This document shows, one piece after another, positions 1-64,000 of a stretch of DNA of 64,000 nucleotides. The DNA comes from Poronia punctata. Taxonomy: Eukaryota; Ascomycota; Sordariomycetes; Xylariales; Xylariaceae. A program made the position numbers and the translations under genes. The stretch is taken from the NCBI GenBank assembly GCA_022579005.1, contig MU401492.1, forward strand, positions 175,712 to 239,711, written 5' to 3'. Every line of letters starts with the position of its first letter. Positions within the stretch are counted from its first letter, which is position 1. The notes under the pieces were generated by a model. The model did no database searches and was not told the origin of the DNA. It saw nothing but the letters and a program-made list of their open reading frames with translations.

Positions 1-530
1 AGACTACGGGCATTCCTTTCCCTTTGCTGCTAACGTTTGCAAATTATCGTAGGAACCCAGGGTTACCCATGGGAGAGAATTGTGTGATTACCTAACACAA
101 ATGGAAAAACAAAGTCAAAATCCAAGAAAGGAATGCATGAACAGCCAATGTTGGTATAATTCATGAAAAAATTGCAAACCGATTACAGGGGGGCTCATCA
201 AACGGTGACCCCCCCCCCCCCCCCTTTTTTTTTTACCAGCATCTTCCCAGCTAATTTCAAGCCAGTTTTCAAGTTATGCAGGTCGTTTATTGACCAAAAA
301 GGGGAGACCATCCTCAAATCAAACAGCACACGAATAGACGATGAGTATAAAGGTACCTTTATGTAGGTATGTACACATGACATTGGTCTGACTAACAACA
401 AGGTGTCAAGGGGGAGATATATACAATAGGTAATGTCCGCTTTTCTTTTCTTTTCCTTTTAAAACCAAAGTATGTACAAGGAATCCATCCAACCCGACGT
501 CAGTCTAGGTCTCCAGTCAATTCGATATCT
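1..530. other. intergenic / 3' flank of the small secreted protein gene
   Basis: No gene is supported here. The stretch holds a homopolymer pair of about 16 C followed by 10 T at 209-234, and pyrimidine-rich DNA around 440-460. The last part is presumably the 3' untranslated region of the minus-strand gene that stops at 531. The short overlapping open frames show no family features. Confidence 0.6.
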
Positions 531-961
531 TTACTGGGCAGCGGCAGGGTTCTCAATGAGACCAATAGACCAGACGGCATCCTGGCTATCGTTGATGGCG
601 CAGCCACTGGCGGCGATCTGAGGGGCGCCGAGCTCGGTGCTGCAGTCCTTGGTGTGGAAGACGGCCACTGTTACATATAATTAGTTGAAAGAAACATAGG
701 TATCTAGAGTTGAGTGTAAAAAAGAAACGTACCGAGGTAAGGGGCGAGAGCACCACCCTCCTGTTCGACAACGCTGACGGCACCGTAACCCACGTCAAAG
801 CTGATGCACTGGCCTACCTCGGTCAGGCTGGCGTGGTTGACGGAGTCGCCCGCGCACTGCGAGTTGTTGTAGATGTCGACCTCGACGGCGTCGGCGTTAG
901 CGGCACGGATGGCGGCGGCCGAGACACCGGCGGCGAAAGCGAGGATAGTGGCGAACTGCAT
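531..961 (-). CDS. small secreted cysteine-containing protein (121 aa)
   Basis: Two exons, 961-733 and 667-531, with a 65-bp intron (GTACGT donor, TAACAG acceptor). Splicing replaces a short read-through tail by a second exon with two further cysteines. The product starts MQFATILAFAAGVSAAA, a typical signal peptide with a likely cleavage near residues 17-20. The mature part has about 100 residues and four cysteines (contexts SQCAG, GQCIS, KDCST, SGCAI), enough for two disulfides. No enzyme motif is visible. It resembles the small secreted or effector-like proteins of filamentous fungi, but I cannot name a family. A TTTG microsatellite lies just upstream of the start. I am confident of the gene and its secretion. 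The function is unknown. Confidence 0.8.
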
Positions 962-972
962 TTTGTTGTTTT

Positions 973-993
973 ATTTGTTTGTTTGTTTGTTTG
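973..993. repeat. TTTG tetranucleotide microsatellite
   Basis: About five tandem TTTG units start 12 bp upstream of the start codon of the minus-strand secreted-protein gene. On the transcribed strand this is a CAAA-rich leader, common in fungal 5' untranslated regions. Confidence 0.85.
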
Positions 994-2312
994 GGTTGGG
1001 GTTGGCTTGGATTGATGATGTTGATCTTGTTGTTTTTGGGGTTAGGAATATCTTGAAAGACAAAAAAGACATGCGAGGTCGATCTGTTTTATATATGGTT
1101 TTCTTTTTTAATTTCATCTTCCCCATCTCTCTGTCTACGTTGTATCCTTTTCCCTTATCCTGATTCCTGGCACAGGGGTATCATGGATTCTCATTATTTT
1201 TAGCATCTTTTTCGTCTTGACATGAAGAAACTGGTACTTTGTTGCGTCTGTAATAGGAAGTTAAGGAAATGACATTTTTGAATGCACCTACCTACCTACT
1301 TACTTACTTGATAGATCCGGAGGATTTTGGTAGAAAGATCTTTGAACCTTACCTAAAGCAAATTGGCTTGTTGTCTTTACCTTCTTACTCGGGACATCTC
1401 ACCCCCCCCACACACAAAAAAACCCCGGTCCCTGTCCCTGTCAGACTGCCTTATGATATACAGACAAACGACATTCCTTACACTGAGATGCCCAACCATT
1501 GTTACAGGTTGGCTTTACGGTGAGGCAAGGTAAAACAAAACAAGAAATGTTTAGAGTTTGTTGGATGCGTCCCCCTTTTTTTTTTCTTCGGATCCACTGT
1601 CAATTGGAATTGGGGGAGACAAGGCCTAGACTAGGTAGGTTTAACACGGATTACTTGCATGATGAATAAGGTATGAGTACCTACACACTGCTTCCCATTG
1701 CCCGATACTATCGTTACATTTGTTGTTTGCTAATACTATACTTGAACGTCGCGTGCCGAGGTTTTGGCTTATTCCCGGCGTTACTATGGAATCAAGAATA
1801 CTCATCCAGGATGACCCAAACTAGAAGCCATCTTGATTCTTGGGGAGAAACACAACTAAATAGTGTGCAGTAAGTGGTGTATTGAGCCATTCATTATCAT
1901 TCAACACCTTGGGTAACGTAGATCTGTTAATACCACTCAAGAGGTAGGTCTAGGTCTCGGTCTCGCTTAATTCGGCAGTGTCCATCGAGGTTGAAACTTG
2001 AGGTGTATTTTAAGATTTCCGGGCCGGCTTGTACATACGAGTAGCATGACGGCCGACTCCGAGGCCGCCAACCTAAACTAAGACGGGTTAGACTAGAATA
2101 ATCTAACCTTACATGCTTACCTAAAGGCTAACTCCACCAACTTCTTGCCTTTGGTGAGTGCAACGTGGCATACAGGAGTCGACAAAGACCAAGCATTGGA
2201 AGATTACGCGTAATGGTACATATTACCAAACTCCGGAACCAACTTTACTGACAAGCATCATGTTATTCATTACTCATCGAATACGGCACGACCCAATTGC
2301 CGGACAAGAAGC

Positions 2313-2349
2313 CAGCCCAGCCCAGCCCTGCCCTGCCCTGCCCTGCCCT
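2313..2349. repeat. CCCAG/CCCTG pentanucleotide microsatellite
   Basis: About seven tandem pentamers; the first units read CCCAG and the later ones CCCTG. The repeat lies in non-coding DNA. Confidence 0.85.
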
Positions 2350-3498
2350 CTGCGTGAGAGCCGATATTAGGCCGGCGCCATCATCATCATGTACGAGTAC
2401 GGAGTACCCACATCTACGTACCAGCTGCAGCCTGCGATGTCATGCCGCGTTACGCGTATTATATATGGTAAATGAATCCTATACAGGAAGGCAAGCTGTA
2501 TAACTATTGGTAGGTAGGTAACCCACGTTACCTTTTGAAAAATGACTAATGTGATGCTTCGGATAAGACTTTGCATGACAAGTCGCGCGGCCGGGATAGA
2601 CCGGGGTGGGCATGTAGGTAGAGCCTCCGTCTGAGAATTAGGTACTTACCTACCTACTTTTCTCGGCATCTCCCTTTGACCCTTATTATTACGTACGTAC
2701 GTACGTTCGGGACTTGGCTAAACCTACCTCGTACCGATCTAAGTTTAACCCCCGGACCAAAAGCGTGGGGAGAAAGAAGACGTCTTTCCATCTTTCTAAC
2801 CCAAGTTAGAAGGTTATTTATTTATCTCCGAAGCCCTAGGATACCGAGACCAAGATTTCGATGGTTGTTCGAGACACAATAAGTCCATTTCCGTATCCTC
2901 GCCAATGGGAAAGAAGTCGGTTCGGTCGCCGCGCAACGGAGATGCCATGCAGCCCAGCCTTCTTGACTCATCAGGAGAGAAAAAGGACCCTAGGTAGAAA
3001 CCTTATAACGAACTCTACCGAAAGCATTCAATACCCAAGGTGCTTTACCTACAAGGCTTCCTGTTTACAGGTAGGTATTGTGTGGGATACAAGTAAAATA
3101 AAGCTCAGCTCGCTTACGAGTTATAACTCGGACGGGGGGGGCGGATCTTGTGCTGCATGTTTCAAAAACATAGTTGCGGTCTCTGTCATGGTCATGAGTG
3201 ACCGTATGTATATCTAGGTTACATGGTTTCGCTACTAGGTACCAGTCCCTCGTCGTACGAAAGCCGGAGAGAGAGGCTGGTCCAAGTTGTCGACCTTGTT
3301 CCCCGTCCTCGATATCTCCGGACATTGGACGGACACCAATCTACAGCAAAAAATACAACGTTTCATGGGCGTAACTCTCCGCTGCCCGAGGCTCTAGCTC
3401 TAGGTGTATGTAGGTATGAGGAGTAAAAGATAGTAAACGAGCATCTTGGCTCTCTCCAGCCGTCGGTGAGGTAGTCCATAACCTGTGTAAACGAAAAA

Positions 3499-3516
3499 AT
3501 ATATATATATATATAT
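3499..3516. repeat. AT dinucleotide microsatellite
   Basis: A run of about nine AT units in the spacer between the secreted-protein gene and ERG8. Confidence 0.85.
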
Positions 3517-4125
3517 GCCCTTTAGAAGGGTCTCGATGTCTTTATTATTTATGTTTACTCAGGTTAGAAATAATACATACTAGGCCGTAAAGCCTGTACG
3601 TGTTCTTACGGGCGTGTTGTGTTCTACTACCAAGATACCCCCTATTTTTACCTTATTTCTTCTCCCTTTACTCTAGGTTACTAGGTTTTCCATAACCAAG
3701 ACAAAAGAGTTTATTTCTTCACAAATCAAATTAAGCAGTCTTCATCAAAGTGGTAACCGCCTCAGGTCCCATCTTGAACAAACTGTGCCGCGGATTCGAT
3801 AATTCGGGTTTGGTACTCGTATTATACTACCAGTATACGGATCTCTCCCACACAGGAGTCGTGGGCAGCAAATATAAAAAAAAGGTAAAGGAAGGGAGGG
3901 AATTGCGCAGAGTCGGTGATGAGCCTCTGACCGCTGTATCTCTAGATATGTAAAGCAGGTAATGTTAGATTGGGCCAGCCAGGATAGATCTGTCAGTTCA
4001 TAGAGGTTGTTACCCTTTCCTCACATCCCATCAAAAGTCACATGAAAACTGAAGGCCTCTTTCATCAATTTTTTAATAATAAGGCATCGCGATAGCTACG
4101 CAAAAGCCACATGTGTCGGACGAGA

Positions 4126-5538
4126 TCAGTGAATCCATCCGTCATACTCCCGGATGTTCTCTTTCCTTACGCCCTCCATCTCACCCTTCACTCGGAGCAA
4201 TTTGACTTGTCCGCCCTTCTCCTCACTCCACTTGGCGACGAAATCCTCTACGCGCTTTTCGGTCGCCTCGTCGTCCTTCATCAACAAAGCGACGGCATCG
4301 TACCCACCAGCGCCAGGGACGACCCCATTGTAGACTCCTTCCACTTCCATCAGGGCGTTTAGTAATTCCGTCTGGCTTTCAGGTTCGATGGGGACGTCGC
4401 TCCGACCGCCCATTTCGCGGATGTATTCGCGGATATTGGCGACTGCGGGTCGAATCTCGCCAACTTTTCCTTCGCTGAGGATCGCGCCGAGTTTGACGTT
4501 GCGCGACTCCAGCTCGTCCCAAAACTTCTTGGACTCGGCGGGGTTGGATTCGCGCCACTGCAGTACCTTCTTCACCATGCCTACTGTCTGGCTACCACAG
4601 TCGACATCGCACATGCGGAGCGTGACGCCGGGAGGCATGTTGACGCCGTCCTTTTCGATCTTGGTGTCCCACTCTGTTTCGGTAACTAGCCTAGTCAAAG
4701 CTGCGGCAAATCCCGGAGCGCCAGCCTCTGGTATGCTCTTGAGGATAGAGGGAGAGAAACGATGGTATCGGCAGCTTCCATACACGGCCGCGGCAACGTC
4801 GAATCCCGATCCTACCTTTCCCTGGGCGGCGCAATGGGCTGCCTGCGCGAGGTTGTGCAGAGTCCGTTTGCCCTCTGCTGTTGTGAGGTCAAAATCGGTT
4901 TCAGGTAGATAGTGTGTAAGTAGCGCGGCTGTGAGAGACGTGACGAGCGCGGCTGACGAGCCCAGGCCGGTCTTGTTAGCGCCCCGGAGTGTCGTGGGAA
5001 ACTTGGCGAACCGAGTGTGATTGTTTCCCGCGCCAGTCATTGAATTTGGCTGCGAGTAGTAGTCGTTGTCAGCCAAGATGGTAAACTCGGCCGGGTCAAG
5101 AGAGTGTGACGACCGGCGGAGAGCGATGGCTGCGATATACGTGAGGGCGTAACTCAGTGTAACCTCGACGAACGGATTCGAATCAACGCTCGAGCCACTA
5201 TGGCATCGTGAGCGAGCTGGACCAAAATATGGGAACGTGGTGCAAGGATACGGATACGAATGACCATCTTACCTTTGTAGCTGGGTCACTTTCATCCCCC
5301 CATCATCTGGCGCGAGATGGTAACCGTAGCGCCATTGTGCCTCGACGAACTGAGGACTGTTGACGACGATCTCGCTCAGCTGTACACCTGGGCTTGTCTT
5401 AATCTCACGAGCGACGACATTGATACGGGCACTTAGGCCAAAGACAAGCGCAGTATACGCCTGGTCGAGCACCAAGTAACCACCGGCCAAGAGAACCTTT
5501 CCCGGTGCGGAGACGGCGGAGACGTGCGTCCTCGGCAT
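4126..5538 (-). CDS. ERG8: phosphomevalonate kinase (445 aa)
   Basis: Phosphorylates mevalonate-5-phosphate to the diphosphate in the mevalonate branch of ergosterol and isoprenoid synthesis. Two exons, 5538-5273 and 5197-4126; the 75-bp intron has a GTAAGA donor and CATAG acceptor. Splicing gives the continuous segment SGSSVDSNPFVEV. The N-terminus (SAPGKVLLAGGYLVLD) is the first GHMP-kinase motif, in which the lysine and GGY are typical of ERG8. The second GHMP motif, KTGLGSSAALVTS, is the ATP-binding loop at about residues 164-176. A glycine-rich C-terminal motif (GVVPGAGGYDA) is the third. The length fits fungal ERG8 (about 450 residues). No frame breaks were seen. The gene stands alone between two long spacers. 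Confidence 0.95.
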
Positions 5539-7147
5539 TGGTGCGGTTCAGTTGACAGGTCACTCCCGGTGAAGATCCGGCCCAAGATCGATATCTGTTT
5601 TAAAGATTATTATGTGATTCGGGACAACCCGACGATTTGGGTACGGCGGCTGCCAATGGGGGAACTAGATGAAAAAGGATCGACAGGGGCGAAGATGATC
5701 CCAGGAACAACTAGCCTATGAGTAGAGGTACACTCGAACCTCGAGGTATTGTTCAAAGGTACCTTGTATTGTAAAAAGAAACCTTGCGATATATAGAGGG
5801 AGAATGGGGGGGAGCACTTAGACGCAACAAGCTATCCTGACCAGGGTTTATACCTACTTATTATATGATTGACTGATGGGCACACAAAAAGGCCAATGAA
5901 ATGAAGAAACCGTAAATACCTATTTGAAGCTCTGTAGGTGGTATTCCAAGGGGAGATTAAGAAACTCAATGCAATGAGACCGTTAGATGACCATCTGATA
6001 TGTACCTTAATGGTATGCCAACAAGTGCGAGATTCTGCGGGGAAGCTCAAAATAGTGATTCCCCGACCCTGGAGTCCTTGACAGATTCTTGGGTGTCAGA
6101 GAAGCACCACCCCCCTCTGATAGGTGCGTCGTGGGACTTGACGGGTCGACTTGACGTTGCGCTAGTCATGATTCGATTTTACTGTACTAGGCAGGAACCG
6201 GTAAAGCAGTAAGCTAATCCTAAACCGGGTGTTAGCGATTCTAAACATCTCGACTCTTTTACCCCCGAACTCTACTTTGTATTTGATAATTATCATAAAG
6301 CTTAGGGCCTGGCTTCTAGCATAAGCTTTATATATCCCGAACCGTATAACATGGTAAAGATACCTCGTAGATATCTCGACGCCTCTCAAAAATCTGTTAA
6401 TAGCGTTGTAAAGGACTAATAGGATTAGACAACCTGCCATCTCCTGAGCCCTACGGACCGTGAAGTCAACTTGTGTCTTGGCGTAAATGTTGCAAACCTT
6501 TCATTTGATAAGTTCCTGCCGATTAATCCCAGCGTTCAACCTACTAAGGTAGTGTAAGGAAGATGCTATTAGCAGTTAAAATTTCGCCGCCCTAGAGCCC
6601 AGATGTGAGAACACCGAAGTAATTAGATGAGACAGGAGCGGCTGCCAAACCCCTCTCATGCCTGCTTTGTCCCGTGATCCATCCACCTTTCTCTCAAAAC
6701 AAACCGGTTGATAATCTCGACGGCCTCACGGTAGGTTCCGGAGAATAGATAGTAAGAAAGGGCACCAACGTTGATATGAGAGACGTAAAACGTAGTGTGT
6801 GTTTTAAAGCCAAAGGTAACAAACTTTCGTAAGTTGCAACCTATGTGATAATCTCCTTGGTGCATACGACCTCCCTTGGAACAGGGAACTTCCTGGTACT
6901 CAAACCCCAGTTGACGGGGTTATTATATATGCATATATTTACCTAATCAGATGTCCTACTTTCACCTCGTATCTGATTGGCGCTTATGTTGCTGTAATAT
7001 GTAACAGATGGTCCAATAAATCGTCAAAGATTATAGACAGACGCTCTCCAGGGGTGGGTGTGAAATCCAAAGGGCTCCTTTGTTCTTATATCATGGTCTC
7101 GAAGACGCGGCTTATCGGGTTACTTATGGGCTTCTGAAAAAATCAGT
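5539..7147. other. 1.6-kb intergenic region
   Basis: Holds the ERG8 promoter at the left and the 3' end of the pantothenate synthetase gene at the right. Short open frames on both strands, such as one at 6162-6440 minus, have no recognisable motif and read like chance frames. No repeat or RNA gene was recognised. Confidence 0.55.
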
Positions 7148-8317
7148 TTAATGAGATGGCTCCAACACGATATTATCGATTAATCGGACAGCAGGGCCAC
7201 CACTATGTCCAAGATCCTCTCCGGGTTGTGGTGACTCTACGGGAAGCATCTTGATCGCACCACTCAGGATACCTCCAACCTTGGGATCAACACGGTCGAT
7301 CTCTTCCATCGTCCAAGGGTCAGCGAGAGATATATAGTCGACTTCAAACTTGACCCGCGCCTCAGGCCCAAGAGCCATCTGCTCGTTCAATGTGCCGGTA
7401 GTCACAGCATTGGCAGCTCCCAAGATACTATCTCGGTCCGACGCGCCATTTTCATACCGCTCCTCGGCGGCTCTGAGGGCACGGTTCAAAACTACTGCGG
7501 CTTTGCGACGGCGCTCTCCGAGATAGACATTTCGTGAGCTCAAAGCAAGACCATCCGGCTCTCTGCTTGTATGGCCGACGACAACATCTATAGGGAGCAT
7601 GAAATCCCTGACCATGTTGCGAATCACAACCGTCTGTTGTACGTCCTTTTGCCCAAAGTACACCTTCTCGGGCTGCACGATATTGAATAGCTTCATGCAG
7701 ACGGTAGCGACGCCTCGGAAAAAGGTCGGACGGGTGCGGCCCTCTAGGAGCTCACTGACGGGTGTCATGACGACAAAACTACCTTTCGAATCTACCTCTT
7801 GGCCCGGAAAGCCAGAAGGATACATTTCATTGGTGGTGGGCGCGAATACAGCACTGATGCGCCCCAGGTTTCCGCCATCGTCTGCCAGCTCTCGGTCAAG
7901 CTCGGCAAGCACCTTGCAGTCTTTATCCCATGTCACCGGGTAGGAAGACAAATCTTCCTTGATACCGAATTGTGCCGGGTTCACGTATATGCTAACGACG
8001 ACGTGGTGCGACTCGCGAGCGGCGGCTCGGATCAGGGACAAATGGCCCTCGTGAAGTGCGCCCATGGTCGGAACTAAACTAACGATGCGGTGATCGAGCA
8101 ATTGGGGCCTCCGCCATTTTCGAACGGCATCTACTGTTCTCAGCACTTTGATCGGGGTAGAAGGAATCGTCTCGCCGGCCAGTCGTCTTGCCGAGGCCAT
8201 GGATCGAACTAGAGAGGGGGCAGGGGCAGGCGAGCCGGCTAGCCGGCGAATTGTGAGAGTCAACATGGCGTCTACGCGGGCTCTATGGTTTAATGGCATC
8301 GATTTTCGATAGATCAA
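7148..8317 (-). CDS. PAN6: pantothenate synthetase (pantoate--beta-alanine ligase, up to 389 aa)
   Basis: Condenses pantoate with beta-alanine using ATP, the last step of vitamin B5 synthesis. Single exon. The nucleotidyltransferase signature LVPTMGALHEGHLSLIRAA is at about residues 81-99 and contains the HIGH-like motif HEGH (89-92). It is followed by VYVNPAQF-type (here SIYVNPAQFG), YFGQKDVQQ and LALSSRNVYL motifs, all diagnostic of PanC/Pan6. The first ATG is at 8317. A second in-frame ATG at residue 18 (MLTLTIRR) starts a basic, hydroxylated leader and is also plausible, perhaps as a mitochondrial presequence. The body is complete and the C-terminus runs to INRVLEPS-like residues as in other fungi. 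Confidence 0.93.
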   Translation of the reverse strand: MIYRKSMPLNHRARVDAMLTLTIRRLAGSPAPAPSLVRSMASARRLAGETIPSTPIKVLRTVDAVRKWRRPQLLDHRIVSLVPTMGALHEGHLSLIRAAARESHHVVVSIYVNPAQFGIKEDLSSYPVTWDKDCKVLAELDRELADDGGNLGRISAVFAPTTNEMYPSGFPGQEVDSKGSFVVMTPVSELLEGRTRPTFFRGVATVCMKLFNIVQPEKVYFGQKDVQQTVVIRNMVRDFMLPIDVVVGHTSREPDGLALSSRNVYLGERRRKAAVVLNRALRAAEERYENGASDRDSILGAANAVTTGTLNEQMALGPEARVKFEVDYISLADPWTMEEIDRVDPKVGGILSGAIKMLPVESPQPGEDLGHSGGPAVRLIDNIVLEPSH

Positions 8318-9063
8318 CGCAACAATGTTCTTTTTGGCACGTTATAACCCATCATGGTGATTCAATGGCTGGTCGAAGAAAACCAAGTAAGCGTCGCCAT
8401 ATTGACAGTACGATACGGTCGCCTCGGGGATAGATAAGCGATAAGAGTCAAAGAGGTACCGATCAACGACTCAAGAGTCAAGACAACATACGGAAATTCG
8501 CAAGCACGGACCATTATCACCACCATCCACCGTCATTTTCCTGTTTCAGGGTCCAATTGAACGTTTCTGTAGTGTACTGTCCGGAGTGTGCTAGGTATCA
8601 CCCGAGTTTCCAGGATGTACCGAGAAAATACCTATCCGCTAGGTTACTCGTAGATAACTGGGGTAGAATATGAGTAGTTGCCATAATTGTACTAACCTAG
8701 ACACCCTATCCGGTTGATGTCAATAGGCAGGCACTCAGGTACAGATATGATTTATCTTTAGGATGGCGGAAGGAACCATGGCGTGACGTTTTATTAATCG
8801 CCGACATGGAGCTTCCATCGAGCGTTCTTCCAATACTTTACTTAGGCAATTAATTGCAACTTATCCTGGACAGGGGCCTTGGTTGCTTGGGTCGGTTGAG
8901 TACGATTTGGTGAAACGATAATTATTTACCCCGAAACCCAATGCGGTCAACTTCAATCTTGCCGTTGCTAAGAGTACCCCGACGATCTCTCCCAGCTGGC
9001 AGTCTAGATGGGCAAACTTCCTAGCTACGGTTAAAACGAGAGCGGCACGACACGCTTACGGTG
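8318..9063. other. divergent promoter region between pantothenate synthetase and GH125 genes
   Basis: A 746-bp spacer between two divergently transcribed genes, so it must hold both promoters. I see no gene in it and no site I would name with confidence. Confidence 0.6.
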
Positions 9064-11146
9064 ATGAAGGCGATGACTACGCTTTACCAATGGCTCGCCC
9101 TTGCGGCCCTATACCCAATACGCGCCGGCGCAGCTGAGCCTGCTCGGTATGGCCAGGAGCAAATCGCATTGAACGACGACATCAACTATCAAGAAGCCTG
9201 TCCCGACTACGCACATTATGCGGCATACCCCCAGTACGTCACACATACCGCCGAGACGTTGTTACTAAACGGCGCGACTGACTAAGCCTTCCTGCCAGTG
9301 CACCTTTTAGCGACGGGCAACTCGAACTACCCTACCAGAGACCTCACGAGAAGTGTCGCACATTCCACTCGGACGCGATAGAAGATGTTATCAGAGACGT
9401 GGTTTCCCGCATGAAAGATCCCGACCTTGCCCGGCTGTTCGAGAATACATATCCTGTCAGTCTGCCCGCTACACCGGACCTGTGCGAAACCTATCGATGC
9501 TTTGCGCCTCGGTTACTGACTGAAATGCTGTGGGGGTCATAGTCTACGACAGATACGACGGTCAAATTTCACACAAGCGGGTCGGAGGATGTGATAACAA
9601 ACAGACTAAACACCGAGACCTGGGACGAGGACCAGTGGAAAGGGCCACATTCCTTTATCATCACAGGTAAAGCATCTGCTTCGCGTCCTGTCCTTCGCGT
9701 AGGCGTTTCGAAGTCTGGAATGCCTTTGCCTTTGCCCTCGACTAAACTTGAATCTTCCTTAGGTGATATTATTGCCGAATGGTTGCGAGACTCGACGAAC
9801 CAATTATCCCCGTATCAGCCCCTTACGAAAAAAGACCCCAAGATATACCAGTTAATACTTGGGGCTATTAACACACAGTCTGAATACGTCATCGAATCGC
9901 CCTATTGCAACGCTTTCCAACCACCGCCGATCAGCAATTTGCCTGCTACGCAGAATGGTCAGGACGATGTCGTGCACCCCGTCTACGAAGCCTCTTTTGT
10001 CTTCGAATGCAAATACGAACTAGATTCTCTGGCTCATTTCCTCGCCTTGGCCAACGACTTCAAGGAACATAGTGGCTCAACAGAATTCTTAACACCTCGG
10101 TGGTACAAGGCCTTGCAGACGCTCCTAGACGTATTAGAAGAGCAATCGCGGTCAACGTTTGATCCGGCATCCGGTCGGTTCACCAGAAACCAGTACACGT
10201 TCAGCCGAACCACCAACACAGGAACCGAGACGCTCAACTTGAATGGTGTGGGTAACCCGTTGAATAACGGGACCGGCCTGGTACGCTCTGCGTTTCGACC
10301 AAGCGACGATGCCACCATCCTCGGCTTTTTCATCCCTGCGAATGCGCAGATGGCCATGGAGTTGAAACGGACGGCCAAGACGCTCAAAGAAGTGGGCAAA
10401 ACTGAGCTGGCACAAACAGTCGAACTGTGGAGCCAGAAAATTACGAAGGGCATCTGGGAATATGGAGTGGTCGAACATGGTCAATTCGGGAGAGTATTTG
10501 CTTACGAGGTTGACGGTTATGGGTCATCCATTCTCATGGACGACGCCAACTACCCATCGCTCCTTGCGCTACCACTTATGGGCTTCGTAGACAAGGATGA
10601 CGAAACATATCAGAACACTAGACGGATGTTGCTATCAAAATCATCGAACCCGTACTTTCTAACAGGGAAAGATTTCCACGGCATCGGAGGTGAGTCGGCC
10701 ACGTATTATCCATCAGGGAGCCATCGGTGCTTATGCAGATATAGGACCTCATATCGGCCTGTCAAACGCATGGCCGATGAGCTTGCTTGTTCAGGCACGG
10801 ACTTCAGACGACGACGAGGAAATCATGGAATGTCTCAATCTCGTGCTACGTTCCGGCAAACTCGGTTTGATCCACGAAAGCGTCAATGTTGATGCCATAG
10901 GTTCTTATACCAGTAAGCAATCCTCTATTATCTGAGAAATTTCACAAGCTAACAAGCACAATCAGGGAGTTGGTTCGCATGTAAGTCGCGAAAAGACGGA
11001 ACCCTATTACACCGACTTTTCTGCCTGACCTAACATTTGTAACAGGGGCTAACGGAGTCTTTGCTTCAACGATTCTCGATCTTGCCAAACGTAAACCACA
11101 TTTGATCTTTTCCGACGACAAACCGTATGATGTATCACGTGAATGA
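9064..11146 (+). CDS. GH125 exo-alpha-1,6-mannosidase, secreted (553 aa)
   Basis: Predicted to remove terminal alpha-1,6-linked mannose. It belongs to the family formerly called DUF1237 or meiotically upregulated gene 157. Seven exons: 9064-9233, 9299-9455, 9543-9666, 9763-10689, 10745-10912, 10966-10980 and 11046-11146. Exon 6 is only 15 nt. Each junction restores family sequence: AYPHAPFSDG, ENTYPSTTDTTV, IITGDIIAEWLRDSTNQL, GIGGPHIGLSNAWPM, and SYTRSWFAWANGVFA. The intron at 9667-9762 is 96 bp and in frame, so it reads through as a false exon. An N-terminal signal peptide (residues 1 to about 24, ending RAGAAEP) suggests secretion. Conserved catalytic-region motifs WLRDSTNQ and GLIHESVNV are intact. 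The ATG at 9064 is preferred over an upstream GTG. The gene looks complete. Confidence 0.92.
10966..10980 (+). other. 15-nt micro-exon of the GH125 gene
   Basis: This exon contributes the centre of the conserved segment YTRSWFAWANG: the split Arg codon, then Ser-Trp-Phe-Ala, then the first base of Trp. It is flanked by a 53-bp intron ending AATCAG and a 65-bp intron starting GTAAGT. Skipping it removes five residues in frame. Confidence 0.88.
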
Positions 11147-11760
11147 GGAATGAAACTGCCAATGCAGTTCGAAAAGCTGGTTGACCTCAGGGCCTCTGAG
11201 AATAGGGGACGCCGAATTTGAATTATACCCAGGTGGAGAGTAGCGGGAGAGACGAGTGAGACTACAGCGTACTTCCTAAATAAAATCTAGCGTGTGAGTT
11301 TCTTATACTCTGTAGGGATACGTAGAGGTTGCAAAATGACGAGTTATGACACATCAAAGGTGTGTTGTGTTCCATTTCTAACTTGGGGGCTCTGTTGGGC
11401 AAAAAAGTCGACGGACATAGAGTTTCAGGTATTGGGGGAGTTGCGAATTCGACAAAATATGTACTCGTATGACTTGTGTGGAAGAGAAGCGTGCCCTCCT
11501 CGATCTTACATACCTAGGTTAGGTTATGTGAGAAGTCGGCAGTCGTCATCAATCAGTCCATATTCAACGGGCTCCACTCCATCGGCATCTACTATGTACT
11601 GTTAGCGCCGTTCCTGCTCCGGCTGTACTTGTACTCTCGTATCACCGTACCATCAATAGCCACACGAGAGGGATCGAGCACACTCACCTCAACAACACAC
11701 ACACATTAGGTTAGGAAAGAAGAGACGAAACATAGTTGCATACAGACGATCGAAAAAACC
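11147..11760. other. intergenic region, promoter of the aminotransferase gene
   Basis: A 614-bp spacer between two plus-strand genes. No gene is supported. The last 60 bp form an A-rich leader with CA repeats (ACACACACAC near 11695-11704) before the start codon. Confidence 0.6.
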
Positions 11761-13290
11761 ATGAGCCAAAAGAAGAAGAAAAGCATCAACCTGCTCCGCG
11801 GCTGGCCAGCAACATCTTTACTACCGGCAGAAGCACTCGGCGCCGCGTCCCAAACAGCTCTCACAGACCAGAGCATCTGGGCACCGGGGTTAGAATACGG
11901 GCCCGACCCGGGATATCAGCCGCTTCGGGAGGAATTGGCGCGATGGCTCGGCGCGTTTTATGATGAAGAAAAAGAAGAAGAAGAAGGTGCCATGTCGCAG
12001 CCGCAGTCGGACCGCATAACCATCACGGGCGGAGCCTCGCAGAGTCTGGCGTGTATCTTGCAATCGTTTACGGATCCGGGCCAGACACTGGCCGTATGGG
12101 TCGTCGCGCCGTGTTATTTCCTCGCCTGTCCGATCTTTGACGATGCGGGTTTTGCGGGCAGGTTACGTGCCGTGCCGGAGGATGAGGAAGGGGTTGATAT
12201 TGATGTTTTGGAGAGGGAGATGCGGGCGGTAGAAATACGAGAAGAAGAAGAAGAAAAAGAAAAAGAAAAAGAAAAGGAGAATGAGAGGGTGCTGCTGCTG
12301 CTGTATAAAGACCCGGGACCGCATAGGAAGATTTACAGACACGTCGTTTACTGCGTCCCTGCCTTTTCGAACCCGAGCGGGAGGACGATGACGAGGGCGA
12401 GAAGGGAAGGGTTGGTTGGTTTGGCGAGGAAGTACGATGCCTTGGTTATCTGTGATGATGTTTATGATATGTTGCAGTGGCGGCAGCAGCACACATCATC
12501 ATCATCATCATCTCCATCCACACGCGGGAAAGAAAAGGAAAAAGAGAAACAAAAGGAAAAGGAAGCGGATGGATTAAATAAAGCCCTCCTCCCCCGTCTA
12601 GCCGACATCGACATCCGCCAAGGCCCCTCGCCATTCGATCCGCCAGGGAAACATTTCGGCCACGTGGTCTCCAACGGATCGTTCAGCAAACTCGTCGCCC
12701 CCGGCGTACGCACCGGATGGACGTATTCCACGGGGGATCTCGCCGTCGGCATGGCCATGACCGGATCTACGAGATCGGGCGGCGCGCCTTCGCAGTTTAC
12801 CGCCACGGTTATCTGTCAGTTGCTCCGGGGCGGGGAGGTGACGGGACATATCGACCGTGTCCTTCGACCGGCTTATTCGAGACGTCACGGTGTCCTTGTC
12901 CGCGCTATAAATTCCGAACTCGTGCCCCTGGGCGTCGAGATGCGTGGGGGAAGTTTGAGAGGAAGGGAGGATGTTTATGGCGGGTATTTCGTTTGGATAC
13001 ATTTACCCCGATCAAAGACGGGATGGCCTGCGGCTCGAGAGATTGCTGATCGCTGTCGTGTCGATGAGGATCTACTTATTGGGAATGGGGAGTTGTTTGC
13101 GGTTCATGGTGATGAGGAAGCTGCGAGGTTTGAGGATGGGGTGAGGTTGTGTTTTTCTTGGGAGGATGAGGAGGATCTTGAAGAGGGTGTGAGGAGGTTG
13201 GCTCGTGTTATTAAGACTATGTTGAATGAAGGGCCGGATAAGTGGCGGAGGGAGAAAAAGGGGCCGGGTGAGGTGGATGATGGGAAGTAA
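11761..13290 (+). CDS. PLP-dependent class I/II aminotransferase, 2-aminoadipate-transaminase-like (509 aa)
   Basis: Fold-type I aminotransferase of the group that includes yeast YER152C and MocR-related 2-aminoadipate transaminases; the substrate cannot be told from sequence. Single exon. Visible family motifs are GLEYGPDPGYQPLREELA near the N-terminus, ITGGASQSLACIL, a pyridine-nitrogen Asp at about 232 in VICDDVYDML, the Schiff-base lysine at about residue 310 in SNGSFSKLVAPG, and the arginine-containing GVRTGW that follows. The odd feature is several low-complexity charged inserts: an E-rich run near residue 76, a KE-repeat at about 160-175, and a second KE-repeat at about 255-270 just after a Ser run. 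They lie between secondary-structure elements and do not break the frame. The C-terminal charged tail is also atypical. Confidence 0.85.
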   Translation: MSQKKKKSINLLRGWPATSLLPAEALGAASQTALTDQSIWAPGLEYGPDPGYQPLREELARWLGAFYDEEKEEEEGAMSQPQSDRITITGGASQSLACILQSFTDPGQTLAVWVVAPCYFLACPIFDDAGFAGRLRAVPEDEEGVDIDVLEREMRAVEIREEEEEKEKEKEKENERVLLLLYKDPGPHRKIYRHVVYCVPAFSNPSGRTMTRARREGLVGLARKYDALVICDDVYDMLQWRQQHTSSSSSSPSTRGKEKEKEKQKEKEADGLNKALLPRLADIDIRQGPSPFDPPGKHFGHVVSNGSFSKLVAPGVRTGWTYSTGDLAVGMAMTGSTRSGGAPSQFTATVICQLLRGGEVTGHIDRVLRPAYSRRHGVLVRAINSELVPLGVEMRGGSLRGREDVYGGYFVWIHLPRSKTGWPAAREIADRCRVDEDLLIGNGELFAVHGDEEAARFEDGVRLCFSWEDEEDLEEGVRRLARVIKTMLNEGPDKWRREKKGPGEVDDGK

Positions 13291-13544
13291 AAGGAACAAG
13301 AAAAAAATCGTCTCCATATATACTGGTTAACACATGAAATGACTGATCGCCACAGGAAGTACATATTAAACGAGGGGATATGGCAACGCATCTATTAAGG
13401 CAAGACATTTTGATTTATTTATACACAGGTGGTGTGCGGTATGATTTATTGGAACCGGGTATCTACCTAAATCACCAAAAACTCCTACGCTTACTTTAAC
13501 ATGGAAAATCAAAATCCAGCCCCGAAAAGCTTTGCAAAGCTGGA

Positions 13545-15044
13545 TTACCAACCCCACGTCCGTGTCGAGGCCGTGAAGACGGGAGGTTTCCATTGGATAT
13601 TTTCCGGCGAGATATATCGCTTCTTCTTGGTCTTTGACTTTTCGCGCAGTTGGACCAGCGCCTCGGGCACCACAAGCTTGTGCTCACCCTTGTGGTAGAC
13701 CTGCATCTTCAACGCCTGCAGAGTGTGCTCGACGTCTTGGGTGGTCATCGCGAGCGCGGTCGAGATGGCCTCGATACTGGACTTCTCGTCCCGATCGTTG
13801 TACTCCATCAACAGGTCTACGATGTTTTCCGACCAGTACTGACGGTAGCTCAGAAGTCCGAGATCGGACAATGGCTTCTCCGGAGAGCCAAGCTTGCCCT
13901 CGATCTTGGAAAGCTCGTAGGAGAACTGGATGAGCAACCGACCGAAGCCCTTCCTCTGGTACTGAGGTAAGGTCAGGATACAGGCCACGTTATATCCGTC
14001 CGCGCTCTCCTTCTCCTTGGAGAAGAACCCGACAAGATGGTGGCCCTTTTCCGTCTTTTGCGTCATCACGTAGAACAAGAAAGGATCGACGTCGTAGTAC
14101 AGCGTTTTATGATCAAGGAACATTTTGCAGAGGAGGCAGAGGTTTCGACACCAGGTCCGTTGCCGGCGCCCATCGATCTCGAAGAAAGACACGTAATCGT
14201 CGCGGTATATCTCGTTGCCGGGCGGGTGCTGCAGCGTGCACTTTTGCCGGTGTCTAGAGAAGGATTTCTTGTCGCCGTAATAGCTCAGACAGAACTCACA
14301 TATGAATATGACGTCTTCTTGCGTGAAGGCTTCCGGGTATGGCGAGAAGTACCACGGGAATAGATCGTACGGCCCGAACTGTACCTTTGATATGTTTCGG
14401 ATGCGCGCCAGTTCGGTTGGATTCTGCGTCATCGACCCGCCTGTCCGTAGTTTCTCGATCTCGGCCTCTCTACTAAACGGCTTCGCTCCTTTCTTGATCT
14501 TGGGCACAGGGTCGTCGTCATCTATATCCATCTCGTCGCCGTCGCCATCGCCAGCAGGCGTCTCCCCCGACTTTTGCTCGACGTCCCTCGGTGTCGAGCC
14601 CGCCTTCGACGGCGGTCGCGTATCTGAATTTTCGGGCCATGGATGAGGCGTCACGGCTTCCGACGCTACAGACTGTTCTCTCTTGCTCGGCCGCTTCTGC
14701 GCCTTGCTAGGCGGGGCCTTCTTTTTCGACACGGGCGCATTCTTCCCTTTGCCTTCTTTCTGTTTGTCCTTTTCTGGATTCGGCCACTCGACTTCCTGAT
14801 CGAAATCTATACGCTTCGAGGGTACCCATTCGTCCAGACGCTTGTTGTAATTATCAAAGTTGCAGTAAAACTGGCGACCACTCTTGGTATCTTTTATGCT
14901 TAAAATCTCGGCTCGGCGGGCTTGTCCGTCCTTCTCGACCATGGCAATGCAGCCGACTCTAAGCGTGTCTACTGTCGCCTTGCCCTTTTGTCGCGGCCCA
15001 TCAGGCCCGACGGCGGCATCTGGCGCCAGAGTACCGGGACTCAT
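13545..15044 (-). CDS. ESA1: MYST histone acetyltransferase, catalytic subunit of NuA4 (499 aa)
   Basis: Acetylates histone H4 and H2A tails and is the essential catalytic subunit of NuA4. Single exon. Domain order: a chromo-barrel (tudor-knot) domain at about residues 25-85 (FYCNFDNYNKRLDEWV), a Ser/Lys/Pro-rich acidic linker, then the MYST domain. The MYST domain has a C2HC zinc finger (CEFC ... HRQKC), catalytic Cys in VACILTLPQYQ, acetyl-CoA loop QRKGFGRLLI, and the catalytic glutamate in GSPEKPLSDLG. The protein ends in the family pattern IQWKPPVFTAS. Length and architecture match fungal Esa1/Tip60. The C-terminus lies 254 bp from the convergent aminotransferase gene. Confidence 0.96.
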   Translation of the reverse strand: MSPGTLAPDAAVGPDGPRQKGKATVDTLRVGCIAMVEKDGQARRAEILSIKDTKSGRQFYCNFDNYNKRLDEWVPSKRIDFDQEVEWPNPEKDKQKEGKGKNAPVSKKKAPPSKAQKRPSKREQSVASEAVTPHPWPENSDTRPPSKAGSTPRDVEQKSGETPAGDGDGDEMDIDDDDPVPKIKKGAKPFSREAEIEKLRTGGSMTQNPTELARIRNISKVQFGPYDLFPWYFSPYPEAFTQEDVIFICEFCLSYYGDKKSFSRHRQKCTLQHPPGNEIYRDDYVSFFEIDGRRQRTWCRNLCLLCKMFLDHKTLYYDVDPFLFYVMTQKTEKGHHLVGFFSKEKESADGYNVACILTLPQYQRKGFGRLLIQFSYELSKIEGKLGSPEKPLSDLGLLSYRQYWSENIVDLLMEYNDRDEKSSIEAISTALAMTTQDVEHTLQALKMQVYHKGEHKLVVPEALVQLREKSKTKKKRYISPENIQWKPPVFTASTRTWGW

Positions 15045-15461
15045 GATGGATATAGGATGGGAATGTGATCAGATTGATGAAAATGTTGGTAGGAAGACGT
15101 CGACAGAATTCTAAGAAAGGGCGATTTGGCGTTTAGCCGCTGGAGGGGCAATTTTACTGCATTTCACTAGTACCTAGGTCCAGTTAGTGGTCGCATTAGA
15201 GGCAAAGAACGGACATACAGTGTCATGTCTTTCATTGTACTGTTTATTTACACGGTCCTGTGATCCCCTCCAGCAGATCAGCACGAATCTACATGTAGGT
15301 GTCTCAGATGTTAGTGTCAATAGAATCAAACTCTATAATTCACAAGTAGCCTTTTCATGCTCCGTGATATCCTCATACGCCTAGTACTCCAAACACCAAT
15401 CCCAAATAACCACAATCCAAGCCAATACCCAGCGTTATGTAACCTAACCTAGGTAGGTATA
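15045..15461. other. intergenic region, promoter of ESA1
   Basis: A 417-bp spacer between tandem minus-strand genes. It contains one GTACCTAGGTC-type motif near 15170 and the 3' flank of the RNase H2C gene, including AACCTAACCTAGGTAGGTAT. No gene is supported. Confidence 0.55.
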
Positions 15462-16028
15462 TCAAGTCCCGACCGAATGAATCTGCGTGTAACCCCAAAG
15501 TTAACACCACGATTGGAAGGGGGGAAAAGTCAAGGAGGGAAAGGGTGTGACAAACATCTTCAGCAAAAGCGATCCATTCCTCTATTCCGCGAACATGCGG
15601 ATCCGCACCGGCATCAGCTGTAGACTCGTGTCCCCAAATAACCAACTCGTCAAAAGTAGCCTTGCCTCTCATGGCGCCGACTTGGGGCTCCTCTTCATCG
15701 ATTGACGAGTTGTTGCTGTCAGGTTTTGGCTCTGTTTTCTCCACGATGGTACCGTGGTATCCTTCTGGTAGCTTCACCGTCTTGCCTTGCAGCTTTCTAC
15801 CCCTCATATACGCGGTCTGAGTGCCATCTAGAAATACGTCATTCGGTCAGGATTTGATTTAGTTTCTCACAAGTTGCTTGCGAGCTTACCTGGAGTCTTG
15901 GTGGGATTCCAGAATGTCTCGGCGGGTGTGACATCGCCGTCATGATGGATCCGACATGGAAGTAAGTTTACTGTAGCTTTGGTCTGCTCGCAGGTTTCTG
16001 TTTCAACTGTAAATAGTGGTGGAGGCAT
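15462..16028 (-). CDS. RNH203: ribonuclease H2 subunit C (143 aa)
   Basis: Non-catalytic subunit of the RNase H2 complex, which removes ribonucleotides and RNA-DNA hybrids from nuclear DNA. Three exons: 16028-15890, 15827-15556 and 15482-15462. The 62-bp first intron is standard. The second intron (73 bp) has a weaker GTTTGT donor and a CGCAG acceptor. Removing it replaces a long hydrophobic read-through tail by the short ending AEDIHSVGT, matching the AExIH ending of RNASEH2C proteins. Family motifs include LLPCRIHHDGDV, ETFWNPTKT, RGRKLQGKTVKLPEGYHG and FDELVIWGHE. Length fits the family. The 21-nt last exon could be missed by automated annotation. Confidence 0.88.
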
Positions 16029-17313
16029 TTTGTATATTGTATTTGAATAAAGTCGTAAAGTGGTTTCTCTTGCCGCCTATGGTCGTCAGCTCTTCTAGTT
16101 GAAGACGCGTCAGGATAGGAGAAAGCGCGTTTAATTGATTCACTTAAGCGGTGTAGATCAAACGGTTAAGACAATGTTGAAAATGATTTGTTTAATTGCA
16201 TCCACCTCCTGTTGCATAATTAGGTATTCTCTAATGGAACTGATCTTGGGTAACCTCCTCTTGACGACCATTTAACAATCAACCTTATCCAGACATTGTC
16301 GGTATCCAGACATTGTCGGATGTCCTCCATTACTTCCCTTCTTGATATAGCTGCCCTGAAAAACACCACCTCATCTTGCCACTATCAAGAATCCTCATCT
16401 GTTGCCTGCAGGGAGTGTCCTTTAGTCGTATTAGGCTCTTCCTCTCCTGAAGAGACACACTTGTATACTGTCCCTTGATGTCTTTGCGCTATTATGTTGC
16501 CTTAGCGCCATAAGAGTTGCGAGTGTGTCCACGTCCCTGTGCAGAGTATCGTAGGGGGTATTGTGATTGCATGTCGATCAGCTTGTGTGAGAAGTACGCA
16601 GTTGGATGCAACGTAGACTTCTAGCCATGCGGATGAGGCTGCATGAGGCATGTACTGGTTTGTGTACAACTTGAAGCCGTGCCGATCATAGAGGGTAAAG
16701 GGCAATCGAAGCTGTTGATTACCGCCGTTATCGTGATGGCTTCACAACAGACCCCAAATGTTGTGATACAGGTCTGCCTGTCCCTGTACCTGTCCTTGAC
16801 AGGGAGACTTGGAAGGACATTGCAATCTCTGAAATAGGATTGCCTGTTCTAGATCAAGGGGGCTTGAAGGGACTTGTAGCATAAGAAGACGACTTGTGCT
16901 TGACAAAGAGAACCCAGCAGCGACACAGCACATGCTTTCTCGGTGCTTTGAGATGGATGGTTGTGTGGGCCGTTAGAAAGCGCAGTGGTGGCCAGTGGTC
17001 AAACCATTCAATGGCTGGAGTGGTTAGATCGACGTCGGGAATTGTTGATGACCAGCGCTCCATAACCTTGCTACTTGCAGTGTTGACAGAAAGAACGTGG
17101 CTTCTAAGCCGGCTTGTGTCTCGTGTCTTTCTGGCGGATAAATTGGCTTCACAATCTCTGTGGAAATATCGCGTTAATATTTGCTTTCATTCCAGGGGAA
17201 AGGGCAAATGATATATCATTACCTTTGATATGACGAGTCCGCACTCTCAACCCCCTAACTCCTCCCCCCTCCCCCCCTCCTAACCCACCGTCCTTCCGGT
17301 TGCCAGGCACAAC
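16029..17313. other. 1.3-kb intergenic region
   Basis: No gene is supported. A 17-bp direct repeat (core ATCCAGACATTGTCGG) occurs twice in tandem at about 16290-16322. A poly-pyrimidine stretch at 17250-17285 lies in the 3' flank of the downstream zinc-finger gene. Confidence 0.55.
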
Positions 17314-17781
17314 TTAGACACCCCGAGGGGCATCGCGGTTGTGCCGCTTGATGCATCGCAAGACACTGTCACCACGGCTGAACGACTTGTCGCAGCCAGG
17401 CCACGGACAAGCCGTTCGGCTTTGGCCCGCAGCGACAGCATCTTGCTGATGCATTCGGAAGTGTGCGTGCAGGTCCGCCTCTGTGGCAGAGACACCACCG
17501 CACCCCGCCCAGTAACACATGCGGCCGTTGTGAGCGTCCGACATGTGTGTGCTGAGCGCAGCACGTTTGCGGTAACGTCTGCCGCACCGACGGCAGGCTA
17601 AGAGTCCTGCCTCCCCCTCCTCTCCCTCCCCTTGTTCTCCCCCATCGGGCTCACCCGTCGTGTCCTCGTCCAAGTCGTACTCTTGGACCCATTGCTCGTG
17701 CTCCTCTTCTTCCCCTGTCATGGCGGCGGACCGCGCACGACGAGAGGTTGAAGAGGAGTCACGTTCTTGATGGGTTGACAT
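17314..17781 (-). CDS. three-finger zinc-finger protein A (155 aa), C2H2-C2H2-CCCH
   Basis: Small nucleic-acid-binding protein, single exon. An acidic N-terminal half (residues 22-60, rich in E, D and G) precedes three fingers. Finger 1 at 63-84 is C-x2-C-x12-H-x4-H. Finger 2 at 89-111 is C-x4-C-x12-H-x3-H. Finger 3 at 125-147 has the same spacing, but the first histidine is replaced by cysteine (RCIKRH). The next gene upstream, at 19116-19637, has the same three-finger layout with the same substitution, so the two are paralogues. The partner, target and function are unknown. The acidic region could be an activation segment, by inference only. The start is the first ATG of the frame. Confidence 0.8.
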   Translation of the reverse strand: MSTHQERDSSSTSRRARSAAMTGEEEEHEQWVQEYDLDEDTTGEPDGGEQGEGEEGEAGLLACRRCGRRYRKRAALSTHMSDAHNGRMCYWAGCGGVSATEADLHAHFRMHQQDAVAAGQSRTACPWPGCDKSFSRGDSVLRCIKRHNRDAPRGV

Positions 17782-19115
17782 ACTGGTTGATAGTATGTCG
17801 TGGGTTCTTCAAGAGTACGGGACGAGCAACCTGAATGACCAAGCAGCCAGTCAGTATCAACAACAGAAAAATACCCAAAAAGAGAGAAGAGAATAATAAA
17901 TGGGAGAAGCAATTAACTTACTTGATCGAGTGGCTTGTAGCTGTTGATCTTTGGTGAGAACAAGGTTTGGTTTACAATGTAAACCAAGAGTGTGTGATGT
18001 TGTCTTGGTTTACAAAGCAAGAGGAAGAAGAGGTGCGGGAAGAGAGGAGTGCCTCTTATAGATTGCCAGCATGGTTGGCTGCCAGCAATGTTTGGCCACA
18101 GGTACTTCTTTTGGTACCTGTGAAATGCACCACTGCGGAGTGGCAGCAGTGCAAACAGGTCACTCCGTACCCTTGCTACCAACATACATGAGGTGAATGT
18201 ACTTGTGTAATAGTGGTGACTATTACACACGGAAGGTACGTTCGTCCCAAGTGTTGGATACATGTAGGTAACAAGGTACCAGAGAACCTACATGTAGGCA
18301 TGGTGTCAACAACCTATTGCCGTTACTGTTGAATGGGCTGTGGATCAGACGGAACCACAATGGCATGCCATTGAATGAATGGTTTGAATTGGCCAGTTGC
18401 TACTGAGGAAGGAACGATTGTCAGTATCAAGCAACAAATTCGTCCCAAGTAGGAATCAGTGAATAACTAAAGGACATATACTTACTGTTGAGTTGTTGCT
18501 TGACAAGGGTAGTCACGTGAGACATCAATAGATGTTCAACGTTGCCCATGTCACGTGAGATGCACCCCTTCAGGGGCAACATGACCTTGTGTCTTTGTTG
18601 ATGTGATAGTTGGAGCTGGTGAGAAGCGCACAGTTGTGCATGTATATATAGATGATGTGATATCTGTTAATGAAATGTTGATTAGATAAACCAAAATGTT
18701 GACTTGAAATCTTCGTTCACAATGATGTATCCAAGTTGAGTGCCCGGGGGCTTCGTTTGATGTGTATATATTAAAGCTCTGCCTATACTCTGATAGCTAT
18801 GAGGGATCCCTCTCCATCTAGACTCTCCATCCAGACAATAACATGGATAGACTTATATATATAAGCCAATCTTGATCATGTAAACCTGATAAACATCCGT
18901 GGTCGGTTGTCAGAGGTGGAATGAGTGTAGGAGTATAGATGACCAAAGTCATCATCCTGGCCGAGTGAAACCATGGTTTCTCTTGTATTCTTGCAATATT
19001 GACGCGAGCGTCATATGATGTTGTCGTAGTCTGGGTTCCTCTTCTTCTAAGAAAGGTAAGGTAGGTTAGGTAAGAAAGTGAAGTTTGTGAGAACAAGAAA
19101 GGTATGGGTGTCTAC
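17782..19115. other. intergenic region between the two zinc-finger paralogues
   Basis: A 1.3-kb promoter region for zinc-finger gene A and 3' flank of gene B. It holds a perfect palindrome at 17967-17987 with a third half-copy at 18005-18014, and two TCACGTGAGA E-box-like sites near 18512 and 18550. No additional gene is supported. Confidence 0.55.
17967..18014. promoter_or_regulatory. palindrome plus half-site, possible transcription-factor site
   Basis: A perfect inverted repeat with 10-bp arms TTGGTTTACA and TGTAAACCAA separated by one A (17967-17987), followed 17 bp later by another TTGGTTTACA (18005-18014). It lies about 190-230 bp upstream of the start codon of zinc-finger gene A. The core TGTAAAC resembles forkhead-type sites. 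The regulator is inferred, not known. Confidence 0.4.
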
Positions 19116-19637
19116 TTACCACTGGGTTGGTGAGATCGTTCCCGTTGACTTTCTTGAATGTGCCTGATGCTTATAGAGACAGCGGTAAATAGAATCTGAC
19201 CGCGTGAACTGGTTCCGGCAACCAGGCCAGCCGCACATCAGAGGTGGAGCGCCACTCTTAACCACCTCTTTCTGGTGGCGTTGCAAGTGCCTTCGGAGGT
19301 CTCTCTCCGAATTGGCTAGGCCAGTGCAGTGAGGCCAGCGACAACGCAAGCCCACGTGGTTATCTTGGATATGTTGATGCAGATTGGGCTTTGTTGTGCA
19401 ACACTTGCGGCAATATTTGCAGATGAATCGCCCCTCGGTGGGAGGGTTTGGCTGGGCAGGAGGACCTGACTGGGGAGGAGGACCTGACTGGGCGGGAGGA
19501 GGGCCTTGCTGGGTGGGAGTGCCTAGCTGGGGGGCTGGCTGGGCGGGAGGAGGGCCTTGCTGGGCGGGAGGGCCTAGCTGGGGTGCTGGCTGGTCTGGAG
19601 GGTTTGCCTCTTGCTCTGGCTCATTGTCTGCCATCAT
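19116..19637 (-). CDS. three-finger zinc-finger protein B (173 aa), paralogue of protein A
   Basis: Single exon, from the paired ATGATG at 19637. An N-terminal Pro/Gln/Gly-rich region (residues 13-67) contains imperfect repeats such as QPAPQLGPPAQQGPP, coded by a 51-bp tandem DNA repeat. Three fingers follow: 73-94 (C-x2-C-x12-H-x4-H), 99-121 (C-x4-C-x12-H-x3-H), and 135-157, where the first His is Cys (YRCLYKH). Protein A (17314-17781) shares this layout, including the WPGC start of finger 3 and the RxDS element after it. The N-termini differ: acidic in A, Pro/Gln-rich in B. The frame stays open upstream to 19850, but the ATG pair fits the domain layout better. Function is unknown; DNA binding is inferred. 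Confidence 0.8.
   Translation of the reverse strand: MMADNEPEQEANPPDQPAPQLGPPAQQGPPPAQPAPQLGTPTQQGPPPAQSGPPPQSGPPAQPNPPTEGRFICKYCRKCCTTKPNLHQHIQDNHVGLRCRWPHCTGLANSERDLRRHLQRHQKEVVKSGAPPLMCGWPGCRNQFTRSDSIYRCLYKHQAHSRKSTGTISPTQW
19488..19589. repeat. 51-bp tandem repeat, two copies, in zinc-finger gene B
   Basis: Copies start at about 19488 and 19539 (both beginning CTGGGCGGGAGGAGGGC) and differ at a few positions. The unit is 17 codons, so copy-number change would keep the frame. Shorter related units (GGAGGACCTGACTGGG) precede it. It encodes the Pro/Gln-rich tract. Confidence 0.8.
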
Positions 19638-21339
19638 GTTGATACTTATTGGATGTCTTTTGGAACAAAGGGTGCAGGAGTTGTGAGTTGACTGGTAATA
19701 GTCAAAAGGCAGGATGGGTTGTGAAGAATCACAAAAGAATTTGTGACTGGGGAGAAGAAGAGTTGCACACCCTTGGGGGGGAGAAGAAGAAGGTGTATTT
19801 ATACCCAGAAGCAGTGGGGAAAGGTTTGCACCTCGACGCCAAACTCCCAACGAACGGGGTACATTTCACGCAATAGCTTGAGAGAGTACAAACGGGGCAA
19901 GTGATTCCTGGCTACAATGGGTTTGAGGGTCGACGACATGCCCCACGATGTAGTTTCTATGGCCCTGATAGGCCCATAGCTGCAAGAGGCCCGTAATAAC
20001 CAAGTCACTCGTAGGTACGACAGGTATACACCTGGCTTGACAATGTTCCCAACAAGCAACCATATTGGTTAGATTGCTTGAATTTCAGCAAGCAGTTTCC
20101 CCAAAAGCGGGTCTTTACCTGGCTACAATGGGCTTGTAGGTCGACGGTATGCCCCACGATCAAGTTATCATAGGGTTTAGAGGTCAAACCAGGAGGCCCT
20201 AAAGAGCAAACGACGGTTAGAACAATGGGCTTGCAGCACAGCTCAATAACAATCCTATGATCAAATTGCCTCCTCGAGGACACTTACAGCTGGGGAATAA
20301 AGTCGTCTTGCCAATAATGAGTTTGAATTTGACGACTAGGCCTGTAATCAAAGAGTTATGGGCAAATGCCTAGATTCACAGGGCCGCAATTCTCGACTTG
20401 CAATTGTAAAGTAGGTCTTAAAGAACCTGGACAGTCATAGTGAGGTGGATAGTGGCATCAAACGACCATGTATTTCTCCGGTCTTTGGCCTTCCCTTGTC
20501 CACGTGATCATCATCAATAATGTTGGCAAGTGTAGTTGGAGATGGGAGTTCAACCCAAGTAACTTATACATGTAGGATACTGTGCGAAGATATTGCCATG
20601 GACTGTATGTACACAGACATAGATTAGAATAGGTGTATACGTTTGGGGGCCAGCGAGACAGAAAGATGGAGGAAAGGATTTCACTTTACAGCTTCAAACC
20701 ACTTTAGATCCAAGGCGGTGATGCATATCACATAGAATGGAGCAAAACCCCAGATATAAGTTTGTTGTAATATGCAGCCCATTGGGCGCGTCATCATCAT
20801 CGTTCCTCATCTACCTGAAACGTTTACCCTATCTCCCTGCAACTCCGCGGTATCAAAAGACATGATACGAACGCCGGTAGGGAGAAATGACAAACAAGGC
20901 TTAAAAATTCCCAGACTCGGACAGCAAAAAAAAGACGGCAACCTCCAATAGAGTTTTGCGTCCCCGAGGGTATAGTTAACCGAAGTAGACGCCAGAACAT
21001 GACCTGCCATGCCGAGATCAAGATGTCCTAAAAGAGAAAAGGGGGCAAGACTAGTGTACAGTGTAGCGCTTCATCCACTCAGGAGAAGCAGGATAACCGG
21101 CTTTGCATCAGCATCTATGCCAAGCGGGATGCAGTTTCATGCATGTGGCTTGGTCATCTTACCAAGGCCACGAACATCCTTATAGCGAACGGACCATAGG
21201 AGTATCTCGCAGCATAGTGATGCAGAAGGCCTGTAAGCGTCCGTTGAAAGCACAGGATTGATAAACAGGACATAGCCTAAATCATATTGTCCTGTTCCGA
21301 AGGGGGTAATTTGGACCTGGCCTAATCCGATGCCTCAGG
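19638..21339. other. intergenic region with decayed internal repeats
   Basis: A 1.7-kb spacer with no gene supported. It carries four diverged copies of an element with the core ACAATGGGCTTG at about 19914, 20127, 20222 and 20316. The last 600 bp are the 3' flank of the CRIB-like gene. Confidence 0.5.
19908..20365. repeat. four diverged copies of a short repeat
   Basis: The two best copies (19908-19957 and 20118-20167) share CCTGGCTACAATGGG, GGTCGACG and ATGCCCCACGAT in the same order and spacing. Weaker copies at about 20217 and 20308 keep AATGGGCTTG/AATGAGTTTG and a downstream ATCAAA/ATCAAAG element. Spacings are about 213, 95 and 94 bp, as if a unit near 95-105 bp had been duplicated. Confidence 0.55.
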
Positions 21340-22195
21340 TTAGAATCTGGTATCGTCGAAGTTGTACTGGCACAGTGGAATTCACAATGACGGAAATAAA
21401 CTTACGGGAGTGACGATCCGCGCCGGAGACTGTGGGGCTCGAGGCGCCTTGCGGGGACTACCAAAAGACGAGGAGACGTCATTGTTGCCGCCTGCAACTC
21501 CCAGCCGGGAAGCAGCTGCCTTCTCCTTCAAGATGGTAATCCTACATGTATGAAAATTGCAGATTAGCGCGAGCTCATGAGACAACGCAGCAGCATGGTA
21601 TTACACATGCATGTCATGTTCGGATGAAAACAGCGGGCTGAGGAAGGAAAAGTATGTAGTGATTGCCCGGGCCAATAGCCGGAGCGATAATAAGCCTCGA
21701 GACAAAGCAGCAGGCCAGAACACCGAAGTGGCGGCCGTTGACATGGGCAGGGAAAGTAAGACGTGGTAGGTCAAATCGCTCAGGCTTCGGGTGATAGGCC
21801 GAGGGGCACAAAGAAAAGGCCATGAAATGCGGAGCTGAAGTTCAGAGCTGAAAGTAAGATAGTAACGTGAAACTTACTCATCCTCGGAAAGTCCAGGCAG
21901 GCTAACTGTCTCATGCTTGAAGTTGAAGGGCGCCGACTGTAAGACAAAATGGAAGTGTCAGCATCATTTCACGAGTTGTCTACGTAATCGCCGTTCAAGG
22001 GAAGCGTCTGAATTTCGGCGAAAGAATAGGTATCAAGAAGCCGCCAAAAGGACCCCGGCCAAAAAATGCAGTGCAGAGAGGATTTTATCAACTTACAATT
22101 TTCATGATTTGCGAAGAACTGCGTTTTTCACGCGTAGATCTCTTCGTCTTGAGGCCAAGAAGGCGTTGTAATCTGGCACTGAAGTTCGGAAACAT
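21340..22195 (-). CDS. small CRIB-like (p21-Rho-binding motif) protein (106 aa)
   Basis: Four exons: 22195-22097, 21936-21878, 21541-21406 and 21366-21340. All junctions use GTAAG donors and CAG/TAG acceptors and keep the frame. The central segment ISAPFNFKHETVSLPGLSEDE matches the CRIB pattern ISxPxxFxH that binds Cdc42/Rac GTPases, though the second histidine of the classical motif is replaced. It is preceded by a basic stretch (KTKRSTREKR) that could bind membrane, and followed by EKAAASRLG and a Ser/Pro-rich tail ending YNFDDTRF. Three of the four exons are under 140 nt, so the gene is easily missed. I am fairly sure the gene is real. GTPase binding is an inference from the motif. Confidence 0.7.
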
Positions 22196-24327
22196 GATGC
22201 AGGACATTCTTTGGCCGTTGTGCGCGTCGTAGTTCGTCGAGGTTGAACAGTGGACAGACAGCGGATAAGTGAGTAGATAGTAGTGGGTGGAATGGTTCAA
22301 AGGTTGTTGAACGAGAAGCGGGGCAGGTCGTAGCTTCCGGGGTACGGTCAGGACGATATAGTGTACTCGTAGTCCAAGACAACAATAACAGCTTCAACAA
22401 TTGAGAGAGGAACAATGGAAAGGTGAGAATGGCCCGAGGTTGATTCCCCTGGCGAGTAGTGGGATGCAAGGGCAGATTCAAGTTGAAAGAGATCGGACGA
22501 TGTATATGATGTAGAAAGGGTTTTTGCCGACAAAGATGTGTCTTGGTCTGAATGGGGGTCTCAATGGGAATGCGGGATGTGGATGGGGCAACTCATGCAA
22601 GGGATTGGGCCTTTGAAGTGTGTACCTTGGAGTCTACCTCGTCCCGTTCCGTATGTCGGTACCTGGCCAGAGACTCAGAGTACTGACTGACCGAATTGCC
22701 AAAACAATCAGCACATTACTTCGAGGTAAAAGATGGTTGCGAAATCGAAAGGTAGCCTGTTGCCTGTTGCCTATTGCCCGGCAAAGCCCAATTTCCGTGT
22801 CCGTCGCCACAAAAACGTACTCAAGTAACCTTAGTTGGGATTGCACACCTGTTCAGTACAGCGCGTGATTGCAATACGTGGTTAAAGCTGAAAAAAACTA
22901 CAAATTAATATCCGGCCGGCCGGTCAGTGACAGTCAGTTTGGCTGGGAGGACAAGTCCAATTCTATCTAATGAGTGAGTTGAATGGTACAAAAGTGGGTG
23001 TTGTGTCCCTTTCTTATGGGTATTGTGTATCAGCTGATTGTGTGTATGGTGTGTTGTATATTGTTGTCGGGTGTCGATTTGCGTGTGAGTGTGTGTCAAA
23101 TGTGTATGGGAGACGGACTAGATGGAAATCGACTACTAACCTTGACACTTTGAAGCTTGAACGAGAGTGAAAGGTGTTAAGAAAGTAAAGTTGGGTTCGG
23201 GTTCGGGTGTGGGTGGCAGGATCGGGATTAGTTAGGATCCCTGCGAGTAGGGCTTAAAACTTCATTCAGCTCAAACTGGCGAAATGGCCCGCGAGCCAAT
23301 TTATTCAACGTTACGATTATTGTTAGTTATGTGTTTGTTATCAATCGATGCAGGCTCAGCAAATGCAGATGCGAGCAGAGGCGACCATGCAGCAACGCTT
23401 CCACTTGCTAGAGACGTGGTGGGGAAAGGTGGTATGGGAAAAGGGTCGAAATATCGTTATCGTTCTGCATGAAACGTGACCTGCAGATAGTGGTTGCTGT
23501 TTCGAGCCAAACTTGTAAACAGACAGGAACGGCCGAATAGAAGATGGAGAATAGGTAGTCGTCGCTGTTGTCGTCTCTCGACGGATTTTTGATTGATCAA
23601 CAACCCAAAATCCGAAAAATCCGAAACCTGACCTCAGCTGATTTGCTTGTTATTTGGAGACCGAAACAGGCAGGCTTCATCAACAGACAAATGACGGACG
23701 AGAAGGCGCTTCTACCCTGCTTATAAGCCACTAATCATTCGGGCATATGGGAGTTGAACAAGCCTTGTCAGTCTAGGACATGACCCAACATCAAAGGGAA
23801 TATGGTTGGTCAGTTGGCAATAGGCATGGTATTCTATCATGGACCAGGCAGTTGCGGCAAACCCGCACCCTTCTCTCTCTCCTGATAAAACGGCTCAAAA
23901 AAAACAGAGAAATCGCAAGATTGTGGCAGAATCGAGTTTGAGTTGACAAAGAAAGAACGGCCCCGAACACATGAGGTCGTAGCAAGAGAAATGCACTTGG
24001 AGATAAGAGAAAGAGGGAATGTAAATCTAGAGCCCAGGTCGTGTCAGCTACTCCGGGCGGGTGTAAGCCTCTGAGTTGTGGAGGGCCGCCATGTCACAAA
24101 GAGGCAGATTATAAGATGAGTCGTGTTAGGGTGGTAAGCAGGGGCGAGGCTTGAAAGGGAGACCTGGCGAAAACGGCAATCGGTTTATTATGTACGTGTT
24201 ACACACATGGTAACCTACAATGTAATTCGTATGGTAGGGATTATTATCACTCTTAATAATCTTGATGTCTGACAGAACTGACGACGCAATAAAGGTAACA
24301 CTAGGCTAACTATGCGGAGAAGAATGG

Positions 24328-24387
24328 CAGCTCAACTTTTCAACTCTCACTTTTTACTATCGCGCTCTGCACGCTAAACTATAAACA
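24328..24387. repeat. left terminal inverted repeat of the MITE-like element
   Basis: Pairs with 24711-24770 in reverse complement. It shares CAACTTTTCAACTCTCAC and GCTCTGCACGCTAAAC. Confidence 0.88.
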
Positions 24388-24710
24388 AAAGGAAACAGGT
24401 ATATAGTACTTATAACTTTAAAATACTAAAGCTATTAAAGCTGCAATAAATTAAAGAAAGTAATATAAAAAACACTATAGGTACATTGTATATTATTATA
24501 ATTACTTAATATATTTTTGCTTTTTATTATATTTTATATACATATTTGCTATAGCACTTGTATAGGTAAAGAAGTAGGTCTTGTATATATTAAGGCAACT
24601 GATTATTTGTAGCTTTTATATTAACTTCTACGTTATAACGTAAGTACCTAGGTATTACCTTAGCAAGCCAGTAAGATTAAGTATATGACCGCGTTGCCAA
24701 GGTACCTTGC

Positions 24711-24770
24711 TGTTTATGGTTTAGCGTGCAGAGCCAGATAGTGAAAAGTGAGAGTTGAAAAGTTGGGCTG
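24711..24770. repeat. right terminal inverted repeat of the MITE-like element
   Basis: Reverse complement of 24328-24387 with about five mismatches. It is immediately followed by the second copy of the GAAGAATGG duplication. Confidence 0.88.
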
Positions 24771-25405
24771 GAAGAATGGCGTGCGGGATCTGCCAAGTAT
24801 TGTCGCCCCAATTTCAGCCATCTCCAAGCTGAAGTGGCGTGGAGTGGCGTAACATGGCGGATTCGAGGGTTATTTGATGAGATTTTAGTTAGACTAGGTA
24901 CCTCACATCCCTAGCACATCCACCTATAATACACGGTATAATAGAACGACATGAGCTTGTCGGGCTTGTCTGGGGATAAGGAATGGGATGTCAAGATGCG
25001 AATATGTGTGTATGTCAATGCATTCTATCGAGCCGAGTCTGAGACACTTTCCTTGCCATACCGAGGCCCAAATAGGACACAGTTGAGACAATTGTGCCAG
25101 GACAGATTGTCACACTCACCGAATCGGGTTATTTACTGTCATAATAATAGTTCATGTTCCATTCCCGCGGGAAGTTGGGATGCGCTCGCAACATAAATAA
25201 GACGGATCCACATTCCAAAGATAACTCATAATCCTCGTAACCTTACCCCTGTCTTCTGCCCTGTCTTCTGCCCTGCCCTACACCTGCTCTGCCACGCCCG
25301 CGCCCTACAGGTAGGTAGGTAGGTATGTGGATATCCCGGCTACTACTTGGAGGCAAAATAGGTAAACAAGCCAACCTGTGCCTGCCCCCTGATCTACCGA
25401 CCTAC

Positions 25406-26954
25406 CTAGTTCGGATAATCCTTCAGGTGAAAGCTCTTCAGCTTCACAAACTGATCAAACCCGTACTTACTGAGGGTGACACCCTTGCCCGAATTCTTCC
25501 ACCCAGTCCAAGCCAGGTCCGGACTGGGGAAGTCTGCACGATTGACAAAGACGGTACCCGCTTCGACTTCTTGTGCCATCTCGTAGCCCTTGTCCGTATC
25601 TTTTGTCCATATACTAGCGGTCAAGCCGAATTCGCTGTCATTCATCCATCGGATTGCCTCGGCGTCGTCCTTGACCTTCATTACCGAAATCACCGGCCCG
25701 AACGTTTCCTCCTTCATGACCGTCATGCTGTGGTTAACATCGGCCAACAAAGTAGGCTTTACGAAATTTCCTTTCGGGGGGAGATTGGCAAAGGTCGAGT
25801 TCTCTGGTGTCGCATCTCTAGCGCCCTTGTCTAAGGCATCCTTGATGTGAGCTTCGATTGTTTCTTTGGACCGCTGTGAAACGACTGGCCCGATCTGGGT
25901 CTCCTTATCGCGAGGATCGCCGACTTTGTAGCCTTCCAGCACCTTTTGTGTGGCCGCAATGAACGAGTCATAGATCGACTCGTGGACATACACCCTCTCA
26001 ATAGCACAGCAGCTCTGGCCCGAATTAAAGATGGAGCCGTCTACGATCTCGGCAGCCGCCCAGTCCAGGTCGACATCCGCCCGGACATAGGCAGGATCTT
26101 TCCCGCCAAGCTCCAGGCCGACATTAACTATTCGGTCGGCTGCAGCCCTCTGGACAGACAAGCCGCCGGAAACAGAACCAGTGAAGCAGATCAAGGCGAT
26201 ATTGGGGTCCCGTACCATCGACTCCATGAGGGTGTAAGAGCCGCAGTGGAAGTATTGCAGGACGCCTGCCGGTAGGCCAGCGTCGGTGAATGCCTTGACA
26301 ACATGTTCCGCGATGGTAGGTGTTTGGGGCGATGGCTTCAGAATCACCGTATTGCCCGCAAGGAGCGCGGGTATGAGTGAGTTGACCAGAATCAGGTAAG
26401 GGTACTACGACTTGTGGTCAGCTACGTGTTTTAGTGTTGTTCATATGGAGGCTGAGTGGGCAGCATCTCACATTCCACGCAAAGATGACTAGGACTGGCC
26501 CCACAGGAACTTTGCGAATGAACCGCTTGAACCCCTTTTCAGGCTCTCCTGGTGTATCCTTCAAGGTGTCCTCGCTGATCTTCAGAAGATACTTGGCTCG
26601 TTTAATGGCCGTAGTGACTTAACAAGATGAGCAGTGGTCAGTCGATACCCTATGGTGTGCATGCGGTAACAGGGCCTGGGTAATTTCCTCCTTACCTTCA
26701 ACCCCAGTGTAGGCAATGGGCCGTCCCATCTGGTCTGTAAGCTCCTCGGCTAGCTGGTCTTTCTGATCTTCAAGGAGGTCTAACGCCTTCTTGATGATTA
26801 TTGTTCGGTCTACCAGGGTTGTTTGCCGCCATGTCTTGAAAGCTTCAGCTGCAACTTTGGGGATCTCTGCCAAATCAGAAGAGCTCACTCCATTACGCGA
26901 GAGAACGGGCTCGTTTGTTGTTGGTGAGATCGTCGTGATGGTTTCCACGGACAT
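25406..26954 (-). CDS. NAD(P)-dependent aldehyde dehydrogenase (467 aa)
   Basis: Oxidises an aldehyde to its acid; the substrate is not clear. Three exons: 26954-26696, 26617-26472 and 26404-25406. Junctions restore GVEVKTAIKRAKY and IFAWNYPYLILVNSLIPALLAGN. Family elements are intact: cofactor-site region ILKPSPQTP, the general-base Glu in LELGGKDPAYV (about residue 233), catalytic Cys in FNSGQSCCAIE (about 267), and the EETFGPV motif. It looks most like the fungal aldehyde and succinate-semialdehyde dehydrogenase group that lacks a long N-terminal extension. No targeting signal is obvious. It shares a 419-bp divergent promoter with ESF2. Confidence 0.92.
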
Positions 26955-27373
26955 GTTGGCTTCGAAGACGTCAGTCGAGATGAGGGTTGTAGTAAAATTA
27001 TAGGTTTATAGGTTATTCTTGGCATATAATAATAATATTAACACGTACTGGGTTTGCGTCGTCAGGGGTCTTGATATTCAATGTTTAAATAGCACTCAAC
27101 GTCACCGGTCTTAGACCGGGGGATAGAGGGGCAATCAATCTACGGGAGGTAGCGGCCCTTAACCCCACTAAGGGCACCTGCAGTCCCGGCAATCTCAATA
27201 CGTCACCCCGCCAAAAGTCCCGATAGATCGATAATGCTACAATAAGCTTATCGCATCGACACTTCATCCCTGTCTAGCTTCTTTCTGACTTGCATCTTTC
27301 GATTATTTTCGGTGTTGCATCAAACGGCGTTTATAAAATCGTCGCAATATATAATCCTTAATCAATTGTCGCC
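26955..27373. other. divergent promoter between aldehyde dehydrogenase and ESF2
   Basis: A 419-bp spacer shared by two divergent genes. No gene or repeat is seen. Confidence 0.6.
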
Positions 27374-28532
27374 ATGCCAGCCGAGAAGCGGAATCATTTT
27401 CTCGACGTCGACGAGAGCGAAGATGACGATAGTCAGGGTTACAACTCAGAAGCCGAACAAATACGAAAAGGATCGTCCAAGCGTCGGAAACTGGACCCAG
27501 AGGCCGGCACAGACGAGGAAGACGACGACGATGAACCCCTGAGTGACGATGAAGTGGAAGCGCTAGAAGAGGATGACGGAAAGGATACCAAGACGTCACT
27601 GGACGGCGACGACGAAGAACCTGAAAAGGCAGCGCGAAAAAAGAAGCCTGATGATTTACCGGCGATAGCGAAACCGTTAACGAAAAAGAATCTTGTCGCG
27701 ACGGAAAAGGCCGTCAAGAGAAGTGGCGTGGTCTACATATCTCGAACACCGCCGTTTAGTAAGTTCGAATATGCTACAGGCTCTTGCGCATATCCTAACT
27801 TACAATAGTGAAACCCGGTACTGTACGATCGATCTTCGAACGGTTCGGCAAGATCAACAGAGTGTATCTAGCGCCTGAAGATGCACAGGTACGAGCTCGG
27901 AGGCTCCAACAAGGCCAAAACCGGAAGAAGAATTTCAACGAAGGCTGGCTTGAATTCATACATAAAGCTGATGCGAAGATGGCCGTCGAGTCGCTGAACG
28001 GAACAACGCTGGCCGCGATAGGCATGGCAAAGAAAGGAAGCTATTATCGCGATGATATTTGGAGGTACGTACGAACGACTTCTGTGCTTATATGCCCATC
28101 CCTTTTTAATAACAAAATATGGTCTTCAGTTTACGATACCTCAAAGGATTCAAGTGGCGTACGTACCTAACCCTAACCCTTGCTTCCCCGACAGAAACTA
28201 ACATTATTCCTTGTCTAGATAACCTAACGGAGCAAATAACGGCCGAAAACGCCGAGCGACAATCGAGAATGCGCGCCGAGATCAGCAAATCCACGAGAGA
28301 GAACAAGGAGTTCGTGCGGAACATCCAGAAGGCAAAGGAGCTCGAGGGAATACAGTCGAAAGCGGCAGCAAAGAAGGAGAAGACCAAGGATGTGGACCCG
28401 GCCCCGGCCTCGGGAACTACGGCGGAATCGCAGAAGGCGGCCATGCGCACGTTTAAACAGGCTTCCGCAGGAAAGAAAGGACCGGATAAAGCTCCCGAGG
28501 CTGCTAAGCGGATCCTCAGCAAATTGTTTTGA
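27374..28532 (+). CDS. ESF2: pre-rRNA processing protein Esf2/ABT1 (327 aa)
   Basis: Nucleolar RNA-binding factor of the small-subunit processome, needed for early 18S rRNA cleavages (partner of Dbp8 in yeast). Four exons: 27374-27758, 27809-28064, 28130-28158 (29 nt) and 28219-28532. Junctions restore SRTPPFMKPGTVR, DDIWSLRYLKG and GFKWHNLTEQI, all typical of Esf2/ABT1. The N-terminal about 100 residues are acidic and Lys-rich. The RRM spans about residues 115-215 and includes VYLAPEDAQ and NEGWLEFIHKADAKMA. A Lys/Ala-rich tail follows. Introns are 50, 65 and 60 bp. The gene is convergent with NMD3, another ribosome-assembly gene. Confidence 0.95.
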
Positions 28533-29070
28533 AATACTTACGAACTTAACAAATCATGATACCCCCAATCCCCTTTATATAAGAGATCCCTTGAGAACGT
28601 CGTGATAATGAGCTGGATTAGTTTATTATATGAAATACGGCTGGAAATAGATTACTAGAAACTAGGTAGGGACTTGGCATTACATTTCCTAGCTCCTGGC
28701 TTCGCCGTCAGTTCAGGCGAGCCAATACACCTAATGGGACGGCACAGGTAAATTCAAGCTACCTGGAGCGGCAATAATGGAGCGAGGAATCTATCTACAG
28801 TGTCAAACGATTGTCGTCGATTCGTATAACTGTCGTATGTAGTGCCGGTTCGAAGTCACTGGCAAAGCGCGATTACAATTTCATCTACAGACGGCAGTTT
28901 ACGAGGTAAAAGAGTTTACCTGAGCCGAGTATATGTAACACACCATCAAGCTACATCAACAGGAAGCGTCACGTTACGCAAAATTGAACTTTGCTTTGGA
29001 AGTACCTTGCAACATTGAACTTTACTCCGCAAACATTTCATCATTCTCGTCGAGTATAGTTCTATTTGCC
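28533..29070. other. convergent intergenic region between ESF2 and NMD3
   Basis: A 538-bp spacer between two 3' ends. No gene is seen. Confidence 0.6.
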
Positions 29071-31273
29071 CTACTGATCAGCCACCGTGAGCTCATCAAA
29101 GTCATCCAGCAACTCGTCCATATCAATACCCGGCCCATCTTCGTCGCCCTCATCAGTTTCGGCGATTGACATCTCATCCGGCTGTGGTTGTTTCTTTGGC
29201 TGTTTATACAGCTGTACACCAGCACGGAAGTCTGCGTCTTGCTCGATATCCTCCAGGAACTGCTCAAACTCCTGGTCCATGCGTTCCTGGTCGCCCTTCT
29301 TAGGTAGCAACTCTCCCTCGTCCTTGGCCATTCTCTTGACCTTCCAGACCCGCTTTCTGTTCCGTCTTCGGTTCGGGAAGTGCTTCTTGACGACTACTAC
29401 ATCCGGTATCCTGGATGAGTACGTGCTGGACTGCTCAATCGCCTCGAATTCGGGGTTGTTAAAGTTGGTGCCCGATAGCATGTAGCCCATTACGGAATCT
29501 CCCGCATGCAGCAGGCCTCCCAAGTGCGTCCGGGCATAATAGGTCTTGTTATTTGTGCCCAAGTCTGTAGTCTTCGCAAGCTCCAGTTCAGCTAAGACCC
29601 ATCTTCCTTTCGTAGGGCTGTAAACACATTAGCAAACAGTTTCAAAGACGAACATCAAGATGGGTAAAATGCATAAACATACCCAACAAGTTCACAATCC
29701 ATTACCATGAACTCCACCAAATCCTTAACCTCTGCTAAGGCCCCGAACGGAGCTCGCCAGTATACCGGAGAGCTAATTTCGGCAGTCTGAAGCGTGGTGG
29801 GGTCAAGTAGGTAGGCCGAAGTGCCTATCTTGTAACATATCGAAAGGGGCGAGATATTTCCGGCTTGCTTAGCAAGTTGTATCGGAATCGCAACCAGGTC
29901 ATCTTTGCAAATCGGCATAATTTCTACCGAAAAGGAGAACTTGAAGCTCTTCTTTGCAGTGTGGCTGTCTTGGGAGATGAGTTCTGATGATTTCTTGACC
30001 CGCACAGGGACAACGGATGTGAGAAAATCAACAAACTAAGGTTCTGTTAGCATACAACATATCCAGACCGAAAATATTCTCTCACCTTTTCGGCCTGATT
30101 CCTCGCACTAAAGAAGAAATCAATACCGTCCTTCGCTTCTTTGATGTTGATGGTATCACGATGCGCCCCATGCTTTAAGATAAGCTGTTCAAGGTAGAGA
30201 AATGTTCGTTTCTGATGTACACTGTCAGTACCTCGTTGATCTCGGCGTCGAAGTCTTTACCATCCCTGCAGGGTTGGTGATTGTGGCCAAACTTACATGT
30301 AAAACCTTTTGTCGCACTTGTACGCTTGCTCGCCATACATTCGCTGTGTAAGACTTGGCACATTCGGGGCATTGTTGATAAGCAACCACTATACTCGAGT
30401 TAGCAAAGAACGTTTCCCGGAACGGTGCCAGTGATGGAGGCCAAGACACTCTCCAAGATCATAGCCGTATTATAATCGAAAACGCGGAAGTGTAGAGTTT
30501 AAACCTACCATATGTGACTTCAAGTGCTTGCTGCATCACCTTGTCTTCTGCCACAGCTGCTTGTACTACAAGTTTGACCTTAATTCTTCGACTGTGTGGT
30601 TCCGTCCAGATGAACGAGGCGTCTATTATTCGTGTCCGGTTCAGACTGAGCTTTTTGAGACAGAGAGCAAGGAGTTCTCGGCTCTCTAGTTGTGCTGTTA
30701 CCCAGCTCGACGGTGCTGTGATCGAAGTATATTTGTTAGCGAAAAGAAATCGGTTCCGTATCAGTTTCTAAGGCGGACGTCGTTGTCGGTGTTTAAAGCT
30801 GTAATAGTCACTTACTATAGAGACGTTAGTTTCGATTCCGCAGTGCTTAGATGACAGTTTGAGAGGGCGTTTACTACATACCGTTGAAGCCATCTGTCAC
30901 AGTCTCTGCAAAAGTGTAGCGTTGCCTCTCTTTGGATGCCTTGGGAGATGTCTTTGGTAAGTTTGAAGCAGTCGTAGCATTTCGCATCGATGGCGGTCAT
31001 TCCATCTATGGGCGCTCCGCAATCCGCACAAAGAATACTGCAATACCAAGTTAGAAATGTCCTCAGTCAACGGGGAACCGTAAATATTGCCGTGGAGACC
31101 CATCGTGCTGAAACCACAAGGCGACAAACAAGCGACATCATATGAAAAGAGAACACGGGAATCGTTCTGGTAAAAGCTAATCAGATGGGCGTAACGTACG
31201 TTGCTGTTGGACCTCGAACCTCCTCCCGAGCCGCTATGGGCATCGGGGCGTCTATGTCCAAATCCATCGACAT
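29071..31273 (-). CDS. NMD3: 60S ribosomal export adaptor NMD3 (517 aa), contains a twin intron
   Basis: Adaptor that links pre-60S subunits to Crm1 for nuclear export. Seven exons: 31273-31200, 31037-30883, 30715-30509, 30388-30297, 30211-30086, 30035-29683 and 29617-29071. Four CxxC zinc-binding pairs are visible (LCADC, KCYDC, FCRDC, QCPEC), followed by ESRELLALCLKKL, HKRTFLYLEQLILKHG, the SPVYWRAPFGAL segment, a basic nuclear-localisation stretch (RRRNRKRVWK) and an acidic, leucine-containing export-signal tail. The start MSMDLDIDAPMPIA is typical of fungal Nmd3. Exons 2 and 3 join in frame only if two nested introns are removed in turn (30716-30882), giving WLQPPSSWVTAQL. Length matches the family. 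No defect apart from this intron structure was seen. Confidence 0.95.
30716..30882 (-). other. NMD3: spliceosomal twin intron (stwintron) in NMD3
   Basis: A 167-nt non-coding insert between CTT CAA C and CA CCG TCG. The internal intron is 30881-30815 (67 nt): GTATGT donor, ACTAACG branch region, TATAG acceptor. Its removal joins the G at 30882 to TAAGTG at 30814-30809, making a perfect GTAAGTG donor. The external intron then runs to 30716 (CGCTAAC branch region, CACAG acceptor; 100 nt in all). Excision joins C to CA, giving a Pro codon within LQPPSSW. Every single-step GT-AG choice using the 30881 donor that I tried meets a stop or loses the frame. By position this is a donor-interrupting [D1,2] stwintron. 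Confidence 0.85.
30815..30881 (-). other. NMD3: internal intron of the NMD3 stwintron
   Basis: A complete 67-nt GT-AG intron (GTATGT ... TATAG, with ACTAACG about 10 nt before the acceptor). It lies between the first and second base of the external intron's donor. Confidence 0.83.
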
Positions 31274-31845
31274 CTTGTGCAGATTCTTAGTCAAAACTTG
31301 GTTATCCCCGAATCTGACACCAGCGAAGTTGATGCGGTCAAAGTTGTCTTTTACAACAGCTTCAAAATACCCTGGAGTATCGCTGGATATGAACCATAGT
31401 GGGGTTTTCCAAAAAGTTGCCCCTCGTTCTAGTTGATTGATAAGCGTTATCTATGACTAAGCTACGGCAATTGGTCCCTGCAGATAAAGCTGCACGTCAA
31501 ATCGACTTTCACATTCGGCTTCAAGGCGTTCACTCCCTACCGTGGCTTCAAGATGGTACTATATCCTTATTATTTACATCTAAAATCAGGGGACTGCGTG
31601 TTCACCTCTAGAATAAGGTTTGTTATACTTGGAAGCGGCCCCTGTCTTTTGGCTATATACCCGAGTATCCAGGATCCTTAAGAATTCAACAAATCGGTTC
31701 AAATCTTTAGAGTGGGAAAACATCAGAAACAGCTATGATACTGTTTGTAAATTTCATGTTTTTATGTACATCCCTTTTCAGTTCTTTATGAGATCTAATT
31801 GCCACTCTTCATCGATGACAGGTGTTTATGTTAGTTACTTAAGCA
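31274..31845. other. intergenic region, promoter of NMD3
   Basis: A 572-bp spacer between tandem minus-strand genes. No gene or notable repeat is seen. Confidence 0.55.
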
Positions 31846-34185
31846 TCATCTCCTACGACCAGCTCCCCCGGCCCCAGTATCGCCCCTGTCAGTGAGAGAT
31901 ACCACTTCGCCAATGCCAGCGGCTTCCTGCTCGTCTTCAAGTGCCGTGATTTCCTCTCTGCAATCCCACCATTTATCTTCGCTTAGTTCGAATGCTTTGG
32001 TTTTGATCTCCTTGACTGTCAGAGTCTCCGGCTGGATTCCTTTCCACCTGAGGCTGACCATCAAGATGTCCTGCCACTCTGCAGATGTTCTGGCAAAGAA
32101 CTCCCGTCGAGACTCAAAGGGCTAGAAGAACTCGTTAGTATAGCGTTAGCCAAGTCAAGATACGCGCGCACTTACTCGGGGATGGGGGAGTCCGTCGTCC
32201 TCTACCACTGAGGTGGCAACTGTGTCGGCTTCGCTGTCGTCGTCGCCAAATTCTGATGAGGGGGCCGTCGAGGCTGAATCTATACTTGCGAGATCGTCGA
32301 TCTGTTTATTTTTCCGTTTGCTTGGAGATACCAATTTCTCCTGCGGTTCATAGTCGTCGTCTTCGTCTTCGTCATATTCATCATCCTCCTCATCATCCTC
32401 GTCTTCTTCTTCATCATCATCTTCGTCGTCGGAACCCTATAGAAACACAGTCAGATAATGCATGGGTCCGAGCTAGGATAGTACAGCTTGAGGGGTGAGA
32501 TCGACTTACAGCCCAATCTTCATCTTGCCTCTTGAAGATCTCTTTGCAGCCATCCATTTTCCCGAGATCAATGGCATATAGGTCGTCGAGGGTGTATTCT
32601 CTGTCCTTGGCCTCAAACGTGCCACCGTATATGTACAGGGTATCTTCCTGTACGGCTAACAACGCATTGAACCTTGGCGAAGGAAATTCCATTGTCACGG
32701 GCATTTCCCGGACCGGCTTGGTGGGTTCCTCCATCTCCTTATCAATCCCGAAGTCGATGTCCATGTCGTCAGCATCATCCAGAGACGATCCGGCTTGCAG
32801 TGCAGCAAGTTGTTTCAACAACTCTTCTTCGTTCGCCTGGGCCCTGCCTCGGCGGCCCACTCTTTGCTCCGAAGCACCTGTTTTCTTCTGTGTTCTTGGT
32901 TTTCTAAGCGCCATCGGGAAAAATCTATTCTTCTCAATGTTCCACGTGTATAGCTGATTGAAAAATTCACTGTCAATACCTTCCTCACTCTGTTCTACGT
33001 CGTGGACACCGCCGAAAAACAGGCCACGGCTTTTGTGATATCCCATGGTTGCCCCAGCGCGGGGAGGGTTGGGCGTGTTGGCTGGCTTCTTCCTCTTCTC
33101 CCATCTTACAGTTGGGGGTGTATTCGGCGATGCATCTGCCGCCGGCTGCGTAATGCGTAAGAAGAAGCAGTCTTGATGAACCATGGGCTTCAGAATGTTT
33201 CGCTGTCCTTGAGATGCCCCTTTTGCAGATTTGTTGGCACTGACAGTTGCTTTCACCCGGGAATAGCCGCCAAACAGGACAGCCCCTTGTTCATGGGGTA
33301 AGAATGTGAAAGAAGACCTAGCATCGGGTTTTAACTGTGCCGGAGGTAGGGTAGGATTAAACCATATGTAGTTCTAATGGGGTATGATTAGTTTGTGCAC
33401 TGCATATGATGGGCATTGGGATTGACGGACTTGTGTATCAAATAGCCAAAGATCACTTAGATATTTCGTCTGGTTTGACGTATCTTGGAACCCTAGAAAC
33501 ATCGCCGTCAGACGTCGTACGGACATGAGCCGGAATCGGCGGCAGCAGCAGTTATCATACCTCCGAATAGAATTATATAGTTCTTGTAATAAGTCATACG
33601 ATGACCACTTCTAGACGGTGGAGTTTTTCCCTTGACGTCTATACGCGTCCATTCACGGGTACTGGGTTCAAGCCGCCAGAAATCATTATAGTGGTAAAAG
33701 GTGCCCTGTTTTGGGCTACTGAATTCACCACCAAACAGAAACACAGAGTCCTTCTGGTTCCCACCTCGGCACCAAGCATGGCCGGATCTCGGGAGTGGAG
33801 CGTTAGGGGATGTAACGCAATGCCACTCATCTCTATCCGTGTAGTAGATGTTGAGGTCGTTGAAGAAGCTAGCAATGGCCCCGTTCCATATTTCACCGCC
33901 GAAAAGCAAAAGCTGGTTGCTATTGGAGGGCGAAGCCAGGAAAGTTGCCGATGCGCGAGCCTTGGGAGGGGCGTCGAGCACAGTTTCTGTGACCTTGAGG
34001 AAAAGTTCTTGTTGTTTCTTGTACTCGGCTAAAACAGCATCGATATCCACATCCTCGGCATCACTACCTTCTAGCTTCGAGGTCTTTGTTTTTTCTTTCT
34101 TCTGTGCTTTCGTCTCTTGCTTTTTCTTTTTCTCCGCTAGCTTCTGTTGCTTAGAGTCGGACTTTTTTTTCTTGTCTTTCGCCAT
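31846..34185 (-). CDS. kelch-repeat protein of the KLHDC4/Kel3 type (695 aa)
   Basis: Five exons: 34185-33561, 33492-33431, 33373-32510, 32436-32176 and 32121-31846. Introns are 68, 57, 73 and 54 bp; the second has a GTCCGT donor. A Lys-rich N-terminus (MAKDKKKKSDSKQQ) is followed by six or so kelch blades marked by LLLFGGE, VFLFGGEF, IILFGGFQDT, AVLFGGYSR, GLFFGGVHD and LYIYGGTFEA. A very acidic D/E tract follows at about residues 500-540, then a C-terminal helical segment with WQDILMVSLRWKG and WWDCREEI, typical of KLHDC4 homologues. The role in fungi is poorly known; yeast Kel3 is cytoplasmic. The frame is intact. Confidence 0.9.
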
Positions 34186-35158
34186 GGTTTCTCGGGAATG
34201 GGTAGATTTATAAGGCGTATATAGTAAGAACCCGCTTAGGATGTGAAACCTGAGCCTGTAACGAAGATAGGTACTATGTAACTTAATGTTACTTTAGCTG
34301 ACGGATGCTCAAAATGTTGATAGTTAATACCTACTATGATTCTTAGAATCCATTGTCTTTCAGCGTCCAGTCAGGGACGAGATCTCACAGGGCTCCAAAC
34401 GGAACCCCTCTATTGCAGCTGCCACCCAGTTGATGCCCCTCTATCGGCCGATCTAAAATGATGGAATGAACCTAGTAGTGCCTAGCCAAGATGTACCCAA
34501 GTACTGATGATCTGATAAGATTACGCCGCATTGTCCCACGATGCCAAATGCAGTAAGTACGCCTTTAGCGTAGGTACCGGCAGGTTGCAGCAACAACAGG
34601 CTGATAGATGGTGATAGGTCGCTGTAGCGCCATGACTCCAAGCGGCATCGCTAAGAAATTTATGGGAAATTGAAGTCTGCCCTCCCGAATACTCCAACTC
34701 GCCGAGCATAAACCGGAAGTCCAATGTCTTGCCAGCGCACCACGAGGGTTGATTAGCTTTAATTGATGTCACAATTTTCCGCAGAATCGGTCCGCCGAAA
34801 ATGTACCCCGAACTAGGTACCCAAGTTGCACCCACTTAGTCGAAGACTGGCGGTGACTGGTCGGAACTCGTACGAGTTGTCGGTTGGCGCATTCGGTCCT
34901 CCACCTGCCCTTGCAAACACCAAAAATCCAAAATCCCAGACCCAACTTCACCCGGCCCACCCATTATAAAATTCCAACAACCCGCGCCCTCTCTCCAATT
35001 CTCCAGTCATGCCATAGCACAGTCGTCCCATTCTGTCGCCGTCGCCTGCCGTTGTGCGTGATTAGGTATCTATCTAGCCCGGCAGGCCTCCTGGCGACAC
35101 CGTGTTTGGTACCATTCTTCCACGTCCCTCTCGACTCTAATTTGCACGTTCAGCCACC
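34186..35158. other. divergent promoter between the kelch gene and the ornithine carrier
   Basis: A 973-bp spacer with no gene supported. The right end has C-rich tracts common in fungal leaders, and the ornithine-carrier start codon has a good CCACCATGG context. Confidence 0.6.
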
Positions 35159-36214
35159 ATGGAGGCCAAACCGGCACATTCCAACACCGTTATTCCCTCG
35201 CACTCATTGCCTATTGTGCAAGGGAAATCTGCCACGATGGAGGTTGTCGAAGATCTCCTCTATGGATCTGTGAGTCATTTCCCCAAATCTTAGCTTACTC
35301 CCATGCATTTTGCTCACAGCAAACAGATTGCAGGCATCGTGGGCAAATATATAGAATACCCTTTCGACACCGTCAAAGTTAGGCTGCAATCCCAGCCCGA
35401 CCACCTTCCCCTCCGTTACACGGGGCCTCTCGATTGCTTCCGACAATCCATTAAAGCCGACGGTGTGCTCGGTCTATATCGCGGGATCAGCGCACCTCTC
35501 GTCGGTGCCGCCGCCGAGACGAGCAGCCTTTTTCTCTTCGAGCGCCTTGGACGAGAAGCCGTATATGCCTCCGGATATTGTTCGCGGGACCATGTTCTCC
35601 CATTGCCGGCCCTGTGGTTCACGGGCGCCTTTTCCGGTGCCTTCACCTCGGTCGTCCTCACACCCATCGAATTAGTCAAATGCAAAGTCCAAGTACCCGC
35701 AAGCGTAAACGGCGAAATTCCGAAGGTGCCTAGCGTAATGTCGGTCATCCGAGATGTCTACAAACATGAAGGACTCCGAGGCTTCTGGCACGGCCAGATG
35801 GGCACATTCTTAAGGGAGTCCGGGGGTTGTGCGGCGTGGTTCGGATCCAAGGAGACGACGACAAAAATGTTCTACCTTCTCAACGAACGATCGGCCACCT
35901 CTCAGCTTGAGAAGGAGGCGCTTGCGACCGAGGCGCTTCCCCTGTGGCAGCAAGCCGTAGCCGGCGCATCGGCTGGCATGTCGTACAATTTCCTATTTTT
36001 CCCCGCCGATACCGTCAAAAGCCGCATGCAGACATCGCCGGTCGGCGGAACAACGCAGAACCGAACTTTCATGCAAGAAGGAAAAGCCCTATGGAACCAG
36101 CATGGCCTACGCGGGTTTTACCGTGGATGTGGCATCACAGTCCTGCGATCAGCTCCGAGCTCGGCCTTCATCTTCATAGTCTTTGACGGTCTCAAACGGC
36201 ACTTCGCCTTGTAA
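35159..36214 (+). CDS. ORT1: mitochondrial ornithine/basic amino-acid carrier (332 aa)
   Basis: Exports ornithine from mitochondria for arginine synthesis (yeast ORT1/ARG11, Neurospora arg-13). Two exons, 35159-35269 and 35327-36214, with a 57-bp intron (GTGAGT, AACAG). Three carrier repeats are marked by [21 protein letters not shown] and [10 protein letters not shown], matching PX[DE]XX[KR]X[KR]. The IELVKCKVQ form of the second repeat and [13 protein letters not shown] are typical of the ornithine carrier branch. Six membrane helices are expected in the inner membrane. A TLRxxP-like end ([13 protein letters not shown]) closes the third repeat. An alternative acceptor at CACAG (35315-35319) exists but is less suitable. 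Confidence 0.93.
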
Positions 36215-36476
36215 GGAAAAATTACATAAAAAACATAGAGATGTACATAGATGGGCATCATGGAGCGTGTACGGCGTTGGCGGCGTCTGGGACCATGGGG
36301 ACTTGGGATTGGATCACCTTTTTTTTGTCTCGGAAAATTGGCATTGCTTGTTGGATGCTCTTGGTCATCCCACTTTGGCTGTTTACTTTGGTAGGACGTA
36401 TAGAGCAATGCATATACATATATATAAACTAGAATTACAATCCATATCCAGCGCAGTCAGTCATGCTTCTTTTATT
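36215..36476. other. convergent spacer between ORT1 and TspO genes
   Basis: A 262-bp spacer between two 3' ends. No gene is seen. Confidence 0.6.
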
Positions 36477-37214
36477 TTACTGGTCTTTCCCCAATGCCTT
36501 TCTGGTCGCAAGCGTCGACTCGGAGATATCCCAGTTATTCAAATACCCCACGCCGGCATTCAAGTATGTCGCGAAGCCGAGCCACGCCAGATACGGCACC
36601 ATGCACCAGCCGGCGGTTTCATCGACGCCGAAGTAGAGATAGGTCAAGTAACCGTTGACGCTAAGAAGCGACAAGATGTTGGCGAGCGAGAGAGCAGGCC
36701 GACGAAGGCCGAAGAATAGCGGCATCCAGGTAAGATTCAGGCCGAGCTGTGCCGAATACAGCGTCTGCAGGACGCCCGCCGTGTCCGGGGAGAGGAGCGA
36801 GGAGCGCGTCACAGCTCGGTGCGCTGCATACCCCATCAGGCCGTAGAGGACCGTCCATGTGGGCCCGAACACGGAAGGCGGCGGCCGAAGAGGCGGCTGC
36901 TTCATGGCCGTGTAGGTTTCTTGGGTTTGTTTCGCTTGGTAACGGTGTTAGTTAATTTATAAGTAGATATAGGGAAGATTCTTCCCTGTCGCTCTCACTC
37001 TCTCACTCTCACTCTCACTCTCACTCTCTCTCTCTCTCTCCCGCGTGAGGGGGAGAAACGCAAACAGACTTCGAAGCGAAGAGAGGGAAGGGTACTTACG
37101 TCTCGTACTATACCCAACGGCCGTCCCCAAGACAATGGGCAGGAGGGTGGACGCCGAGGCATTGGCGAACACATCGTATGGTATCGGACTGATTTTCGGT
37201 ATATATGTCGTCAT
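36477..37214 (-). CDS. TspO/MBR family translocator protein (190 aa)
   Basis: Five-helix membrane protein related to the peripheral benzodiazepine receptor and bacterial TspO, which binds porphyrins and sterols. Two exons, 37214-37100 and 36934-36477. The 165-bp intron carries a CT-rich microsatellite. Splicing gives STRPKQTQETYTAMKQPPLRPPPSVFGPTWTVLYGLMGYAAHRA. Family motifs are KQPPLRPPPSVFGPTWTVLY, LNLTWMPLFFGLRRP and VPYLAWLGFATYLN. The retained first ATG (MTTYIPKI) is chosen because the first helix begins about 20 residues later. A longer in-frame start at 37310 is unlikely. Confidence 0.92.
36991..37041. repeat. CT/CACTCT microsatellite inside the TspO intron
   Basis: About 50 bp of alternating CACTCT and CT units on the plus strand. 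On the transcribed strand this is a purine-rich GA/GAGAGT run within the 165-bp intron, and it accounts for much of that intron's unusual length. Confidence 0.85.
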
Positions 37215-38338
37215 GTTGTTTGTTTGATGTTTCTTCCCCCCCTTTGCCAAATCTTTCTTGGTTATGTAGGTATGTATAGATGATATTTGAGTTGTCTTGA
37301 ATTTGTGCAACAGTAAACACAGGTGCGATTACTTATGTAGCTAGCATGTAGGAAAATTAGACCTTTATATATATACCTACTCGCACACGTAAACACGTAC
37401 AGGCCGAAGTTCTATCTACCTTACTAAGACGTCCTAACCCTATCGATGACGTATGGCATGCAATAGTAGTAGGCTTGGTCTAGGTACTAGTCTGCACCTA
37501 TATTTATGTCTACACGTATTACACGTACCCGTACGCGCAGCTGTCCAAGACTCTAGCCACTCATTTGACACTGCTTACCAATGCCTTCACCTCCAAATAA
37601 GCAATAGGAAACAAAAACAAGAACACATGTTGACTTGAATGTATAGGTGTAGATATCTGTTCATTTTTTGGAGTATAATGTGCTCAAGAGAATTGGTACC
37701 TATGTATGTACCCAATCTACCTCAACGTGCTCATTAGATAGCAGCGTTCACAGCACAATGTACCTGTCGTACAGGGTAAGGGTAGTCACACATAAGCAAC
37801 ATGTCAACACCTAAAACCATAACCCAATAGGAGCTAACAAAAGGACCAGGAAAGGGAGTTAATATACTAGAATGTTATAATCATATATCTTTGTTGTTAT
37901 TTATTTCAGGTGAAATCATGACATATGCTTGACCTATATTTAATGGTTGTCTATTTGAACTTGACCATCAGCTCCTGTTCAAGGCAAAGATCCCCAGCCA
38001 TCTTCTGGCTGTCGGGGCCGTCTTTGCAATACAACGCTAATGCTGTAGTCCGCCACAATACAAGCCGCAGTTGCTCATTCCAGGTGTTGGTTGAGCTGTC
38101 CACCTCGTAAGAGCTATGGGCAACGATGTGTGCCGTCCACTCTCGAAATAACGAGGCTATCGCCAGTCGTCATGGGGAATCAAATACCCCGAGATCCGAG
38201 TCGTCTAATCCCCATAAACGTGATTAAAACTGGCAAAAGCATCGCGCGATGATATCATGCCCCGGTCCAGATGCAATGTACAAACGAAATAGCTATTGAT
38301 GTTGCTGGAAGATGCTTTTTCGCCTTGAGCGTAACCGC
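37215..38338. other. 1.1-kb intergenic region
   Basis: Promoter side of the TspO gene and 3' flank of TOP1. No gene is supported. Several TACGTA-, TAGGTAC- and TACCTATG-type motifs are scattered in it. Confidence 0.55.
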
Positions 38339-41309
38339 TTAAAACTCCCACGATTCGTCCTCGCCAACAGACTTGATAGCCCAGTGAAACTTCTCACGGA
38401 GCGTTTTGGAGAAGAATTTCTCGATCGGGACATCGTATCGCTTCGCAAAGACAACGGTGAGTCGAGGATCAATGTAATTCTAGATAAAATGTTAGCACAA
38501 ACGCTCATCTACTGATATACTATTGGGGAACTTACGATCTTGGAGGTTCCCAGAGCCACCTCCTTGTTACCGTCTCTGTCGGCCGCTTGAAGCTGTAGCG
38601 TCTTTATGCGGTCTTCGATCTTGCCGATATTGGCCTCAATCTTCTCGACCGTAGGAGCCTTGCCTTCGGCCTCGACCTTCTTCGTCTTGTTCTCTTTCTT
38701 AAACTTCTTGGCCAGGTCGTCGGCGCTTTTGAGCCTTTCCTTGAGCTCCTTGTCCGGCATGATTTTCTCCCCGTTCTCTTGCAGTTTCTGATTGTCTTTC
38801 TCAAACTTCTTCTGGATCTTGGTTCGTTGTTCTTCAACCAGAAAGTTTTGATGTTCCTGGATCCAGGCTTCGTCAAGATCGGCGTCTAACTCAAAGAAGG
38901 CGGCACCCTTCTTCTTCTTAAGTTTCGGGTCAAGATCCAACATCATTTGCTTGTTCCGCCAGACCTGATACTTGAGACCCTTTATGCGGTCCCCAAGCTT
39001 CTCCATCTGTGCTTCGTGCGATGCGCCAACGGTCCGCTTGTGATTACAGAGAATGGCGACCTCGCGGTTGCAATCGTTGTAAACCTTGATCTTCTCCGCA
39101 ATGGTCATCTTGTCCACCTGGCCGCTGAGCTTATTCAAGAGATCCGCCATTGTCCACGAGGCATTGTAAGTACGGAACACCTTGGCAGTCAGCCCTGGCA
39201 TGTAGCTAGACAGGTGTTTGTTCAGCTGAGAAGTGGTCAGTCGGTCAAAGATGTCATCGCCCTCCTTCTTCGGCGGCTTTTTGAACACTCGAAGATTCTT
39301 AAACACTTGACGATCCACATTGACCTCGTCGTAGAATCTGATGCTGTCTTTACCAAGGAAGTCGAAAATGACAATGTTGGGCTCGCGTAGAGTAATGTGC
39401 TCATATTTCAGCGAACAGCAGCCAACTGTTTCCGCTTCATTTTCCGCATCCTTCTCGTTTCCAGCTCTGAGTGCAAACTTGTCGATAAGATAGACGGCTG
39501 TGGCGCGTTGCCGATCGGCCATAGATTCGGCTTTCAAATCTCGCTGATAGTCTTTCCGAATTCTATCGATGTGTTTCTTCAGCTCCCTAGCTTTCTCGAA
39601 CTTCTTGAGATCGGCCTGGCCCTTCACTGTACTCTGGGCGCCAAGCATTACATACTTGTAGGCGCCGTTGATATTTTCCTGCCACATCGCCAGCCAGGTA
39701 GCCTTGTTATCGTGTTGCACAGCTTTCCATTTGTGCCCTTCCGGAGGGCGTGGAACTTGTGCGTCCTTGCCGATGTTGATGGTGATCTGCTCCGGCATGA
39801 CACGTAACTTGACCTTCCCGGTTTTAGGATGTTCTCCTCGTCCACGGAACAGTCCAGGAGGTTCGACTCTGAAGTTGCCGACTTTCTCTTTACGACCATC
39901 CCACTTGCAGTACATGAAGGGGGCCTCCAGCTGGTCTTTCTCGGCCTTTTCTGCGGCCTTCTCGTCCTTAGAGCGAGCCTTCTTCGCCTCGCTCTTGGCC
40001 TGGTAGTATTCGAAGATTTTGTCAAAGTTGAGCTTCGAGAACTCTTTAATTTCAACTTTGTTCCCTTGTTGATCTTTGGCGCCGCCAGTGCGCTTAAGCA
40101 CATCTTTGAAGTCATTGAAGAAGTTTTTCTGGAAGACCGGATTCTCGACGTTGTGGGTCGAGTTTAACATGGCACCGAAAAAACCTGCAACTTCCTCGGC
40201 GTCGACATGTAGGTTCACAGGAATCCCGTCGTAATGAAGCTTCACGTTCTTCGGGAGAGGTTCATAGGGTGGCGGGAAAAGAACACCATTGTGTTCGAGG
40301 GTTCGCCATTTCACCGAGTCATCCGACTTCATGGCCTCCCACCACCGATATTCTTCCTCCTCCTCCTCTACCGCATCGGCAATGTCTTCGCTCTCTTCTT
40401 TCTTAGCTTTCTTTGTAGGTGCCTTCTTCGTAGATGAAGCGGGTTCCGTCTTGGCTTTGGCTTTAGCTTTGGTTGGGGTCGGCTTGGTTGTCGTTTTGGC
40501 TTTTTTCCGCATGATAGGTGTATCGGAATCAGATTCTTCCTTTTTTACGCCATTTGATTTGGACTTTCCGTTGGTGCCATTGATAGGACGCTTCCGGCCT
40601 TTTGCGCCAGCCAACGGTTCATCGTCCGACTCGTCTTTGACGGCCTTTCTCGGAGTCGGCTTCTTTGCCTTGGACTCGTTCGCTCTTATAGCCTTGGCTT
40701 CTACCTCGGCATCTTTCTCGATAACCTTCCGCTTGTTTGCAAGCTTAGCATTCAATGGAACATCATCATCCGAGTCCTCCGCAACAGCCGTCTCGCTGGC
40801 GGCAGGGGGAAGTCTGGCCCGTTTTTTGATAGGAACGTCCGAGTCGGAATCATCTGCGACGGTCTTTCGCTGGCGTTTCGTCTATCATCTAGTCAGGACA
40901 CAGAATGCTCAAGCCACCCAAGCCGAAGGCAATAAACAACTTACCGATCGTACATTGTCACTATCGGACTCGTGGTAATTGACCTTGGCGAGAGAGGAAC
41001 GAGCCTTCCGCTTGCCATTACCATTTACGAGCGGGGAGTCATCGTCGTCGACGGGACCATTCCGAACGGACAATGGTGCAGGCTGCAGGGGTGTATCGGA
41101 GTCGGTATCCATTTCCCTATCTTCGGATCTCGATATTTTGTCGGCAGATAATACTAAGGTGAGCAAAACGTTAGCACAGGTCGTCCACAATGCCAAACAT
41201 GCAAGTAAAGAGATCGCGACGAGCTGGGATATACGCGACTTTAAGAGAAACCAGACAACGTACAATTGCCATTGGTGCGCGCTAGAGGCATATCATCGTC
41301 GGAAGACAT
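38339..41309 (-). CDS. TOP1: DNA topoisomerase I, type IB (913 aa)
   Basis: Relaxes supercoils through a 3'-phosphotyrosine intermediate. Four exons: 41309-41264, 41153-40945, 40881-38536 and 38479-38339. The acidic/basic N-terminal about 260 residues (repeated DSD and KK tracts) is a disordered nuclear-localising region. The core has [19 protein letters not shown], the YKYVMLG segment, [10 protein letters not shown] and [11 protein letters not shown] charged coiled linker precedes the C-terminal exon, which carries the active-site tyrosine at about residue 869 in SKINYIDPR. The tyrosine is two codons into the last, 141-nt exon, so that exon is essential. Introns are 110, 63 and 56 bp. Complete and family-like in length. 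Confidence 0.96.
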
Positions 41310-43067
41310 AGTAGGCGCGTTGAGAGACGGACACGAGGGAGTAGCGCAATGTAGGATGCGACGGCGGTGGAAGGGGAAGGAATTATGTTGGGCCCGAAAG
41401 AAAAGTGGTGGAATGGGCAAGGTGCGCGATATGGATGTAGGAGGACGCGTGGGAGGAATGCGTGCCTGCCCAGGTCTGCAGTTTCTCTGGATTGAAAATG
41501 AGGTTGAACACGAGGGAGAGAAGTCGATGGTTAACCTGGTGGTACACCACCTAACTCTTTTGAGATGCAAAATGGCTATTGCGACTTGAGATGCGGGTGG
41601 AAGGAGCAGAGAAGAAGCTGAGGGATGGATGGAGAAAGGACATACGAGTGAGATTTAGTTGGAAGGGAAAATTGCAAAAATGTATCGGGTGGGCAGGCTT
41701 TGAATGAAGTAGTAAAATGGAGGTCAGCCAAAGGCTCGACCTTGAAGGCTTCACAAGTCAGTCTGGGCACGACTGGGCCCACAATGAGAGTAAGAGTGAG
41801 AGAGACTAGCCGGGTTTGATTGGTTGAAAAGGTGGACACGGGAGGCAATTGAAGAACAGCAGCGAGCCCCAATCCTATTGGTAGAGGCTAATCGTATTTG
41901 TAGACAAGAAGGTACCGTAGCAGCGTACCTAAAGTACCTACCGCGAGGTTGTTGCTTACTTACGTGTTGAAGAAAGTTTCGCAGAGCGCAAAGGCAGGAA
42001 CATGGATACATAGGTACTACATACTGTATGATAGGTAGGTGCAGATGGCATGAGATGTGAATATGTATTTACCTTGTATGTAGTCTGGGTGACTGTTAAA
42101 AGTGTACAAACACGTTCAGCGTCCTTTTTACCTGTACTATAGGTATTCCGTAGGTAGGTCCTTTATCGATCAAGCGTGGTCAAACCTTTTCAAACCCGCC
42201 TGCACTAACCTAACTAGCGACGTGACATTGCGTAGGTACTTTGGGTGACGGGACGGACCTGGCCCTTTTACCTCCACCTACCGTCAGGGTGTGTTCCGGC
42301 CCCCGGGTAGGCTACAGATGTAGGTTTCCTACCTCTTAGCAGACCGGCAAATACAAATCGTCGATCTCAGCAGTTGTTGACGGTTGGGGGATAAGATGAT
42401 TATGGTGGAAAGGATGAGGTTTCATATGTAGGTACTAGTCCCAAAACATTCAAAGTAGACCGAGGCGGATTCGGAGTGCCGGGATGAAAGAGATTGAACT
42501 CCCAGTTTTTATTAGTAGTGCGTCTGACGTTGTATGATAGCAAAGTTCGCACGACTAGGTTTTTATGGTGTTTTTGGCTTCAAGTCTCCATTATCTAGCA
42601 GTTTAATTAAGCTAAATTCTAAGTATGTATCTTTGCAGGTGGAAGCAAACCTGTAGGTAAAGTAGGTACATACTTAGAACTGTTGGCAACCCAAAGTGCC
42701 AGAGTGGTTCTAATAAAGACATATGTGTATAGTAGCATAATTAGATATGCGTAAAACGAGAAAGCTTGAAATACTGTTATAAGCAATCCGGTTGACGTGA
42801 GAGGTCGGTATCCACTCTGGCCCGATAATTTGCCGTAATCCAGAGGAAATATGGGCTAAACCAGAAACAGCAAGCATCAAGCAGCTTTGCAGAGGTGAGA
42901 CGGACGGGGACGAGAGACCAACCAAACAAGACCTCAACCCCCAAACCAAAGTTCAAGCGATCTTTTGAGATCATACAACCGTGCCAATTGATTGTGTCAA
43001 CATATCGCAATCAATTAGCCATTGGTGTTTGCGGCCCATCTGACAACTCTCCGATCTCCCTTTTACG
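41310..43067. other. 1.8-kb divergent promoter region between TOP1 and ATP3
   Basis: No gene is supported. There are many GTAGGTA/TACCTA motifs between 41930 and 42440 and near 42655, and a C-rich leader before ATP3. The open frames within 41241-41872 minus are upstream of the TOP1 start and are read as chance frames or leader. Confidence 0.55.
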
Positions 43068-44254
43068 ATGCTTTCAAGAGTAGCCAGGCCAGCTCTGCGA
43101 GCTGGAGCTGCGGCTATTCCTGCTCGGTACGTGTCGGCATCCGTCGATTTCTCGTTTTTCTGCTACCAAGCCCTACGATGAGGCAATTCGCAGATGGCCA
43201 TCAGCCACCACTCTTGCAACAACCCCAGCCCGACATTCGAATCATGATACAGATCTTATCGAAGAGGCCGGCCTGGATTGTATAATGACTGACTGGTTTA
43301 TGGTTTTGTAGCACCCCCCAAAATGGCGCTACATATGCCACACTGCGAGAGATCGAGGACCGCCTGAAGTCGATTCGAAACATCGAAAAGATCACCAAGA
43401 CCATGAAGATTGTCGCCTCCACAAAGCTCACCCGCGCCCAGAGGGCCATGGGCGATTCCCGCAAGTACGGCAAGACCTCGCAGGAGGTGTTCGAATCCGC
43501 CGAGACGAAACCTCTCGAGGCTGAAGGCCAGAAGACTCTGTACATCGTCTGCAGCTCCGACAAGGGTCTGTGCGGTGGTATTCACTCTGGTCTGTCGCGT
43601 TTCATGCGCCGTAACCTCGGCCCCGACAAGCAGCCCGCCGACCTCGTCCTCATCGGCGAGAAGTCTCGTGCTCAGCTCAGCCGAACGAACGCCCAGGATA
43701 TTGCCCTCACTTTTGCTGGTGTTGGTAAGGACGTTCCTACTTTTGCCGATGCCCAAGCCATCGCCGACCAGGTCGTCAAGCTTCCCACCGAGTACTCCGA
43801 CATTAAGATTGTGTACAACAAATTTATCAATGCCACGTCTTACGAACCCACTGTTATCGAGGCCTTCTCGGAGGAGGCTATCTCTAGCTCGCCCAACTTC
43901 TCCGCCTTTGAGGTGGACGAGGAGCTACTCGGCAATCTCCGGGAATATGCCCTTGCCAACTCGCTCTACTGGGCTTTGGCTGAGGGTCACGCCTGTGAGA
44001 TCTCGGCCCGTCGAAATGCCATGGATGTAAGTGTGATATTTTCTTCTTTTCTTTTCTCCCCGGCTTTTATCTCTCCGCCAGTCGTAAAGAATTTGTTCTC
44101 GCATGTGCTGACGGTACTGTAATAGAACGCCTCCAAGAACGCTGGTGAGATGATCAACAAGTACCAGATTCTGTTCAACCGAACACGCCAGGCCGTCATT
44201 ACCGGAGAACTGGTCGAAATTATCACCGGTGCCACTGCCTCGGAAGACATGTAA
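43068..44254 (+). CDS. ATP3: mitochondrial ATP synthase gamma subunit (300 aa)
   Basis: Rotor shaft of F1-ATPase. Three exons: 43068-43126, 43312-44026 and 44126-44254. Introns are 185 and 99 bp. The first exon gives a mitochondrial presequence ([20 protein letters not shown]). The second begins [21 protein letters not shown], with the coiled helix [16 protein letters not shown]. The third gives [26 protein letters not shown], the classic gamma-subunit C-terminal helix. Length and motifs match fungal Atp3. Strong codon bias towards C-ending codons, as expected for a highly expressed gene. Confidence 0.96.
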
Positions 44255-45829
44255 AATTTGGTTTCGTCTATATAGAAGAGTAGGAAAACCGGCGGGGGAA
44301 ATGGGGGCCGCAGGTGATCCATCAAATTATCGCATCTTCCCTTTGTATCAAAGTTTACCCTACGCAAAACCCTCAGTGTATCAAAGCCTCAATAAAGTAG
44401 TTCCGCAGATTTTCATCTCTTGTGATAGATACTTGAGCCGCGAAGATGCAATTTTCCCCCAAATTAATCTGTTGATAAAGTTGAAGTTGCGGGATTCCAT
44501 GCATCCGTCATATTATGTATAAAGAAATATCATTTTCCGCTATATATATATATCAGCCATACATACATACATTCCCAAGAAGCTGAGAGGACGCGTTAGT
44601 TTCCACCTACTGTCTAATAGGCCACTACATAAACAGGGCCTATTAACTACTTACTTACTCATACAGACATAATTCTCCCAGATCTTTCCAACAATAGGTA
44701 CGCCATCCAGTACGAGCTGGATAAATCTCAATCACATGATCTTCAGCTTGACTACTTCCATACCTAGGTACCCCATAGGTTTAGATGGAGTAAGTATATG
44801 AGTGGAACAGGAGGAGAGTTAGGCAGAAACCTATCTGCCAAGTGGCCTCCTGTCATTGCCTACCTAGTGACGAAGAGCCCTTCCAGGCTACTATGTCTTT
44901 GATGGGCACGTACGTGGCTTGGCTTGCTGCGCTGGCCAGGAGTAAGTGGAAGAAGGGGGGAAAAGATGATTAATCACAGGGCGGTTAGAAGCAACCGTTG
45001 GACTTTGGTACATAATCAACGAGATATTGTATTTTTGGGAGCTAATATGCTTAGAATGCCTAGCAACCCAAGGCGTGCCGGCACGTAGCTGGCGTAATGT
45101 ACACTTCGGTATAAACAAGCCAATGTATATAAGGTGACAATCCATTCCACACCCCTTTGAAAAAGTTTCGGGTCACGGTTTTTATGACAGCCATACAAGA
45201 AGCCCCTTGCCTCCGCCTAACGAGCGGCAAGGTCTAGCTGTCTAGCTGCACAGGATGTGACTGACATGGAAAACTTCCGACCACTATCCCAGATCATCTG
45301 TAAGCCCAAACTCGTTTTGAGAAGTTTGGTAGCTTAAGCTGATGGAGATACTGAGGTCAGTCGTAATAGGACGTTTTGTTAACACTAATACCCGTCAAAC
45401 CAGGTATGAAAAAGGAGCCGCGCTATAAGCCATACAAGGCTTTGTTTCCGCCCTGTTGGTGAAATAAATAGATGAATGGTACGCTCGAGCACACATTGCC
45501 CGGTACGCCATTTAGATGCAAATGATCGGGTAAAAACCATATACGCTGACGGCGTCTGCGCCGATCCAGAAGCCACTCCCTGCCAGCTAGGCATGGGCGA
45601 CAAGAGACACTTATGTCAGAGATACTTTCGAGCCTACCCTTTCGGCTCGTTGCGTGAACTTTTTTTTTTTCGTATATATTCCTTTTCATTTTTTTCCTCA
45701 CGGACGAAAATGCCAGTGGGTGCTCATAAACCCCACGGCCTTAGACGGCTAGTAATGCCGTGCAGATGGCGTAAACCCGCTGTCAGAGGACGAGCGATAT
45801 CAATAGGTAATAGGTAGATAGGTATCGGT
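44255..45829. other. 1.6-kb convergent intergenic region
   Basis: Spacer between the 3' ends of ATP3 and the LSD1-like gene. No gene is supported. It includes a short (TA)n run near 44540 and a T10 run near 45660. Confidence 0.55.
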
Positions 45830-48800
45830 TCACTCTCCCATATCGATATCACTGTCTTCGCTCTCGGCATAGCTGTCCACCCGAGCGCGCCTCCTCTTCT
45901 GCTCGCCATCTGGATCATCATCGTCGAGAACGAGCTTGTTATTCTTCTCATATTCTGCTCGTATCTGGATATACCGTTGATCCCAGTCCTTGGCCTGCTT
46001 CTCCCAATTTCTGATCGCCTCGGCATAGGCCTTTTTCTGTTCGGTCGCCTGGTCTTCAAAAGGCTTGCGAGCGTCCGTAGTGGCCTCTTTCCACATCTTA
46101 CTCGTCATCACACGGACTTCGTTTGGTGTGGGCTTTCCCTTACCAGCACGGCGCCCTTCCTCACAGCGCGCACGGGCTGTCTCGTAATTTGCCTTGCTGT
46201 AAAGTAGATAGGGATTGCCCGCGACCTTGGGTGGCCGCCAAGGACGCTCGCCGATTTCCGAGACCACATGTTGCCAGACGGAAACCTCGTAGGCGTCGAT
46301 CCGCGCCTGTCTCGCACCTGCGGGTGATATCCCCCCTTCGTTCACCTTGCGCTTTAGTCTATTTGAAAGAGATAGGGCTGAATCTTTCGGCAAAATGAGC
46401 GGAATAGGCACTTGAATGGGGCCGAGCATGGCATCTATAACTTCGGAAGCGGCACGTAGTCCAGATAGATACGCGCCATGGACAGTAGCAGGATGTGTGC
46501 TGGTCGTATGCTCCCCAGCGAAGAATAGATTTCCAACTGGCTGGGCCATGGTTTGGTAGTCGTCTACACGCATAGCAGGGCTGGCCGACGAGTAAGACCC
46601 TCGGGCAAACCTATCTGAGCCCCACCGGGTGACGATAGAATGGACAGGCTGAGGGACCTTGCCGCCAAATACACCTTGGAGCACTTCTGTGGCCTCAGCC
46701 ACAAGTTCGTCGTTCTTGGAATGTTCCGTGTCGAAGCCAGCATCGCCCGCCATCAAGGCAAGAAGCACGGGGATCCCGCTCGTATTTGACACATTGAACC
46801 ATTGGAAACAGCGACCCCGCCGGGAGGCGTAGTCGCTTTGCTTGAGACTGTGACGAGCCAGCGGTGACCGCAAACAACCAAATATGTCTGTGGCGCTGTC
46901 CCAGAATACATGATCATACACCAAGATGATCTTGTTTAGAATACCGAAGCCGATGCGAGAGATGGCATCTGCCTTCGTCGGGGGGAGGGGGGGTCGGAAT
47001 TCGACGCTTCCGTGCTTCAACACACCAAGCGGGATAGTGGAGACCACATAGTCGGCTTCAACTACAGAACCGTCTTCGCACTCGACCCGGGCCCCACCTC
47101 TTCCTTCGGGGTCATACGAGACCTTCTTGACTGCAGTATCTTTCCGTATATCGAGCCGTGACGGCGCAACAGCAAGGCCGACTGGAACGCTTTGGTAACC
47201 GCCTACAACCATGGTATGCTTGCCTTCCCACTCGTTGCCCGCGTCGAGATCCCAGCCTCCAATACTGAGTTGATGGTAATTTGTTGCGTTGCTGTACTCG
47301 AGGTTGGCAACGTGCCAGTTCATCAACCTAAAATCTTGCGCCGTCAAGTCGACAATGTTTTTATATTGTGTGATGGCCTCGTCCACGACCGATCCGAGGG
47401 TGGCATCAGATGCCTTTGCAGCCGCATCTAATTCTAGATCACGATCTTCCGAGACGCCATCTTTCAGCGTCCATCCCATCAAGCGCGCCTTATACGCAGC
47501 TTTGAAGGCAGCCGGTGTGCCCGGCTCGACATGTGTTCGTCCCGTGGCTCTATCCGTGGACACGGGCACCAGACTGACTTGTGGACCTAAGCTTTGTTTT
47601 GAAACAGGTGGTGCCTGTGGGAGGGCAGCCGTGGCTTCCTCCGCCTTGGCGATGGACTTATAGCCGTCCGAAGAACTATCACGGCCCTCATCTATCAGGG
47701 CTTTATTGCCCTCGATCAGTTTAGACGGTTGTATCTTAAATTTGTAGTCTGAAACTCGTTCGAGACAGTCGTTAAAAAGTTTCTCCACCAATCGGTCTCG
47801 ATCCTCGTCCACCGGTTTACCATTAGTATCATACAATATCGCGTCGGGCCTCAGAGCGTGATAAGGCAGGGCCATCTGTCCGCGCACGAGTACATTCAAG
47901 GGGTTGCCTCGCTCGAAGCCAGTGATGATCATCCCACCACACTCGACACTATGACGCCGGCCCCTAAACCCTATCATAGGGGAACTCTTGCTGCTGTCAA
48001 GTGCTCGGGAATAGACGCGGCCACCAAGGCGATGTCGCCCCTCGAGAATAATGACCCGGGGCGGTTCTGCCCCCGAGTCGCGGAATTGGTCGGCATATTG
48101 CTTGAACAGACTGTCAAGCTGTCTCCCACAGCCGAGCCCACTCATGCCGGCTCCAATCACCACAACCGTCTTCCCGGCTTTCAGCGGTTCTTGCTGCTTT
48201 TTTGACCGCTTTTTACTGACCGGTATCTCCGCCGCGCCGAAGTTGATGTGCCCGGATCGGACGAGCCAGTCGTAGCAGACACTGGCAACGTCGTACCATC
48301 TCGGGTCTTTGGCACATCCCACGGCTTCCTCTCGGGATACGCCGATACGAGGATTGCTGATCCACAGACGGAGAATGCCATTACGGATATTTAGATATGT
48401 CGTCACTTGTGTGTGGCTTATATGCTCTCTCAGCATAGAATATTCATCCGAATGCAAGGCATAGGGATTTAGCCTTGATGATTCAGCCGCCGCAATGCAC
48501 TGATGGGCGTAGTCTTGCGGTGCGATATCGGTCGGTATGGATACACGAGGTCGTATATCAAACGACCGTCTCCGTGTGGGGGCCGTCGTGTTGGAGTTGG
48601 TAGTCCCAGTCGACGAGTTCCCCGATATCCCCGAGTCGACCGGCGTGGTCCCTTTACTAGATATCGATGTCGGCGGAGGAGGCGAAGTCAAATCCGACAA
48701 GTGATCAGATAAGAGTGACGCTGACGATTCACAAGGATTGCCTATATGCTCTTGAGACGCCGCGAGAGGCGGATTGGGGCTGTCGGACCGCGTCTCATCA

Positions 48801-49259
48801 CGACAAGTTCTACAACTAGTTTTAGATAGTGCGTAGCCAAGGGGTAGGCAGGCTTATTCACGTGCTTAAAGTGAAGGGGAAAAAATTGAAAAATTGGAAA
48901 AATTGAAAATACAGTCAACGAAGGGAATGTGAGACTTACATTGTTTCCTCCGCTGTGCTCGATATAGAAGTAGTACGGCTATGTCCCATGTCGACATCCT
49001 CGATCTTCACGACAATCTCGGATTCAGCCTCAGCCTCAGCCTCAGCATCAGCCATGTCTGTCGGCGAAGGCATGTGTTTGTTGTTATGGTGATGGTAGCC
49101 AATATCTCCGTTGAGGAATATCGAAGATATGGCTGGTATATCATTTGATAGGGCCGGTTTCGTGCCAAGGTTGAGATTATACAAGTCCTCAGACGACAAG
49201 AATGACCCAGCACCAGCAGATTCCCCCTCCTCTGCCATCGGCGTCTGCACGGTTGTCAT
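45830..49259 (-). CDS. LSD1-family histone demethylase with SWIRM, amine oxidase and HMG-box domains (1099 aa)
   Basis: FAD-dependent lysine demethylase related to S. pombe Lsd1/Swm1. Two exons, 49259-48940 and 48809-45830, with a 130-bp intron (GTAAGT, TTGTAG) that joins EETI to TCRDETRS in frame. Domain order: disordered acidic N-terminus; SWIRM domain at about residues 203-298 (YLNIRNGILRLWISNPR, DPRWYDVASVCYDWLVRSG); FAD site VVVIGAGMSGLGCGRQL at about 322-338; amine oxidase with GGRVYSRAL, STIPLGVLKHG, INKIILVYD-type (here LNKIILVYD) and LFFAGEHTTSTHPATVHGA; a C-terminal HMG box (GNPYLLYSKANYE ... WKEATTDARKPFEDQA) and an acidic tail. The C-terminal HMG box sets the fungal group apart from animal LSD1. 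A further 5' non-coding exon is possible. Confidence 0.93.
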
Positions 49260-50500
49260 ATTTCGTGAAACCACGTTCGGCGTGGCTGGGGCTCAACATC
49301 GATATACGAATACAATAGGAGGTCGTTCAATTTTTGTCGCGGATGCGGAGCCTGTCCCTGGGCCAAGAATTGTCCCATTGAATACTGACCGTTGAGGTGT
49401 ACAGACTACACTCTCATTAACCCATCCAACTATATCATGGGCTCAGCATGCCTTGATGGGGTGGGGAACGTGGTCGACCTGTCGATGGAGGTTAGGGCAA
49501 TAGTTGAGAGAAATGGTAACATAAGATCTGATGTGAGAGTTCTCAGGTCCTCGATGTTAATACGCCGGGACGGGCTTGCGGATCATCGAACCATCATCCA
49601 CTGTGAAGACGGGGCGACGAAGGGTTTGGTTTTATACTGTACCTTGAACGGAGTCTATACTGTACGGCTTGACCAATGCTGCTGGCCAACATTCAACGGT
49701 ATTTAGACGCGGTATGCGGCACAGAAGACTTGCTCGGAGAGGATGTCAAAGTCGATTATTATGTGGATCATGGCAATAAAGGAGTTGCCCGGGGTTTAGA
49801 CAAGAGCTCTTGGTACTGCTCGTAACACAGCAGGGCTAGTTGTACTTCAATTAGAAATGACACTGTAGAAAATACGTGATATTTGTATCAACTTGAAGTG
49901 ACGGGCGGAAGAATGTCTTGAGATACGCTCCTGGACCACTAACGTATGCTGAGACTTCCACCCATCAAACTGGGGAAGGGCCTAAAAATCTAGACTAGAT
50001 AGAGGTAATGCCTCCTGGATACAGGTAGGATGTCTCTACGAGTAGGCATGATCTATCAACTGCCTCGACTCACGTGATAATCTTTAAGATTGTACCAGCT
50101 GGTATTGAAGCTTATCTCCTGAGCGTAATACACACTGGGGATGGTCAAAGGTACCTGATCTTAGCAAAAAGTACATGTACAGAAACGCCGCTTGGGCTTA
50201 GGAGCTACTTTACCAGATATGGTAAGTACGATAGACACCGTGTTCGTCACTCATGCACTGCCCTTCGAGAAACAGCAACATGCAAGACTTGCCTCACTCT
50301 CCAACAAACTTAAAGTCTGGATTGATCATCTTCGAGATCCGACAAGAATTACCCTCAGATCTAGACTTCATATCGAACAAACGTTATCCTCTACATATAG
50401 CAGCAGTCTTGATCCATGATTACTTCACCAATGTCATGCCTTGCGTAACAGGGTCTTTTCGGAGGCATCTCTAGACTAATCACCTACAATAGGTATTCAC
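49260..50500. other. 1.2-kb intergenic region, promoter of the LSD1-like gene
   Basis: Spacer between tandem minus-strand genes. No gene is supported; small plus-strand frames have no motif. Confidence 0.55.
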
Positions 50501-52816
50501 CTAGGAAGCCAATCCCGCCCCAGGAGACGCTGTAGACTGCGGCACACCTTGCGCAAAGAGGCTCTTTTCGATCGCCGCTCCCATCATTCTATTCCCGCTG
50601 ATAATCGATGTTGCGCAGATAACAATATCTCTCCGTGCTACGCGGGCGTGGGTCAGTCGCATGAACTGGAGAGGGGCGTTGATGATCATCAGAATGGCCT
50701 TACCTTCTTCCTTCTTTGCGATGAATCTCAGAGCCGCAATCTCTGTAAAGGTTATACCACCCACAAACACAACGAACACTGTCTTCCTATCACCGCCCCC
50801 GGACAAGAGAGCCCTGGCTTTAACGGCCTTGTCTTCACCCTTTTGGACCTCATCAAAGGCCGGGCCACGCGCGTGCTTGACCACGTCATCAAATCCTCGC
50901 CACCCTTGCCCGCCGCTCCCAGCTACCGCGCCGACACCACCACCAGCATTACCGCGGGTAATAGAAAATAGGTATTGCTTTTGTAGGACGCATTGGACCA
51001 AGCGGATAGATAGCGGCGCATATCCACTATAGACGTAGGCGATATCATCCGGTTCATGCTCGTTGACCTCGTCCACAATGAGCCGGAGCTGCTTTCGAAG
51101 GTATGTGTAGTTCGTCTTGGTCCCGGGGCTGCTGCCCGCGCCAGGCATGGGAATCATATTGGCCATCGGCGAGCTTCGGGGTAGAAATAGCTGCAGCTTC
51201 TCGAGGTTCTGTAGCGTTATGAGGTGCTGGTATCCATAACCTTCGAGGATTAGACGTCGGAATTGATCAAAGTCTTTCGACTTGATGCCACCTGATACGC
51301 AGGAATAAACGCACAGCAGTCGGAGTACTTCGGGGAGTGGCGCGCCCCTTGCAACTAATTCTTCAATTGCCTCGTGCTGGGAGCTGGGATCCGCACCGGC
51401 GGCGAGATTTTGCTGGGCCTCTAATAGTTTCGTGAACTGGTCCGTTCGAGTATGTTTCATGATATCGTCGACTAAGCCCGTATGTATCTTCAAACTCTGG
51501 TGCTCTGCTTGATAGCCAGGCAGCTTTTTTACAAAATCTTTTAGTTCCGCCACTGTTTTCGAGCCATGGCGGCTTTCGTAGTCACTTTGTAGTCTTCGCG
51601 CAACTTTATTCAGCATTGTACCGACAACGGCGAAATTCGTGTCCCGCAGACCTTCGTAGAGCTTGTCTGATGAATCGAGTTGGATCTTACGTTTCCTCGA
51701 GGCTTGGTTGGCATTGGCATTGGCGGCCGCGGATGCTCCCTGGGACTGCGGCTGGGACGAGGCCCCGACAATGGTCGAGTCCACATCTGCTTGATTGTTT
51801 TGTATTCCCCATACTTCGTCGAGGAGTCCTTCGTATGTTAGTTGGGTGAGTAGAGGCGAAACAAAGTCCACTTCTCGGTCAATAATGATGACGCTTTCGA
51901 TCGAGTTACTCGGGGTGAGCCCAGCCTTGTTCGTCGTTCCACCGGTAGTCTCGTCGGCGAGTATTTCCTGCCTCATTCGCGTAAGAAGCCCGGCCACCCG
52001 CTTTGCATGATCCCCCTTCCCTACCACTCGAGGGAAAAGACCATGTTTTGACTGTATCCCCATCAATGCCCTGGCCATTAGAAAGGCTGGCGTCGTATCG
52101 TTGAATAGATATAAGTCGCGGAAGGAATCATCGAGTTCGAGAGATAAAACATCACGCTCCAGCGGGAAAAAGAAAATTGGCAGTTCAGATATATTCACGT
52201 CACCAAGGACACCGGCTTCTTCTAATAGCTTATCGGATACTATTGTTCGTCGAGGGACCCAAAATACGTGGAATTCGTGTCCGGTTTGGCTCTCGCGCTG
52301 CAGCCGCTTGATCTGATCTGGAATGGGAGTGTTAGTAGCAGTAGAACCACCCAAAAGAGGCTACGGTTATCTCTAGCTATTGAATGGTAACCTTAAGAGT
52401 GGCGGAAGAGCTATGCGCCTCGAGGGGAACGACTCACCTGCGATAGATTGGGCATGGCGGGCGCACTCTCCTCTCGCGATAAACACGACATTCCGTTGGC
52501 TGGTATCGGTATTATTGTTCTCTAAAAAGAAGAACTTATCGACGCCATAGTCATGTAACGTTGAAACCTTGACGATAACGCCGACAGGACCGGCAAGGCC
52601 ACGCTCGATCACAAGGTTCTTCTTGCCCCGTACCTACAATCAAAATCAAGACTTGTGAGTTGAAATTGTACAGCAAACACCAAGCAGCAGAACCACCAGC
52701 TGTAGCAGAGAGGTATGGTCACAGGCAGCCTTACTTACGCTCTCTAGAAGATAGAGAAGGTCCTTGCGAGCCTTGTCTCGTATGTACTCGACGTCGAACC
52801 CCTCATGAGGAGCCAT
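50501..52816 (-). CDS. VPS33: vacuolar sorting protein VPS33, Sec1/Munc18 family (696 aa)
   Basis: SM-family subunit of the HOPS/CORVET tethering complexes that assembles SNAREs at the vacuole. Three exons: 52816-52739, 52633-52438 and 52317-50501. Introns are 105 and 120 bp. Junctions restore LLESVRGKKNLVIERGLAGPVG and HAQSIADQIKRLQRE. Family features include KDLLYLLESVRGKKNLV, VSTLHDYGVDKFFFLE, ESVIIIDREVDFVSPLLTQLTYEGLLDE, and the C-terminal VFVVFVGGITFTEIAALRF. Glycine-rich and poly-Ala loops (GNAGGGVGAVAGSGG) are lineage-specific low complexity. Length is in the family range. Confidence 0.95.
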
Positions 52817-53673
52817 TGTGAGCTAGCTCTACATGGGGGTTTGTTGCTTATGCTTCTGAAGGATGTTCTAATGCTCAGAAATGAACAGGCCCTCCTGAAG
52901 CTGTGACAAGAAAATATGATTTCTATAAGTGGTGATATGATGGGAAGGAAGACGCCTTTAGGCGCGCTTTAGGTTATCACCTACATACTCTGCCCGTACG
53001 AGTAGATAGAGCGCGTACTGTGTCAGGAGTCTATGTACAGTGTACTTGGATATGAGCAAACAGTGGGCGCTGTGGTACCTAGTGCCAAAGTCAGCGGGGC
53101 CATCCACTTCCGATCCCAGGGTATGTACCTTTTTAAGGTAAGTACACAAGTGGTGAGCTCCGACGTCATTAGTCATAAACACCAGGCCTCAAATTGAAAA
53201 GTGCAAGCGGATTGTTTCAACTTTTGGGATCATATTCATAGCCGCTGTTGCTAATTAGGATTATTCTCACATCACGACCTTGGCCGTATCAGACAGCTTG
53301 AAGGATAAAATTTGTATAATAGAATCTTGTAGAAGAGCACAATGATCCGGCCTGTTTTGACCATATGATCGAGATGTCTCCATTCGCGGTGTTGGCCAAA
53401 TACTCCTAGACCCCATCCTGTACCAGTTCCTAGAGGGTGATAACCACCTCAACCCAACATACGGGTATTTTTCTTGCTCGGTTCAAGAGACGCCTACCCA
53501 GCCTGAGCAGACGGTCCAACTTGCAAGATACCTAGCTAGACACCAGCTCCACGCTCTTGGAAGTGCAGATGCCCAGACCTATGGCCTTACCGCACGCGGG
53601 GGGCAAGTTCCCAAGACATACAGATGTCGATCATCCATGTATGTGCCTAAGTCGTTTCTTGGGCCATATTCCT
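52817..53673. other. intergenic region, promoter of VPS33
   Basis: An 857-bp spacer between tandem minus-strand genes. No gene is supported. Confidence 0.55.
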
Positions 53674-54272
53674 TTATACGGCATTATCGTGGTATAGGAA
53701 TGAAATATCCTTTGGCCGTAGACGGTTACTGCGTACAAAGTCCTCGTCCCCGGGTGGGCGCTCGTTCTTGGTGTTGCCGGTTAACATGCTTTGAATACTC
53801 ATACAGATGCTCTCGACGTTCTGGACAGGGCTCCATCCTTGCGTTCCCAGGAGATCAAGACAGATAATGCCATTTGAGTATATATGGGGGTGCATCGGTA
53901 TCGGCCTATTGTCCAGCTTGACAAAGACCACCTCGGGTGCCTCTACCTCAGAATAACAGTTTAGCGCCAGCCCATTTGTTTCACGTGTATCGAGGTATGA
54001 AAATATATAACATACCAATAGGATACGAGTTGCTGAACTTAAATTTTAAACGGTATGTTTCTCCGGCATATAGTGGGTTCTGGTCAAGGACTTTGATATC
54101 CAGGAGCCACTCCTCTAGATTATCTGCAGAGACGAGCGCTATGCCCGGCGGCAGGCTCTTTGTGATCTAATCGAATATTTGTGAGGTCAACACAATTGAA
54201 CAGAAATTCATTGTTGTCAAGATATACCTTTGTTAATTCTTTACCAAGTCGTTTAGGGCCAAGGCCTGCCAT
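53674..54272 (-). CDS. ubiquitin-conjugating enzyme E2, UBE2W/Ubc16 type (154 aa)
   Basis: E2 of the W class, whose animal member ubiquitinates protein N-termini. Three exons: 54272-54228, 54166-54016 and 53942-53674. Introns are 61 and 73 bp. The second acceptor is chosen as GTAG (53944-53943), giving SYPIEAPEVVF; an upstream CTGAG would add one residue. Class markers are PMHPHIYSNG followed by the active-site Cys at about residue 93 in GIICLDLLG, WSPVQNVESICMSIQSMLTG, and a C-terminal YHDNAV comparable to the YHDD ending of animal UBE2W. Short N-terminus KRLGKELTK. Compact and complete. Confidence 0.9.
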
Positions 54273-56552
54273 TTTGATAGAAGTGATTGCTGGTTGATGC
54301 ACTATATCTGCCTACAGGGTAGCAGGCGTAAATATTCGGGGCGCGGGGGATAGTAAGGTATGGCGTTGCTCTTCAGATCGGTCGGCACCGCGTCTTCCCC
54401 CAACTCTCCACGGTGGCCCGAGAATGTGCCTACGAGTAGGTTGAGCTTCTAGGACCAAGCTTCATGCGGAATGTGCAGTGTTGTATAAGAAGAAGGGCTA
54501 TGAGAAGGGGAGTTTATAGGAGCAAGAGGACTGGTAGGGATGCATCTGAAAGTTACAAGGGAGGGGATTTGAACGGACGTGGTTGAAAGTTTACAACCTA
54601 AAATATCTACTAAACTAGGAGCCTAGTATCAGGTTCACATGTAAGTAAGTATTGTTTGTTGGTGCAAATACCTTAACGTGCTTGTAGGTATATGCATGTG
54701 TACACATACATAAGGCAGGTACAGGTATTTACCTTCTGTACCCATGTACCTCTTAGCCTAAGGTTACCTATGGTAGGTACATTAGGTAAGTAGTAGGTAC
54801 CTACATACACATTCAATAACTCTAGGCCTTAAGCTCAGAGGTTTGCATGTGCCAATATGCCTATTAGTACATACAGCTAGAGGTATAAAACCTAGGATCG
54901 GTTAAAAAAAAACTCTTACATAGGTGTGTGATAGAGTGTAATACTCTACATAATCTAAGGTACCTATACATAAGGTACTTACCTTTATATATTTGCTTGC
55001 CTTACAGGTTGTCCTTTGAGGTATGATGATATAGGTAGGGTAAGTAAGTTAAGGTCGGGCAGGTTGGGTACACGTAGGGAGCTGGAATACCCAGGTTATC
55101 CCGTTATGTAATATAGGTATCTAGTTTATCCCCGCATTCATCTGACGATAAGGTACATACAGGTAGATACAAGCAGATGATGCCATAGGTAAACCGTAAG
55201 GGCCAGAACGGTTGGATATGATTGTTTACATGATGTCCCTCTGTAATTTTCCTGCTTAGTTAACATTCCAGAAGAAAATCTTGAAAGCCTATGAAAAGCC
55301 TATCATGCTAGCTGCTCAGCTCAACTACTCGTATCTTGGTAATTTTGCTGTCTTACAAGAAAGTGGCTGTTAAAATGAGGGAGCCAAATAGGGTGACATC
55401 TTGAAGTACAAAGAAAGGTGCTGGAAAAACAACTTGGACAGGGTTGACAGTATAAGCCACTCGTAGCCCCGCACTCCACGATCTGCAGCAATCAAGATGG
55501 ACAGGCTTTCTTGTTTAAACCCCTATAATAGGGGTCAATGTCCCTCCTACTGCCACTTATTGCGGCTGAGCAGCGTTGGTAGCCTCTGCTGAACATAAAC
55601 AAATCCGTTGTTTTGTTATACAGCAACAGCATTTCTTATGCATCATTCACGGCACATGCTTGTCGTGGCCCACTGCTGGCTATAGATGTACGTGTAGACC
55701 GGCAGACCGGCATGTAGTTGCCCTACCTAATGCCCCCCCACTACCTTTAGGTGCCTGCCTCAAGGCCCTTGAAGGCAGATAGACAACCAACAAATGTCAG
55801 ACGGGATGGGCTCGGCACAACTCAGCCTTGCACTTGACCATATGTATCTAGGTACTACCTTAGCTCAGCACCGAATGTTTTTCAGGATCAACCTTGCTAC
55901 CTAGTAGGTTAGGGGTTTAGTTGATAAACCTTGAAAGAGATGAGGCTTCTTGATCATAACACTCTTGTTAAGAACAAGCTATATGTATCTAGGTACCACA
56001 AAATCGACAAGCCACAAAACTAATAAAGTCACAGTTGCCTCTGTTTTTTTAAAGCTTGAATCGTATTGATCCAAGTTCACTTTCATTACAACAAACGTCC
56101 TGAACACTTTCATGAGTGCCCGACCAGCACCTTTGGATTAGGTAGCAAAAGCAAGTACTATCGGTTAGGTAGTCCCTCGTAAGGGGCCAAGGTACCCTGT
56201 CTAGCCCCCAGTTAACCAACCCCCCGAGCCCCTCCCCCTCCTTGGGAGTTCTTACACCCCACCTTGACATCCGAATTGGTCCTAATATCATTGCTTTCAA
56301 GCCGCGATCGAATATCAAGTCCGTCCTCTCAGCAATCTAGACTATTGATAATGATACCGACTTGCTTACTTGGCTTAAGTAGGTAGCTTCACCCGACCTA
56401 TATATCAAAGAGCTTGCTCTTTGAACGACCACGTCTTAGCTTTAGCTACTATTCCCACCGCTTAACCTAATCGCCCGATACGCCGCGCGCCCGTGTCCTA
56501 CCTACTCCATCACTGTCATTTCTACGCGCCGACAAGCGCACCCGACGTCACA
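54273..56552. other. 2.3-kb divergent promoter region rich in TAGGTA motifs
   Basis: Lies between the E2 gene and the CaMK gene. No gene is supported. Between about 54640 and 55110 the motifs GGTAGGTA, GTACCTAC and TAAGGTAC recur at very high density on both strands. The final 200 bp before 56553 are the CaMK leader. Confidence 0.55.
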
Positions 56553-58105
<1,553 letters not shown>

Positions 58106-58653
58106 ACGAACAGATTTTACACGGCCGTTACCCCGAGCTGCTACGAATGAACCCGTACATGAGGGTAGGGAAGAAATAAGAAGAGAGAGAAATGCTCGCC
58201 TAAGCGCAGAAATGTGCTTATTTCGCCGTAACAGAAACGTTCTGTTTTGTTTCTTACCGTTTCTTTCTGTTGATTTGCAGAATGTCTGTCGGGTTTGGCA
58301 ACTACTACCTTGTCACTAGGCGTTATGTTGGTGTAGCCAATGGACAGATCAGATGTATGTTTATTATCTCTTCAGCGTCGTGGCACCTCCCGAAGAGGCT
58401 GTCAAAACCTTAGAGCCTTCGAGGTGCTCGCATTTTTACGTATCCATTTCCTTCATCATGAGCGGGTTTGCGTATTAGGGGTAACACCATCCCACGTAGT
58501 ACAACGATACGCATGGCATGCATGCGTCTCCCGCTTACATTGTAAGTTTATTATTATTTGTTCGCGTGTGACATTATATGTCGACACATTTGTATTAATA
58601 CGATAGACCGCTCATCCACTTGACCCCTTTACCCGCTAGCATGAAACAAAAAA
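58106..58653. other. convergent intergenic region
   Basis: A 548-bp spacer between two 3' ends. No gene is supported. Confidence 0.6.
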
Positions 58654-60261
58654 TCAACAGCACGTCCCAAGCTCCCCCAACTCCCCTAGCACTTCTTCCC
58701 TCAAAGCCTCGTACCGACGGGCGTCGAAGCGTCGACGCTGCCATCCGCTTCCGCGCAGACGCTCTATGCGCTCCTGCAGACGTGGCTCCCGATCTCGATA
58801 CGGCGGATTAGGCGAGTGGGAACGGAAGAACGGCGCGGTGTATGAGGGAGAATGATAGTAAGAGGTAGAAGATGTAGGCACGTGGTCGTGCGTAGGGATG
58901 TCGGTCCTGAGGCGAAGGACCGGGCGGGGGGCTCTGCTGACTTTTAATTCTTCGTCTGCAGTTTGAGGACTCGGGCCGACTGTCTTCGGGACAGATGATG
59001 TGAAGGCTCCTACGTTGTCTTCGGACGCGCTTGAGTGCTGTTGGTAGCTAACTTGGGATGGGACGACAGGTAGGTATCGCCCGGTGGTTTGCGCGATGGG
59101 CGTATTCGGCGGCAGTGGTTTTCGGGTATCTGCGTGCGGCGTGGCGTCTGATGTCCCCGCGAGTAGGTCGTCAACCGCTGCGCGGTGCCGGCGTATTTGG
59201 TCCCCAAGGGCCGAGAGCCGCAATTTCAAGCGGTCCAAAGATCGTGTCTGTAGAGAGGACTCTAGGTTGAAGGCTTGTTCACTCGATGTACTTCGCCTGA
59301 CCTGGTCGTAATCCGCTGTGAGGTCGCGAGGCGGCGGCGGTGTTTTCGTCCGGCTCACCCGTAATGGCGCCGGATAAAACGTAGCCTCCATCTTAGGTGT
59401 TGGCCCGCTCATTGTGTCGTCGCTCCACCCGAGAGTCGGGCTGTCTGGTCGGATGAACGGCTCCGGTTGAAACTCAAAAAACTCTGAAAGGCCGGAGAAC
59501 GATACCTTCTTGTTTGGTTTCGCGCGGACTGGAGAGCCTACCTCACCTGAGGACGTGGCTCGTGAGATAGCGAAGGAAGACGCCATAGAAGTCCTCGGCG
59601 AGGACGCTGCGCTACTGTAACCCCCTGACGATGCCCGAGAGCCCGTCGAGAACGCTGGGGGACTGGGACATGTCGGCGAAGTGAAGCAGGGGTCCAGGGG
59701 TATAGTCGATACTGTAGAGGCTAAAGATGGCGACCGCGCTCTGTCGGCTGTGGCGCATTCGGCCAACTTGATCTGAGCCTCAGCCTCAGCATAATGTGCC
59801 TGCGCATGATATAGGAGCTTGTTACGTTGCGCCGATGCCGAAGTTGGAGAAAGAGGCCACGCACACCATTCGAAGGACGACGCCGCAAAGAAGTGGAGGT
59901 AAATCAGGTGGAGCGGCTCAGCGGACCACGACTCTCCAAGACTGTCGAGGATCTCCGAGCATCGCATCGAGCATGACCGGTACTTTCGTGCAAGGTATTT
60001 CCTCTTCACTTCGTCCATGACTAGTCTCCATTCCTGTGCCGTTCTGGGAATAGCTGGGACCGAAACTACAGAAGACATCGAAGATACCTGCTTGGCCTGC
60101 CCGGGCGGTGGGAGCGGTTCCTGGCGCTGTTTGGCTTGGTGCTCCGATGAAGCCGTAGGCCAGATGCTGGACGAGTGCCATCTCGTGTCTGAGATTAGGG
60201 TTGCTGCGCTCGACATAATATCCGGTGTAGTGCTCAGTAGTAAGGGTATTAGGCCTCCCAT
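58654..60261 (-). CDS. conserved-looking Ser/Pro-rich fungal protein of unknown function (535 aa)
   Basis: Single exon. I do not recognise the family. From the ATG at 60261 (a second ATG at 60216, MSSAATL, is equally possible) the protein has a short hydrophobic segment, then a helical region (EWRLVMDEVKRKYLARKYRSC ... LLYHAQAHYAEAEAQIKLAE) that looks like a small TPR/MIT-type helical bundle. A long Ser/Pro/Thr-rich disordered region follows. Its second short motif, KKVSFSGLSEFFEF, is hydrophobic enough to be a docking peptide. A helical stretch (SLDRLKLRLSALGDQIRRH) comes next, then an Arg-rich C-terminus (RERIERLRG-like, ending GELGELGTCC). Steady GC-rich codon use supports a real gene. Confidence 0.75.
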   Translation of the reverse strand: MGGLIPLLLSTTPDIMSSAATLISDTRWHSSSIWPTASSEHQAKQRQEPLPPPGQAKQVSSMSSVVSVPAIPRTAQEWRLVMDEVKRKYLARKYRSCSMRCSEILDSLGESWSAEPLHLIYLHFFAASSFEWCAWPLSPTSASAQRNKLLYHAQAHYAEAEAQIKLAECATADRARSPSLASTVSTIPLDPCFTSPTCPSPPAFSTGSRASSGGYSSAASSPRTSMASSFAISRATSSGEVGSPVRAKPNKKVSFSGLSEFFEFQPEPFIRPDSPTLGWSDDTMSGPTPKMEATFYPAPLRVSRTKTPPPPRDLTADYDQVRRSTSSEQAFNLESSLQTRSLDRLKLRLSALGDQIRRHRAAVDDLLAGTSDATPHADTRKPLPPNTPIAQTTGRYLPVVPSQVSYQQHSSASEDNVGAFTSSVPKTVGPSPQTADEELKVSRAPRPVLRLRTDIPTHDHVPTSSTSYYHSPSYTAPFFRSHSPNPPYRDREPRLQERIERLRGSGWQRRRFDARRYEALREEVLGELGELGTCC

Positions 60262-61900
60262 ACTGTAGTGAAATAGGAGAACTCCTCGAGGGTGAAAGGC
60301 TCTAAAGTTTTCAAAGTCAGAAGCAAAGTGCTTTAGTAACAGTGTGTTTCGATACGCTCTTTCTCTCTCTTTGATCAGCAAGGTCTACTGATTTGCCCTG
60401 TAGACCGCTTTATACGGAGGCCGGGTCGTGATATCTGTAGTATGACCGTGACAATGATGCGGTGATGATGCCTTCGAGTGGAAGCGGCAACTTCATTGCC
60501 GTCTGAGCCGCCATATACTCAGACTGCAGACAATATATAAGTCAGGCTATCCGAGGGTGATCTGGTTCTCGCCTTGAGTTAACACTCAGATGGTACAAGC
60601 ACGGAACGTTGATATAGTGCCTCAATGAGGCGATGCGAATGGTGATGGTATGACGATGTTTGTTGTATAGGGTTGAATACTTTAGGTTATTAGTAATGGG
60701 CTGTCTCGGGTCTGGCGTTCTAAATAAACTTGGACTGCGGTGATGAGCCACAAAATCTAGCCCCAAAAGCTCGCCGTGTTGGGATAATTCCGCCTCCTAT
60801 TTTATTACCCACAGCATGACGGCTGAGACCTCGTCGACCAGTTCGGGCAAGGGTCTCAGATGAGTAAAGGTTCTATATTTTCCCGTCCCGTCACATTTAT
60901 TGAAGTGAGTGGCGTCTCCAAGCGCAGCTGTCCACGAATGATTGGAATGGAGACAGGTTTATATATAGGAACGGTCCCTTACATTTGGATGTTTCCGGCC
61001 GGCCTCTCAAATTTTCGTCTAAGCACGGACCCGTGGCGCTTCGTGCAACTTTTTGGAACCGCCAAACCAAACTGAAGGCGGTGACTGTACGTGAATACCT
61101 ATGGACGGCAAATCCTGATAGGTGCAATAAAAAGCCTTCAAAGATACAAGGACGGGCAACGCGTAGCGGGAATGCGAGTCAACGCTACCAAGACGGGACC
61201 GACGGATAGACGGCAGAGTAAAGATCCGAGGCCACAAAAAGAAAGAAAAAAAAGTAAGTCGACTTTCTCGATATTGGGGCGTTCAGCATTCTCGATTATC
61301 ATATAAAGACAAGGGCCCGACTCGACACAGGACATTAGATGAAGAGGATAGATGGAGCATTAAGTACGGTTAGGTACCATATGCCATCCATGCCGCTAAC
61401 AATGGGCCTCACCTTTCCCCTGGGTTGCCGTAGGACTTGGATAACGACGGTTGTGTCCTTCTTTCCCGCCTACCAAGGCGACGAGGCCCAAGCGTTAGGT
61501 GGTGGAGAGCAGGGCGCATCTGCACATCTTGGCTAGACAATCGTGAATAGATGCATTCGCATTGGCCTAACCTAGGTCGTCAACACCCTTTTTGGGATTG
61601 CATCATGACTCTCTCGAACCCGGGGTAAATCGCGATACCTACCGGTCGAAGACCGAAAAAGGGCGAAGACGACGAACATGGTTCGCCTATCCCGGCTCAT
61701 GGGAACCCAATCCGGCTGCAAATATTGCGCCTATGGGACATCGGTCGTTTCCCCCTTGAGGCGGGAAGCCAACTAGAGATCCGGATCATTACTAGGAAGA
61801 CCTTTTATGCAGATGAGCACTGGGATATACCCTGTGTGAGTGATGTGGAATAGAATGGATAGCTAGGAGGGAAATCCCTATACTATCTAGGATGCTATAG
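60262..61900. other. intergenic region left of the AT-rich block
   Basis: Promoter side of the unknown gene. A 7-bp inverted repeat, GTCTGAG and CTCAGAC, lies at 60501-60524, followed by a TATATAA box-like run near 60534. No gene is supported in the remaining sequence. Confidence 0.5.
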
Positions 61901-64000
61901 ATATAGGTGTGTTTGTAGTAGGTCGCACTTGCTAATATAAGTACCTGCTAGTCTTAGTACTAGTACCTATAAGGTAGGTACTTTTATATAGATATATAAT
62001 ATAGTTATAATAGGTAAATATCCTCTAGGATATAATAATTTGCTCCCTTTAAAAGAAAAAAAATGCTATGTCTTTATAGTACATATAAGTAGCAAGTAGC
62101 TATATATAGAAAATATATTTATAAATATGCTTATAATATCTTTTTAGTATAATTTTATAATTATAGTAATTTTTTTATTTTAACTTATTTTATTAGTTTT
62201 TTTATTTTTTTATTATTAGTATATTGCTGCTTAATTATTTTAATATAAGCTATTTATTAAATTTTTAACTAAAGTCCTTATATATAGTAAAGTATTATAT
62301 TTTCTTTTTAATTTACTTTATAGTAATAATACGTTTTTTTAAATAATCTTTTAGTTAAATAAAGCTAATAAGTAAAAAAGATTAACTATACTTGTTTATA
62401 AAAGCAAGTTTAAAGTAATTAATTAATATAATATTATAAATGTATATATTATATTTTTATAAGTTTAGCTTATATATTAAAGTACTTATTTTTTTAAAAA
62501 CTTTAAATAGTTTTGCATACTTTTATAACATTTTATTACTTAAAACTATAGTTAATAAAATATTGTAGCTTTTATAAAGCTGTAGCAAAATTTAATTTTT
62601 TACTTTAAAGTAGCATAGTTAATATTTTTAATTAAAGTATTTTTTTATAGTTATAAAAGCTAATATAATAGCGTTTAATACTTAAATTTAAGTACTTAAA
62701 AAAAAGTAAAGCTATTAAAATTTATTTATATTTTTAAAATTTAATATATTTATAATATTTATAAAAGTAAAACTTATAGCTAATTTATTAAAAAATATTT
62801 TAGTAATTATATATTTTATATTATTGTACTTAAATTAGAATTAAAGCAAAGTAGCAAGCTAACTTAATAAATTTTTTATAGCATATATATAATAGTAAAA
62901 AGTAAACTAAGCTATTTAAACTATAATTTTTAACTATTTATTTATTTAAAAATAATATGCTATTAAATAAAAAAGCTTAATATTTAGCTTTTACTAAATA
63001 AATTTTTAAAGTATAAATAAAAATTTTAAATTTTTATTTAATATTATAACTTTTAATATTTTTTAGTTAAAATTTAATAAATATTAAATAAAAACTATAC
63101 TTTATTTTTTAGCTAACTAGGTTTTTTTGCTAAAAATAACCTATTTGTTAGTCTAGCTAGGGGTTAATATAATCACAACACGTTACTATTTATAGTACTA
63201 TGTTAACTTAATTAATTAAAAGGAAAAGGAAGTTATAAGGACTTTTTTTAGTAAGTTTTATATAGCTATAAAGGTTTATAGTTAATTAAGACCTATTAGC
63301 AATATAAGAAGGACACGTATATTTTACGTATTTAATACGTAAAGAATGCGTACTTTTTATATACTAGTTACGTACTATATACGTACACTGTGCGTATACT
63401 TCCTTAATAAGGTAAGTTTAATGCAATTTATAACAAATATATAAAAAACTAAATATTTATATTTATAAAATATTTACGTTTTAATAGTTTTAATGTAATT
63501 AATAAGGTTAAAGGTATTAAAAGGGATTTTAATACTTGCTATTTTTCTTTTAACTATATTTTTATTTTTTTATGCTTTTATTTTTAATTTATAGGCGATC
63601 TACTATTGCTTTAATTTTTATTTATATTTAATTTGTTATAATAAAAAACTTAAGTGCTTAGTTAAAAGTCCTTTTTATAAACAAATTTACAAAGTTATTT
63701 TTCTTGTTAATTTAACGTACCTTTATAATTTCTTTTTTTTTATAAGATTTTTGTAGCAATATTATATTAATTATAAAGCGTTTTTCTTGCATACTTCTAA
63801 GCTTTATAAGATACTAGTAAAGCGACTTAAAATCGGTGCAAAGTACTAAAAAAATTAAAAGTAATTTAAATACTTTAAAAATTAAGTGCAAAGTAGTACG
63901 TAAAGTAATAGCGCTATTAACTTTATTAACTATATTATATAGTTTACTAGCAAAAATAAATTAAATAATGCGCTTATATTTACTTAAGTTTTAGTATATA
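61900..64000. other. very AT-rich, RIP-like block, no genes
   Basis: From about 61,900 base composition shifts sharply to A+T, with dense TA dinucleotides, no open frame of note, and only short islands of G/C (many as AGCT/GCTT). A cluster of ACGTA/TACGT motifs lies at 63316-63400. This fits an isochore of old repeat DNA mutated by repeat-induced point mutation. The original element cannot be recognised. The block continues past the window edge. Confidence 0.75.

Follow-up and report, generated by a model that had tools for sequence, protein, structure and literature searches.

A probable [D1,2] spliceosomal twin intron splits a conserved motif of NMD3 in Poronia punctata

The window, a 64,000-nucleotide stretch from Poronia punctata (family Xylariaceae, order Xylariales), carries on its minus strand a gene for NMD3, a conserved ribosome-export factor that is expected to be needed. 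Excision of five ordinary introns together with a 167-nt insert at the second intron position gives a complete frame of 517 amino acids, with its ATG at 31273 and its stop at 29071 (Table 1). The predicted product matches the Pfam NMD3 domain (PF04981) with 258.3 bits, compared to a curated cut-off of 24.9, and its matches to NMD3_OB and NMD_SH3 both exceed their own cut-offs. It also matches the solved NMD3 chains 6n8k and 6lu8, which read FLQPPGQW and YFQPPGTW, respectively, at the site where the P. punctata protein reads WLQPPSSW. Over all 517 residues, the spliced product is 100% identical to the public P. punctata record P0001, an NMD3-domain-containing protein. This record is evidently derived from the same contig as the window and is an annotated protein, so the match is not proof of splicing.

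Table 1. Coordinates of the NMD3 gene, its introns, the proposed twin intron and related candidates. Positions are those of the window, except for the last three rows, which give the core motif on other contigs.
Feature	Position	Strand	Basis
NMD3 gene, ATG to stop, 517 aa	29071..31273	-	gene model, P0001 identity, Pfam
NMD3 exons	31273-31200, 31037-30883, 30715-30509, 30388-30297, 30211-30086, 30035-29683, 29617-29071	-	gene model
NMD3 ordinary intron 1, 162 nt	31038..31199	-	gene model
NMD3 ordinary intron 3, 120 nt	30389..30508	-	gene model
NMD3 ordinary intron 4, 85 nt	30212..30296	-	gene model
NMD3 ordinary intron 5, 50 nt	30036..30085	-	gene model
NMD3 ordinary intron 6, 65 nt	29618..29682	-	gene model
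Predicted [D1,2] stwintron of 167 nt in phase 1; interrupts the codon for the first Pro of WLQPPSSW	30716..30882	-	motifs, gene model, enumeration
Predicted 67-nt internal intron with GTATGT donor, ACTAAC branch site and TAG acceptor	30815..30881	-	motifs, enumeration
Predicted external intron, main part: TAAGTG start, GCTAAC branch site, CAG acceptor	30716..30814	-	motifs, enumeration
G1 of the predicted external donor, separated from T2 by the internal intron	30882..30882	-	motifs, enumeration
Rival one-intron reading, 176 nt from GTATGT to GAG, frame kept, product LQRWV	30706..30881	-	gene model; P0003
L008, prolyl-tRNA synthetase gene, 137-nt [D1,2] candidate	G000:C26:56552-56617 (core motif)	-	
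L004, unnamed gene, 146-nt [D1,2] candidate	G000:C231:48267-48335 (core motif)	+	
L012, gene with [D1,2] motifs	G000:C47:170360-170423 (core motif)	+	

The insert lies between an exon 2 that ends with CTT CAA C at 30883 and an exon 3 that starts with CA CCG TCG from 30715. At its 5' end, a single G precedes a complete internal donor, forming GGTATGT at 30882-30876. The internal intron runs from GTATGT through ACTAACG to TATAG, and a second donor-like sequence, TAAGTG, adjoins it directly from 30814. Once the internal intron is excised, an external intron of 100 nt is left (G30882 plus 30814-30716), with the donor GTAAGTG, the branch site GCTAAC, and the acceptor CACAG. Consensus donor, branch site, and acceptor sequences are thus present in both introns, and removal of both restores WLQPPSSW in the full 517-residue frame. 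The sequence, coordinates, and motifs of this insert had been given in a preliminary description of the window, and all were as described when the DNA was read again. The same description had claimed that internal excision creates GTAAGTG and that a second excision then restores the frame, which was confirmed in the 517-residue gene model.

Splicing alternatives were enumerated between 30983 and 30600, using GT or GC donors, AG acceptors, introns of at least 35 nt, and DRWLQPPSSWVTAQLESRELL as the target sequence. Within this interval, the target was restored by none of 331 single introns and by none of 9,493 successive intron pairs, the latter ruling out two ordinary introns separated by a micro-exon. 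Four of the 16,033 nested combinations did restore it, and all of them were of the [D1,2] type, in which the external donor is split after its first base. In all four, the internal intron starts at 30881, the external donor begins with G30882, and the external intron ends at 30716. They differ in the internal acceptor, which lies at 30846, 30815, 30811, or 30799 and would create the external donor GCACTG, GTAAGT, GTGACT, or GCTTTA, respectively; only the acceptor at 30815 yields a consensus external donor, and the other three solutions use poorer sites. Of the architectures tested within 30983-30600, the [D1,2] stwintron alone restores the conserved protein. Moreover, LQPPSSW was restored by none of the 49 single introns that keep the frame open for at least 450 codons (donors 30960-30741, introns of at least 46 nt). 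The preliminary description had stated that single introns starting at 30881 fail with each acceptor it tried. This stands insofar as none restores PPSSW, but the list of acceptors behind it was incomplete, since acceptors 30706 (GAG), 30682, and 30646 keep the frame while losing PPSSW wholly or partly.

The chance expectation of such a motif set was estimated with a published search model for [D1,2] stwintrons, model A of PMC9024468. It gave two matches in the 64-kb window, compared to 0.23 expected from 100 dinucleotide shuffles. With a stricter version of the search comprising five motifs, a single match was obtained in the window, at the NMD3 insert, and none in 100 dinucleotide shuffles. 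The second model A match, located at 33297-33496 on the plus strand and overlapping in part, in antisense, a long reading frame of the minus strand, is probably due to chance.

The motifs, the frame arithmetic, and the agreement with the annotated protein and its homologues are direct observations; from these we infer that the insert is spliced and in which order. The spliceosome, pairing sites across short introns, would begin by removing the 67-nt internal intron, and the joining of G30882 to T30814 would create the donor GTAAGTG. In a canonical second reaction, the 100-nt external intron would be excised up to the CAG that ends at 30716, so that CAA C meets CA CCG TCG and the WLQPPSSW motif is restored. 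According to computed translations, the reading frame ends at 98 residues in unspliced RNA, at 78 residues in half-spliced RNA, and at 121 residues in RNA from which 30881 to 30716 is excised in one step, an event that keeps one G and shifts the frame. Regulation through these unspliced, half-spliced, or one-step products is possible. A broader scenario, in which the stwintron would be clade-wide (Poronia, Xylaria, and perhaps Nemania) and kept because competition between two-step and one-step excision tunes NMD3 mRNA through nonsense-mediated decay, strikes us as improbable.

We then turned to the proteins of other species. The search found 3,761 homologues, of which 120 were listed; the listed records represent clusters at 90% identity, so that near-identical proteins are hidden behind them. 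The pattern CxxCx[RK][WFY]xxPPxxW is kept in 116 of the 120 homologues among the matches listed. The other four are all models from Xylaria, belonging to three species, and are disrupted at or across the stwintron junction, each in its own way. The X. arbuscula record P0004 reads CRDSPSSW, which fits the use of a donor inside exon 2 together with the external acceptor (compare the 30900/30716 pair in P. punctata), and X. hypoxylon P0026 lacks the beginning of exon 3 and reads LQRVKLV. A second X. arbuscula record, P0028, is frameshifted and reads LQRAVELG, which fits a one-step excision with one retained G; the corresponding one-step product of P. punctata reads LQRTVELG. Finally, X. flabelliformis P0003 reads LQRWV at the junction. 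In a different part of P0003, 17 extra residues are found at the position of P. punctata intron 5 and look like a retained intron. The Nemania serpens record P0002 and several Xylariaceae sp. records are intact at the junction, which is neutral regarding the presence of an intron there.

In our view, a [D1,2] stwintron that gene finders forced into single introns accounts best for these varied errors at one site. Because four Xylaria models are broken at or across the junction, a shared stwintron mishandled by annotation is suggested, and the protein records by themselves suggest that it is common to P. punctata and Xylaria by descent. The public NMD3 protein models of the three Xylaria species appear to be wrong at the stwintron junction, which is a practical harm. 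The preliminary description had proposed that the insert is a [D1,2] stwintron; the enumeration, the identity with P0001, and the Xylaria models broken at the junction all support this proposal. Taken together, it is highly probable that 30716..30882 in NMD3 is a [D1,2] spliceosomal twin intron.

The only serious rival to the stwintron, and a weak one, is one canonical 176-nt intron that would start with the GTATGT donor at 30881 and end with GAG at 30706, thereby removing part of exon 3 and replacing PPSS by R. The whole-gene frame stays open in this case (514 residues), and the predicted junction, LQRWV, is exactly that of X. flabelliformis P0003. However, GAG acceptors are rare in filamentous fungi (PMC9024468), and the CAG at 30716, which follows the GCTAAC branch site, stands 10 bases upstream. 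The proline pair that this intron would delete is kept in 116 of the 120 homologues listed, including the P. punctata record and that of Nemania serpens, and the TAG/TAAGTG junction would be left unexplained. We consider this intron very unlikely to be the one used.

Two further explanations are, in our judgment, less likely still. Excision from 30881 to 30716 in one step could be the main event, in which case the protein would be frameshifted and full-length NMD3 would be poorly expressed or not expressed at all. Such a product stops at 121 residues, whereas NMD3 is conserved and expected to be needed. The X. arbuscula model P0028 does contain a frameshift of this kind, but it is a gene model and not a transcript. 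Mis-splicing in this manner is occasionally seen in published [D1,2] stwintrons (PMC9024468 and PMC12403724); as the principal outcome at NMD3, it would be highly surprising. Alternatively, an assembly error within 30885-30810 might make a single ordinary intron look nested, since altering one base would upset the frame arithmetic. The TAG/TAAGTG hybrid junction and a complete second intron would nonetheless remain unexplained, and separate Xylaria records are disturbed at the same junction, leaving this explanation with a negligible probability.

As the preliminary description had noted, [D1,2] stwintrons are known in filamentous ascomycetes, and they are abundant in Xylariales: more than 1,500 are described in Hypoxylaceae (PMC9024468), 81 uniquely occurring ones are described in Hypoxylon sp. 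CO27-5 (PMC9024468), and 288 sequence-similar sister [D1,2] stwintrons are described in 14 Xylariales taxa of the Hypoxylaceae and Xylariaceae (PMC12403724). The NMD3 stwintron has the organization of the unique Hypoxylaceae elements and fits model A, with a G followed by a donor, an internal branch site, an HAG/TRWGY hybrid, an external branch site, and an acceptor. Its phase, 1, is the commonest one there, its length of 167 nt falls within their range of 114 to 313 nt, and, as for them, its own genome yielded no similar copy. It differs from the unique elements of PMC9024468 in lying in NMD3, in belonging to Poronia, a member of the Xylariaceae, and in being known here from DNA. With the sister elements of PMC12403724 it shares the [D1,2] type and a host in the Xylariaceae, the family of the Xylaria and Nemania genomes analyzed there, but it differs from them in that neither genomic copies nor a full NTIRE-10 were found; the main text of that paper does not mention Poronia. 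The [D1,2] stwintron of lipS in Aspergillus, which serves as a model for how an older intron can acquire an internal one (PMC5639578), is likewise of the same type and in a conserved gene, although the gene and the lineage are different.

Copies of the NMD3 stwintron were searched for in the 45-Mb genome, and only the self match was returned at E<=10 by a search that leaves out simple repeats and highly frequent words and could miss weak copies. The best near-terminal inverted stem was 7 bp long, a length reached by 15.5% of 5,000 partial shuffles, and so no long near-terminal inverted repeat was detected. The fold of the whole stwintron was not unusually stable either, as 196 of 200 shuffles folded at least as well (z +1.79). 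A sister, propagating stwintron is not supported by these results. Because no similar copy was found by this search, the fold is not unusually stable, and the near-terminal stem has only 7 bp, the NMD3 stwintron resembles the older, uniquely occurring stwintrons of PMC9024468 more than the propagating sister elements of PMC12403724.

No stwintron in NMD3 was found in the main texts of the stwintron papers searched, including PMC9024468, PMC12403724, PMC8469720, PMC5639578, and PMC6616335; PMC9024468 and PMC12403724 list their genes in supplementary tables, which may hold an NMD3 entry. Likewise, no main text was found that pairs NMD3 with "spliceosomal twin intron" or PF04981 with stwintron. 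Within these main texts, this agrees with the earlier remark that no stwintron was known to be reported at this site. The NMD3 case is a new example of a type that is abundant in Xylariales and known in hundreds (PMC9024468 and PMC12403724). Its value is that of a clean and checkable [D1,2] candidate: the gene is conserved, and the motif is one in which errors show immediately. Unrecognized stwintrons could be traced by looking for conserved proteins whose models are disrupted at a single site in several relatives, and the conservation of NMD3 would make it a good gene in which to date the gain of the internal intron.

The genome was also surveyed for other [D1,2] candidates. The pattern GGTATGT..CTAAC..AGTAAGT had three genome matches, compared to none in reversed controls, and the more relaxed GGTAWGT..CTRAC..AGTAWGT had 10, these three included, compared to one reversed control. 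For GGTGAGT..CTRAC..AGTRWGT, two genome matches were obtained versus one in the reversed control. The translations of the flanks were inspected at all 12 places, of which L002 is the NMD3 locus, and a closer look was taken at L003, L004, L007, L008, and L012. In L008, located in a prolyl-tRNA synthetase gene, removal in two steps restores WELKGVPLRIE, which matches solved synthetases, and one-step restoration from the internal donor fails with all nine acceptors tested. This candidate looks genuine and would be the second convincing [D1,2] stwintron of the genome. L004 is a plausible candidate: with a CAACAG acceptor, the two-step frame runs for 24 codons before a stop and the one-step frame stops after 6, and other acceptors also leave open frames. 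The gene at L012, which we take to be short-chain-dehydrogenase-like, probably does not contain a stwintron, as a single ordinary intron ending at CCTAG keeps the frame equally well (GGSACYDAYKPLDGQSKAA). The example of L012 indicates that matches to the [D1,2] motifs are insufficient by themselves.
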